DNA of 44,987 nucleotides from Planctomycetota bacterium. Its GTDB lineage: Bacteria; Planctomycetota; Planctomycetia; JALXBF01. The position numbers were made by a program, and so were the translations under genes. How positions within the stretch are numbered: position 1 is the first letter of the stretch; every line of letters starts with the position of its first letter. This document shows, piece by piece, positions 1 to 44,987 of this stretch. The notes below the pieces were generated by a model. It worked only from the letters and a program-made list of their open reading frames with translations. It was not told where the DNA came from and ran no database searches. The stretch covers positions 1 through 44,987 of the forward strand of contig JALXBF010000143.1 of NCBI GenBank assembly GCA_026991575.1, given 5' to 3'.

Positions 1-858
1 GACATCTACCACCATCCCCCCGTGCTGGTGCCAATGTTCACTTACGAACGGAGCGTACGCTATCCCAGCGGCCATCGAAACGTGATGTTCGCCAGACGCG
101 GCATCCGACCGCTCCCAAGGCTGTCCGGCCAGAACCGTCTCATGGGCACGCCGCAAACGGGTGCCCCGGATATCAAACGGCTGTACGCCTATCTGAGACA
201 CTTTGGGGGGATCTGCTCGGTGCACACCTCCGCCACCGGGATGGGCACCGACTGGCGGGACAATGATCCGGAGGTCGAGCCGGTGGTTGAGATCTATCAG
301 GGCCACCGCCAAAACTACGAGCATCCCGGAGCACCATACACGGCCAAAGGTCCAGCCGATTCGATCGGCGGCTATCAGCCTGCAGGCTACGTCTGGAACG
401 CGCTCAAGAAGGGCTACAAGCTCGGGTTCCAGGTCTCCAGCGACCACGTCTCCACGCATCTGTCGTATGGGGTGGTCGCTGTGGAGGAAGTGTCGCGCGA
501 GGCAATCCTGGCTGCGTTCAAGCAGCGGCATTCGTACGGGGCCATGGACAATATCATCGCCGTGGTTACTTGCGGCGATCACATGATGGGCGACGCATTC
601 ACGACCACCACGAAGCCGACCCTGCACATCCAGGTGATCGGCACGGCGCCGGTGGCCCGAATCAGCATCATCCGCGGTGTCAAAGGCGAGACGCCTTCGT
701 ACGTCTTTGAGCAGCGGCCCAATAAGCAAGCCGTTACGATCGACTGGACCGACGACGCACCGCTTAGCGGCACGGAGGCGTACTATTACGTTCGCGTCGA
801 ACAGGCGGACGGCCGCGTGGCGTGGATCAGCCCGATGTGGATTACGTACCAGCCGTGA
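1..858 (+). CDS. DUF3604-like (PHP/CehA-type) protein, 3' part
   Basis: The reading frame is open from the first base, so the gene starts outside the window and only the last 285 residues are present. The visible part resembles the C-terminal half of planctomycete DUF3604 proteins, related to the PHP/CehA-McbA metallohydrolases. Supporting blocks are 'YERSVRYPSGHRNVMFA', a conserved 'HTSATGMGTDW' stretch, 'EIYQGHR', and 'GFQVSSDHVSTHLSYG' followed by 'SREAILAAFKQRHSYGAMDN'. The many His and Asp residues fit a metal-dependent hydrolase fold, and the last ~80 residues look like a beta-rich accessory domain. Substrate is unknown. A DJ-1 family gene follows 12 bp downstream and is probably co-transcribed. 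The family call is by pattern recognition. Confidence 0.7.
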   Translation, partial: DIYHHPPVLVPMFTYERSVRYPSGHRNVMFARRGIRPLPRLSGQNRLMGTPQTGAPDIKRLYAYLRHFGGICSVHTSATGMGTDWRDNDPEVEPVVEIYQGHRQNYEHPGAPYTAKGPADSIGGYQPAGYVWNALKKGYKLGFQVSSDHVSTHLSYGVVAVEEVSREAILAAFKQRHSYGAMDNIIAVVTCGDHMMGDAFTTTTKPTLHIQVIGTAPVARISIIRGVKGETPSYVFEQRPNKQAVTIDWTDDAPLSGTEAYYYVRVEQADGRVAWISPMWITYQP

Positions 859-870
859 CCGGGGCGTGAC

Positions 871-1437
871 ATGGCGAAGCGGATCCTGATGATCGTCGGC
901 GACTACGTCGAAGACTATGAGGCCATGGTACCGTTTCAGGCGCTCCGTGCGCTGGGCCACCAGGTCGATGCAGTCTGTCCGAACAAGCGCAAGGGGCAAA
1001 CGGTACGCACCGCGATCCACGACTTTGACGGCGCGCAGACGTATAGCGAGAAACCGGGACACCTGTTCACGCTTACGGCCGACTTCGACCAGATTGACCC
1101 AGCCAACTATGATGCATTGCTACTGCCTGGTGGCCGCGCGCCGGAGTACCTGCGACTGAACGAGCGTGTGCTGGAGTTGGTGCGGCACTTCGCCGCGGCT
1201 GCTAAGCCGATCGGGGCAATCTGTCACGGCATCCAGCTTCTGACGGCCGCCGACGTGATCCGCGACCGCTCGCTCACCGCTTACCCGGCGGTAGCGCCAG
1301 AAGTGCGGCTGGCTGGGGCACGCTACGTGGACGTGGGCATCGAAGGGGCGCACGTGGACGGTAACCTGGTAACGGCCCCCGCCTGGCCGGCTCACCCGGA
1401 GTTCCTGGCGCGGTTCCTCGAAGTGCTGGGACGCTAA
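871..1437 (+). CDS. DJ-1/PfpI family protein (class I glutamine amidotransferase-like)
   Basis: A 188-residue protein covering the whole DJ-1/PfpI fold. The nucleophile elbow 'AICHG' places the reactive cysteine at C118, followed by H119. The preceding '[13 protein letters not shown]' loop is typical of PfpI-like proteins, and E15 in 'GDYVEDYE' matches the acidic residue that contacts the cysteine in DJ-1. Members include proteases, glyoxalases, deglycases and chaperones, and the sequence alone does not decide between these. There is no signal peptide, so it should be cytoplasmic. ATG start at 871, 12 bp after the DUF3604-like gene, with 'GGGGCG' just upstream. Length is normal for the family. 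Confidence 0.9.
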
Positions 1438-1645
1438 TTCCGGTGCCCGCATCGTCCGGGGCATCACTCGCGGCCGCTCCCTGTGCTGCGACCGGTCCTG
1501 AGGACATTCGCCGTGTCCCGGCAAGGGGTGATGCTGCGGCTAGTCGGGTTTCCCACATTCCCGAACCGCGGCTGTTCTGGCCGGAACCTTCCGGCGCTGC
1601 ACCGCTCGGGCCAGGCGCGCGCGGCACACTCGTCCGGCTTGCCCG

Positions 1646-2146
1646 ATGACTTCGGTCAACAGGGAAGAGAAACTGGTCATCCGCCCGGCGAACCCGCTGG
1701 AGCACGAGCAGGCTCTCGTGGAAGCCTACCAGTCCGCGTACGAGGAGCTTCAAGAGTATGCCTACCGGCGGCGTGAGGAGATCACCCGCTATTTCGAGTG
1801 GCTTTGGCGGCGCTGTGGGAACGGCGTGCTCGTGGCGTTCCCAAACTCCGACCCGGTGGCCCTGATTGCCTGTGACCCCAACTGGAATATGGCGGAAGAT
1901 CCGTTGTTGGGGGAACTACACGAGTTCTTCGTGCACCGGGACTTCCAGGGCCGCGGAATCGGGCGGGCATTGTTCGAAGCAGGCCTGCGATTTTTGAGCG
2001 ACCACGGTTGCCGCCGGTACGCACTCTGGGTGGGCGAACGCAACGAAGCGGCACAACGGCTGTACGAACGATACGGTTTTCAGCGTACGGGCCAGGTCGG
2101 CATCTGGGTCAGGATGGAGCGGTCAGAACCCTGGCCGCCTGCTTAA
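1646..2146 (+). CDS. GNAT family N-acetyltransferase
   Basis: A 166-residue GNAT protein. Acetyl-CoA binding motif A is clear around residues 90-115: 'EFFVHRDFQGRGIGRALF', containing the Q/R-x-x-G-x-G pyrophosphate loop. Motif B follows as 'RNEAAQRLYERYGFQRTG', the usual C-terminal helix and strand. The acceptor substrate cannot be read from sequence. The gene lies 208 bp after the DJ-1 gene, so it may have its own promoter. Its last 38 bp overlap the 3' end of the oppositely oriented M20 peptidase gene. The ATG at 1646 has no strong ribosome-binding site, so the start is moderately certain. Confidence 0.88.
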   Translation: MTSVNREEKLVIRPANPLEHEQALVEAYQSAYEELQEYAYRRREEITRYFEWLWRRCGNGVLVAFPNSDPVALIACDPNWNMAEDPLLGELHEFFVHRDFQGRGIGRALFEAGLRFLSDHGCRRYALWVGERNEAAQRLYERYGFQRTGQVGIWVRMERSEPWPPA

Positions 2147-3218
2147 TCACTTCATGCAACACGTTCACCGCAGTAACGACGTCGTCCAACCGAACCGCCT
2201 CCCGCTCCGTGTGCGCGTCGCGCAGGTCGCCTGGCCCGAAGACGACCGCGGGGATGCCGTGGCGCACCAGTGGCTCGGCATCCGTCCAGCTCTTGATGCC
2301 AGCCAGCACCGCGTCCCTGCCGGTAGCCGCTCGGAACGCCGCGGCCAGCAGTCGCACGACCGGTGCGTCCTTCGCCAGCTCAAAACCACCCGAAACATCG
2401 AGCACGCGGGGCCGTGCGTCGTGCATGGCGCCAAGCTGTTGGAGCCGTGCGATCAGCTCGTCCGGATCATCCCCCGGGAACATGCGCAAGTCGATATGCA
2501 CGCGGCACTCGTCCGGCACGCGCAGCGCGTCGGAGCCGCCGTTGAACGCCATGACGTTGAAACCGGCTTCTCCCAGCGCCGGGTGATTCCGGCGCCCGCG
2601 GAATGCCTTGGCCAGCGACTGCAGCAACGCGATTGCCTTCTCGATCGCGTTCGTGCCCGCCTCGAACTCACTCCCGTGACACGCATAGCCTGGCACGACA
2701 AACTCCATCTCAATGGAGCCGGCCGCCACGTGGCACACGCTCAATCGAGTGGGCTCCATGACGATCGCGGCATCCGCCTCAATCGCCTCCGCAAGTGCCT
2801 CCGATCCGGTCCCCCCGCGCTCCTCATCTACCGTAAAGGCCACTGCCACGTGCTCGAGCGGGGTTCCTTCGGCCAACGCGCACCGGATCGCTCCCAGGAT
2901 GGCGACCACGCCCCCTTTGACGTCCGCCGCGCCGCGGCCACGCAGCCAACCGTTCTCAATCCTGGGCACGAACAGCTCCGGATGCCCGAAATCGGGGACG
3001 GTGTCAACGTGAGCGGTCAGCAGCACCGCAGGGCGCTTCTTGGCTGGCAACACCAAGTTCGCACGATGCTTGTCGATCTGCTGGCGGAACGGGTGTAAGC
3101 CCATCTCGGCGAGGTGATGCTCAAGGTAGACGATGCAGGGCATCTCCGAGCCCGTGACGCTGGGGATGGCCACGAGCTTAGCCAGTTCGTGGACGATGTA
3201 CTGTTGCAGCTGAGTCAT
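2109..3218 (-). CDS. M20 family metallopeptidase (ArgE/DapE/CPG2-type)
   Basis: A 369-residue M20 zinc hydrolase of normal length. Likely metal ligands and catalytic residues can be placed by family pattern: H70 and D72 in 'LLTAHVDTVPDF', D99 in 'RGRGAADVKGG', the general base pair E132/E133 in 'FTVDEERGGTGSEA', E155 in 'AIVMEPTRL', and H336 in 'DAHTERE'. The lid/dimerisation domain sits between about residues 170 and 280. The family removes N-acyl or N-succinyl groups or cleaves short peptides. The active-site set resembles the acetylornithine deacetylase / succinyl-diaminopimelate desuccinylase group, but no arginine or lysine gene is nearby to fix the substrate. It probably forms a separate unit from the upstream antiporter gene, since 237 bp with a hairpin lie between them. 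Confidence 0.92.
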   Translation of the reverse strand: MTQLQQYIVHELAKLVAIPSVTGSEMPCIVYLEHHLAEMGLHPFRQQIDKHRANLVLPAKKRPAVLLTAHVDTVPDFGHPELFVPRIENGWLRGRGAADVKGGVVAILGAIRCALAEGTPLEHVAVAFTVDEERGGTGSEALAEAIEADAAIVMEPTRLSVCHVAAGSIEMEFVVPGYACHGSEFEAGTNAIEKAIALLQSLAKAFRGRRNHPALGEAGFNVMAFNGGSDALRVPDECRVHIDLRMFPGDDPDELIARLQQLGAMHDARPRVLDVSGGFELAKDAPVVRLLAAAFRAATGRDAVLAGIKSWTDAEPLVRHGIPAVVFGPGDLRDAHTEREAVRLDDVVTAVNVLHEVIKQAARVLTAPS

Positions 3219-3425
3219 GACGGCCGCGCCCCCGCTGAGACCACGTCCTCAGTACTTGCACTCCGCCCGGACCCACCAAATCGAAGCCGGGCATCAAGGG
3301 GTGAGCGGCGTACCCAACGCACTGGCTGTGGCCAGCAGCCGTTTCGCCGCTGGCGGTCAAGCGCCCCACTTCAACGTGTCCTCCAACGCCCCACGGTGAC
3401 AGTCTGTTTCTCCCGAGAACAGCCC

Positions 3426-3450
3426 GCCGCAGACCCCGTGGTCTGCCGGC
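3426..3450 (-). terminator. Hairpin downstream of the antiporter gene, possible terminator
   Basis: GCAGACC (3429-3435) and GGTCTGC (3440-3446) form a perfect 7-bp stem around a CCGT loop. The stem extends by about three G-C pairs (3426-3428 with 3448-3450) past one bulged base. It lies 6-30 bp after the antiporter stop. There is no T-tract after it, so intrinsic termination is only a possibility. Confidence 0.35.
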
Positions 3451-3455
3451 TTATC

Positions 3456-5285
3456 TCAGCTGTCCCCCTCCGGCGGTGCGCTATTGGGACGGTCGCCGGC
3501 GGGCTGGCCCGCCGTCGGGTGTTGGGACGCTGCCTGTGCGTCTGTCTTTGCCTCGACAGCCCGCGCGCCCGTCGTTGCCGACCCGCCCGTGTCTTTGCCC
3601 GCTTTGACCACGAGCCGGAACACGTCCCGGGGCCGCAGTACGCCGACCAGCGTGCCACTACTAACCACCGGCACCGTGTCATCCTGCACCTGGCCAATCC
3701 GTGTCCAGATGTCCTTGAGCTTCTCCTCCGGGTCAAGCACCAGAGGGGGCGGTAGCGCGATATCGTCCGCGCGCACCAGAGCGCCCAACTCAGGGTCAAA
3801 CAGCACGTCGCGGAGGTCCGTGTAGCGAATGATCCCAACCAGTTGGTTGGCGCGATCCACCACCGGGAAGGTGTTCTGGTGGCTCTTCTCCAGCAAGTGG
3901 ACCACGTCGTCGAAGGTTGCCGAGACGGGGACGGCATCGAACGTCTTGCGCATCAGCTCCTTGACCGGCACGTCAGCCGCAGCGATCTGTTTCTTACGCA
4001 GCCCCAATGCCTCCAGGAGCCGGCGACTCATGTAGCTCAGCTCCTCCACCGGTGTTGTGGTCACGTGCCGGATCGCATGCGCAACGGGAACCTCGCCCGC
4101 TTGCAACACGGCCCAGCGGATGAGCAACGGCCCGATCAACTCGAACACGACAACCGTGCCCAGGATGACGGTCTTTACCTGAGCCGCCTGCTGGGCCAAC
4201 CCAGGCACACCGTCGCAGCGTTCAGCGGCAATCGAGCTGAGCACAAGCGCAGTACCCGCCTGGGCCAGTAACGCAAACCCCAACCACCTCCCCACCGTGG
4301 GCCCGACGCCGGTCCAGCGGGCAGCCAGCCATACGCCCGCATACTTGCCGACCAGGCGCAGCACAATGTAGGCTCCGCCGAGCAGTCCCGCACGGGCCAG
4401 AGCGCCCGGGTCCATCTCCGCGCCGTGCGTCGTGAAGAACACCACGCAAAGCAGACCCGTCAAATGCTTGATCTCACCAACCAGCGCAGCCGACTCCTCC
4501 GTGGCATTGGCAACCGTCGCACCCATCGTCAGGAACGTCAGCAAGAACGGCATGTGAAAGTACTCGCTCACCGCCAGCGTGATCACGGTCACCGCCACCA
4601 GCAGAACGAACCAGTGCGAGCGGTCGAGCAGAGCGGACACGTACGTCAGCACGGCACCGGCAGCAACCCCCAACACGACCGAACCGGCCAGGTCCCTTAG
4701 AAAGAGCAACAGTTCCCACAGCACCCCCGGCTGACCAGCGTTCGAGGAGCCGTGCACGAAGAGAAAGCCGGCCAAGGCAAGCTCGAAGAGTACCAGGCAC
4801 GCCAAGTTGTTGAACACGATCAGCGCGACCGTGTACTCGGTTACCGGCCCTTCGGAGTCGGCCTCCTGGAGCACCAGCACGGTTGTGGCCGGGGCAGTCG
4901 CCACGGCCAGGATCCCGAGCATTACTGCAATGGTCAGCCCATAGCCCAACAGCAGCAGCCCGGCAAATACAACCAGCGACGAGACCGCAACGTCGCCGAG
5001 CGATAGCCGAGCGGTCTTGCCCAGATGGCCCCGGACCCGGTCGAGCGTGAACGTGCAGCCCATTTCGAAAAGCACCAATGCCATCGCCGCCTTGCCCAGC
5101 GGTTCAAATAGCACGATGTCACCGTGCCCCAGGACACGCGCCCCCCAAGGTCCGAGTGCCAGGCCGGTCAGAAGGAAGGCGGTCACGTGCGGCACGCGCA
5201 GCTGCTCCAGCAGGATCCCGGCCGCCAGGGCAACGGCCAACAAGATGCCCAGATCCAGAACGGTTAGCCAGGGAATGGCTTCCAT
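3456..5285 (-). CDS. Cation:proton antiporter (CPA2/Kef-like) with C-terminal CBS pair
   Basis: A 609-residue inner-membrane protein. Residues 1 to ~400 hold about a dozen hydrophobic segments typical of the Na+/H+ and K+/H+ exchanger family (CPA2, KefB/YbaL-like), beginning 'LDLGILLAVALAAGILLEQL'. Residues ~435-565 carry two CBS-like modules ('VPVKELMRKTFDAVPVSATF' and 'FPVVDRANQLVGIIRYTDL', then 'VPVVSSGTLVGVLRPRDVF'), which in this family usually sense adenine nucleotides. The last ~40 residues are polar and low complexity. A TrkA-N (NAD-binding) domain as in KefB is absent, so gating would be through CBS instead. ATG at 5285 with GGAG 6 bp upstream, 24 bp after the queD stop, suggesting co-transcription with queC-queD. 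The transported ion is unknown. Confidence 0.88.
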   Translation of the reverse strand: MEAIPWLTVLDLGILLAVALAAGILLEQLRVPHVTAFLLTGLALGPWGARVLGHGDIVLFEPLGKAAMALVLFEMGCTFTLDRVRGHLGKTARLSLGDVAVSSLVVFAGLLLLGYGLTIAVMLGILAVATAPATTVLVLQEADSEGPVTEYTVALIVFNNLACLVLFELALAGFLFVHGSSNAGQPGVLWELLLFLRDLAGSVVLGVAAGAVLTYVSALLDRSHWFVLLVAVTVITLAVSEYFHMPFLLTFLTMGATVANATEESAALVGEIKHLTGLLCVVFFTTHGAEMDPGALARAGLLGGAYIVLRLVGKYAGVWLAARWTGVGPTVGRWLGFALLAQAGTALVLSSIAAERCDGVPGLAQQAAQVKTVILGTVVVFELIGPLLIRWAVLQAGEVPVAHAIRHVTTTPVEELSYMSRRLLEALGLRKKQIAAADVPVKELMRKTFDAVPVSATFDDVVHLLEKSHQNTFPVVDRANQLVGIIRYTDLRDVLFDPELGALVRADDIALPPPLVLDPEEKLKDIWTRIGQVQDDTVPVVSSGTLVGVLRPRDVFRLVVKAGKDTGGSATTGARAVEAKTDAQAASQHPTAGQPAGDRPNSAPPEGDS

Positions 5286-5309
5286 GGGGACTCCACAGAG
5301 CTGTCCTCT

Positions 5310-5732
5310 TCAACCAGCGTGCCGCTCCTGGTCCGCCCGATAGGTCGCAAAACTAGTCTCTGTCTCCCAAAGCGTGACCTCGACCACCGGGTAGCCCAGT
5401 TGCCGGGTGCGTTCAAATACGAGGCGGGCAATAGCTTCAGCCGTAGGGTTCTCGTCCAGCACGTACACCGGCTCGCCCAGCTGGACCAACAGCGGCAGGA
5501 CCGGATCGTCGCGGCAGAGGATCATTTTGTGGTCCAGATGCTCGTCGATCCAGCCACCCACGGTCCGCTTGATCTCGCTGAAATCACACACCATTCCAAG
5601 CGGATCGAGCCGGTCGGTTTCCAGTGTGATGAATGCTCGGGCATTATGGCCGTGCAGGTAACGGCACTTGCCCGAGTAGTTCAAGAGCCGGTGGCCGTAG
5701 CAGAAGCGGATTTCTTTTGTGACCCGGTACAT
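5310..5732 (-). CDS. queD: 6-carboxy-5,6,7,8-tetrahydropterin synthase (QueD / PTPS family)
   Basis: A 140-residue member of the 6-pyruvoyl-tetrahydropterin synthase family. The expected zinc ligands are H14 ('CYGHRL'), H27 and H29 ('CRYLHGHN'). C23 is the catalytic cysteine, D67-H68 ('LDHKMIL') the catalytic dyad, and E123 ('WETETS') binds the pterin. QueD converts dihydroneopterin triphosphate to carboxytetrahydropterin, the first dedicated step towards preQ0 and queuosine. The adjacent queC-type gene supports QueD rather than a PTPS acting in biopterin synthesis. The gene begins 22 bp after queC ends and is followed by the antiporter after 24 bp. queE and folE are not in the window. Confidence 0.92.
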   Translation of the reverse strand: MYRVTKEIRFCYGHRLLNYSGKCRYLHGHNARAFITLETDRLDPLGMVCDFSEIKRTVGGWIDEHLDHKMILCRDDPVLPLLVQLGEPVYVLDENPTAEAIARLVFERTRQLGYPVVEVTLWETETSFATYRADQERHAG

Positions 5733-5754
5733 CGCTCACGATCGAATGGGCGTC

Positions 5755-6441
5755 TCACGCGCCGGCGCGGGCCGCGTACATCGTGCTGTCGGGAACCCCT
5801 GCTGCACGGAACGCAATTCTACGTTCCTCACACTTGTTGCAGCATCCGCAGTGCAGGCCGTCGGTGGGGGTTAGACACGAGAGCGTCAGGTGCAGGGGCA
5901 GGTCCTTGCCCAGCCGGATAACGTCCGCCTTGCTCATTCCCAGGAACGGTGTTACCACGTACAGGCTCCAACGCAGCCCTTCCCGCACGCAGTGCTCGAC
6001 CGCACGGTAGAACGCAGGCGTGGCATCGGCGAACGGATTCCCGCTTAGCGGCGCCGTGGCCAGAGTATGCACGTCGTGGAACGTACACCAGACGGCCGCT
6101 TTGGCCAGCAGCAGCAAGTTACGGCCCGGCAGATAGACGGCTGAAGCAGTTGTGCCCTGGGCCGGTGCCGGCCTGCTGTCGTCAACGCTCCAGTGGCTGC
6201 CATACAGATCGCCAGCAGGCATGTCCAACAGCACCGGCGCATGAAGACCCTCAAGCTGGCAGGCAGCGCAGAACTCCTGCACGGCTCGTGCCTCGTCGGC
6301 CTCCCAACGCAGACCGCAACGGATGTAAATCGGGTACACCGTGGCGCCTTGGCGCGCGTAGGTGGCAGCAAGCACAGACGAGTCGACGCCGCCGCTGCAC
6401 AGCACGGCCACCCGCTGTGAGGGCATCGGCAAACGAATCAA
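5755..6441 (-). CDS. queC: 7-cyano-7-deazaguanine synthase (QueC)
   Basis: An adenine-nucleotide alpha-hydrolase / PP-loop enzyme that converts 7-carboxy-7-deazaguanine to preQ0. The PP-loop is 'CSGGVDSS' near the N terminus. The C-terminal zinc site is 'LSCLTP...HCGCCNKC', with four cysteines in the QueC pattern. 'PGRNLLLL' and 'PFLGMSKADVIRLG' are further family blocks. I chose a TTG start at 6441 because GGAGG lies 9 bp upstream. ATG at 6426 is in frame without a good ribosome-binding site, and GTG at 6504 lies upstream of the likely transcription start. No preQ1 riboswitch was recognised in the leader. Product feeds tRNA queuosine, or DNA deazaguanine if a dpd system exists elsewhere. Confidence 0.92.
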   Translation of the reverse strand: MIRLPMPSQRVAVLCSGGVDSSVLAATYARQGATVYPIYIRCGLRWEADEARAVQEFCAACQLEGLHAPVLLDMPAGDLYGSHWSVDDSRPAPAQGTTASAVYLPGRNLLLLAKAAVWCTFHDVHTLATAPLSGNPFADATPAFYRAVEHCVREGLRWSLYVVTPFLGMSKADVIRLGKDLPLHLTLSCLTPTDGLHCGCCNKCEERRIAFRAAGVPDSTMYAARAGA

Positions 6442-6507
6442 CGGTGCGTTCCTCCGGGACGGGCCCGCAGCTGCACTGCTACCTTCCACCAACCATAGCT
6501 GCACGCG

Positions 6508-6535
6508 ATTTTACGGTCCGCACCATGCCCCGCAA
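6508..6535 (-). promoter_or_regulatory. Candidate sigma-70-like promoter for queC-queD-antiporter
   Basis: On the minus strand TTGCGG (6530-6535) is followed after 16 bp by TAAAAT (6508-6513). The -10 box matches consensus at five of six positions; the -35 box only at its first three. A start near 6501 would give a leader of about 60 nt to the chosen TTG and would exclude the GTG at 6504. The remaining bases up to the kelch gene at 6755 hold no gene I can support. Confidence 0.35.
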
Positions 6536-6754
6536 GCCATCGGAGCAGTGAGCCAGATGTCGGCGCGGCGAACATCGCGCGCCGAAGGCGGGGATTGCCA
6601 GCGATCTGAACCACTCGCCACGCGCTCCGGTGCCTTCTGTAGCCCGTTTGGCTCCGTGAATCTTGCCCAACGGCAACAAGCCACCTGCGCTCACCGGCTG
6701 GTACACTAACGCTGTCCCGCCGACCGGCGTCCCGCAAAGTTCGAGGATCGCGTC

Positions 6755-8962
6755 ATGGCGCGTCTGCTAGCCGTCGCGTTCTCCATCGCAGCGCACCTGG
6801 TAGCCGGCAGCTTCCGATGCCCCTTCGGACAGCACTGTGCCGCGGCCGCGTCCGAGCCGGACAGCAAGCCGCATGTGGCCGAGCCGCTGGCCCAGGCCGC
6901 CAACACCTGGGTCAAACGCAGCCCGCTACCCGGCGGTCCCCCGTCACCGCGGCTCGGCTACGAAGGTGCCTGTGTCTACGACACTGTCCATCGGGTCATG
7001 ATCCGCTACGGCGGCCACAATCAGGGAGGTGGCGGCGAACAGGGCTCAGAGGTGTGGTTGTACGAGCCGATCACCGCTCGCTGGCGACTCATGTTGCCAA
7101 ACACTTCGCCCCCCGGCGTCTGTTGCGCGCAACAGGCCGTGTTCGACCCGATCTTCGCACGCTTCATCCGGTTCCCGGCTTTCAGCGGCAGCCACGGTTG
7201 GCAATGGTTCCGAGAGGTCTACCTGAACGATTCGACCATCTGGGTCTACAGTGTCGCAGAGAATCGCTGGCACAACCTGCGACCTGCCCCGGCCCCGCAG
7301 ATCGGGCCACTGCGGTGCGCCTCGTGGGACCAGGAGTATCAGGTGGTTGTGCTCTTCGGCGGCGAAGGCAGTCGGGAAGGAACCCTGGTCTACGACCCGT
7401 ATGTCAACCGCTGGTACCGTATGGAGCCGTCGCCGCAGCCGCCACCGCGCAGCGCAGGCAACATGGCCTACGACGCTCGCCACCGGGTGCACGTGCTGTT
7501 CGGCGCCCAGTTCAGCAATGATCCCCACACGTGGCTGTACTCGTTGAAGGAAAACCGTTGGCAGCGGCGTCGGCCCGAACCCAGCCCCCCCTCCGATCGA
7601 AACGACGCCGTGCTGTGCTACGACAGCATCCACGGCAAGATCATCGCGCTGGTAAAGGTCACGACCGGTGATCGCCAACAGGCTCGGCACCGGCTGGAAA
7701 CCTGGGTCTACGACGTCGCCAAGAACCAGTGGCAAAAGATGAACCCCCCGCGCGAACCGGATCCCTCCGGAAATCGGGCACGGCAGTTGATGTTTGCACC
7801 CGACCTGAACGTCGCGCTGTTGGAGAATCGCGTCGGCGGGCGGGAACGTGTTCGCCCCGAACAACAGATCTGGACCTACCGACTGGCTCCACGCCCCACC
7901 GACCGAACCGAGCCGCTCCGGCCGCCCGAGCAACTGACTCTCCGCACCACCGATCGTGGCGTGGTCCTTCGGTGGCGTCCCAGCCCGGACCGCCGCGTAG
8001 CACGATACCGAGTGGAGTTTTCCCTCGGTGAGCGGCCGTGGGAAGGGCAGTTCAAGGTCATTGGCGAAGTCGACCGGGCAACGACTCGATTCGAACACCG
8101 GCCTCCGGGCAAAGGCGTTCCGCTGTACCGGCTTCGTAGCGTAGCAGCCGATGGCTCGGCCGGCCCCGCGACACCGCTGCTCCGCGCTCAGCCGCGTATC
8201 GTTGAGTCGATCGTCGTCTCCGTGCTCGGGCACCGCGTGGTCCACCTTCGCTGGCAGCCGCCCCCCTGCGGCGGGGACCCGAGCATCGTTGGCTATCTCG
8301 TCGAGCGCGCCCCGGTGACCGTCTGGTCCAACGCCGAGCTGGTGCGTATCGCGGAGCAGACCGAGCCGCTCACGCAACCGTCCGTGGGCCGAATTCAGGC
8401 TATCGGCCGCTTCGAGCAATTGACCCCCGGACCGGTCACTGCCACCGAATACACCGACCGCTCCGTCGATCTGACCCGCCCGGCCGCCACGATCGCGTCG
8501 CCAGTTTTCTCCGTCCGCCTCCACCGCTCACACCTGCGCGACGGACCCGGCTACCGGTACGCGGTGTATGCGTATCGCGTCCGCGCCGTGAATCGGCTGG
8601 GCATCCTCAGCGGTCCCTCCCCTTGGACGCTGACCATTCCGTCATCGCCACAGTACGTCTTCGCACGCGAACGCGGCGAAGCATGCGAGTTGAAGTGGCA
8701 ACCAAACCCGGAGGAAGGCATCATTGGATACCGCGTCTACCGGATGGACGGACGCTACCGAGGCTCACCCGTGAGGCGCCTAACCAAGGAGCCGATCACC
8801 GACACGCGTTTCGTGGACCACTCCCCAGGCAGGCACACCCGGCGTTACTACATTGTGGCCGTCGACCGTCTCGGCCAGGAAGGCACACCGTCAGCACCCG
8901 TGTGGTATCGGCGTGAGTGGCAGCGGTTCTATGAGCCGTTCGTTGGTGAGTGGCACCAGTAG
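6755..8962 (+). CDS. Secreted kelch-repeat / fibronectin type III protein
   Basis: A 735-residue protein. Residues 1-~32 look like a signal peptide ('MARLLAVAFSIAAHLVAGS'). From ~50 to ~375 there are repeated kelch-like blades with glycine-rich turns and a W-x-tyrosine/aspartate rhythm: 'GYEGACVYDTVHRVMIRYGG', 'STIWVYSVAENRWHNL', 'VVLFGGEGSREGTLVYD', 'TWLYSLKENRWQRR', 'TWVYDVAKNQWQKM'. These would form a six- or seven-bladed propeller. Residues ~385-730 hold about three fibronectin type III-like modules with 'VVLRWRPSPDRRVARYRVE', 'VVHLRWQPPPCGGDPSIVGY' and 'CELKWQPNPEEGIIGYRVYR'. It probably binds carbohydrate or protein outside the cytoplasm; no catalytic residues were recognised. GAGGA lies 7 bp before the ATG. 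The exported protein encoded at 8977 follows after 14 bp. Confidence 0.85.
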   Translation: MARLLAVAFSIAAHLVAGSFRCPFGQHCAAAASEPDSKPHVAEPLAQAANTWVKRSPLPGGPPSPRLGYEGACVYDTVHRVMIRYGGHNQGGGGEQGSEVWLYEPITARWRLMLPNTSPPGVCCAQQAVFDPIFARFIRFPAFSGSHGWQWFREVYLNDSTIWVYSVAENRWHNLRPAPAPQIGPLRCASWDQEYQVVVLFGGEGSREGTLVYDPYVNRWYRMEPSPQPPPRSAGNMAYDARHRVHVLFGAQFSNDPHTWLYSLKENRWQRRRPEPSPPSDRNDAVLCYDSIHGKIIALVKVTTGDRQQARHRLETWVYDVAKNQWQKMNPPREPDPSGNRARQLMFAPDLNVALLENRVGGRERVRPEQQIWTYRLAPRPTDRTEPLRPPEQLTLRTTDRGVVLRWRPSPDRRVARYRVEFSLGERPWEGQFKVIGEVDRATTRFEHRPPGKGVPLYRLRSVAADGSAGPATPLLRAQPRIVESIVVSVLGHRVVHLRWQPPPCGGDPSIVGYLVERAPVTVWSNAELVRIAEQTEPLTQPSVGRIQAIGRFEQLTPGPVTATEYTDRSVDLTRPAATIASPVFSVRLHRSHLRDGPGYRYAVYAYRVRAVNRLGILSGPSPWTLTIPSSPQYVFARERGEACELKWQPNPEEGIIGYRVYRMDGRYRGSPVRRLTKEPITDTRFVDHSPGRHTRRYYIVAVDRLGQEGTPSAPVWYRREWQRFYEPFVGEWHQ

Positions 8963-8976
8963 CAGCGGGGCAAGTG

Positions 8977-10587
8977 ATGAGTGGTCAACGATGCGACTTC
9001 GGCGAACCACGGACCTGCACCCGCCGCAGCATGCTAAAGCACCTGGCCGCCGTTGCGCTTGCTCCCCGGGTTCCGACCTGGGCAACCGCTCAGATGCCGG
9101 ATCGGGACCTTGCTGCGGATGCGAAGGTGGTCGCATATGCGCTGAGCAAGCTGCGGCGCTGGCTGTATGAGCGAGCCATGCCGAAGATCGATCCGAAGAC
9201 CGGGCTTTACCGAGCCGACGGCCGATGGAACTACCGCGATACGGCAGCCGACTGTTACCCTTTCTTTTGCTGGGCAGCGTACGTCATTGCCCCCGACGTG
9301 CTCAACAACGAAGCGCTGCGGATCCTGGAGGCTGAGCAGCGGCTGTGCAACCATCTGGACCGCATCCCTGCCCGGTACGACTGGTCCACGGGTGGTCCAG
9401 ACCAGGCGATCACCTGGGAGGAACTGGTCTTCGGGGCATCGGAGTACGTTAAGGACGGCCTGATTGCCATCGTCGAAATCACGGGAAAGGGACCGTGGTA
9501 CCACCGAATGCAGGCCATCGAGGACGACATTTGGAAACACGCCCCGGTGCCCACGCGCTACGGCCCGATTCCGTCGCGCAACGTTGAAGTTAATGGTGAG
9601 CAGATCCAGGCGCTGGCGCGACTGTTTTCGATGACCGGCCAGGAACGTTATCTCCACTGGGCGCTGCGTCTGGCTCATTTCTATGTAGACGATCCCGACT
9701 ACGTGCCTCGACGGCTGCGCGACCATGGCTGCGAGATCATCGGTGGACTTGGGCTCTTGCTTGGTGTGCTGCGCGACGCCGACCACCGCGAATTCCCATG
9801 GCTTGCCGACCGGCTCCGGACCATGTTCGATCGCATCCTGGCAGAAGGGTGCAACCCCGACGGCCTGATGTTCAATACCTTGGGCGACGCGCAAAGCGGC
9901 CTCAGCGACAACTGGGGTTACAACTACATCGCGTTCCACTGTTATGACATGGCTACCGGCGAGAGCCGCTACGAGAAAGCTATCCAGCATGTGCTTCGCC
10001 GCATCTGGCAAGAAAAGTATTTCGACTACCCGTGGGAAGGCTCTATCGACGGCTACGCCGACTCCATCGAAGGGGCCATCTATCTGCTGAATCGATTCCC
10101 GGTGCTCGAGGCGCTCCGCTGGGTAGACCGCGAGACGAAACGCCACTTGATCTGGTACGACGTGCCCGGCGGTAAAGAGAAGCTCTGGGGCACGATGAAG
10201 TTAGAATCCAATGCTGTACGCACGGCGATCATGTACACGTTGATGCTGACTGCCGGAGTGCTCGCCCGACCATGGCAACAGGGGCTGGAGCTGGCAGCAC
10301 GTGTCGACGGCACCAAACTGACCGTTTACCTTCGCTCGCCGGGCCCTTGGCGAGGCCGTCTGGTCTTCGATCGACCACGGCACAGGGACTATTTCGGCTT
10401 CCGGCACGACTGGCCCCGGCTGAACACGCTACCGGAGTGGTTCACGGTGGCGCGCACTCGTTCGTATCGCGTGCGCATTATCGCAGCGCGGTCCGAGGAA
10501 CGGTTGCTCTCTGGCAAGGCGCTCGCCGAAGGCCTGAAGCTGGACCACCCAGGAGGGCCTGCCACGATTGAGCTTACGGCAGTGTAA
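8977..10587 (+). CDS. Exported protein of unknown function, probable alpha/alpha-barrel
   Basis: I do not recognise this family with certainty. From the ATG at 8977 the protein has 536 residues. The N terminus 'CTRRSMLKHLAAVALA' looks like a twin-arginine export signal, ending near 'PTWATAQ'. The body is rich in aromatic, helix-forming segments ('NWGYNYIAFHCYDMATGE', 'YADSIEGAIYLLNRFPVLEA'), resembling (alpha/alpha)6 barrel glycosidases or lyases. The last ~100 residues appear beta-rich, like the accessory sandwich of such enzymes. An in-frame ATG at 8950 would overlap the kelch gene by 13 bp, but the one at 8977 lies beyond its stop. Pairing with a secreted propeller protein suggests extracellular polymer handling, which is inference only. 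Confidence 0.75.
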   Translation: MSGQRCDFGEPRTCTRRSMLKHLAAVALAPRVPTWATAQMPDRDLAADAKVVAYALSKLRRWLYERAMPKIDPKTGLYRADGRWNYRDTAADCYPFFCWAAYVIAPDVLNNEALRILEAEQRLCNHLDRIPARYDWSTGGPDQAITWEELVFGASEYVKDGLIAIVEITGKGPWYHRMQAIEDDIWKHAPVPTRYGPIPSRNVEVNGEQIQALARLFSMTGQERYLHWALRLAHFYVDDPDYVPRRLRDHGCEIIGGLGLLLGVLRDADHREFPWLADRLRTMFDRILAEGCNPDGLMFNTLGDAQSGLSDNWGYNYIAFHCYDMATGESRYEKAIQHVLRRIWQEKYFDYPWEGSIDGYADSIEGAIYLLNRFPVLEALRWVDRETKRHLIWYDVPGGKEKLWGTMKLESNAVRTAIMYTLMLTAGVLARPWQQGLELAARVDGTKLTVYLRSPGPWRGRLVFDRPRHRDYFGFRHDWPRLNTLPEWFTVARTRSYRVRIIAARSEERLLSGKALAEGLKLDHPGGPATIELTAV

Positions 10588-10935
10588 GCTGGTGTCTGCC
10601 GCGCGATATGAGTGTGTCAGACCGTCTCTGGACTCAGCGTATTCTTGGCTCGGTTCTTGCCGGCGAGCACCGCAGCGACGCAGCGCCTACGGACCGTGGG
10701 GGGGCCGTTCGTCGTACGCGCGCCTGACCCGCTGGTGCAGGCCTGGCCAACCGGGACAACCAGGTAGTCCGACTGTGCCGAGCGGTGGCCTTTCGGTGTA
10801 GGGTGGCACGCAGCGGCGGTAAGGCTTGACGTCGCCCCGGTGGAAAAGGCTGCAGTGGCAGCCGGCGTGCTTCCCTGCTAGAATGAGTCAGCGCAGGGGC
10901 ACGTCCGGAGGTTCGGACTACGGGGAGATGGGACC
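10588..10935. other. Intergenic region upstream of the DUF1559 pair
   Basis: 348 bp without a gene I can support. The short open frames here have no recognisable domains. The only signal seen is the sigma-54-like element at 10855-10871, which overlaps a region that also has a TAGAAT hexamer (10879-10884) without a matching -35 box. Confidence 0.5.
10855..10871 (+). promoter_or_regulatory. Sigma-54-like -24/-12 element upstream of DUF1559 genes
   Basis: TGGCA begins at 10856 and TGCT at 10868, so GG (10857-10858) and GC (10869-10870) are exactly 10 bp apart, as in the -24/-12 elements read by sigma-54. The implied start is near 10882, ~54 bp before the GTG codon. In a GC-rich genome such a match can arise by chance. 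Confidence 0.3.
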
Positions 10936-11751
10936 GTGCGGGACGATCGAGGCGTCCGAGGGTTCACTCTGGTCGAGTTGCTGGTTGTCATCGCCATCAT
11001 CGCGATTCTAATGGCCCTGCTGATGCCGGCAGTGCAGCGGACGCGTGAGGCAGCCCGGGCAAGTCGCTGTCGCAATCGGCTGCACCAGCTTGGCGTCGCG
11101 CTGGAAGCCTATCAGTCAGCCCACGGCGTCGTGCCATTCGGCTGGGCGTGTAACCAGTTCATGAGCGGCTGCAGCGCGGCTAGCGCGCCACCGGAGTCCT
11201 GGAGTGGCCTGGCCATGCTGCTGCCGCAACTGGACCGGGCCGACATCTTCGCGGCCGCTAATTTTGACTTGCCGGTCTACCACGTCGCGAACGCAACGGC
11301 GATCCGTAGCAACCTGGAAGTGCTACTCTGCCCCTCTCACGGCCGCCGGCCCGACCGCGTGCAGAAGCTGTTTCCGGGCGGCTCGGTCGTCCTCGGCCCC
11401 TCGGACTACCGCCTCAACCGCGGCGCGGACGACCCATTCTCGGGCGTGTTCTACGGGAACAGCTCCGTCGTGATTGACACCATTGAGGACGGTGCAGCGA
11501 AGACGATCCTTGCCGGAGAAGCGGCCGCAGCCGGCGGTGGTGGCTCGTGGTCACGCGGCGTCGACTGCTGCGCATCGGCCACCAGACCACCCCAGAAGGC
11601 CGGCGACGGCGTCTGGGGAAGCGAACACACTGCAGGAGCCCACTTCCTGTTCGGTGACGGTTCGGTGCGCCTTATCGGCTTCGATGTGGATCCGAGTTTG
11701 TTCAAGGCGCTGTCAACACGCGACGGTGGAGAACCAATCGAAGAGTTCTGA
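10936..11751 (+). CDS. DUF1559 domain protein with prepilin-type N terminus
   Basis: A 271-residue planctomycete DUF1559 protein. It starts with a type IV prepilin-like leader: '[20 protein letters not shown]' is the class III signal, cut before the phenylalanine and methylated by a prepilin peptidase, then held in the membrane by the hydrophobic helix. Next come the standard 'AREAARRxxCxNxLxQLGxALxxY'-like segment (here '[20 protein letters not shown]'), the central DUF1559 region, and the C-terminal '[15 protein letters not shown]' block. GTG start at 10936. The nearby ATG at 10928 is out of frame. A second DUF1559 gene begins 22 bp downstream. DUF1559 proteins are extremely numerous in planctomycetes and their role is unknown. 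Confidence 0.9.
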
Positions 11752-11773
11752 TCTGTCAGGGTGGGGGATCGCC

Positions 11774-12823
11774 ATGATACGCGTAGCCCATAAAGGTGCC
11801 CAACGCCTCGCGTTCACTCTCGTCGAGCTGCTGGTAGTAATCGCCGTCATATCGATCATTCTGGCGCTTGCCTTGCCCGCCTTGAACCGTGTCCGGGAGC
11901 AGAGTCGCCGGATGCGGTGCGTTGCTAACCTGCGCCAGATCGGGATCGCGTTGGCGCGGTACCACGATGTCCATCAATGTTTCCCGTGGGGAGCCGGCGT
12001 GGGCGACATGCTCGACGAGACGAAGCCGCGCCGGCGGTTCTCCGCTCACGCCATGCTGCTGCCTTTCCTCGGCTATCAGGAGGTCTTCAACGCAATTAAC
12101 TTCGAAGTTCCTCCCTTCCACCCCGATCCCTTCTGGAACGCCTCCCGCACGGCACTTGCCGGCCCGAATGCAACCGCAGCACTTGCCAAGATCGAGGTGT
12201 TCATCTGTCCCTCTGACACCGGTGTGCGCAAGATGGACGAACGTGGTCTGCATCCATGGGGCCATACGAACTACCGCTCCTGTCAGGGCAGCAATATGGA
12301 CATTTTCCGGGGTAACGGGTTGTTTGGCACCGCGTTTGTGCACTCCTATCGCGACATCATTGATGGCACCGCGCACACGGCGGCATTCGCGGAAAAGCTC
12401 GTCGGAGACGACAACCCCGAGCGGATCTCGCTCCTGCGCGACCTGTTCTTCAACGGTCAGGACCACGGCGATACGGACGGCCTGCGCCGCTGGTGCCGCA
12501 GCGTCGACCCGTTTACCGATCCGAACGTGCGGCACGATTCGGACACAGGCCAGAACTGGCTGGAAGCCAACATGAACTGGACGCGGTACAACCACGTGGA
12601 CACGCCTAACCAGAAGAGCTGCAAGAACCGGTGGCTGACATCGTTCGGAGCCATGATCACCGCCACCAGCGCACATACTCAGGGTGTAAACGTCCTCTTT
12701 GCAGACGGCCACGTGGCGTTTGTCTCCGACACGATCGACCTGAACATCTGGCGCGCCTTTGGCACGCACGGCGGCCAAGAAGGGATTCCGTCGGACGCGG
12801 ACCAGTACGTCCAACAGTTCTAA
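11774..12823 (+). CDS. DUF1559 domain protein with prepilin-type N terminus, second copy
   Basis: A 349-residue paralogue of the preceding gene. The prepilin leader is '[20 protein letters not shown]', followed by 'MRCVANLRQIGIALARYH'. The C-terminal signature is 'GVNVLFADGHVAFVSDTIDL', with the H-x-DG motif typical of the family. The frame is open for 300 bp further upstream, but that part overlaps the first DUF1559 gene and lacks domain character, so I place the start at ATG 11774, preceded by 'AGGGTGGGGGATC'. Only 22 bp separate it from the first copy, so they are probably co-transcribed. It is exported and membrane anchored through the pseudopilin helix; function unknown. Confidence 0.92.
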   Translation: MIRVAHKGAQRLAFTLVELLVVIAVISIILALALPALNRVREQSRRMRCVANLRQIGIALARYHDVHQCFPWGAGVGDMLDETKPRRRFSAHAMLLPFLGYQEVFNAINFEVPPFHPDPFWNASRTALAGPNATAALAKIEVFICPSDTGVRKMDERGLHPWGHTNYRSCQGSNMDIFRGNGLFGTAFVHSYRDIIDGTAHTAAFAEKLVGDDNPERISLLRDLFFNGQDHGDTDGLRRWCRSVDPFTDPNVRHDSDTGQNWLEANMNWTRYNHVDTPNQKSCKNRWLTSFGAMITATSAHTQGVNVLFADGHVAFVSDTIDLNIWRAFGTHGGQEGIPSDADQYVQQF

Positions 12824-12947
12824 CAGCAGCCGGCGTCTGCTCGGACGGTGCTGCGCAGCCGGCTTCCAGCGTTCAGAGTCCGACCTCGCGCGCCGGTTCG
12901 TGCCCGAGGGGTTGTGCGCTTAGCCTGCCCACCGAGACCGGGGCGGC

Positions 12948-14249
12948 CTAAGTGCCTGCGCAGGCCAACATGGCGTGCCGCAACGCTGCGTCGATCTGGT
13001 GGTCGCACCACGCGACGCTCGGCTCGTACCCCCCTTGCGCATACGCCTCCCGGGTGGGCACGTACCACGGGCCACCGTCACAGTAGCCCGCTATGGCCAC
13101 AGGCCGGTTCCACCACTGGTGCACCGCCCACAGCTGGTACTCAACAAACGGCTCCCCCGGCAACCAGAAGCAAAGATACTCGTTGAGGAAAAGACAGCAG
13201 ACCCGCAGGGGTTTCTTGGCGGCTAGCCGTGCAAGGAAGGCCAGCGCGAAGGCGGCCCGGTTACGCGTCGCAACGCGTGCCGAGCGTTCCGTTAGGGTCG
13301 TTAGCAGGCGATCCCGGTCCAAGTCGCGGCGTGCCTCAGGCAGCACGTACTGCACGCGCCAGTCGACCCGCTCCAGCGGCTCGCTGCGCAGCTTGGCCAC
13401 GGCCTCTTCCATCGCAGCCACCAGCGCCTGAGCCAACCGATGCCGGCAGTCTCGCTGCGCGCTGCTGATGAACTTCCCTGCGTTCACGTTGCCGGCACAC
13501 CCGGTCAGGTAGAGTACCGTGCCAGCCGGACCGATAGCCTGCTGCCTCCTTCGCCGCGCATCACCCACAAACTCATGGTTCACCACCCCCAGGCCGCTGA
13601 CACTGATCGGGTGCACGGCGAAAAACCAGAGCTCACAGAGCGGCTGGCGCCGATCGTCCAGCAGGGCAATGAGCCGAATCGTTTCGTCGACCAGGCCGAC
13701 CGGGAGCCTGCGCAAACTGTCGCTGGCCGGCGCCACGCTGCGCATGCGCACCAGCCTGCCGTCCAGGCCAACCAGCCGGCGGTTGGACGCAACCCCTACA
13801 ACGGCCGCCTCGGCCCATCCGATCGCTGCAACCGGTCGCGCCGACGCGAGCGATCCGCGGAGTGCCGCGGCCGCACCGGCTCGGACCCGCTCAAAGAAAT
13901 CCATCGCCACGATCGGCGGCAAGTCGCGGACACCAGCCACGAACCGTTGCGCGTCGGCACAGACAAACGGCGCGTCGTGTTGGTGAACGCAGTGCACGAC
14001 CACGCGCTCCGGAACCGTATGGGCTGCGTCGGCAAGCGCGCGACAGAAGCTCTGGTACGCGCCGTTACACAGCCCAGTCCAGTCAAGCGTGCAGATAACC
14101 ACAGGATCGGCAGGGCCGAACAGCACCAGGCCGCGTCCGGAAAGTGGTGATTCGATCCTTCGCGCCGGTGTAACCCAGCCACCGCACAGCGGATGCCCAA
14201 GCGGCGGCGTGGCATCGAAACGAAAGGTGGTCACAAGCCATCGGTCCAT
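12948..14249 (-). CDS. Neutral/alkaline ceramidase-like protein
   Basis: A 433-residue protein resembling the neutral ceramidase N-terminal domain as seen in many planctomycete homologues. The histidine-rich segment 'VVVHCVHQHDAPF' (H86, H89, H91) matches the zinc-binding 'HxHxxP' region of ceramidases. Later blocks are 'FAVHPISVSG', 'LYLTGCAGNVNAG' and, near the end, 'FLNEYLCFWLPGEPFVEYQL' and 'GYCDGGPWYVPTREAY', which correspond to the conserved metal-site and C-terminal regions. The family cleaves the amide bond of ceramides, but planctomycete members are untested and may act on other amides. No signal peptide is present, unlike secreted ceramidases. ATG at 14249 with GAGGAAG 8 bp upstream. 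The start overlaps the stop of the preceding gene (TGATG), so translation is probably coupled. Confidence 0.8.
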   Translation of the reverse strand: MDRWLVTTFRFDATPPLGHPLCGGWVTPARRIESPLSGRGLVLFGPADPVVICTLDWTGLCNGAYQSFCRALADAAHTVPERVVVHCVHQHDAPFVCADAQRFVAGVRDLPPIVAMDFFERVRAGAAAALRGSLASARPVAAIGWAEAAVVGVASNRRLVGLDGRLVRMRSVAPASDSLRRLPVGLVDETIRLIALLDDRRQPLCELWFFAVHPISVSGLGVVNHEFVGDARRRRQQAIGPAGTVLYLTGCAGNVNAGKFISSAQRDCRHRLAQALVAAMEEAVAKLRSEPLERVDWRVQYVLPEARRDLDRDRLLTTLTERSARVATRNRAAFALAFLARLAAKKPLRVCCLFLNEYLCFWLPGEPFVEYQLWAVHQWWNRPVAIAGYCDGGPWYVPTREAYAQGGYEPSVAWCDHQIDAALRHAMLACAGT

Positions 14250-16024
14250 CACCGCTTCCTCTTCTCAGCTTGACCGTGTCCCTGTGAGCGACTTCTGTCC
14301 TGATGTCCCCCCTGATGGCCCGCCCCGGCACCGCCTGCTGGCTCTGTGTCCCGGTCCAGCCACACGGCCAGCGGCACAGCATACCCGAAATCGATCCCGC
14401 CGAAACCCGCCCGCAAGAAGTCCCGTTCACCATCGCGCAGAACGCTGTAGACGATGACAAACTCTTCGGTCTGCAAGTACCCGAGCGGCCGATCGACCCA
14501 GGGATCCGTAGGCACATACGGCAGGTATCGGGGAACAAGCTCTGCCAGATCGTCCGGAGCACTGCCTGTGTCCAGAAGATAGCGGCACAGTGCGATCGTG
14601 GTCTGCCACACAACGCGCCTCGTGCGCCATATGGCAAGCTCGTCGGCGTACCGTCGCGCGATGAGATTGCCGCCGTGGGCTGGATCGGTGGTGTTGGCAG
14701 TGGGCTGAGAGGGAGCTGCACGTTCCGCGGCAAGGGCCCAGCGCAACGCCTCGCGGTACGTACGCCGGCACGCCACCAGCTCACTACCAAACGCAGCCAC
14801 GCGCCACAACAGCGGGCGCCACTCCCGCACGCCCTCGCCTCGACGGTAGATCGATCCGCGGATCCATGGTATTGCGCCGACGGTGCTGCCCTCCGCAAGG
14901 GTGCAAAGCGCTAGCAGCGCCCGCGCGTATTCTCGCCGCATCGAGATGGCCAACAGCGACCGCACCCGTCGGGGTGCGGTCACTCGCTCCAGCCTTGCCA
15001 GGGCGCGGTGATCCAGCCGTTGGTGGGCTAGCAAGAACTGCAACGCGCTGCACAGACTGACGTCAATGTAGTCCGCAGACCTGACCGCCTCGAACTCGCC
15101 GCCAAAGTGCTGGTTCCGCAGGCGTGCCAGCAGTTCGATGTCCTTCAGAGCCGCGTCGATGTTGCCGTTGATGGCGTGGTAACAAGCACGGATGCAAACC
15201 AGCTCGACTGCCTGCAGAAACGGAATCGATGCGGTATCGCAATGCGGAATTGGCGATCGATCCTCCCAGATAACCCAGACGGCCAGCGGTTCTCGTGCAA
15301 TGTGCCCAAGCTGTTCCAGGTACGGCTCCTGCCGCTCGAGCGCTTCGCGAAGTGCTTCGTCCTGCAACGCGGTTCGCAGCTCCTCGGCCCTATCCTCCAG
15401 GACGGATCGCAGCGTGACATTCCACAACGCCGACTGAGCGCGATAAATCGCTTCTTCGCGCGCGAGCCCCTGTACCCACGGCCAGTGCCTCAGGAGTTCC
15501 TCGTACAGCTCTGCCGCGTTCTCAGTTTCCATCCACTCAGGCGGCCCCACCGCCACCAGATGGGCGAACGCTTCCGCACGTGCGTCCGCAACCTGCCCTG
15601 CCCTGAGCGCCAGCACTGCGTACCACGCTAGCACGTGTACCAGTAGTGCCGCTGCTGCGCACACGAGCAGCCGTGGCCAGCCCCAGGCGGCCAGAATGGT
15701 CCCCCCGCGCCACCAACCCAGAACAACGGCCACGACCACCGGAACCAGGTAAAGCAGAACCACGCCGAACGGCCAGGCAAAGCTAACTACATATCCCCCC
15801 TCCCCCGCATATGCGACAGCGAGATCAATCGTCGCCGGAAGCCAAACGGCAACCCCGCAAAAGCCCACTACAACAGCCGCCGTTAACGCCGACGCACGGG
15901 CAACGAGCCCCCTACCCAGGGCCCAGCGCACGATCAGCGTAACGATCGCCGCGACGGAAATCGCACCGGTTGCTGCCAATAGCAGTACGCTTACCACGAC
16001 ACGCCCCCACCGTACCGTTATCAA
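14249..16024 (-). CDS. Multi-pass membrane protein of unknown function
   Basis: Not assigned to a family. The 591-residue protein has about five N-terminal membrane helices (up to ~residue 160, e.g. 'LLLAATGAISVAAIVTLIV'). A large soluble, helix-rich region follows with runs of Glu, Leu and Arg, and then a C-terminal segment 'DDLAELVPRYLPYVPTDPW' plus 'GYLQTEEFVIVYSVLRDGE'. That last part resembles the 'DPWG' tail of type II pseudopilins, which is common at the ends of planctomycete membrane proteins. The annotated start is a TTG overlapping the permease stop by 4 bp. A GTG at 15997, after a G-rich stretch, is an alternative. Overlaps on both sides place it as the middle gene of a three-gene operon with an ABC-2 permease and a ceramidase-like protein. 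Confidence 0.7.
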   Translation of the reverse strand: MITVRWGRVVVSVLLLAATGAISVAAIVTLIVRWALGRGLVARASALTAAVVVGFCGVAVWLPATIDLAVAYAGEGGYVVSFAWPFGVVLLYLVPVVVAVVLGWWRGGTILAAWGWPRLLVCAAAALLVHVLAWYAVLALRAGQVADARAEAFAHLVAVGPPEWMETENAAELYEELLRHWPWVQGLAREEAIYRAQSALWNVTLRSVLEDRAEELRTALQDEALREALERQEPYLEQLGHIAREPLAVWVIWEDRSPIPHCDTASIPFLQAVELVCIRACYHAINGNIDAALKDIELLARLRNQHFGGEFEAVRSADYIDVSLCSALQFLLAHQRLDHRALARLERVTAPRRVRSLLAISMRREYARALLALCTLAEGSTVGAIPWIRGSIYRRGEGVREWRPLLWRVAAFGSELVACRRTYREALRWALAAERAAPSQPTANTTDPAHGGNLIARRYADELAIWRTRRVVWQTTIALCRYLLDTGSAPDDLAELVPRYLPYVPTDPWVDRPLGYLQTEEFVIVYSVLRDGERDFLRAGFGGIDFGYAVPLAVWLDRDTEPAGGAGAGHQGGHQDRSRSQGHGQAEKRKR

Positions 16025-17970
16025 GGTCGTGGTGCTGGCCCCTCAGCCCACCGGATAATCCCCTCCCGCTGTAGACGCCAAAGATGGCAGCATGCCAAGC
16101 AAGCAACCGCCACAATGATCGATGCAAACGCCACGTTCATCAAGCAGTAAACAGCCATGACCCCCAGGGACAACTCTTCGTACGTGGCCGTGCGGCCCGG
16201 AAACAACGGGAAAAACCACATCGCTTCGTCGACTCGCCAGAGCACGGCGATCGGCTCGTACAGCCCAATCCCGGCAAACAGGGTAAGTGATCCGACCCCC
16301 AACCAGCAGCGTTCTATTGGCCTGCGCCACAGAGCCGCCGCTGTAGCTGCACAAGCAACCGCCATCCCGCCCATGCCCCAGCGGCGAACAGCGTCGTCGC
16401 CGAAAAGTGCCAACGCCGTGATCACGCTCATGGCAACCACGGCCGGCAGGACGGCCCATCCAGCAGCGCGAACGGTCCGATACGTCATGTAGCCCGCGAC
16501 CATGCCTAGCGCGCCGGCAACGGCAAGATCACACACGACTTCCAGCAGAGCGAACCCGTACTCCGGTCCGTTGAGCTCCGTGGAGAGCAGCCACCAGCCC
16601 AAGCCACCGCCGGCCAGCACGCTGAGCCAGGGCAGCGCGACGCGCACACCGCACGCCAACTGGCTCGCCACCACAGCCCCGTCGGAAACGGGCGTCATCG
16701 CCAGTTGGTCGGTCATGCCCAGAGCTCGGTCCCTCGCCACGCCCGCAGCAGTTGCTAGTGCGACCGCAAACCAGACGCACCAGTTCGCCACGGCGATGGC
16801 CGTGACGCCAGCATGAGCGTCCACCCAGCCACCGGTCGCGCCCACTCCCAACAAGAAGGCCGCAGCCAGCGGCTCAACTGCATATGAGACCGCAGTGGTC
16901 AGCAGAAGCAGGGCCGCTTTCCCGAGCGCAGCCTCCCTCCGATCTGCCAGGATCGCGCACACGAACACAAACGTCATCCCCCAGACGATCATTCGCGTGA
17001 TCCAGTCCTGCTGGTCATACGGGTTCACCCGTGCGGCGCGCCAGCCAACCGGACCACGACCGAGTAGCCATCCCAGCAGTCGTTCCAGCGGCCGGCGCCA
17101 TCGCCAGCGACGCGGGACGATTTTGCGCCTAGCGAGCCATTGGCGGCCGCGCCCCCCCGCGCGCCCCACTTCGTGCCAGATGTACCGACCCGAATTCAAC
17201 ACCACGGTCGCGCGCCATAACAGCAACAGGCCAACGAGGAAATACGACATGAAGGCAATCGACAAGAGCAACGGTGGGATGGTTCGTACCAAATCGGCGT
17301 GAAGCTCAGGAACGCACACGGCAAAACACAACATCGCTGGCATGAGCAGACCGAACAGATCATCCCCAGCCCCACGTTGCAACTCAGGCCACACCGTTGA
17401 TGCAATCGCGTAGAGAAGCAGCGGCAGCGCCACGGTCCACAGCACGCCGTGGAAGACGCCGGCGAAAATCGCCGAGCCGCTGTGCCGCTGCCAGGTGGAC
17501 ACATACACCACCAATGCCGTATAGAACCATCCCTGAACAGCCAGTCCGATGTAAGCGCGCACCAGGGCTTCGGGACTGATGCCGCCCAGCAGCATAAGGA
17601 TCGATAGCACGCCAAACATGGCAATCATCGGCACAGCTGCCACGGCCAACCGGCCAAGTACTTTGGCCCAAATGATCGCCGCCGGGCGCACCGTCGTGAG
17701 CAGAAGAAGTGGCAGCGTGCCGCGCTCACGCTCCTCCGCTAATGCCGGCGCAGCCCAGAGTGCGACCACCAGGGCAACGGCGGCACTCGCCATCACGGTC
17801 GCCGCCGTGAAGCACTCTGTGGCGATCTTGGCCAGTTCGCCACCCTGGTCGAGTTCGCCGGCTCGGTACAGCCAGATCGGCAAGACGAGCAAGACGGGAA
17901 GCAGACGCGGCAGGTACAGGGACCGGTTTCGGCCTAGCTGAACGAGTTCGCGTTGCAGGATCAGCCACAT
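16021..17970 (-). CDS. ABC-2 type transporter permease-like protein
   Basis: From the ATG at 17970 the protein has 649 residues and many membrane helices. The first half fits the ABC-2 permease pattern: an N-terminal cytoplasmic helix 'LILQRELVQLGRNRSLYLPR', a first membrane segment, and then 'EERERGTLPLLLLTTVRP', the signature that precedes the second helix in ABC-2 exporters. Helices recur throughout, and after a basic linker the second half begins with 'NPYDQQDWITRMIVWGM'; it may be a second permease-like unit. An upstream GTG at 17982 is possible, but GGAG sits 7 bp before the ATG. No ATP-binding subunit is adjacent. It heads a unit with the 591-residue membrane protein and the ceramidase-like protein, and begins 99 bp after the PSC1-WD40 gene ends. 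Confidence 0.8.
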   Translation of the reverse strand: MWLILQRELVQLGRNRSLYLPRLLPVLLVLPIWLYRAGELDQGGELAKIATECFTAATVMASAAVALVVALWAAPALAEERERGTLPLLLLTTVRPAAIIWAKVLGRLAVAAVPMIAMFGVLSILMLLGGISPEALVRAYIGLAVQGWFYTALVVYVSTWQRHSGSAIFAGVFHGVLWTVALPLLLYAIASTVWPELQRGAGDDLFGLLMPAMLCFAVCVPELHADLVRTIPPLLLSIAFMSYFLVGLLLLWRATVVLNSGRYIWHEVGRAGGRGRQWLARRKIVPRRWRWRRPLERLLGWLLGRGPVGWRAARVNPYDQQDWITRMIVWGMTFVFVCAILADRREAALGKAALLLLTTAVSYAVEPLAAAFLLGVGATGGWVDAHAGVTAIAVANWCVWFAVALATAAGVARDRALGMTDQLAMTPVSDGAVVASQLACGVRVALPWLSVLAGGGLGWWLLSTELNGPEYGFALLEVVCDLAVAGALGMVAGYMTYRTVRAAGWAVLPAVVAMSVITALALFGDDAVRRWGMGGMAVACAATAAALWRRPIERCWLGVGSLTLFAGIGLYEPIAVLWRVDEAMWFFPLFPGRTATYEELSLGVMAVYCLMNVAFASIIVAVACLACCHLWRLQREGIIRWAEGPAPRP

Positions 17971-18069
17971 GCCTGGCTCCACCGACCCAGACCGCCGGCA
18001 GTTTGGCTGTGCCAGGGCAGGTCTCTGTGACCGTGATTCCCCGGCTTCTTGCGCGGCTCCCCCCCCTCG

Positions 18070-21000
18070 TTATTGCTTCGCGAGTTGGCCGCGTCGGATG
18101 CGCAGCTTCACCGGCGCGGCGCCATGCAGAGTATTCGCCCCCTCACGCCGCGCATACACCCCGAACCAACGCTCCTGCTCACCCACCCACGGCTCCGCGT
18201 ACACCCGGATCCACCGCTCCTGCTCGCGCTCCGTGATCAGAATACCGTTCAGGCCTACGTCCAGCACACGCACTCCATGCGGCAAACCAACAAGCTCAAT
18301 TGGCACGCGACCCTTGAAGCCTCCGCGCCTCCGGATGGAAACTTTCAGCCGCGCCGTTGCTCCCGGCGCCAGCAGCAGCTCCTGCCGATCCACCGACGTG
18401 ACAATATCACCGGGAGGCTGCACTCGAATCTGGCCCAACGACAGCCGCTGCGTGACCGCCTTGCCGTCAATCACCGCCCGGGCCACAACCTGGACGTCGC
18501 CACTGCCCTGTGGCCCAGGCTTCAACTCGGCCCCGGCATACAGGGGCACCGACGCGTCGAACGTCTCTGCCTCCACAACCGTCCCGGGCAATACGCACCC
18601 TTTTGGAACCCGTTCAAAGGTGACGGTCACGGGACCGGCAAACTGGTCCAACCGCTCGCAGCTGATCCTGATCGGCACCGCGCCACCCTGCCAAACGGAC
18701 GGCGATCGCGGCGAAACGCTGATACGGAACCCAGGTTCGGGAGGTCGGACTGTGAGCCGGTAGCCGTAACCGACGCCGCCGGCACCGCGAGCGTCGCGGA
18801 TGGCCACCACGTACGTGCCATCAGCTGGCGCGGTGAAGTAGACCCGGGAATCGCGCTCATAGCGGGGGGCAGCATCGTCGTTGCGGTAGTACAGGCGGAA
18901 TTGAGGCATTCCGTTCGGCGTTAGTTTGGTGCCTGGCGGATGAACGGACACCTTGTAGACAACCGTTCCCACTGGCTTATAGGACGGCGTCGTGTCGAAG
19001 TACGTCAACCGGCGACCACCAAACGAAAAGAAGAGCACGTCGTCGTCGGGGTTGCGTGGCAGCCTCTTGATCCGCACGACCTCGCCGTCGGCGTAAAGGT
19101 AGTCGTTCGTTGCCAGCTCGGCCCACGCTTCGATCCGGAACCCCGTCTGGCGTGCGTCGCGGACGTTCAGGGTCGTATATGTCTGGGCCTCACAGCGCAG
19201 CACGGCCCGCTCAATCGGCCGCAGATCTTGATCGAGAACTTCGATGAACGAGTCCAGCCGCGAGCCGAGGTCCGCCGCGCGCAGCTCGACCACAAGTTGC
19301 TCGCCGGCCCGGGCCTGAAACGCGACGTAGTCCACGTCTCCAGGGCGGTCAATGCGACCGTCGACTGTGCCCGGAATCTGCTTGAGCCTCAGCCAGCCCG
19401 CCGGCTCCTGCGTACTGTCGCGCTCTTCCACGACAGCAGGGAAACGTCCCAGAAAGACACGGACCGGATTCAGCGGCGACGGATCGAGCCTCAGCGTGCG
19501 CCACTTGCCCACCTCCTCCGCTGCGGCAGCAATTTGAACCCGCCGCTCCGGCATCCCCAGGTTAACCCCTCGCACCACCACCGTACGCGACTTGCCGTCC
19601 GCCGGGATGCCTAACGGGAAAACCTCCGTCACGACGGGCAACTTGCCCATCGTGATCACGTACCAGGCGTTGCCGGCGCCACGGAACTGGGCGTCGCGCA
19701 CCTCGACCGTGTAGCGACCGGCACGCTCCGCACGCCAGCCGGCGAGCCCATCGTAGGAGCTGGCGACCACGCGCCCGTCCGGATCATGTACGAGCACGAT
19801 CGGCTCCAGCTGGCGTGCGCCCGGCTCGTTGCGTATGACCACCCCGATTTCATCCCCTGCCGCCAGTTCGATCGCGTAGAAATCGATCGCCCCGGCGGCC
19901 TCCAGCCTTCCGCGCACGGATCGCCCGGCCGGCACGCGTTGCGCAGCGGCGCGACGGTTGTTCGGCTCAACCTCTGCAACCAGCGGGTATTCAACGACGA
20001 GCAGATCAGTGGCTGCCTGACCCCCTCGGCCTTTCAGCACAAGCCGATACACGCCACCACGCACATCAGAGGGCAGCTTGACCGAGAGCACCAGTTCGCC
20101 AGCCCCCCGCTCGGTCAGCTTCAGCACCGCCGCCGCAATGCCCTGAAGCTCGGCCCGTTCGATCCAGCGCAGCTGCTTGCCCTTCACCGTCACACGCACC
20201 GTGGCACCGGCGGCAGCCACGGCCGGCTCTACGGCGGTGATCTGCGGAGCGGGTGGCTTCGGCAGCGGACCAGTAAGCCAGCGTGCCGCCGGCAAAGCCG
20301 ACACGCCAGTCGCCCCCCGGGCCGGCACCACTTTGAGAAGTCCGTTGAACAGCCCGACAAACACTGTCCCGTTCACCGGGTCGATTGCCAACGTATGCGG
20401 CTGGTCCTCAAGCCCCGACAGCGTCCGTTCCTCAGTGAGCGTCGCCGCTTGCCACCACTTCAGCGTGCCATCTTCCGCGATGGACACCAGCCGGGAACCG
20501 TCGGCCGAAAACCTCAGCTGGACCACCGGCCCTTCATGGGCAAACGTGCTGCGGAGTAGTCGGCCACCGGCCTCGCTGACCTCCCAGATACGAATGCTGC
20601 GGTCCACGCCTGCAGCCGCGACCCAGTTCCGCTTCGGATGCCACGCTACTGTGTACAACCAGTCGGTGGACTCGGTCAGCGAATAGAGCCGTTTGCGGCT
20701 GGCCACATGCCAGATCTTCACGGTTCGGTCCGCCGCGGCCGTGGCCAGGTAGGCGCCGTCAGGACTCCAGGCCAGGCCGTAGACCGCATCGCTGTGGTCC
20801 TTCAGGTCGGCCAGCTTCTTGCCGACCGCTACGTCCCACAGGCGCACGAGCTTGTCGTAGCTAGCCGACGCCAGCACCTCCGGTCGGCGTGGGTGAAACG
20901 CCAGGTCATAGACCGTATCAACGTGGGCCTCCAGAATCCGAGCCGGCCGGAGGGGTTCGTACAACGGATGGGTTGGCAACCGATAGATCGCGACCTTTGC

Positions 21001-21624
21001 CGCCACAGTCGGCATCCCGAACGCCGCCGCCAGCCAGCGGCCATCGGAGCTCAGTGCTACGGCGGTGACCCGATCCGGCAGCGGGCCCACTCGTCCCCAG
21101 AGCTGCTGCCCGGCGGGCTTCAGCAGCACCACGTACCGGCCAACCGCCAGCGCAAGCAACGACCCGTCGGGTACCAGGTCCGAATCGACGATAGCCGGCG
21201 GCACGGACCGGCGCGGCCGAATCGTGGGCAGAACCAGTGTTGCCCGGGCCTGGTCCGTGTCGTCCACCGCGCCGGCTGCGATCCACCGGCGAAGCAGCTG
21301 AATCTCCTCGGCTGACGGCTGACGCGCTTCGGGCGGTGGCATGTGAGGCTTTCTCTTCTTTTCGACCAACAAAACCAGAAGGCTGGCATCCGGCCTGCCC
21401 GGCACGATCACGTCACCAGAATTGCCCCCAAGAGAGAGGGACTCATAATCGGTCAGATCCAGCCCCCCTTCTGTCTTCTCCGCGTTATGGCACCACACGC
21501 AATAGCGCGCCAGAAACGGCCGAACTTCCCGGTAATAGCTAGGTCCTTTCGGCTGGGTCGCATTCGTCGGGCCGTCCTGGGCGGCGCCTAGCACCAACAG
21601 GGCAGCGGTTAATAGCGCACGCAT
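18070..21624 (-). CDS. Planctomycete cytochrome C (PSC1) / WD40 / Ig-like surface protein
   Basis: A 1184-residue exported protein. Residues 1-~22 are a signal peptide. Residues ~30-120 form the planctomycete-type cytochrome C domain, with the heme motif CVWCH at 42-46 and 'KPHMPPPEA', which may supply the axial methionine M95. Residues ~140-450 hold WD40-like repeats ('VYDLAFHPRRPEVLASASYD', 'KLVRLWDV', 'VYGLAWSPDGAYLATAAADR'). The remainder is beta-rich, with pre-peptidase-like or Ig-like modules ('VEPNNRRAAAQRVPAGRSVRG', 'RIDRPGDVDYVAFQARAGEQ'). Near the C terminus, EQERW recurs with a 15-residue period. The gene lies 17 bp after the DUF1549/1553 gene, and this partnership is typical of planctomycetes. 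It is probably periplasmic or surface located; the actual role is unknown. Confidence 0.9.
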   Translation of the reverse strand: MRALLTAALLVLGAAQDGPTNATQPKGPSYYREVRPFLARYCVWCHNAEKTEGGLDLTDYESLSLGGNSGDVIVPGRPDASLLVLLVEKKRKPHMPPPEARQPSAEEIQLLRRWIAAGAVDDTDQARATLVLPTIRPRRSVPPAIVDSDLVPDGSLLALAVGRYVVLLKPAGQQLWGRVGPLPDRVTAVALSSDGRWLAAAFGMPTVAAKVAIYRLPTHPLYEPLRPARILEAHVDTVYDLAFHPRRPEVLASASYDKLVRLWDVAVGKKLADLKDHSDAVYGLAWSPDGAYLATAAADRTVKIWHVASRKRLYSLTESTDWLYTVAWHPKRNWVAAAGVDRSIRIWEVSEAGGRLLRSTFAHEGPVVQLRFSADGSRLVSIAEDGTLKWWQAATLTEERTLSGLEDQPHTLAIDPVNGTVFVGLFNGLLKVVPARGATGVSALPAARWLTGPLPKPPAPQITAVEPAVAAAGATVRVTVKGKQLRWIERAELQGIAAAVLKLTERGAGELVLSVKLPSDVRGGVYRLVLKGRGGQAATDLLVVEYPLVAEVEPNNRRAAAQRVPAGRSVRGRLEAAGAIDFYAIELAAGDEIGVVIRNEPGARQLEPIVLVHDPDGRVVASSYDGLAGWRAERAGRYTVEVRDAQFRGAGNAWYVITMGKLPVVTEVFPLGIPADGKSRTVVVRGVNLGMPERRVQIAAAAEEVGKWRTLRLDPSPLNPVRVFLGRFPAVVEERDSTQEPAGWLRLKQIPGTVDGRIDRPGDVDYVAFQARAGEQLVVELRAADLGSRLDSFIEVLDQDLRPIERAVLRCEAQTYTTLNVRDARQTGFRIEAWAELATNDYLYADGEVVRIKRLPRNPDDDVLFFSFGGRRLTYFDTTPSYKPVGTVVYKVSVHPPGTKLTPNGMPQFRLYYRNDDAAPRYERDSRVYFTAPADGTYVVAIRDARGAGGVGYGYRLTVRPPEPGFRISVSPRSPSVWQGGAVPIRISCERLDQFAGPVTVTFERVPKGCVLPGTVVEAETFDASVPLYAGAELKPGPQGSGDVQVVARAVIDGKAVTQRLSLGQIRVQPPGDIVTSVDRQELLLAPGATARLKVSIRRRGGFKGRVPIELVGLPHGVRVLDVGLNGILITEREQERWIRVYAEPWVGEQERWFGVYARREGANTLHGAAPVKLRIRRGQLAKQ

Positions 21625-21641
21625 GGTAGTTCCCGAACGCC

Positions 21642-24104
21642 TCAGTGATTGAAAGTGAATTCCCGCGACGTCAACACGGCCCAGAACAGATCCTCGAGCT
21701 GTTCGCGCGTGGGGGGACGATCCAGGGGAGCCGGGGCATCATCGGTTCCGAGAGCCTGCGCCAGCTTCTGCTTTTCCTGCTCGGACGGCTTACGGCTGAG
21801 CGCCAGCAAGTACAGCCGTTCGATCGCTTCGCCCAACGGGATCTTCTCGGCTAGCCAACGTGCTATCCTGCCTTTGTCGGACCGCAACTTGGCGTTGAGC
21901 GTTTCGCCGTTGAACAGGTGTAGCGTTTGGGCAATGCTGGCATCGTTCTGCCGCTCGCAACTGCATGGCTGTTCCCGCTTCGGTCGCCCGAACACATCCA
22001 GAAAGTAGCTGGGAACCTTGACATCGGGCAGTTGGATCGCGCGCGTGCCAAGCGGGTAGCCCCGATAACGATCCGGAACAGCCGTGACATAGGCGAACGC
22101 GTCGGCCAGCACCTCTGCCGTCAGCCTGCGCACGCGGTAGTACGAGTACCAGCGGTCATCGAAGGCGTTCTCAGGTGATGGCACACTGCTGCGCTGGTAG
22201 GTGGCCGAAGAGAGAATCGTCCGAATCAACCAGCGCAGGTCATAGCCATGTTTAACGAACTCCGCACTCAAGCGCTCCAGGAGCGGTTCATTGGATGCCG
22301 GGTTGGTTACCCGCAGATCATCGGGCGGATCAACGATACCGCGGCCCAGCAGAGCAGCCCAGACGCGGTTGACAATCGAGCGAGCAAACAGCGCGTTCCG
22401 GTCCGAGGTAAGCCATTCGGCCAGATACTGGCGGCGGGTTCCTGCGTAGTCTGCCGGCATTGGCGCGCCGTCGAGTGGGGCTGGACGCATGGGCACGCCA
22501 CGACGCGGATGCAGCACATCGCCGTCCGGCGCGTCGTAGACAACGACCTCGCCCGGCTGTTTGCCATTCTTCAGCCGCACGCGAGCAAATAGATTCGCGG
22601 TCGCGTAGTACTGGTCCTGCGTCCACTTCTCGAGCGGATGGTTGTGACAACGGGCGCAGGTCAGAGACGTGCCAAGGAACGTGACCGAGGTGGTCTCGGT
22701 CAACTGCACGACGTCCTTGTGCAGGACGAAGTAGTTGGCGGCACCGTTCTGGAGATTGCTTCCCGTGGCGGTCAGCACCTGGCGTGCCACCGTCTGCCAA
22801 CTGCGGTTTTCCGCCACGGCCTCCCGCAACCAGCGTTGAAAGGCCCACAGTGCCGGCGCGGGCAGCCGTTCCGAGGACAGCAGGAACATGTCCGACAGCC
22901 AGTAGGTCCAGTAGTCTACGAACGCCTCGGTACGCAGCAGCTCCTCAATCAGCCGCAGCCGCTTTTTCGGGTCGCGGTCCGCAACGAATCGTTCCACCCG
23001 CTCGGGCTCAGGAAGCGTGCCGGTCGCGTCCAGATAGACCCGGCGGATAAAGGTGCGGTCGTCGCACAACGGGGCCGGCGGGATACCAAGCTCGGCAAGC
23101 TTCTTCAGCACCAGGTCGTCAATGAAATTGAATCGTTCGGCCTGTGCGAAGACCGACTCGGCTACGTCCGTGCGGAACGGCACCAGCACGGAGGCCTTCG
23201 CGACGAAATTCCCAAACAGCGCGTACACTTGAGCCTCGCCGCGTCCTTCGACGGCCGCGACACCGTGTTCCGTCACGTTGGCCACGACCATGTTCGAGGA
23301 GGTGTACTTGCACCGATCGGTAATGTCACGCACCGTGCCGTCCGAATAGTGTGCCAGGACAACGAACTGCTGGCTGTCACCCGGGCTGAGCTGGACATGT
23401 TCCGGCAGCATCGTCACGCGTTCCACCACAGGGTCGTCCGGCCGTGGCGCCGGACAACCGTTGGCGATCCAATCGGCCAGGATCCAGAACTCGTCGGAGC
23501 CTAGTTCGAACCGCAGCCCTCCGCCGTGCGGTACGGTCATGGTCGGCTTCACGAGCAGCAAGCTACGGCCGGGATGCTCCAGATCCACGCGGCGGCCACG
23601 GGCCTGACGGGTAAGGACGCGGAAATCGCTCTGCGGATCGTAGCCCCGAAGCGACAACTTCAGCCCCCCTTTGCCAGCCGCCGCGCCGTGACAAGCACCC
23701 GAGTTACAGCCGGAACGGGTCAGAACCGGAATCACGTCGTTACGAAATGAAGGAACGTAAGGCTGCGGTCCCGAACGGACCTCCACCTCAACTTCTCGCG
23801 TGAGCTTGCCGAGGCGCACCATCAGCTTCGTTCGCCCGGGTCTCAGTCCGTGCAGGCGGCCCTGTTGGTCGAGCACAGCAATCGTGCGGTCGGCAACGCG
23901 CAGCTCGGCAACCGGGGTCACATCGCCAATGGCCCGGTCGTCCCCGTCGATCGCTTCCACGACGATCCGCTGCGTGGCGCCCACGCGCCAGAGGACGATC
24001 GGTGCAGGGAACACACGGAGCTCGGCCGGTTCCTTCGGGCCAGCAGCCACTACCACCTCAGCAAGAAGGAGAATACATGAGCAAGTGACAATGCGAGCTT
24101 GCAC
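21642..24104 (-). CDS. DUF1549/DUF1553 protein with Ig-like (BIG2) domains
   Basis: An 820-residue exported protein. After a signal peptide ('CILLLAEVVVAAG'), residues ~28-110 and ~225-305 look like BIG2-type Ig folds. Between them lies the conserved 'SGCNSGACHGAAAGKGGLKL' block (C133, C138, H139), a heme-like C-x4-C-H. DUF1549 spans ~325-500 and includes CARCH (483-487), a standard C-x2-C-H heme motif followed by 'NHPLEKWTQDQYY'. DUF1553 follows, with 'LFARSIVNRVWAALLGRGIV' and 'LRWLIRTILSSATYQRSS'. GTG start at 24104 supported by GGAGG 7 bp upstream. It sits 67 bp after the DUF1501 gene. These proteins always pair with DUF1501 proteins in planctomycetes; function is not established, though redox or polysaccharide roles have been proposed. 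Confidence 0.93.
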   Translation of the reverse strand: MQARIVTCSCILLLAEVVVAAGPKEPAELRVFPAPIVLWRVGATQRIVVEAIDGDDRAIGDVTPVAELRVADRTIAVLDQQGRLHGLRPGRTKLMVRLGKLTREVEVEVRSGPQPYVPSFRNDVIPVLTRSGCNSGACHGAAAGKGGLKLSLRGYDPQSDFRVLTRQARGRRVDLEHPGRSLLLVKPTMTVPHGGGLRFELGSDEFWILADWIANGCPAPRPDDPVVERVTMLPEHVQLSPGDSQQFVVLAHYSDGTVRDITDRCKYTSSNMVVANVTEHGVAAVEGRGEAQVYALFGNFVAKASVLVPFRTDVAESVFAQAERFNFIDDLVLKKLAELGIPPAPLCDDRTFIRRVYLDATGTLPEPERVERFVADRDPKKRLRLIEELLRTEAFVDYWTYWLSDMFLLSSERLPAPALWAFQRWLREAVAENRSWQTVARQVLTATGSNLQNGAANYFVLHKDVVQLTETTSVTFLGTSLTCARCHNHPLEKWTQDQYYATANLFARVRLKNGKQPGEVVVYDAPDGDVLHPRRGVPMRPAPLDGAPMPADYAGTRRQYLAEWLTSDRNALFARSIVNRVWAALLGRGIVDPPDDLRVTNPASNEPLLERLSAEFVKHGYDLRWLIRTILSSATYQRSSVPSPENAFDDRWYSYYRVRRLTAEVLADAFAYVTAVPDRYRGYPLGTRAIQLPDVKVPSYFLDVFGRPKREQPCSCERQNDASIAQTLHLFNGETLNAKLRSDKGRIARWLAEKIPLGEAIERLYLLALSRKPSEQEKQKLAQALGTDDAPAPLDRPPTREQLEDLFWAVLTSREFTFNH

Positions 24105-24171
24105 GGTGCTGCCTCCGGACTCAGCCGACGCGGGTCAGTTCTGGACCTCGCAGGCCACTAGGTCGGGCCGG

Positions 24172-25545
24172 CTAGAGCAGTTCTCGGATGGGCTGGACGT
24201 TGTAGTCCACCAACGGAATGGGCCGGCTCTGCGGCCCTGGCAGCTCATGGTGCACGTCAAAGCCTAGGCCGGCCAAGATGGTCGCGACGACTTCGGCCGG
24301 TGTCACCGGCCTGCTCTTGGGAACGTAGCCAAGTTCGTCCGATTCCCCCACGACCACCCCACCACGCAACGGACCGCCTCCCAAGAGGATGGTCCACACG
24401 CCAGGATGATGGTCACGACCGCCGGCCGGATTGATCTTCGGCGTCCGGCCAAACTCTCCCATCGCGATCACCATCGTGTTCTCGTACAGGCCCCGCTCGA
24501 CCAACTCCTCGATCAGCGTCGTGAAGGCTCGGTCGAAGTTCGGAGCCACTTCGTCTTTCATCTGCAAGATGTCAGTGAACGGCCTCGAGCCGTGAATGTC
24601 CCAGGTCACCTCGTTGAAAACGGTCTCGAACATGTTGATGGTTACGAACCGAACGCCGCGCTCAATCAACCGTCTGGCCAGCAAGCAGCATTGGCCAAAG
24701 CGTGTGCGGCCATAGCGGTCCCGTACGCTGTCCGGTTCCTTGTGGATGTCGAACGCCTCGCGGGCTTCACGGCTGGTCATTAGGGTGTAGGCCTGGCGGA
24801 AAGCGTCGTCGTACTGTTTTGCCTGAGGGCTTGCTTCGAAGCCACGAAGCGACTGCTCGACCAACTCGCGCAGCCGGCGGCGGCGCCGAACACGGACGGC
24901 CGAGACGTACTCAGGAGGCAAGAGATCGCGGACGCGATAGTTTGGGTCGTTGGGATCGGCGTTTAGTACGAACGGGTCGTAGGCTCGGCCCAGGTAACCG
25001 GCATCCTGTCCATGTGGCATGTTGCCGCCCGTGGGGCCGATTGGCTTGGGCATGAGTACGTGCGGCGGGATTGCCCCCTTGGGGCCGCGCAAGTAGCTGA
25101 GGATGCAGCCCACGTGCGGGTACTGAATACCGCCGGAAAACAAGCGGCCGGTCTGCATGAGCTGGTGGCCGGTATCGTGCACGGCCGTAGCCGTGTGATA
25201 GACGGATCGGATAAGCGAGATCTTGTCGGTGTAGCGCGCCAGTCTTGGGAAGATCTCCGTGACGTGGATGCCCGGCACCTTGGTGCGGATCGGCTTGAAC
25301 GGCCCGCGAACCTCTTCGGGCGCGTGCGGCTTTGGGTCCCATGTATCGATATGGCTGGGGCCTCCGACAAGGAAGATGAGAATGCAGTTGACGTCGCGGC
25401 TCGGATCGGCACAGCGAGCCTGGCGTGCGGCGAAGAGCTCCGGTAAACCGAGCCCCAGCAAGGACAAGGTCCCTGCGTGCAGGAAGTCCCTGCGCGTAAA
25501 GCCGTCGCAAAACCGCGCCGGCCGTTTTGCGTCGAGTCGGATCAT
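24172..25545 (-). CDS. DUF1501 domain protein with twin-arginine signal
   Basis: A 457-residue DUF1501 protein. The N terminus carries 'FTRRDFLHAGTLSLLGLGLP', a twin-arginine export signal, so it is folded before export. The conserved DUF1501 blocks are visible: 'CILIFLVGGPSHIDTWDPKP', 'GIHVTEIFPRLARYTDKISL', 'HDTGHQLMQTGRLF', 'VIAMGEFGRTPKINPAGGRD' and 'VVGESDELGYVPKSRPVTP'. The family is distantly related to alkaline phosphatase/sulfatase-fold enzymes, and the His and Asp residues would be metal ligands. The frame extends upstream to 25650, but ATG 25545 is chosen because GGAGGA lies 10 bp upstream and the twin-arginine motif follows 18 residues later. It is the first gene of the DUF1501-DUF1549/1553-PSC1 operon. 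Confidence 0.93.
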   Translation of the reverse strand: MIRLDAKRPARFCDGFTRRDFLHAGTLSLLGLGLPELFAARQARCADPSRDVNCILIFLVGGPSHIDTWDPKPHAPEEVRGPFKPIRTKVPGIHVTEIFPRLARYTDKISLIRSVYHTATAVHDTGHQLMQTGRLFSGGIQYPHVGCILSYLRGPKGAIPPHVLMPKPIGPTGGNMPHGQDAGYLGRAYDPFVLNADPNDPNYRVRDLLPPEYVSAVRVRRRRRLRELVEQSLRGFEASPQAKQYDDAFRQAYTLMTSREAREAFDIHKEPDSVRDRYGRTRFGQCCLLARRLIERGVRFVTINMFETVFNEVTWDIHGSRPFTDILQMKDEVAPNFDRAFTTLIEELVERGLYENTMVIAMGEFGRTPKINPAGGRDHHPGVWTILLGGGPLRGGVVVGESDELGYVPKSRPVTPAEVVATILAGLGFDVHHELPGPQSRPIPLVDYNVQPIRELL

Positions 25546-25583
25546 GCCTGCCGATCCTCCCGTGCCTGTTCGTACGCTAATCC

Positions 25584-25613
25584 ATGTTACCTGCGGTTCA
25601 GCTGGCTCCGCAA
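25584..25613 (-). promoter_or_regulatory. Weak candidate promoter for the DUF1501 operon
   Basis: On the minus strand TTGCGG (25608-25613) is followed after 18 bp by TAACAT (25584-25589), about 40 bp before the DUF1501 start codon. Both boxes are imperfect. It is the best match in the 219-bp gap that precedes the operon. Confidence 0.22.
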
Positions 25614-25764
25614 CACACCTCGACCCAGCCCGACCGTCTGCTGGGCGCAACGGGATCAGGAGAATCGCAGTACTTCAGTACCTCCCGGCGTGGTCATCGT
25701 CCGGAGGGGTGCTGGCCACAGGGGTGGCCGTATCCGCCGCAGTGGGTTCCAGGTGCGGACCGGT

Positions 25765-26853
25765 TCAGCGTGCCGACCGGCGTACGCCGTTGCCTCGTCT
25801 GCCGTGATCCCGGATGAAGCGGTCCAGCTTCTCGCGATGGCCGGTGACGATGATGGTGTCGCCGGGCTGGAAGACGGTCTCCGGTGACGGATTCACGTGC
25901 ATGAATTCGCCTCGCCGCAGCGCGATGACGATGATGTCGTACGCGTCACGCAGGCCACTGTCGCGCAGCGTCCTGCCGACCAGCGTGCTGTCGTCGCGCA
26001 GCTCAATCTCCTCAACTGCCAGCTCAATGTCTCTGCCACCCACGGCCAGATCCAGGAACTCGACGACGGAGGGTCTCAGGATGGCGTGCGCGATGCGGAG
26101 GCCTCCGAGCCGGTAAGGCGCGACGACGCGGTCGGCACCGGCCCGGGTCAGTTTTCGTTCGGCCCGCTCATCGTCCGCACGGGCCACGATGCGTAGCGCG
26201 GGATTCATCAGCCGGGCGGTCATGGTGATGTAGAGGTTGTCGGCATCGGAGGCCAGCGACGCTACCAGCGCACGTGCCCGCTCCAGGCCAGCCTCGCGCA
26301 GCACGTCCTCTGACGTTGCATCCCCCTCCAGCGGGATACCGTGCTGGAAGGTGACATCGCGGAGCACCTCCAGATTCCGGTCGATGACAACGAACGGCTG
26401 GCCCGCAGCGTCCAGTTCCCGGCACACCAGCCGACCGACGCGGCCATAGCCACAGACAATGACGTGGTCCTTTAGTTCGGCAAGGATGCGACGCACGCGA
26501 TAACTCCCGAGCAGTACCTGCAGTTCTCCCTCGAGGATCGACTGAATCACTACCGTCCCGCTGTAGAACAGGGCAAAGACGCCGCTGAGGGCTAAGAGAA
26601 TCGTAAACACCTGGCCCGCCGGAGACAGCGGCCCAACCTCGCGGTATCCCACCGTCGTTAGCGTGATGACGGTCATGTACAGGCAATCAAGCAGCGGCCA
26701 TCCTTCGATGAGCCGGTAGCCGACGGTGCCGGCTAACAACAGCGTCGGGGGAACGGCCAGCAGGGTAACCAGACGCTTGGCGAGCTGGCGGCGCAGGATG
26801 GCAATGTTCGCTTGAGGCGTTAGCGTCAGATGGGTAGCTGGAGAAGCTTCCAT
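25765..26853 (-). CDS. Potassium channel with TrkA-N/TrkA-C (RCK) domains
   Basis: A 362-residue protein with a two-helix K+ channel pore and a cytoplasmic RCK gating region. TM1 lies near residues 28-46. The selectivity filter is 'TLTTVGYREV' (T67-V68-G69-Y70), followed by TM2 to ~105. The TrkA-N Rossmann domain begins 'HVIVCGYGRVGR' (G135, G137, G140) with D158 closing the second strand, fitting NAD(H) or nucleotide binding. A TrkA-C domain fills ~275-350 ('DIELAVEEIELRDDSTLVGR'). Its function should be ligand-gated K+ flux in the inner membrane. It starts 18 bp after the site-2 protease gene, so the two are probably co-transcribed. ATG start at 26853 has only a weak ribosome-binding site, consistent with coupling. 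Confidence 0.93.
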   Translation of the reverse strand: MEASPATHLTLTPQANIAILRRQLAKRLVTLLAVPPTLLLAGTVGYRLIEGWPLLDCLYMTVITLTTVGYREVGPLSPAGQVFTILLALSGVFALFYSGTVVIQSILEGELQVLLGSYRVRRILAELKDHVIVCGYGRVGRLVCRELDAAGQPFVVIDRNLEVLRDVTFQHGIPLEGDATSEDVLREAGLERARALVASLASDADNLYITMTARLMNPALRIVARADDERAERKLTRAGADRVVAPYRLGGLRIAHAILRPSVVEFLDLAVGGRDIELAVEEIELRDDSTLVGRTLRDSGLRDAYDIIVIALRRGEFMHVNPSPETVFQPGDTIIVTGHREKLDRFIRDHGRRGNGVRRSAR

Positions 26854-26871
26854 GTCGTCGCGATCTCAGCG

Positions 26872-27993
26872 TCAGCTCTGGTCGGTGGTTGCTGATCCGG
26901 AAGGCTGTGCCACGCGCCGACGGCGCGCGAGGGCCTCGCGAATCATCAAGTATTCGCTCAAGTTCTCGGGCGTCAGGATGCCGACCAGCTCCCCATCCCG
27001 CAGCACCGGAAGAGACAGACAACGGCACTGCTGCAGTCGAAGCAGAACCTGATCCAGCAGCTCGTGCGCATCGGCGGTGGCAAAGTCCCGTGACATGACC
27101 ATTCGCACCGGCGCGTCCTGACCATGCTGCGTCAGCCCACGCAGCAGGTCCGAGCGGGTCAGCACGCCCACGACCCGCCCGTCTTCGACCACCGGAAAGT
27201 CGTGCTGGAACCCAGCCAGCACCAGCTCGGCCGCCTTCTGCAATGGATCGTCCGGCTCGAGCACGTGAAATTCGGTAATCATCGCCAGCTCGACCGGGAT
27301 GCCCGATAAAGCGGACTCCATCTGGGCCATGGCCGCCTCTTCGGCCGCCCCAATCCAGACAAACAGGGCGATGAAGATCAGGAACGGATTCGCCAACAGC
27401 CCCCACAACCCGAACAACAACGCCATCCCCTGCCCCACAGCGGCCGCCATCTGAGTGGCCCGGACGTAGTCCATGCGCATGGCAAGCAAGCTGCGCAGGA
27501 TACGACCGCCGTCCATCGGGAAAGCAGGCAGCAGGTTGAATAGCGCCAGGATGACGTTGACCCAGAACAGCTGCACAAGAAGGGGCGACTGCAACAGGGC
27601 CGTCAGCTGCCAGTCCACCGCCGCTCGCTGAAAGACGATAACCAGATACAGCAGCCCGGCCAGCGCAACGTTCACCGCCGGACCGGCCAGCGCCACCCAG
27701 AACTCCTGGATCGGCTTACGTGGAATCCGCTCCAACCGCGCGATGCCGCCAATCGGCAACAGAATAATCTCGCGCGTCCGGATCCCGAAGTACCGTGCTG
27801 TCAGGGCGTGGCCGAGTTCGTGGAGCACAACGATGCCGAACAAAAGGACCATGAACAGTGTCGACGAGAGGGCAGCCGGCAGACCACCGCGCCAGTAGCC
27901 TGCCAGTGCGATCCACACCAGGAAGATGACGAACGTCACGTGGGCATAAACCTTGATTCCAGCAACGCGAGCAACGGCAATCGACCAGCGCAT
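26872..27993 (-). CDS. Site-2 protease family (M50) protein with CBS domains
   Basis: A 373-residue intramembrane zinc metalloprotease. HELGH at residues 58-62 provides two zinc ligands and the catalytic glutamate. The second motif 'NLLPAFPMDGGRILRSLLA' supplies D161 as third ligand. About six hydrophobic segments occupy residues 15-215. The C-terminal half contains two CBS modules (~232-290 'FPVVEDGRVVGVLTRSDLL' and ~297-352 'LPVLRDGELVGILTPENL'), the architecture of the archaeal/bacterial MjS2P type, where CBS may tune activity through nucleotide binding. Substrate, possibly an anti-sigma factor or membrane protein, is not apparent here. ATG 27993 has GGAG 7 bp upstream. It is divergent from the UspA gene and precedes the K+ channel. 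Confidence 0.93.
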   Translation of the reverse strand: MRWSIAVARVAGIKVYAHVTFVIFLVWIALAGYWRGGLPAALSSTLFMVLLFGIVVLHELGHALTARYFGIRTREIILLPIGGIARLERIPRKPIQEFWVALAGPAVNVALAGLLYLVIVFQRAAVDWQLTALLQSPLLVQLFWVNVILALFNLLPAFPMDGGRILRSLLAMRMDYVRATQMAAAVGQGMALLFGLWGLLANPFLIFIALFVWIGAAEEAAMAQMESALSGIPVELAMITEFHVLEPDDPLQKAAELVLAGFQHDFPVVEDGRVVGVLTRSDLLRGLTQHGQDAPVRMVMSRDFATADAHELLDQVLLRLQQCRCLSLPVLRDGELVGILTPENLSEYLMIREALARRRRVAQPSGSATTDQS

Positions 27994-28143
27994 CGATTCG
28001 CTCCATCGGCACTCCGCCGCGGCAGCTCGACCGAAGCAAACTTCTAAGCCAGCCCGGCTACCACGGCTTGGTCACGAGCAGAGTTTTTCGCACAATAGAG
28101 TGTAGCCGGGCAGCGGGACCCCAGACTGGAGGATCAATAGGAC

Positions 28144-28620
28144 GTGTCGCTTTTCCAACGGATCCTACACCCGACCGACTTCTCATCCGCCTCACTAGCC
28201 GCCTTCGACATGGCCATCCGGCTCGCGGAACATCACGGGGCGGAGCTGCTGCTGCTGCACGTGGTCGATGACCCGTTCCTGGTGGAGACCAGTGGTCTGA
28301 AGCAGGATGCCTCGGTGCGAATCCGTCGCCAACTCGAAGAACTGAAGCAGCGCTGCCGCTGCGGGTGCCAGGCACTGGATGTCGAGATCGGGCCGCCCGC
28401 CGAGACCATCGTGTGGTACGCCTGGCAGCGGAAGTGCGACCTGATCGTTATGGGCACCCACGGCCGCACCGGCATGACCCACGCATACCTTGGCAGCATC
28501 GCTGAGCGGGTCATCAGGCGGGCTACTTGCCCGGTGTTCGTTGTCAGGCCGATCGCACCCGGTGAACCGCCTCCGGAAAAGCCCGAGCTGACCTACGCAC
28601 CGCCGCGGATGTTCATCTGA
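28144..28620 (+). CDS. Universal stress protein (UspA family)
   Basis: A 158-residue single-domain Usp. 'LFQRILHPTDFSSASLAAFD' is the standard first strand and helix. The ATP-binding signature is 'GTHGRTGMTHAYLGSIAERV', matching G-x2-G-x9-G-(S/T), so it probably belongs to the ATP-binding group. The cluster of cysteines 'QRCRCGCQ' in the middle is unusual. The start is GTG 28144, preceded by GGAGG about 10 bp upstream. It is divergently transcribed from the CBS-containing site-2 protease, with 150 bp between them. It converges with the ArsR gene, whose stop lies 43 bp downstream. Such proteins respond to energy or redox stress; the exact target is not predictable. Confidence 0.93.
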   Translation: MSLFQRILHPTDFSSASLAAFDMAIRLAEHHGAELLLLHVVDDPFLVETSGLKQDASVRIRRQLEELKQRCRCGCQALDVEIGPPAETIVWYAWQRKCDLIVMGTHGRTGMTHAYLGSIAERVIRRATCPVFVVRPIAPGEPPPEKPELTYAPPRMFI

Positions 28621-28663
28621 CGTGGCAGTGAATGGCTACGGGCCCCCCGAAACGCTGCTGTCC

Positions 28664-28978
28664 TCAGCGTTCTTGCAACCAGCTCGCCACGCACTGCAGC
28701 AGGCGGCCAACCTGGCGCTTGGCAACCCGGTAGTACGTGCGGCGGCCTTCACGTTCGCGCGCCAGCACACCACAGCGCTGCAGCAGCCGCAAATGCTCGG
28801 ACGCAACGTTACTGGGGATGCCGCAGATCTCGGCGAGCTGACCAACGGTGTACTTGCCCTTTAGCAGCAGCTCCAGCATGCGCAGCCGATGCGGGTGGGC
28901 AATCGCCCGCAGGCACTCGGCCGCTTGAGCGAGCACTTCCTCGGGCAACAGCTCCTGAGTCGCTTCGCGTCGAGTCAT
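28664..28978 (-). CDS. ArsR-family winged-helix regulator
   Basis: A 104-residue ArsR/SmtB-type repressor. The helix-turn-helix is 'YTVGQLAEICGIPSNVASEH' with recognition helix 'SNVASEHLRLLQRCGVL', followed by the beta-wing 'AREREGRRTYYRV'. Cysteines C22, C52, C69 and C96 are present. The usual arsenic 'ELCVC' motif is absent, so a metal or persulfide/thiol signal through other cysteines is possible. The long frame extends upstream, but ATG 28978 is preceded by AGGAGA with good spacing. It lies downstream of and in the same direction as the two YeeE/YedE genes, 150 bp away, and is the obvious candidate to bind the palindrome at 30321-30344. That link is inference. Confidence 0.88.
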   Translation of the reverse strand: MTRREATQELLPEEVLAQAAECLRAIAHPHRLRMLELLLKGKYTVGQLAEICGIPSNVASEHLRLLQRCGVLAREREGRRTYYRVAKRQVGRLLQCVASWLQER

Positions 28979-29042
28979 CGCAGAGGTTCTCCTGGGCAAC
29001 CGCCGCCATGGCAGCACCGCGCACGTTGCTGACCCGCTACGC

Positions 29043-29089
29043 GGGTGCACCCAAGCAGGGCAGGCCGGCAGCCGGCGTGCCGGCTGCCG
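29043..29089. repeat. Two palindromes between the YeeE/YedE genes and arsR
   Basis: GGGTGCACCC (29043-29052) is a perfect 10-bp palindrome. GGCAGCCGGC (29067-29076) and GCCGGCTGCC (29079-29088) form a perfect 10-bp stem around GT, extending to 11 bp with C29066-G29089. There is no T-tract, so this is not a clear intrinsic terminator. It could be an attenuator, an mRNA 3' end or a protein site. Confidence 0.5.
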
Positions 29090-29128
29090 CACCTGACCCT
29101 ATCAAACGCCACCCCGGGTAGGTGTTGC

Positions 29129-29755
29129 TCAAACTCCGACCGGAGTTCCCGGCAAACTCTGCGAGGATGTTACCCGTTCCGGGCGCTGGCTGGCCTGGCA
29201 GCGCACCTGCCCGTTGATACGCCTCTCGTACCATTCAATCAACGCAAACAAGCCTACGGCACCTACCGCTAGCCCCGCAATCCACAACCAGGGGGAGGTA
29301 CCGGTCAGCTCGGCCAGCGTGACTTTGCCCAGATTCCAGCCTCCGAGCCAACCCTGCAACGGCACGTGCAGCTCAGCATAGAGCGCGGCACCAGCCAGCA
29401 TGCCCAGCAACCCCGGCACCGCGTGGCGACTCCCTTCCCCAATGGCCCCTACGGCCGTCCCAGGACAGTAGCCCAACAGCGCCATGCCAACCCCAAAGAC
29501 CAAACCACCGACGAGCACGCTCCAGACGACCGCTGGTTTAATGTGCAGTTCGACAAGGCCTAGATCGCGCATCGCGTACACGCCGATCGAACCGACCACG
29601 ATCGCCGTCATCATCACCTTCAACACCGTGAAGTCTCGCAGCAAGAACTGCCCCACGATCGTCCGGTAGTTCGTCAGCCTGCCCTTCTGTAGCAGGAACC
29701 CGAACAGGAAGCCGGTTACCAGTCCCAAGGCCAAACGCGTGATCGGATCAAACAT
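29129..29755 (-). CDS. YeeE/YedE family transporter half, second gene
   Basis: A 208-residue membrane protein with about five hydrophobic helices ('ALGLVTGFLFGFLLQKGRLT' at the start). The conserved cysteine C97 is in 'LLGYCPGTAVGAIGEG', a YeeE/YedE signature. In this family, cysteines pass thiosulfate or another sulfur compound through the membrane. Start ATG 29755 has 'GGGAGGTGAGCC' immediately upstream. It overlaps the stop of the first YeeE/YedE gene by 8 bp, so the two are translated together and probably form a heteromeric pore. The C terminus after the last helix is ~30 polar residues. The substrate is inferred from family membership only. Confidence 0.9.
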   Translation of the reverse strand: MFDPITRLALGLVTGFLFGFLLQKGRLTNYRTIVGQFLLRDFTVLKVMMTAIVVGSIGVYAMRDLGLVELHIKPAVVWSVLVGGLVFGVGMALLGYCPGTAVGAIGEGSRHAVPGLLGMLAGAALYAELHVPLQGWLGGWNLGKVTLAELTGTSPWLWIAGLAVGAVGLFALIEWYERRINGQVRCQASQRPERVTSSQSLPGTPVGV

Positions 29756-30275
29756 GGCTCACCTCCCGCCCAAACAGGGCCAGCGCCGTGACAATCCCTG
29801 CGGCAAAAACCGCCCCGATGAACAGCCAACCCGAGACAGCCAGCTGCAGGCCACCGCTGATGGCGTGCCCGCTGGTGCAGCCACCGGCCAACCTGGCACC
29901 GAAGACAAGGATCAGCCCGCCGAGGAAAGCGGCCAGGTAGCGCTTCCACACTGCCGGGCCGAAACGCGCAGCCCACAGGTCAGGTACCCGTTCGACGCGG
30001 TAGCTCTCCGACAGCTTCGCGGCCGTGAACGCACCGAGCAGAATGCCAGCCACGAGCATCACGCCCCAGTCAATCTTCGGCGTCTTGCTTTGGAAGTACG
30101 CGTTCCGTGCCACGTGCCCGGGGGCCACAGCGCGTTCGGCCAATCCGGCCGCGCGCACGAAAGCGGTCGAGACCCCCAGCGGCTTCTGCGACACGGCAAA
30201 CGAAAACCAGGAGAGCACTCCGATGAGTGCCCCGACGAGGTACGGAGACCACCGTTTGGCCCGTATCCAACCCAT
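29748..30275 (-). CDS. YeeE/YedE family transporter half, first gene
   Basis: A 175-residue membrane protein, first of the overlapping pair. It has about four hydrophobic segments and the family signature 'GGCTSGHAISGG' with C133. Start ATG 30275 is supported by 'GGGAGGT' upstream. The frame itself is open to 30320, but that part would overlap the operator and has no ribosome-binding site. YeeE/YedE proteins with this split arrangement are widespread and transport thiosulfate-like sulfur species in the characterised cases. The promoter and palindromic operator immediately upstream, and the ArsR gene downstream, suggest a regulated sulfur uptake or detoxification unit. Confidence 0.9.
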   Translation of the reverse strand: MGWIRAKRWSPYLVGALIGVLSWFSFAVSQKPLGVSTAFVRAAGLAERAVAPGHVARNAYFQSKTPKIDWGVMLVAGILLGAFTAAKLSESYRVERVPDLWAARFGPAVWKRYLAAFLGGLILVFGARLAGGCTSGHAISGGLQLAVSGWLFIGAVFAAGIVTALALFGREVSHV

Positions 30276-30320
30276 CGCACAACCTCCCGGGCAAATTGCC
30301 ACTGATCTATGTGCTGTCAT

Positions 30321-30344
30321 GTTGCGATCTTGAGATATCGCAAC
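30321..30344. promoter_or_regulatory. Palindromic operator, candidate ArsR site
   Basis: GTTGCGAT (30321-30328) and ATCGCAAC (30337-30344) are perfect 8-bp inverted arms separated by 8 bp; the centre (ATCT-TG-AGAT) is itself palindromic. It starts only a few bases downstream of the predicted transcription start, where a bound repressor would block initiation. The downstream ArsR gene is the likely partner. Confidence 0.6.
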
Positions 30345-30353
30345 TTTACGACT

Positions 30354-30381
30354 ATTATATCCACTCGCTCCACCTCGTCAA
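30354..30381 (-). promoter_or_regulatory. Near-consensus sigma-70 promoter for the YeeE/YedE operon
   Basis: On the minus strand TTGACG (30376-30381) is followed after 16 bp by a perfect TATAAT (30354-30359). Predicted start near 30347, giving a ~72-nt leader to ATG 30275. It is the strongest promoter match noticed in the window and sits in a locally AT-rich patch. Confidence 0.7.
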
Positions 30382-31299
30382 GGTGCCTCTGGTTGAGGGA
30401 GACCATCTGGCCAACTCGCGTGGCTGATCCGAACCGACAATATCGCCCGTGGCCCAACCCGATACGCCTCGCGGCAATCCTCAGCGATCAGATCCCGCAA
30501 AGGGAACCATCCCTGCCCGCGGTGGCCGACGCGTCGAAATCGCTTCGGCGTCATCCGCTAACGGGCAATGCAGTCGTCCTTGGCCGACAGACACAGCCCG
30601 CTCCGCACCAGTGGGCGCTATGGGGATCGAGGCAGCAACGTGGCAGCCGGCAGGCTCGACCAGGACAGGCACGCTCCTGCCGATCCATTGCAGCGGACAG
30701 GCCCCAACTCGTTGGCTCCTCTAGCGGTCATGGCGTGGCGTCCGACGGGGATGATGTCCGCGGCCTTGTACGGGGGGCTTGACGGCCGAGCCCGTTGGGA
30801 ACGGAACCTGGGATGCGATGCGTTGCGCGGCTGGGGCAGACGGCAAATGCCCGCCCAGGCCGTGCCGAACCGCACGGACCAACACGCTCGTCGAAACCCA
30901 TCCGCGCGGCGGTCTGGCGCTGGGTCGCGAGAGCCGTGCCCTGGCAGCTCGCGGGCAGATGGCTCCGCTTGGCGCCCAACTTCGCGAACAGCCGCGGCGG
31001 GCGTGAGTGAAAAAGCAAAGCGGACGAAGGGAACACCAATGTGGCTACCGCGACGCGATCCAGTCGACCTTGTTGGCCGGGCTTAACCCCCGGGCCGCTC
31101 TGTCATTGAAGCTCACCGACCAGGATTCGCACGGCCCCGCCTGCACCGAAGCGATCCCCCCGATTCCCCGCCCCACCGCGCAGCGACCGTTCCCGAGGTC
31201 ACGTCCGCAAGAGCTTCGTTGCACGCCAGCGGGGGCCAGCGAGCCGGATCTACGCGGCAGCTCCGGCATCGGGGAGCTCTGCAGCGTAGCCCGACCGGG

Positions 31300-32574
31300 T
31301 CACCTCGCGTGAATCGTCGCAACGGTGCCCGTTGGCCAGTCGATGCGGGTATGCCGCGCCAAGTCCAGTAGCTTCTGTTCATCCACTTCGATCCCCAGCC
31401 CCGGTCCCTGCGGCGGTCGCATGCGGCCTTCGGTTACCGTCAGCGGTTTGCGTAGGATGTCCGCCGCCAGGAACTGTGGCCCATTTAGGGCGGCGGGTCG
31501 TTTCAGGCCGTAGGCCGAGTAGAGTTGCAGGCTGGCGGCAAGTGAGATGTCTGGATCAGTCAGGCCGCTGCCCAGCCAGATCAGCTCCTCCTGTTCAAGC
31601 AGCTCGATCTGTGCCCGCGCGGAGCGCAGGCCGCCGCATCGAGCCGGCTTCATGGCCACGCCGTCCAGCAGCCCCATGCTGATGAAATTGGCGAGGTCGA
31701 CCGGCGAAACCACCCCCTCGTCCATGAGGATCGGCAACGCACCGAGCTTCTTGAGTTTCCGATAGCCCGCAAAGTGGTTCGGGCGCAGAGGAGCCTCCAG
31801 CACATCGACCCCCGCATCGGCCAGCCCTCTAGCCGCTTCCACGGCTTGCGTCTCGTCGTAGCCTCCGTTGGCATCGGCCCATAGGAACGCGTGCGGGGCG
31901 AGTCGACGCACCCGGCGTGCCAGCTCAACGTCGGCAGCCACGTCCCCACCTACTTTGATGTTGAAATGACGATAGCCACGCTGCTTCCCTTCCTCGACCA
32001 ACCGGTCCACCTCGTCCAAGGTCCTCGGGTTAACGGTCCAGCTTAAGAGAACATCGCCCCCTGGCCGTCGGCCCCATAGCTCGGGCACGCTCTTGCCCAG
32101 CAAGCGGCCAACCAGGTCGTGCAAAGCGATCTCAAGACCGGCACGCGCGATCGGCATACCGATCGTCAGTCCAGGCGCCAGTGCGGCGTCCAGCGCCTTG
32201 AAGATCGCCTCTATGTCGCTCAGCCGCCGACCAACGACCACAGGCGCCAGGTAGTCGCGTAGCACGAGAAACGCCGTCTCCAACGTCTCGTAGCTCCACC
32301 GGTAGATCGGCACGCTTTGTCCCCACGCGACCGTACCATCGCTGCAAGTTACTCGGACGACCACCGCCGCGCGGCCGGACTGTCCCTTCGGGTCGGCGAA
32401 GAACTTGAAGTAACCGCGTGTCGGATAACGAACTGCATAAAGATCGACCCGGTCGATCCTGGGCGAGCGACTGCCAAGCTCGGCCAACTCTGCAACGCAC
32501 GCCGGCAGTAGGGGTGCAAACATGCACGCTTCCAGAAAGCGACGACGCGGAACCAACCGGGCTTTGCTGCCCAT
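31300..32574 (-). CDS. Enolase-superfamily enzyme (mandelate racemase/muconate lactonizing type)
   Basis: A 424-residue protein. The N terminus 'RRRFLEACMFAPLLPACVA' looks like a twin-arginine/lipoprotein-type signal, so it may be exported, which is unusual for this superfamily. The capping domain spans ~40-150. In the barrel, K207 ('HFNIKVGG'), D234 ('WADANGGY'), E260 ('VLEAPL') and D285 ('LMDEGV') match the base and metal ligands, and K309 ('AMKPARCGG') the opposite lysine of the MLE subgroup. The first lysine of the usual K-x-K is asparagine (N205). Possible activities are epimerase, cycloisomerase or acid-sugar dehydratase. Start ATG 32574 has GAGGA upstream and lies 48 bp after the GH127 gene, suggesting a shared sugar pathway. 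Confidence 0.88.
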   Translation of the reverse strand: MGSKARLVPRRRFLEACMFAPLLPACVAELAELGSRSPRIDRVDLYAVRYPTRGYFKFFADPKGQSGRAAVVVRVTCSDGTVAWGQSVPIYRWSYETLETAFLVLRDYLAPVVVGRRLSDIEAIFKALDAALAPGLTIGMPIARAGLEIALHDLVGRLLGKSVPELWGRRPGGDVLLSWTVNPRTLDEVDRLVEEGKQRGYRHFNIKVGGDVAADVELARRVRRLAPHAFLWADANGGYDETQAVEAARGLADAGVDVLEAPLRPNHFAGYRKLKKLGALPILMDEGVVSPVDLANFISMGLLDGVAMKPARCGGLRSARAQIELLEQEELIWLGSGLTDPDISLAASLQLYSAYGLKRPAALNGPQFLAADILRKPLTVTEGRMRPPQGPGLGIEVDEQKLLDLARHTRIDWPTGTVATIHAR

Positions 32575-32622
32575 GGGATCGTCCTCAGCACAACAACCTG
32601 GTCGGTGTGGGGCGAATGGTCC

Positions 32623-34683
32623 TTACCGTTCAGGCGGCCGCCAGCGGTGAGCGTCCGGGCCGCTACCCGCGACGGGGAACGCCGTGATTCGCAGCCGTGC
32701 TGCGCCCATCGGAACCAGGCGAATTGTCTCGCCAGGCTGCTCGGTCCACACTGGGCTTGGCTGCAGCGGAGCGACCAGACCGTGGCGATCCAGCTGCCAC
32801 TCGGGCACGCGTTTGCCCGTTGCCCGCAACTCAATCGGCACGCCGGCCAGATCGAACGGCTGGTCGTCTTCCGGCCACGGCCGCCGTACGACTTGGAAAG
32901 AACCGGCCGGATCATCCTTCGCCAGCACGAGTGCGTAGTTCCAGGGGCTGGCCGGATGCACTTCCCAGGCCGGCCACCGCTCCGAACCCCCTGCGCGCAC
33001 GTAGCGCTCCTCGATTCGAAGCGAAAACGCCAGCGGTCCGCGATACACGGAAACGGCGTTCTTGTTCCGCCGCCACGTGTGCACGCGCACGCGCATCGGC
33101 AGCGTCAGCTCAATCGTATCGCCCGGCCGCCAGGTCCGCGACAGTCGGATGAACCGCCCGCCCTGGACCCCGGTCAGCTTCCGGTCGCCGTTGACCGTCA
33201 CGCTGGCGCCGTCGCACCAGCCGGGCACACGCAGGTAGATCGGAAATGCCACCGGCTTCTCAGGTCGGACGGTGCACTGCACCACGCCGTCGAACGGATA
33301 GCGTGTCTCGGTGTCGATGGTAACGGTGGTGCCGTCGGCCACGGTCGCACGCACCGAAGACGGCGCGTAGAGCACGGCGGCCAGGCCCTCATCGAGCGTA
33401 GCCATCCAGAGGTGTTGGGCGAAGTACGGCCAGGCGAAGCCGGAGTTATGCTGACAGCATCGGTGCTTGTACGGATCGAAAAGGAACATAGGTCCGCGGT
33501 TTTGAACACCGGGCGAGTGGTCGGCGGCATCGCAGACGGCTTGGTTGGCTGCCGTCAGGTAGTGCAGGGCGCGGAGGTCGCTAGTGAAGGCAGCAGGCAA
33601 CGAGTTGAACGCCACGTCCTCACAGCGATCGGCCCAGACCGGGTCGCCTGTAATACTCAGCATGATTTCGTGCGACCGCATAAACTCAGCCATCGAGCAG
33701 GTCTCGGCCGCTTGACGTGGATCCGTGTAACCGGGCCGGCAATTCTCATCGGCCGCGAACATGCCGCCCGGCATCTGGCCATACATGGTCATGACTTTCG
33801 CATAGTTGCGGACCGAGGCCTGTAGGTGCTCGGGTCGGTGCGATTGCAGGTAGTAGATCGCCGGGGCCCGGAAACATTGGGTGATGTTCACGCCATGCCA
33901 GCTCGCAATGTCCCGGTCCCAGCGGGCCATGTTGCGAAAGATCTTCGTGCCCAGCTCCAGCAACCATCGTTCGCCGGTCTGGTTGTACAGCCAGTAGACG
34001 CTGAGCAGATTATCCGAGGCCCGCTGTTGCTGCCAGAAGGGTAGCAGGAAGTGGCTGTCAGGCAGTTGGAGTTGCCAGCGGAAGTAGCGGCGCATCAGCT
34101 CGATCACGCGCCGGTCGCCGCTGTACTCGTAGTAGGACTGTAGCGTGGCCAGCGCGATCATGTTGGGCCAGACGTCAGGAGTGCCCTGGATGCGTGTCAG
34201 GTTATCGCGTGGCCCGAAATAGCCGTCGGCACGCTGCGACGCAATGATCGCCTCAATCCACTGCTGGGCCTCGTCAATGATCCGCTTCTCACCAAGTACG
34301 TAGCCCAGGTTGGCGAAGCCGCGCAGCCAGTAGGGAACCTCCTCCCAGCCGCTGTGGCCCTTGCCCTCCGGGCTAAGCCATGCGTTACCCTCCTTGCGTA
34401 GGAATCGGCTGAGTTCTTCCAGATGCCCGGTGAACCCGTCAGCCTCCAGCTCAAGCTGACGTCGGAGCCAGCCGCGGGGCTGCACCGCTGCTACAGGTAG
34501 CTTGATCAACGGGCTTGGCTGCAGCGGCGGGCGATTGCCCACATAATGGCGATTCATGCCATCGACGGGCAACTGGGCAACCACGACAGCCTCTTCGGGC
34601 ATGCTCTTGTTCGCCTCCGCTCCAGCTGGTCTCGGGGCGGCCAGCAACAATCCGGCAAACAGCCAGACAGGTGTCGCTCTCAT
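32623..34683 (-). CDS. GH127 family glycosidase (beta-L-arabinofuranosidase domain)
   Basis: A 686-residue secreted protein with a signal peptide ('VWLFAGLLLAAPRPAGAEA'). The (alpha/alpha)6 barrel region ('GTPDVWPNMIALATLQSYYE', 'ASDNLLSVYWLYNQTGERW') matches GH127/DUF1680. The GH127 metal/nucleophile set is visible: 'ETCSMAEFM' with C329, E313 in 'ADENC', and the conserved cysteine pair C409-C410 in 'YKHRCCQHNSGF'. In characterised members one cysteine of this pair is the nucleophile and the other residues bind zinc. A beta-sandwich follows ('YPFDGVVQCTVRPEKPVAFP', 'RVPGWCDGASVTVNG'). Length is normal. The enzyme should release L-arabinofuranose or a related sugar, but family specificities vary. 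It heads a two-gene unit with the enolase-superfamily gene. Confidence 0.9.
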   Translation of the reverse strand: MRATPVWLFAGLLLAAPRPAGAEANKSMPEEAVVVAQLPVDGMNRHYVGNRPPLQPSPLIKLPVAAVQPRGWLRRQLELEADGFTGHLEELSRFLRKEGNAWLSPEGKGHSGWEEVPYWLRGFANLGYVLGEKRIIDEAQQWIEAIIASQRADGYFGPRDNLTRIQGTPDVWPNMIALATLQSYYEYSGDRRVIELMRRYFRWQLQLPDSHFLLPFWQQQRASDNLLSVYWLYNQTGERWLLELGTKIFRNMARWDRDIASWHGVNITQCFRAPAIYYLQSHRPEHLQASVRNYAKVMTMYGQMPGGMFAADENCRPGYTDPRQAAETCSMAEFMRSHEIMLSITGDPVWADRCEDVAFNSLPAAFTSDLRALHYLTAANQAVCDAADHSPGVQNRGPMFLFDPYKHRCCQHNSGFAWPYFAQHLWMATLDEGLAAVLYAPSSVRATVADGTTVTIDTETRYPFDGVVQCTVRPEKPVAFPIYLRVPGWCDGASVTVNGDRKLTGVQGGRFIRLSRTWRPGDTIELTLPMRVRVHTWRRNKNAVSVYRGPLAFSLRIEERYVRAGGSERWPAWEVHPASPWNYALVLAKDDPAGSFQVVRRPWPEDDQPFDLAGVPIELRATGKRVPEWQLDRHGLVAPLQPSPVWTEQPGETIRLVPMGAARLRITAFPVAGSGPDAHRWRPPER

Positions 34684-34942
34684 GGCCTGTACTCTGTCCG
34701 GTGGTCGGTTCAGGCAGCAGTCGCCGGGGTGTCATCTTCAGCGTTATGTTAGCGGAGTCGAGTCGTTCCTTGCCGCGGTGACCGCAGGGCAGCCACGCAG
34801 AGCGGGGTCGGTACCACGGGCACACGAACCGGTAAGAGACGGCTGCACCGCCCCCCTTTGTGTCACGTTGCTCGCGCGTCTGCCCCGAGCTGCGGTGCCG
34901 TAGCGGTCCGAGGGCAGGTGGCGGCGCGTGGGGATGTGGCAT

Positions 34943-35767
34943 TCACGGGGCAAGCGGTGCAGCCTGTGCGCCCCGGCCGCTGCGCTGACGCACCAGCAGG
35001 GGAGCAGTCAACGCGCACGCAAGCCATAGGCAGAGCGTGATCGGTTCGGGGGTTGGGGTAATCCGCGCGACACCGGGCGAGCCACGGTCGGCCGGCCCGA
35101 ACAGCACACCTCCGTGCACCCCGGGTGCGGGAATCGGTTCGGGAGTGTGCCGCCATAGGCTCGGGTCATCGTTGGCGCGCGCCAGCTCTGCGGGGTCGAT
35201 GCCGGTCGCGACAAACTCGATGGCCAGGCCATTCTTGGAGGCCGGAAAGCCGGCGGCACGATACGCCAGCTGATCGACCATTCGACCGGATGCGTCAACC
35301 AGCTCCAGCGTCGCCCCGCTATTGGGCAGGCCGGCTCCACTGGTGCCGCTCCACCCTATCAGCGGCCAGACGGGAACGGTGGTGGGAATCGACCAGGCGG
35401 TGCGGAAGTGCTGCGGTCGCGCCAGCCCGTCCGGTACCAGCACCAGGGCTTGCCCGGCGGCGATGCGAATCCCCGGGCCGATGGTTCCCAGCAAGCGCCG
35501 TCTCCCGGAACGGCTCACCTTGTACAGCGCCCAGCCAGACAGGTCCTCTTCAGCCATCCCTCCGTTGAACAATTCGATCCACTCTGTGTTCCGGTCGCGC
35601 TGCCGGAAGCCGTCCGCGCCGGACGGGTTGTACATGATCTCGCTGAAGATGATCGCACCGGCCCAGACCCGCCCGGGCAGGCTCAACAATGTGCACGCGC
35701 TGAGGTACAGGATCGCGACGCAGCGACCCATCGGCATCAGCGATAACTTCCCATCGGTTCCCTTCAT
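34943..35767 (-). CDS. Lamin-tail-domain protein with PEP-CTERM-like anchor
   Basis: A 274-residue exported protein. From ATG 35767 the N terminus carries a signal peptide ('CVAILYLSACTLLSLPGRVW'), then 'IIFSEIMYNPSGADG', 'EWIELFN' and 'DLSGWALYK', the hallmarks of the lamin tail domain (LTD), an Ig-like fold found on secreted bacterial proteins. The C terminus is 'TPTPEPITLCLWLACALTAP' followed by basic residues, i.e. PEP motif, membrane helix and basic tail as in PEP-CTERM sorting signals processed by exosortases. ATG 35767 is preferred over the upstream in-frame start because AGGGAGAA precedes it. It lies downstream of the second PEP-CTERM-like gene, separated by the 106-bp hairpin element. 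Confidence 0.8.
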   Translation of the reverse strand: MKGTDGKLSLMPMGRCVAILYLSACTLLSLPGRVWAGAIIFSEIMYNPSGADGFRQRDRNTEWIELFNGGMAEEDLSGWALYKVSRSGRRRLLGTIGPGIRIAAGQALVLVPDGLARPQHFRTAWSIPTTVPVWPLIGWSGTSGAGLPNSGATLELVDASGRMVDQLAYRAAGFPASKNGLAIEFVATGIDPAELARANDDPSLWRHTPEPIPAPGVHGGVLFGPADRGSPGVARITPTPEPITLCLWLACALTAPLLVRQRSGRGAQAAPLAP

Positions 35768-35837
35768 CGCGTTCTCCCTTGGGCTGCTCAGCGTTCTGAT
35801 GCCGTTTCCTTGCCAGGACACGGTCCAAACGTGCGTC

Positions 35838-35943
35838 GTAGGCCCGACCCAGGGGGGGTGACTGCCCAGCGTCCGAGCACGAGGAGCAGGACCGAGTGAG
35901 GAGGTGTCGCCGACATCGTCACCCCCCCTGATCGGGCACCTAC
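35838..35943. repeat. Long interrupted inverted repeat / hairpin
   Basis: CAGGGGGGGTGAC (35850-35862) and GTCACCCCCCCTG (35918-35930) are perfect 13-bp arms. They continue outward, past 1-2 nt internal loops, with GCCCGA (35842-35847) to TCGGGC (35932-35937) and GTAG (35838-35841) to CTAC (35940-35943). In total about 23 bp pair around a 55-nt loop. The outer arm includes the stop codon of the gene at 35940. It may be an RNA structure ending that transcript or a remnant of a small mobile element. Confidence 0.85.
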
Positions 35944-36707
35944 CGTGGCGCTTCGGACAGGGTACGGGTCAGCCAGGCGCAGCGACAGAGGTTGCGGCAA
36001 CACCAGAGCGTGCCGCCAAGGAGCAGCAGGACGCCGGGCGCCGGCTCAGGACAGGGATCGATCGGAAAAGCTTCTTCGAGAAAACCCATATCGTGGCAGC
36101 TGCCTTCCGGTTCCCCGGATGGATCGTCGCCCAGGACCAGAACACGAAAGTCGTCGGACCAGAGACCGGCACGAAGGTCAAATCGGACGGTGCGCAAGTT
36201 GGCCGTTAGGTGCACGTAATCGCCTGGGCCAAGCACCCCCTGGCGAATGTCGTCCTCGCGCGGGTAGCGCACGCCGGGGGCCCCAAGCAGATGATCGGTC
36301 GGATGCATCGTCGCCGGCTTCACCAGAATGCCCAGCACCGGTCGGTCGAAGGTGACCGAGCCGACGTAGCGGACAAGGTTCCCGAAGACGCGGCCTCGCG
36401 GGTCGGCGTGGAAGTAGTAGGACACCACGGGCGTACCGGCCATCACCACGCCGGGATCCATGGGATAGACTGCTTCATACCGCCCGGGACTACTGATGTC
36501 GACGGCCACGTCGACCGGTAACAGCTTCTGTTGCTCCTCAAACACGATCACGACCCGGTTCCGCTCCAGCTTGTGCACCTCAACCGTCGGCGGTGGCGGG
36601 TCCCAGATCTGCACCATGCCGTGCGTACGGATGATGCCGGCCGACAGTGGTGGTGCAGCCAAGAACGGTAAGAGGTGGGTCATCATCGTCCACACAGCGC
36701 GCACCAT
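35940..36707 (-). CDS. Exported protein with PEP-CTERM-like tail, unknown function
   Basis: A 255-residue protein with signal peptide ('MMTHLLPFLAAPPLSAG') and a beta-rich body of unknown family ('VQIWDPPPPTVEVHKLERNR', 'VVSYYFHADPRGRVFG', 'VGSVTFDRPVLGILVKPATM', 'VHLTANLRTVRFDLRAGLWS'). Near the C terminus 'CPEPAPGVLLLLGGTLWCC' gives a PEP motif and hydrophobic helix, then Cys/Arg-rich residues, as in PEP-CTERM proteins. Start ATG 36707 is supported by AGGAGGAG upstream. The frame is open to 36749. Planctomycete 'choice-of-anchor' style proteins look like this, but the function is unknown. Its stop codon is inside the stem of the hairpin at 35838-35943. Confidence 0.72.
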   Translation of the reverse strand: MVRAVWTMMTHLLPFLAAPPLSAGIIRTHGMVQIWDPPPPTVEVHKLERNRVVIVFEEQQKLLPVDVAVDISSPGRYEAVYPMDPGVVMAGTPVVSYYFHADPRGRVFGNLVRYVGSVTFDRPVLGILVKPATMHPTDHLLGAPGVRYPREDDIRQGVLGPGDYVHLTANLRTVRFDLRAGLWSDDFRVLVLGDDPSGEPEGSCHDMGFLEEAFPIDPCPEPAPGVLLLLGGTLWCCRNLCRCAWLTRTLSEAPR

Positions 36708-37060
36708 GGCCGCTCCTCCTGCTGCTACGGCTGCGGAGTTGCCCGGCACATCAGGCAGAGCTCAGCAAGTTGACATGAGCCCAGGTCAGGAAAATGAGCC
36801 CAGGGACAGCTAGGTCCGTCCGACGTGATCGATCATCCTGACCACGGTGTGCTGCCGACCGCCACAAGCAAGAACCGTGCCAAAGCCGGCGGCAGTACGG
36901 CCAGGCGCCGATGAGGCGAGAACGCCGCGAAAACGGTCGTCTCTGACACCCCCCGAGCTGCCGTCCCGCGTCTCTCAGGAAGAGAGCTGTCTCCGGCGCG
37001 GACAACTGTGTCTCAATGCGCGACAGGTCAGCCGCACGGGTTCACCCAGTTGGCGGAGGA
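36708..37060. other. Intergenic region between exported protein and GT-C gene
   Basis: 353 bp with no supportable gene. It contains an 11-bp direct repeat ATGAGCCCAGG at 36775-36785 and 36794-36804 (19-bp period), and the palindrome TGATCGATCA at 36826-36835. No promoter-quality hexamer pair was found. Confidence 0.5.
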
Positions 37061-38809
37061 TCACGGCCGTCCGCGAATCAGCTTGACCAAACGACCGGAC
37101 GCCTCGTCATACAGATACGCCGTGCGATCGCGGAAGTGCTCGGCATACAAGCGCGCGTTGGCCCGCGGCCCGCGGTCGACCACAAACAGGACGTCGTTTT
37201 CCAGCCACGGGTCGTTGTTGATCGGGTCGTAGGGATGGGCACGATCCGGATCAAGCCGCACGAACACCAGCGCTGGCTTCTCAGGAATCCGCTCCGCCAG
37301 TCTCGCGTAGTACCGGGCATAGGCGGTCTCTCGGTGACGGCGCACCACGAATCCCTCCAACGTCGCCGCGGCAGCAGCCAAGTTCGCCGCCAACAGCAGC
37401 GGCACCAACAGAGCTGCCAACGGCCGATACCGTCGCATCCGTTCGTCCCAGCCCACTGCTCCGGCCGTGGCCAACAGCGCCAACAGCAGCGATGCCTCCG
37501 TTGCGTAAGCTCCCCACGTGCTATAGAAGAAGCCGTAGCCCACATAGTGGATCGCCACTAGACTGGCCAACAACAGCGCATGCCGCTCGGCCATGCATGC
37601 CAACGCCACGCCCAGCAGCCCGCCGGTCGCCACCAACGGCGCAAATGCCAGCAAATAATCCCGAACACGCCCCCCCTCTAGAAACGACCGCCGCACCGCA
37701 GCCCACCACGTGAACGCCGTACGCTGGCGGCGAATCTCCGCGGCCTTGCTCACCAGCCGTGGATCGTCGCTGGCAGGCTCTGTCCGGGGCAACGCGAGCA
37801 CACCCACCCCGAGCCGGTTATACGGTTCGAAGCGTTCGTTGTACCGCGTCCAGGGTCCGGTCAGAATTCCCCCTACGGTCGCGTAGTTGTACCCGATCCA
37901 GACCGCCGCGGTAGCGATCACCGCGGGGAACACCGCCGCCACATGCCGCAGCAGCCGGCCGACTCCGTAGTGGCGCAGGCAACGCGCGATGGCCCACGTG
38001 AGCAGCCCGGTGCCGATCAGCACTGCCGGGTAAGGCCGGATCAGAAACGCAATGCCACCGGCAATCGCCGCCAGAGCGCTATACTGAGGACGATCGCTCA
38101 GGACCGCTTCCACTGCCAGGACGACCAGGACCAGCGACCACAGCAACCAACTACTCTGCGACAGGTAGCTCGTCGCTGCGTAGTCCAGTCCCGGGCTCGC
38201 CGCCAGCAATGCCGCCGTCCACAATGCCGCCCGACGGCCAAACCGCCGAGCAGCCCAGCGGCTAGCGATCAGCATGCAGGCCAGAGCATTGGCTACAGGC
38301 ACCAGCCACGCCGCGCCGAAGAGTTCGCCGAGCGCAAGAAACGCAGCATGGCCCGGCGGGTAACGGCTCATCCAGCGACCGTTTTCGACGAGGACGTGAA
38401 TCGCCTGGAACGCCTCAGGCTCCGGCGGTGCCGGCGCCGTGAGTCTTCCTCGCGCGAGCGTCTTTGCCCCAAACAAGTACGACCATTCGTCATGTAGGGC
38501 CGGCAGAAAGCTCCGCCCAAACCACCACACCACCAGATACTTACCAGCGGCCAGTACCAGAAGCAACCACACCACCGGCCCGAACGTCGTCCCCGCCCGG
38601 CTCCCTTCCCACTCGTTGCCCTCAACACGGCGTGCGGATGGCACCAACGCTAGCACGACCGCTGCCACAGCGAAACCAGCCACCGCGGTGAGATGTAGCC
38701 AGCTCACCTGGCGACCGAACAGCCCCGCTACAGCCAGCGTGGCAAGTAGGAACCCTGCCAGTTGCCGCGCCGTACCGTCACCGTCCGGACGAGGAGCCAG
38801 CGTCACCAT
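37061..38809 (-). CDS. GT-C family membrane glycosyltransferase (GT39/PMT-like)
   Basis: A 582-residue integral membrane protein with about a dozen helices. After the first helices, the loop 'LPALHDEWSYLFGAKTLARG' (D107-E108) matches the acidic D-E motif of GT-C glycosyltransferases such as ArnT, PMT and dolichyl-phosphate-using enzymes. Further family-like features are 'GRWMSRYPPGHAAFLALGEL' and 'GGIAFLIRPYPAVLIG'. The C-terminal ~150 residues are soluble, with 'VFVRLDPDRAHPYDPINNDP'. It should transfer a sugar from a polyprenyl-phosphate donor on the periplasmic side; the acceptor is not known. The start at ATG 38809 overlaps the kinase gene by 7 bp and has no ribosome-binding site, so it is probably translationally coupled. 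Confidence 0.85.
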   Translation of the reverse strand: MVTLAPRPDGDGTARQLAGFLLATLAVAGLFGRQVSWLHLTAVAGFAVAAVVLALVPSARRVEGNEWEGSRAGTTFGPVVWLLLVLAAGKYLVVWWFGRSFLPALHDEWSYLFGAKTLARGRLTAPAPPEPEAFQAIHVLVENGRWMSRYPPGHAAFLALGELFGAAWLVPVANALACMLIASRWAARRFGRRAALWTAALLAASPGLDYAATSYLSQSSWLLWSLVLVVLAVEAVLSDRPQYSALAAIAGGIAFLIRPYPAVLIGTGLLTWAIARCLRHYGVGRLLRHVAAVFPAVIATAAVWIGYNYATVGGILTGPWTRYNERFEPYNRLGVGVLALPRTEPASDDPRLVSKAAEIRRQRTAFTWWAAVRRSFLEGGRVRDYLLAFAPLVATGGLLGVALACMAERHALLLASLVAIHYVGYGFFYSTWGAYATEASLLLALLATAGAVGWDERMRRYRPLAALLVPLLLAANLAAAAATLEGFVVRRHRETAYARYYARLAERIPEKPALVFVRLDPDRAHPYDPINNDPWLENDVLFVVDRGPRANARLYAEHFRDRTAYLYDEASGRLVKLIRGRP

Positions 38810-41016
38810 GGATGCGGGATGAGTTCGTAATGCAGGGCCAGGGTAGTGCGGCCGATAAGGATCAGGTCGCCGGGCTTGGCTACCGCCATGTCCCGGCGGT
38901 GGACCTGGTTAAGGAAAAAGCCATTGCGGCTGCCCAGGTCCTTCAGTTGCAGTTGGCGTTCGCCGCAGGTCAGTCTCAGATGGCGGCGTGACACGTAGGT
39001 GTCGGTCGTAATGATGATGTCGGCTTGCTTGTCGCGACCAAGCGTGTAGCTTTCGCCTGGCACAAGCACGGCGGTCTGACCCCGCTGCGGGCCGGCAATG
39101 GCGGTCAAGGCCAGTCGCGGCTGGCGGCTGGTGACCAGTCGACTGAAGTAGCACGCTGGCCCGGCAAGGTTGCCCGAGGGCACCACCTTGATCGGCACGA
39201 CGCCCACGTCAACCCTGGCCTCCTCCCGCAGCACGCAGGTCTGCACGTCGCGGCCGTCGACCCGCAGCTCCGTGCCGGGGCAGAGCCGCCAGAGTGTCGG
39301 TCCTTTCTGATGCCAGAAGATCAGCGCATGCACGGGTGCCGCGCCGGCGCCCTTCACGCGAACCTGGCAGACCGGTGCGGCGCCAATGACGATCGGTGGT
39401 CCAGCGCTGCGCACCGGCTCCCGTTCCGGCGCACGCACCTCGCACTCGGCCCGCTCACCCGCCGGAATCGGCGGTAGCTCCGGCGACGCGCCACCGCACC
39501 AGAGTTCGGTCGCATCGAGGCGCTCCCTCCACGAGCCCGGCAGCCACTTCAACGGCTCCTGATCCGGCGCTGGATCTGAGAAGACAAGCCAGGTCGTTCC
39601 GAGCCGCATCAGGTCACCGTTGCGGAGCAGCCGCTGAGAAAGCTGCCAGCCGTTGAACGCCGCCAAGTTGTTCGGCCGCCGCGACACGGCCAGCCAGCCG
39701 CAGGCAAGGCGGATCAGATAGACGTGATGCTTGGAAACGGTGTCGTCGCGCAGCACCAGATGCATGTTCCGCTCGCGCCCGATGCGAAACCTCATCTTGT
39801 TGACCGGGACGATCTGACAACCACCCCCCTCGTGTAACACAACCACCGCTGGCTGATCCGACGGCACATCCCATTCGAACGTCAGCGCGAGCGTTTCCTC
39901 AGAGCGGTCGTCTGCGACACCGACAGGGGGCACAGCCGAACTGCCCGCCGTCTTCTCTTTGCCCTCTTCCAGCAGCGGAACTAGCCGGCCACAGCTAGGA
40001 CACTCAGTCGCCCCGGACGGCACCAGTTCTCCGCAGGAACACTGCCAGCTAGCCTCTGCTTCCGGCCCAGCCGCGGCTGTCCCGGTATGGCAGATCGGGC
40101 AGCGCCGATGCCGCTTGCGCGACGCATAGCCGCACGCTGGACAGCGCCAGGCACTGGGGGTCTGAAGCAGCGGTTCGATCTCGGCCAGCGCCTGGTCCAG
40201 CTCCTCAAAGCTCCCGTACCGCTGCCTCGGGTCCTTCGCCAGACACTTCATCACAATGCCACTCAGCACCGGATGAACATCGTCGCAGGCATGGTCCGGC
40301 GGAATCGGATCTTCGTTTTGGATGGCGAAGAACAGCTCCGGCTGCGTGCGTCCCTTGAACGGCGGCCGCCCACAGAGCATCTGATAAAGAACCGCCCCCA
40401 GCGAGTAAATGTCTGAGGCAACGGTGACGTTACCTGCGCCACGGAGCTGCTCAGGGGAGCTGTACACGGCCGTGCCCAGGAACTGGTCCTCTTTGGTCAG
40501 TTTCGCGTCGCCGAGGATCTTGGCCAGCCCGAAGTCGGTAACTTTAACCTGATTGGTCCGGGTGATCAGAATGTTGGACGGCTTCAGATCGCGGTGCAGC
40601 ACACCCCGGCCCCGCTCGGGTATCTCACGGCTCGTGACCCACTGCATCGCGCGGCAGACCTGCCGGGCATAGCTCACCGCCTGCGGAATGGCCAACCTTC
40701 CCTCAACGCGTAGCAGCTTCTCCAGACTCGGGCCGTCCACGTACTCCAGAATCAGCATCGGCCCGGTGTCTGACTGGTGATAAGTGTGCGCCTGGACGAT
40801 GTTCGGATGGTAGTCCAGCAGCACCCAGACGGCAGCTTCGCGAATGAACCGCTCACGGAGCACAGGCAAGCGAGCATGGGACTCAAGCAGTTGCTTGATG
40901 GCGAATCGCTTGTTGACGACCTCGTCCTTGACGATGTAGACGTACGCCATCCCCCCGGTGTATCGTTTCTCGACCCGATAGTGCCCGTCGATGAGATCAC
41001 CGATGTCGTACGCCAC
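38803..41016 (-). CDS. Ser/Thr protein kinase with zinc ribbons and FHA domains
   Basis: A 737-residue soluble protein from GTG 41016 (the frame continues to a TTG at 41097). The kinase domain (residues ~10-285) has the glycine loop 'YTGGMAYVY', K41 ('FAIKQL'), HRDLKPSN with D143 and N148, and DFG at 161-163, so it should be active. Two zinc ribbons follow: C292/C295/C306/C309 and C326/C328/C339/C342. The C-terminal half holds a clear FHA domain at ~409-480 ('RIGRERNMHLVLRDDTVSKH'), a degenerate one ~540-610, and a second clear one ~656-730 ('YTLGRDKQADIIITTDTYVS', 'RRHLRLT', 'LKDLGSRNGFFLN'). FHA modules bind phosphothreonine, so it may recognise its own substrates. Overlap of 7 bp with the downstream GT-C gene suggests a common operon. 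Confidence 0.9.
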   Translation of the reverse strand: MAYDIGDLIDGHYRVEKRYTGGMAYVYIVKDEVVNKRFAIKQLLESHARLPVLRERFIREAAVWVLLDYHPNIVQAHTYHQSDTGPMLILEYVDGPSLEKLLRVEGRLAIPQAVSYARQVCRAMQWVTSREIPERGRGVLHRDLKPSNILITRTNQVKVTDFGLAKILGDAKLTKEDQFLGTAVYSSPEQLRGAGNVTVASDIYSLGAVLYQMLCGRPPFKGRTQPELFFAIQNEDPIPPDHACDDVHPVLSGIVMKCLAKDPRQRYGSFEELDQALAEIEPLLQTPSAWRCPACGYASRKRHRRCPICHTGTAAAGPEAEASWQCSCGELVPSGATECPSCGRLVPLLEEGKEKTAGSSAVPPVGVADDRSEETLALTFEWDVPSDQPAVVVLHEGGGCQIVPVNKMRFRIGRERNMHLVLRDDTVSKHHVYLIRLACGWLAVSRRPNNLAAFNGWQLSQRLLRNGDLMRLGTTWLVFSDPAPDQEPLKWLPGSWRERLDATELWCGGASPELPPIPAGERAECEVRAPEREPVRSAGPPIVIGAAPVCQVRVKGAGAAPVHALIFWHQKGPTLWRLCPGTELRVDGRDVQTCVLREEARVDVGVVPIKVVPSGNLAGPACYFSRLVTSRQPRLALTAIAGPQRGQTAVLVPGESYTLGRDKQADIIITTDTYVSRRHLRLTCGERQLQLKDLGSRNGFFLNQVHRRDMAVAKPGDLILIGRTTLALHYELIPHPW

Positions 41017-41106
41017 GCGCTCTCTTCCGCCCTCAGTCGCTCGCTCCGCCGATAGCGCGACCCGCCACCACCCTGCCCCGCTCAGCGACCGACCCAACCA
41101 TGACTC

Positions 41107-42312
41107 CTACAGGTAACGCTGCTGAAACGCCGCTAGCGCCTCTTCGAGCCGCACCAGATCGTCTTCAGTATTGTAAAAATGCGTGCTCACCCGCAGGCAC
41201 TTGCCAATGGGCAACTCCCAAGCAGGCACCTCCACACGATGCTCTTCCCACAAGAACCGGGCTAGCTCGGCCGGATCGACGCGCTCGTCCAGCCGAAAGC
41301 CGGTCACCCCCGACAGCAACTCCTCTTCCCCTTCGTAAAACGGTCGCAACCAGTCGAACCGTTTCAGCCGCTGCCGCAGCGTACGCGTCAGTGCCAGCAC
41401 TCGCCGCCAGATCCGGTCACGCCCGATCCGCCCCTGCAGCAACACAGCCGGCGCCACTGCTAACCACGGACACACGTCTCGGGTTCCCTGGAACTCGAAC
41501 GACCGCAGCCACGGCGTACCACCGTACTCGTTCCGCTCGTGTCTGGTCGCCACATCGTATTCCCAGCCCCAGCTGACAATCACGGGCTGGATCCTCTGCC
41601 CCATCTGTGGGTCGACCCAGAGGAAGCCGGCGGAGATGGGCGCGCACAGCCATTTGTGGCAGTTGCCCGCGTAAAAGTCCGCTCCGATGGCGGTCAGGTC
41701 GAGCGGGAACATTCCCGGTGCGTGCGCGCCGTCGACGACAGTCAGAATGCCCCGCTGCCGCGCCATCCGGCACAGTCGCTCCACAGGTAGCCGCATGCCG
41801 CTCATGTACGTCACATGGCTGATCGCCAGCAGCGAGGCCCCCTGCCGAAGCACGCTCTCGACGCGGTCAACCACATCCTCTCCTGTCACTCGGCACCCCT
41901 GCGGCAGAGCGACCACGCGCAAGGGAACGCCGTGCCGCCGCGCCACCTCCCGCCACAAAAACATCATCGCTCCATATTCCTGGTCCGTGACGACGATCGC
42001 GTCCCGCAAGCGGTCCGTTATCCCGAGACCGACCGTGTTCAGCGCCGCAGTCACATTGACCGTGAAGATCAGATGAAGCGGCTCAACGTTCAAGAAGCGA
42101 GCCAGCACGCCGCGCACCTGCCAGTGGCGTTCCGGAAACTCACGCCAGAGGAACCGCACGGGCTCACGAGTCAGCGACTCACGGTCTCGGATGTACTGCT
42201 CCCAGACCGACCGGTGCAGCAGCCCGTAGGACCCGGTGTTCAGGTAAGCGACCTCGGGATCCCGCACGATCTCCTGCCGCACCTGCTGCCACTTCGCCTC
42301 GGCACTGCTCAT
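41107..42312 (-). CDS. Class-V PLP-dependent aminotransferase (isopenicillin N epimerase-like)
   Basis: A 401-residue fold-type I PLP enzyme. K220 in 'AGNCHKWLCAPISAGF' is the PLP lysine, D194 in 'LTVVDGAHAPGMF' binds the pyridine nitrogen and H197 stacks on the ring. 'YLNTGSYGLL' at the start and 'FQGTRDVCPWLAV' later are typical of the CefD/isopenicillin N epimerase and cysteine desulfurase-related branch. No penicillin pathway genes are present, so the epimerase name should be treated as family only; many members are uncharacterised aminotransferases or lyases. Start ATG 42312. It precedes the kinase gene in the same direction, with 90 bp between its stop and the kinase GTG. Confidence 0.9.
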   Translation of the reverse strand: MSSAEAKWQQVRQEIVRDPEVAYLNTGSYGLLHRSVWEQYIRDRESLTREPVRFLWREFPERHWQVRGVLARFLNVEPLHLIFTVNVTAALNTVGLGITDRLRDAIVVTDQEYGAMMFLWREVARRHGVPLRVVALPQGCRVTGEDVVDRVESVLRQGASLLAISHVTYMSGMRLPVERLCRMARQRGILTVVDGAHAPGMFPLDLTAIGADFYAGNCHKWLCAPISAGFLWVDPQMGQRIQPVIVSWGWEYDVATRHERNEYGGTPWLRSFEFQGTRDVCPWLAVAPAVLLQGRIGRDRIWRRVLALTRTLRQRLKRFDWLRPFYEGEEELLSGVTGFRLDERVDPAELARFLWEEHRVEVPAWELPIGKCLRVSTHFYNTEDDLVRLEEALAAFQQRYL

Positions 42313-42648
42313 CAGTTCATCCGCTCCGAACTCACCCCAGTGGAACGCCCATTATTGGATGCGACTGTGTGTCGGCATCGAGTGCATCGGCGCCGATCGC
42401 CCGTCTCAATCGTCGACGGCTCGATCCCGGAACCAAGGCGAGCTGCCGAGCAAGTCGGCCAGACGTACTCTATCCGCGCACTCCACATGCGCAAAAGCTC
42501 GATTGCACCCGGGTTGAGTTTCTTCTTCTGGGGCCGCTTACCGCTCGGTTGCCCGCTTGATCCGCCGGCAAGACGGGCCATGGAGACGGTCGCCATGTCA
42601 GAGCAGCATTGGACGAAGTCGTAGGGTAGTAGATCGAACCGCTTGCTT

Positions 42649-42701
42649 CTAAGGGATAGGGCTAGCAAGCCTCGGTTTCCCGCGGGCCCGGCCCCGCCCA
42701 A
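42649..42701 (+). repeat. Intergenic repeat copy A
   Basis: Aligns with 44432-44485 with roughly four of five bases identical by eye. Shared core blocks are CTAAG, GGATA, CTAGCAAGC and GGGCCCG. Its arms GCTTGCT (42641-42647) and AGCAAGC (42664-42670) can also form a 7-bp stem. Confidence 0.5.
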
Positions 42702-42974
42702 CCACCGGCCCACCACGCTGGCGTGCTGCAAATGAAGAAAAAGGCCACCACCTCCCTCACGCCCGGGGTAAGACACACCCCTCCCGTCGGGTGCATCCGC
42801 ATCCCCGTAGGCTCAGATCATCGCCGGCGGCGCCCACGCACACTGGGCTGCACAGCCGGTCTCGACCCGACCGGCCAAACGGAATTACGGCCGATCGAAA
42901 CGATCGGCCCACCAGCCCAACCACCCGCCGTGCCATCCCTACGCAGCACCACCGAGCCGCATCCTGTCCGACCA

Positions 42975-42992
42975 GCGCCGCGCGCGCGGCGC
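42975..42992. repeat. 18-bp perfect GC palindrome
   Basis: GCGCCGCGCGCGCGGCGC is fully self-complementary and dominated by alternating CG. It may form a hairpin or Z-DNA. No associated gene; biological meaning unclear. Confidence 0.5.
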
Positions 42993-43284
42993 GCGCTCAC
43001 CCAGATTTCTCGACTAACGCCGCCACAGCGTTTACCATAACACATTACCACACAATGATATGCATCCACCCCTCACACCCGCCGCCCGCTTTGGCACGGC
43101 ATGTGCCATAAGCACTCACCATCACAAACACCAACCCCGCCCCACGCCCAACTGTACACCGGGCGCGGGAACAGAGCCGCCTGCGGCCGGCCAACCGTAG
43201 CCACGGCTGCACGCACCAGGTCGCCAGCAGGAGTCTGCGATACGGCTACAACTCACTGTTCAAGACAACTGACGGTGGCGGACG

Positions 43285-44241
43285 ATGGGCATGCATGACA
43301 AAGCCTACAGACAGTTGTTCGCCAACCCCGAAGTCGTCATGGAACTGCTCTCGGGCCTCTTCCGCCTCCTGTGGGACCGGCCGGTGCCGATTCAGAACCT
43401 CTATCGCGCTGCGGAAGGCCATGTGAGTCGGCGTGCCGACCGATCGCGGCTGGCAGACCTGGTGTGGGTTGCGGAGGTGGAGGGCCGGTACGTGGTGGTG
43501 GTGTTTGAGTTCACCCGCACCGTGGAGCAGGACATGCTGGGTCGCATAATGGAGTACATGGCGCTGGCGTGGCGGTCGGTGAGGCGGGAGCTGTTGTCGC
43601 GTGGGGTGCCGGCGGTGCCGTTAGTGGTCGGGGTGGTGATTTACAATGGAGAGGAGCGTTGGACGGCGGCGGAGTGGATTGGGGAGAGATGGCGGGGCCC
43701 CAGCATTGGGTACGTCCGGATCGATGTCTGGCACGACCCGCTGGAGCGGTGGGTGGACTGTCCGCTGATCAGCTATGCGTTTCGACTGCAGCGGGAGCAG
43801 GATGCGGAGCGGGTGGTCGAGTTGCTGCGGGAGTTGGCGGCGCACCTGCGGGCACATGGTTTGGCTCATCTGGAGCCTTCGTTTGCGTACTTTGCGGGGG
43901 CTGTGGTGTTGGGTGGGGAGTTAACTGAGGAGGAGTTATCGGCCATGTCGAAGATCGAAGAGGTCAACACTCGGTTGGAACAGCTCAAGGAACGATGTCG
44001 ACAGCAAGGGTTTGAAGAGGGCCGTCAGCGCGGATTTGAGGAGGGGTTCGAGGAGGGGCATCTGCGAGGCCTAGAACAGGGACAGCAATTGGCATTGCTA
44101 TCGGTTTTGGAGGCGCGTTTCGCGCCGCTACCCCAGTGGGCACGTGAGCGGATCGAGCAGGCAGATAGCGAGGAGCTGAGTGCGTGGATTCGTCGCGCAG
44201 CAACGGCCGAGTCCCTCGAACGCGTCTTCGAGAACGACTGA
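43285..44241 (+). CDS. Rpn-family PD-(D/E)XK nuclease-like protein (DUF4351)
   Basis: A 318-residue protein of the Rpn/transposase_31-related family. The N-terminal half matches the PD-(D/E)XK nuclease fold: 'MHDKAYRQLFANPEVVMELL', D58 in 'RLADLVWVAEVEG', then 'YVVVVFEFTRTVEQDM' with E75 and 'GRIMEYMA'. In most relatives the position two after this glutamate is Q or K; here it is T77, so catalysis may be impaired. The linker holds the charged repeat 'QQGFEEGRQRGFEEGFEEG' and 'LRGLEQGQ', typical of Rpn proteins. The last ~50 residues ('LLSVLEARFAPLPQWARERI', 'SLERVFEND') match DUF4351. E. coli Rpn proteins cut DNA and promote recombination; planctomycetes carry many copies. ATG 43285 follows 'GGTGGCGGACG'. 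Confidence 0.9.
   Translation: MGMHDKAYRQLFANPEVVMELLSGLFRLLWDRPVPIQNLYRAAEGHVSRRADRSRLADLVWVAEVEGRYVVVVFEFTRTVEQDMLGRIMEYMALAWRSVRRELLSRGVPAVPLVVGVVIYNGEERWTAAEWIGERWRGPSIGYVRIDVWHDPLERWVDCPLISYAFRLQREQDAERVVELLRELAAHLRAHGLAHLEPSFAYFAGAVVLGGELTEEELSAMSKIEEVNTRLEQLKERCRQQGFEEGRQRGFEEGFEEGHLRGLEQGQQLALLSVLEARFAPLPQWARERIEQADSEELSAWIRRAATAESLERVFEND
44017..44087 (+). repeat. In-frame charged repeat inside the Rpn-type gene
   Basis: The coding sequence repeats short GAGG-rich units giving an (F/R)EEG-type peptide: EEGRQRG, FEEG, FEEG, HLRGLEQG. Such Glu/Gly/Arg-rich linkers are usual between the nuclease and DUF4351 domains. Confidence 0.5.
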
Positions 44242-44987
44242 AACACTGACCCACAGCTCCAGCTCCCGGCTGGCGGGTCGGATACACGGTGCCCTCGTCG
44301 GCGATGTTTGGCCTCTTGCAGCCACTCAATCAGCAGCTCGTTCGCAGTGTGTGCAAGCCATACGCGGAAGGACACCTTCGCCACATCCCCGGAGCAATTC
44401 GTGAACCGAAGGGTTGACGGATCCGGCGTGCCTAAGCGGGATAAGACTAGCAAGCACCGGTCGCCCGGGGCCCGCCCCCACCGAACTGGACGCACGGTTC
44501 TCCCGCACCCGGCTCTACAGTCGGCGGCCCTACCACAAAGGAGACTTCCCTGAGGTGGTTAGCCACGCGGGACGGCCAGCCGTGTTCGACTTAAAAACGA
44601 CCGAGTCACCTTCTGCGCGGGTCGCCTCCAGGCCCAACAACGCACACCGGGCTGGGACCTCACCATCTCACACGCCGTCACCCGAGGCCGCCGGGAGACA
44701 ACCTCCAGCTTCACGGCCATCGCCAGAACCTCACTCCAGCCCCGCCACCTTCTTTAGCCATCCCGAGCACTCACGCTGGTGCCCGTCTGCCGCTGCACCT
44801 TCCGCTCGCCTCCGCCTTCCTGGACCCCGTCGCTGTACGGGCATTACCCCGCTTCCTCCTTTGCTTGCCACCCTCTGACTCCTGATGGGCCGCTCCTCCT
44901 GTCGGTTCGGTGCTCCGATTCGCCCCAGTCCGGCGAGCACCAAGCGGACCGCCGGGGGACATCTTACAGGGCCCACCCTATACCCTG
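44242..44987. other. Region downstream of the Rpn-type gene
   Basis: 746 bp to the window end with no supportable gene. The minus strand between about 44270 and 44420 translates to a peptide that looks coding-like ('AKVSFRVWLAHTANELLIEW'), but no family is recognised and no start is supported. Repeat copy B lies at 44432-44485. The end of the window may hold the upstream region of a gene outside it. Confidence 0.4.
44432..44485 (+). repeat. Intergenic repeat copy B
   Basis: Second copy of the sequence at 42649-42701, same orientation, 190 bp after the Rpn stop. Copies A and B bracket the Rpn gene with about 1.7 kb between them. Confidence 0.5.

Follow-up and report, generated by a model that had tools for sequence, protein, structure and literature searches.

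The question raised by this locus is what a long inverted repeat placed exactly at the stop codon of a gene represents: a signal at the end of a transcript, part of the leader of the next gene, a site in the DNA, the remnant of a mobile element or a repeat that arose by chance. The window analysed here is a stretch of 44,987 nucleotides from a Planctomycetota bacterium (contig JALXBF010000143.1). Positions 35838-35943 of the window hold an interrupted inverted repeat, which is predicted from pairing and folding to form a stem-loop on the minus strand. The element is 106 nt in total and comprises 23 bp in three blocks around a 55-nt loop. The inner 13-bp arms, which contain G7 on the low-coordinate side (35850-35862) and C7 on the high-coordinate side (35918-35930), pair perfectly. 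The 6-bp stem (35842-35847 with 35932-35937) is set off from these arms by a 2-by-1 interruption, and the 4-bp outer stem (35838-35841 with 35940-35943) by a 2-nt bulge. A preliminary description of this DNA had reported arms of 13, 6 and 4 bp in register over 106 bp, a 55-nt loop and seven G opposite seven C, and all of these were located. It had placed a stop codon in the outer stem and, in its title, in the loop; the title is loose on this point, and the TAG stop codon of the upstream gene, which is read on the minus strand from 35942 to 35940, lies inside the 4-bp outer stem.

Both flanking genes are encoded on the minus strand. The upstream gene (35940-36749) encodes up to 269 aa, and its product has no Pfam or NCBIfam match. 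The downstream gene (34943-35767), which is co-directional, encodes a protein with a lamin-tail domain; its longest ORF starts with GTG at 35821, and its likely start is the ATG at 35767, which has AAGGGAG ahead of it and lies 70 nt beyond the stem. Each gene encodes a C-terminus that resembles PEP-CTERM by motif, as described previously, although neither protein matched the PEP-CTERM model. Because the genome encodes an exosortase and carries PEP-CTERM tails elsewhere (three of seven above the curated cut-off, among the matches listed), the label is plausible by motif.

The minus-strand transcript, whose folding had been proposed as a check, folds better than its shuffles: the 106 nt of the gene strand have an MFE of -59.7 (z -3.49), and 1 of 200 shuffles was as good. 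In this RNA, a U-G pair partly closes the first interruption, which gives 24 pairs in the arms and a duplex of -45.5 kcal/mol. The RNA of the plus strand folds well too (MFE -58.2, z -4.53, 0 of 200 shuffles as good), and the fold therefore does not tie the element firmly to the gene strand. This symmetry, together with the perfect 13-bp inverted arms flanking a short segment, speaks for a site that acts in the DNA, such as a palindrome bound by a protein or a 55-bp segment invertible between the 13-bp repeats. However, the RNA of the gene strand alone gains the additional G-U pair, and 55 bp is very short for an invertible segment, which counts against inversion; we regard a DNA-level site as highly improbable.

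The preliminary description had also held that the repeat is much longer than chance palindromes in this DNA. Within the window this is correct. The element contains the longest exact inverted repeat (loop up to 120), whereas four dinucleotide-shuffled windows contained none longer than 12 bp; a simple estimate of the number of perfect 13-bp repeats with loops of 3-80 gives 0.1 to 0.2 per 45 kb, and the repeat score of the element (15) was reached by 1 of 5000 shuffles of its gene end. However, the repeat is less exceptional on the scale of the genome. In a sample of 656,341 bases from 40 stretches of the same genome (18,346 of the bases are N), we found 16 exact repeats of at least 13 bp with loops of 3-80, or approximately one per 40 kb, so that one in a 45-kb window is close to the norm for this genome. 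Each of five shuffled copies of the sample held only one or two, and repeats with a gapped score at least as high as that of the element numbered 12 in the sample (one at a contig end) versus 7 in three shuffled copies combined. Such repeats are thus far more numerous in this genome than in shuffles. As a separate observation, a perfect 21-bp inverted repeat with a 13-nt loop stands at the end of one contig of this genome (G000:C2:1-55; positions 1-55 of sampled stretch L005) and is likely an assembly fold-back.

These frequencies bear on the main rival explanation, in which the element has no function and is an inverted repeat that arose by chance or is neutral, lying between genes in a GC-rich genome. 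That such a repeat is to be expected in 45 kb, and that this one has a long loop and no T-rich tail, speak for this explanation; its rank against the shuffles of its own gene end and the scarcity of such repeats in shuffled genome copies speak against it, as does its location directly on a stop codon, a place at which repeats of this kind are overrepresented. We consider a repeat without function unlikely, though it deserves serious weight.

The enrichment was observed in a survey of gene ends in the genome sample, in which 405 genes were called by a simple rule of length and GC3 rather than by a gene finder. In 207 cases, the window and the element included, the gene end is followed by a gap of 80 nt or more. 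Across these ends, the mean fold energy of 50-nt windows fell from between -14.0 and -14.7 (positions -90 to -15) to -16.15 at +15 past the stop codon. Windows below -25 kcal/mol made up 9% just past the stop versus 0-2%. Repeats scoring at least 11 occurred at 20 of the 207 ends, a count in which hairpins common to convergent genes are entered twice (two pairs among the 20). Shuffled ends yielded 4 such repeats in 1035, and coding stretches, which were shorter than the gene-end windows (92 vs. 120 nt), yielded 1 in 207. The highest score of the 207 ends belongs to the element and two others alike, and no other loop in the 20 repeats is as long as its 55 nt. Where the gap measures 100 nt or more (186 gene ends), its 106-nt MFE at the stop is the lowest; among the same 186, the stretch 90-196 nt past the stop of another gene folds nearly as low (-58.4). 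With a repeat that scores above shuffles and lies within approximately 110 nt of the stop codon, the element belongs to the class of gene-end stem-loops. When the score is lowered to at least 10, the class has 26 members among the 207 ends, including the element. The 8 nt past the stem hold a mean of 2.8 T at these 26 repeats compared with 1.35 in the background, and at least four T at 10 of the 26 compared with 5 of 207. Five of the seven genes with PEP-CTERM tails were read: two, both below the PEP-CTERM cut-off, end in repeats scoring 11 or 12, and the three above the cut-off have no gene-end repeat scoring at least 10. In three convergent gene pairs, one strong stem-loop common to both genes lies in the gap (L049, 2189-2285; L004, 4695-4824; L019, 10758-10829), which suggests that one hairpin may serve both strands.

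In this GC-rich planctomycete, therefore, approximately a tenth of the gene ends that are followed by a gap of 80 nt or more carry a clear stem-loop, often with a T-rich tail. The element alone means little, and it is the survey that offers a basis from which transcript ends could be called in Planctomycetes, for which we found no dedicated study of transcription termination in the open-access text, although one could exist. Because a good share of the genes here end in stem-loops, we most likely see here a transcript-end signal of a somewhat unusual form, not an element of a new type. Specifically, we hold with moderate confidence that it is a GC-rich gene-end stem-loop that helps to end transcription and/or shields the 3′ end of the mRNA. 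We infer that the element is transcribed and that it acts in one or both of these ways. Once the stretch past the stop codon of the gene 36749-35940 was transcribed, the stem-loop would fold at the 3′ terminus of that mRNA. It would then probably help to end transcription, either weakly on its own or with Rho or pausing, and/or keep exonucleases from attacking the mRNA at this end, and it would so separate the upstream gene from the co-directional gene downstream. Among the three possibilities raised in the preliminary description (a structured RNA, a factor-assisted terminator and a degenerate miniature mobile element), the terminator-like one fits best, because stem-loops are enriched at gene ends and because the genome encodes Rho, with two matches above the cut-off.

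The element has the GC-rich stem shortly past the stop codon that characterizes a canonical intrinsic (Rho-independent) terminator, and hairpins of this kind are enriched at the gene ends of this genome. Unlike such a terminator, it has a 55-nt loop and lacks a T-rich tail directly past the stem: the 8 nt past the 6-bp stem are CTACGACG, with one T, and the 8 nt past the outer stem contain none. The criteria of TransTermHP, as quoted in PMC12207403, are a loop of 3-13 nt and a whole stem-loop of up to 59 nt, and the same paper gives a median loop of 4 in each species for published terminators. With 55 nt and 106 nt, respectively, the element falls outside these criteria, by which it would not count as canonical. 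Our own scan for consensus terminators returned nothing at the element, which is beyond the reach of a scan limited to loops of 3-8. In PMC8355165, a study of 13 bacterial genomes, it is argued that not all bacteria require the poly-U trail; 98% of the correctly identified sites lie at most 80 nt from the stop codon, 84% of the stems have 4-10 bp, and 81% of the loops have 5-8 nt, with loops under 13 in more than 90%. The element resembles the hairpins described there in lying within 80 nt of the stop codon and in having no poly-U, and differs from them in its 23 bp in three blocks and its 55-nt loop.

The long loop and the missing T-rich tail count against the gene-end reading, and so does the overlap of the outer stem with the stop codon, where the stem would be covered by the terminating ribosome. 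The presence of such repeats in spacers between divergent genes and the nearly equal fold 90-196 nt past another stop codon also weigh against it. A more particular possibility, which we consider quite improbable, is that a tailless, long-loop stem-loop at the stop codon is a regulated gene end. If this were so, the outer stem would be held open by ribosomes finishing at the TAG, and read-through into the second surface protein would be coupled with translation of the first.

The structure might instead belong to the downstream gene, as a 5′ leader structure or an attenuator of the gene encoding the lamin-tail domain. It lies upstream of that gene as well, 70 nt from the likely ATG, and in a 221-nt context the hairpin is retained and further small stems form, although the 221 nt as a whole fold no better than shuffles (z -0.51, 64 of 200 as good). 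However, the stop codon of the upstream gene is inside the stem, and repeats scoring at least 11 are rarer in divergent-gene spacers (1 of 41) than at gene ends (20 of 207). At a score of at least 10, the contrast with these promoter-side spacers is weaker (3 of 41 vs. 26 of 207, with a small sample of spacers). Moreover, a search of positions 35500-36300 against Rfam 15 returned no family at the gathering score, and its only match was MIR1432 (E 0.93, 19.6 of 90 bits). We therefore rejected a known structured-RNA family, and the structured RNA of the preliminary description finds no support in that form; a leader or attenuator is, in our opinion, improbable.

The remaining suggestion was that a degenerate miniature mobile element created the end of the gene by its insertion, and further copies in the genome had been named as its test. 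The element does resemble miniature inverted-repeat mobile elements in having inverted ends that flank a short core. Unlike them, it is present in a single copy, since the only match in the whole genome is the element itself, and it has no target-site duplication, the adjacent flanks being different by eye. The 13-mer was matched 20 times with at most one mismatch, two of the matches being the arms of the element, compared with 8 times for a reversed control pattern; none of the remaining 18 has a paired arm nearby, complementary stretches within 150 nt being no longer than 8 nt. No similar sequence was found in phage and plasmid records. An origin from a mobile element thus did poorly on the test of copies, and we consider it extremely unlikely.

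Comparison with relatives is constrained by the position of the source genome, which is the sole member of its order among the genomes compared. Of 38 relatives, one matched the 401 bp of DNA around the element, and this match covers 25 nt that lie beyond the element itself. Remote homologues of the upstream protein are present in 35 of 197 other genomes of the class, with at most 38% identity over the matched parts among the matches listed, and none was found in viral contigs. For the neighbouring protein with the lamin-tail domain, a search of genome contigs gave no close relative, and among 293 further genomes of the phylum 32 have weak relatives. At the best 14 homologous loci of the upstream gene, in 14 genomes, a repeat scoring at least 10 follows the stop codon at only two, with a sequence that differs by eye, and this too counts against a gene-end signal.

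Two further features of this genome were observed. The search for the RNA-binding domain of Rho gave one weak match in addition to the two above the cut-off (contigs C158, 27883-28104; C64, 12115-12336; and C172, 3237-3452, of genome G000). Each of the three lies inside an open frame of approximately 500 aa, and the genome possibly encodes two Rho paralogues. In the window itself, which includes cytochrome families of planctomycetes, the minus strand of positions 18070-25545 carries a planctomycete cassette that comprises DUF1501, PSCyt2/PSD1 with an Ig-like domain, and PSCyt1 with WD40 repeats; among the matches listed, the closest relatives of the DUF1501 gene are from Gemmataceae and other planctomycete MAGs, at up to 72% identity.
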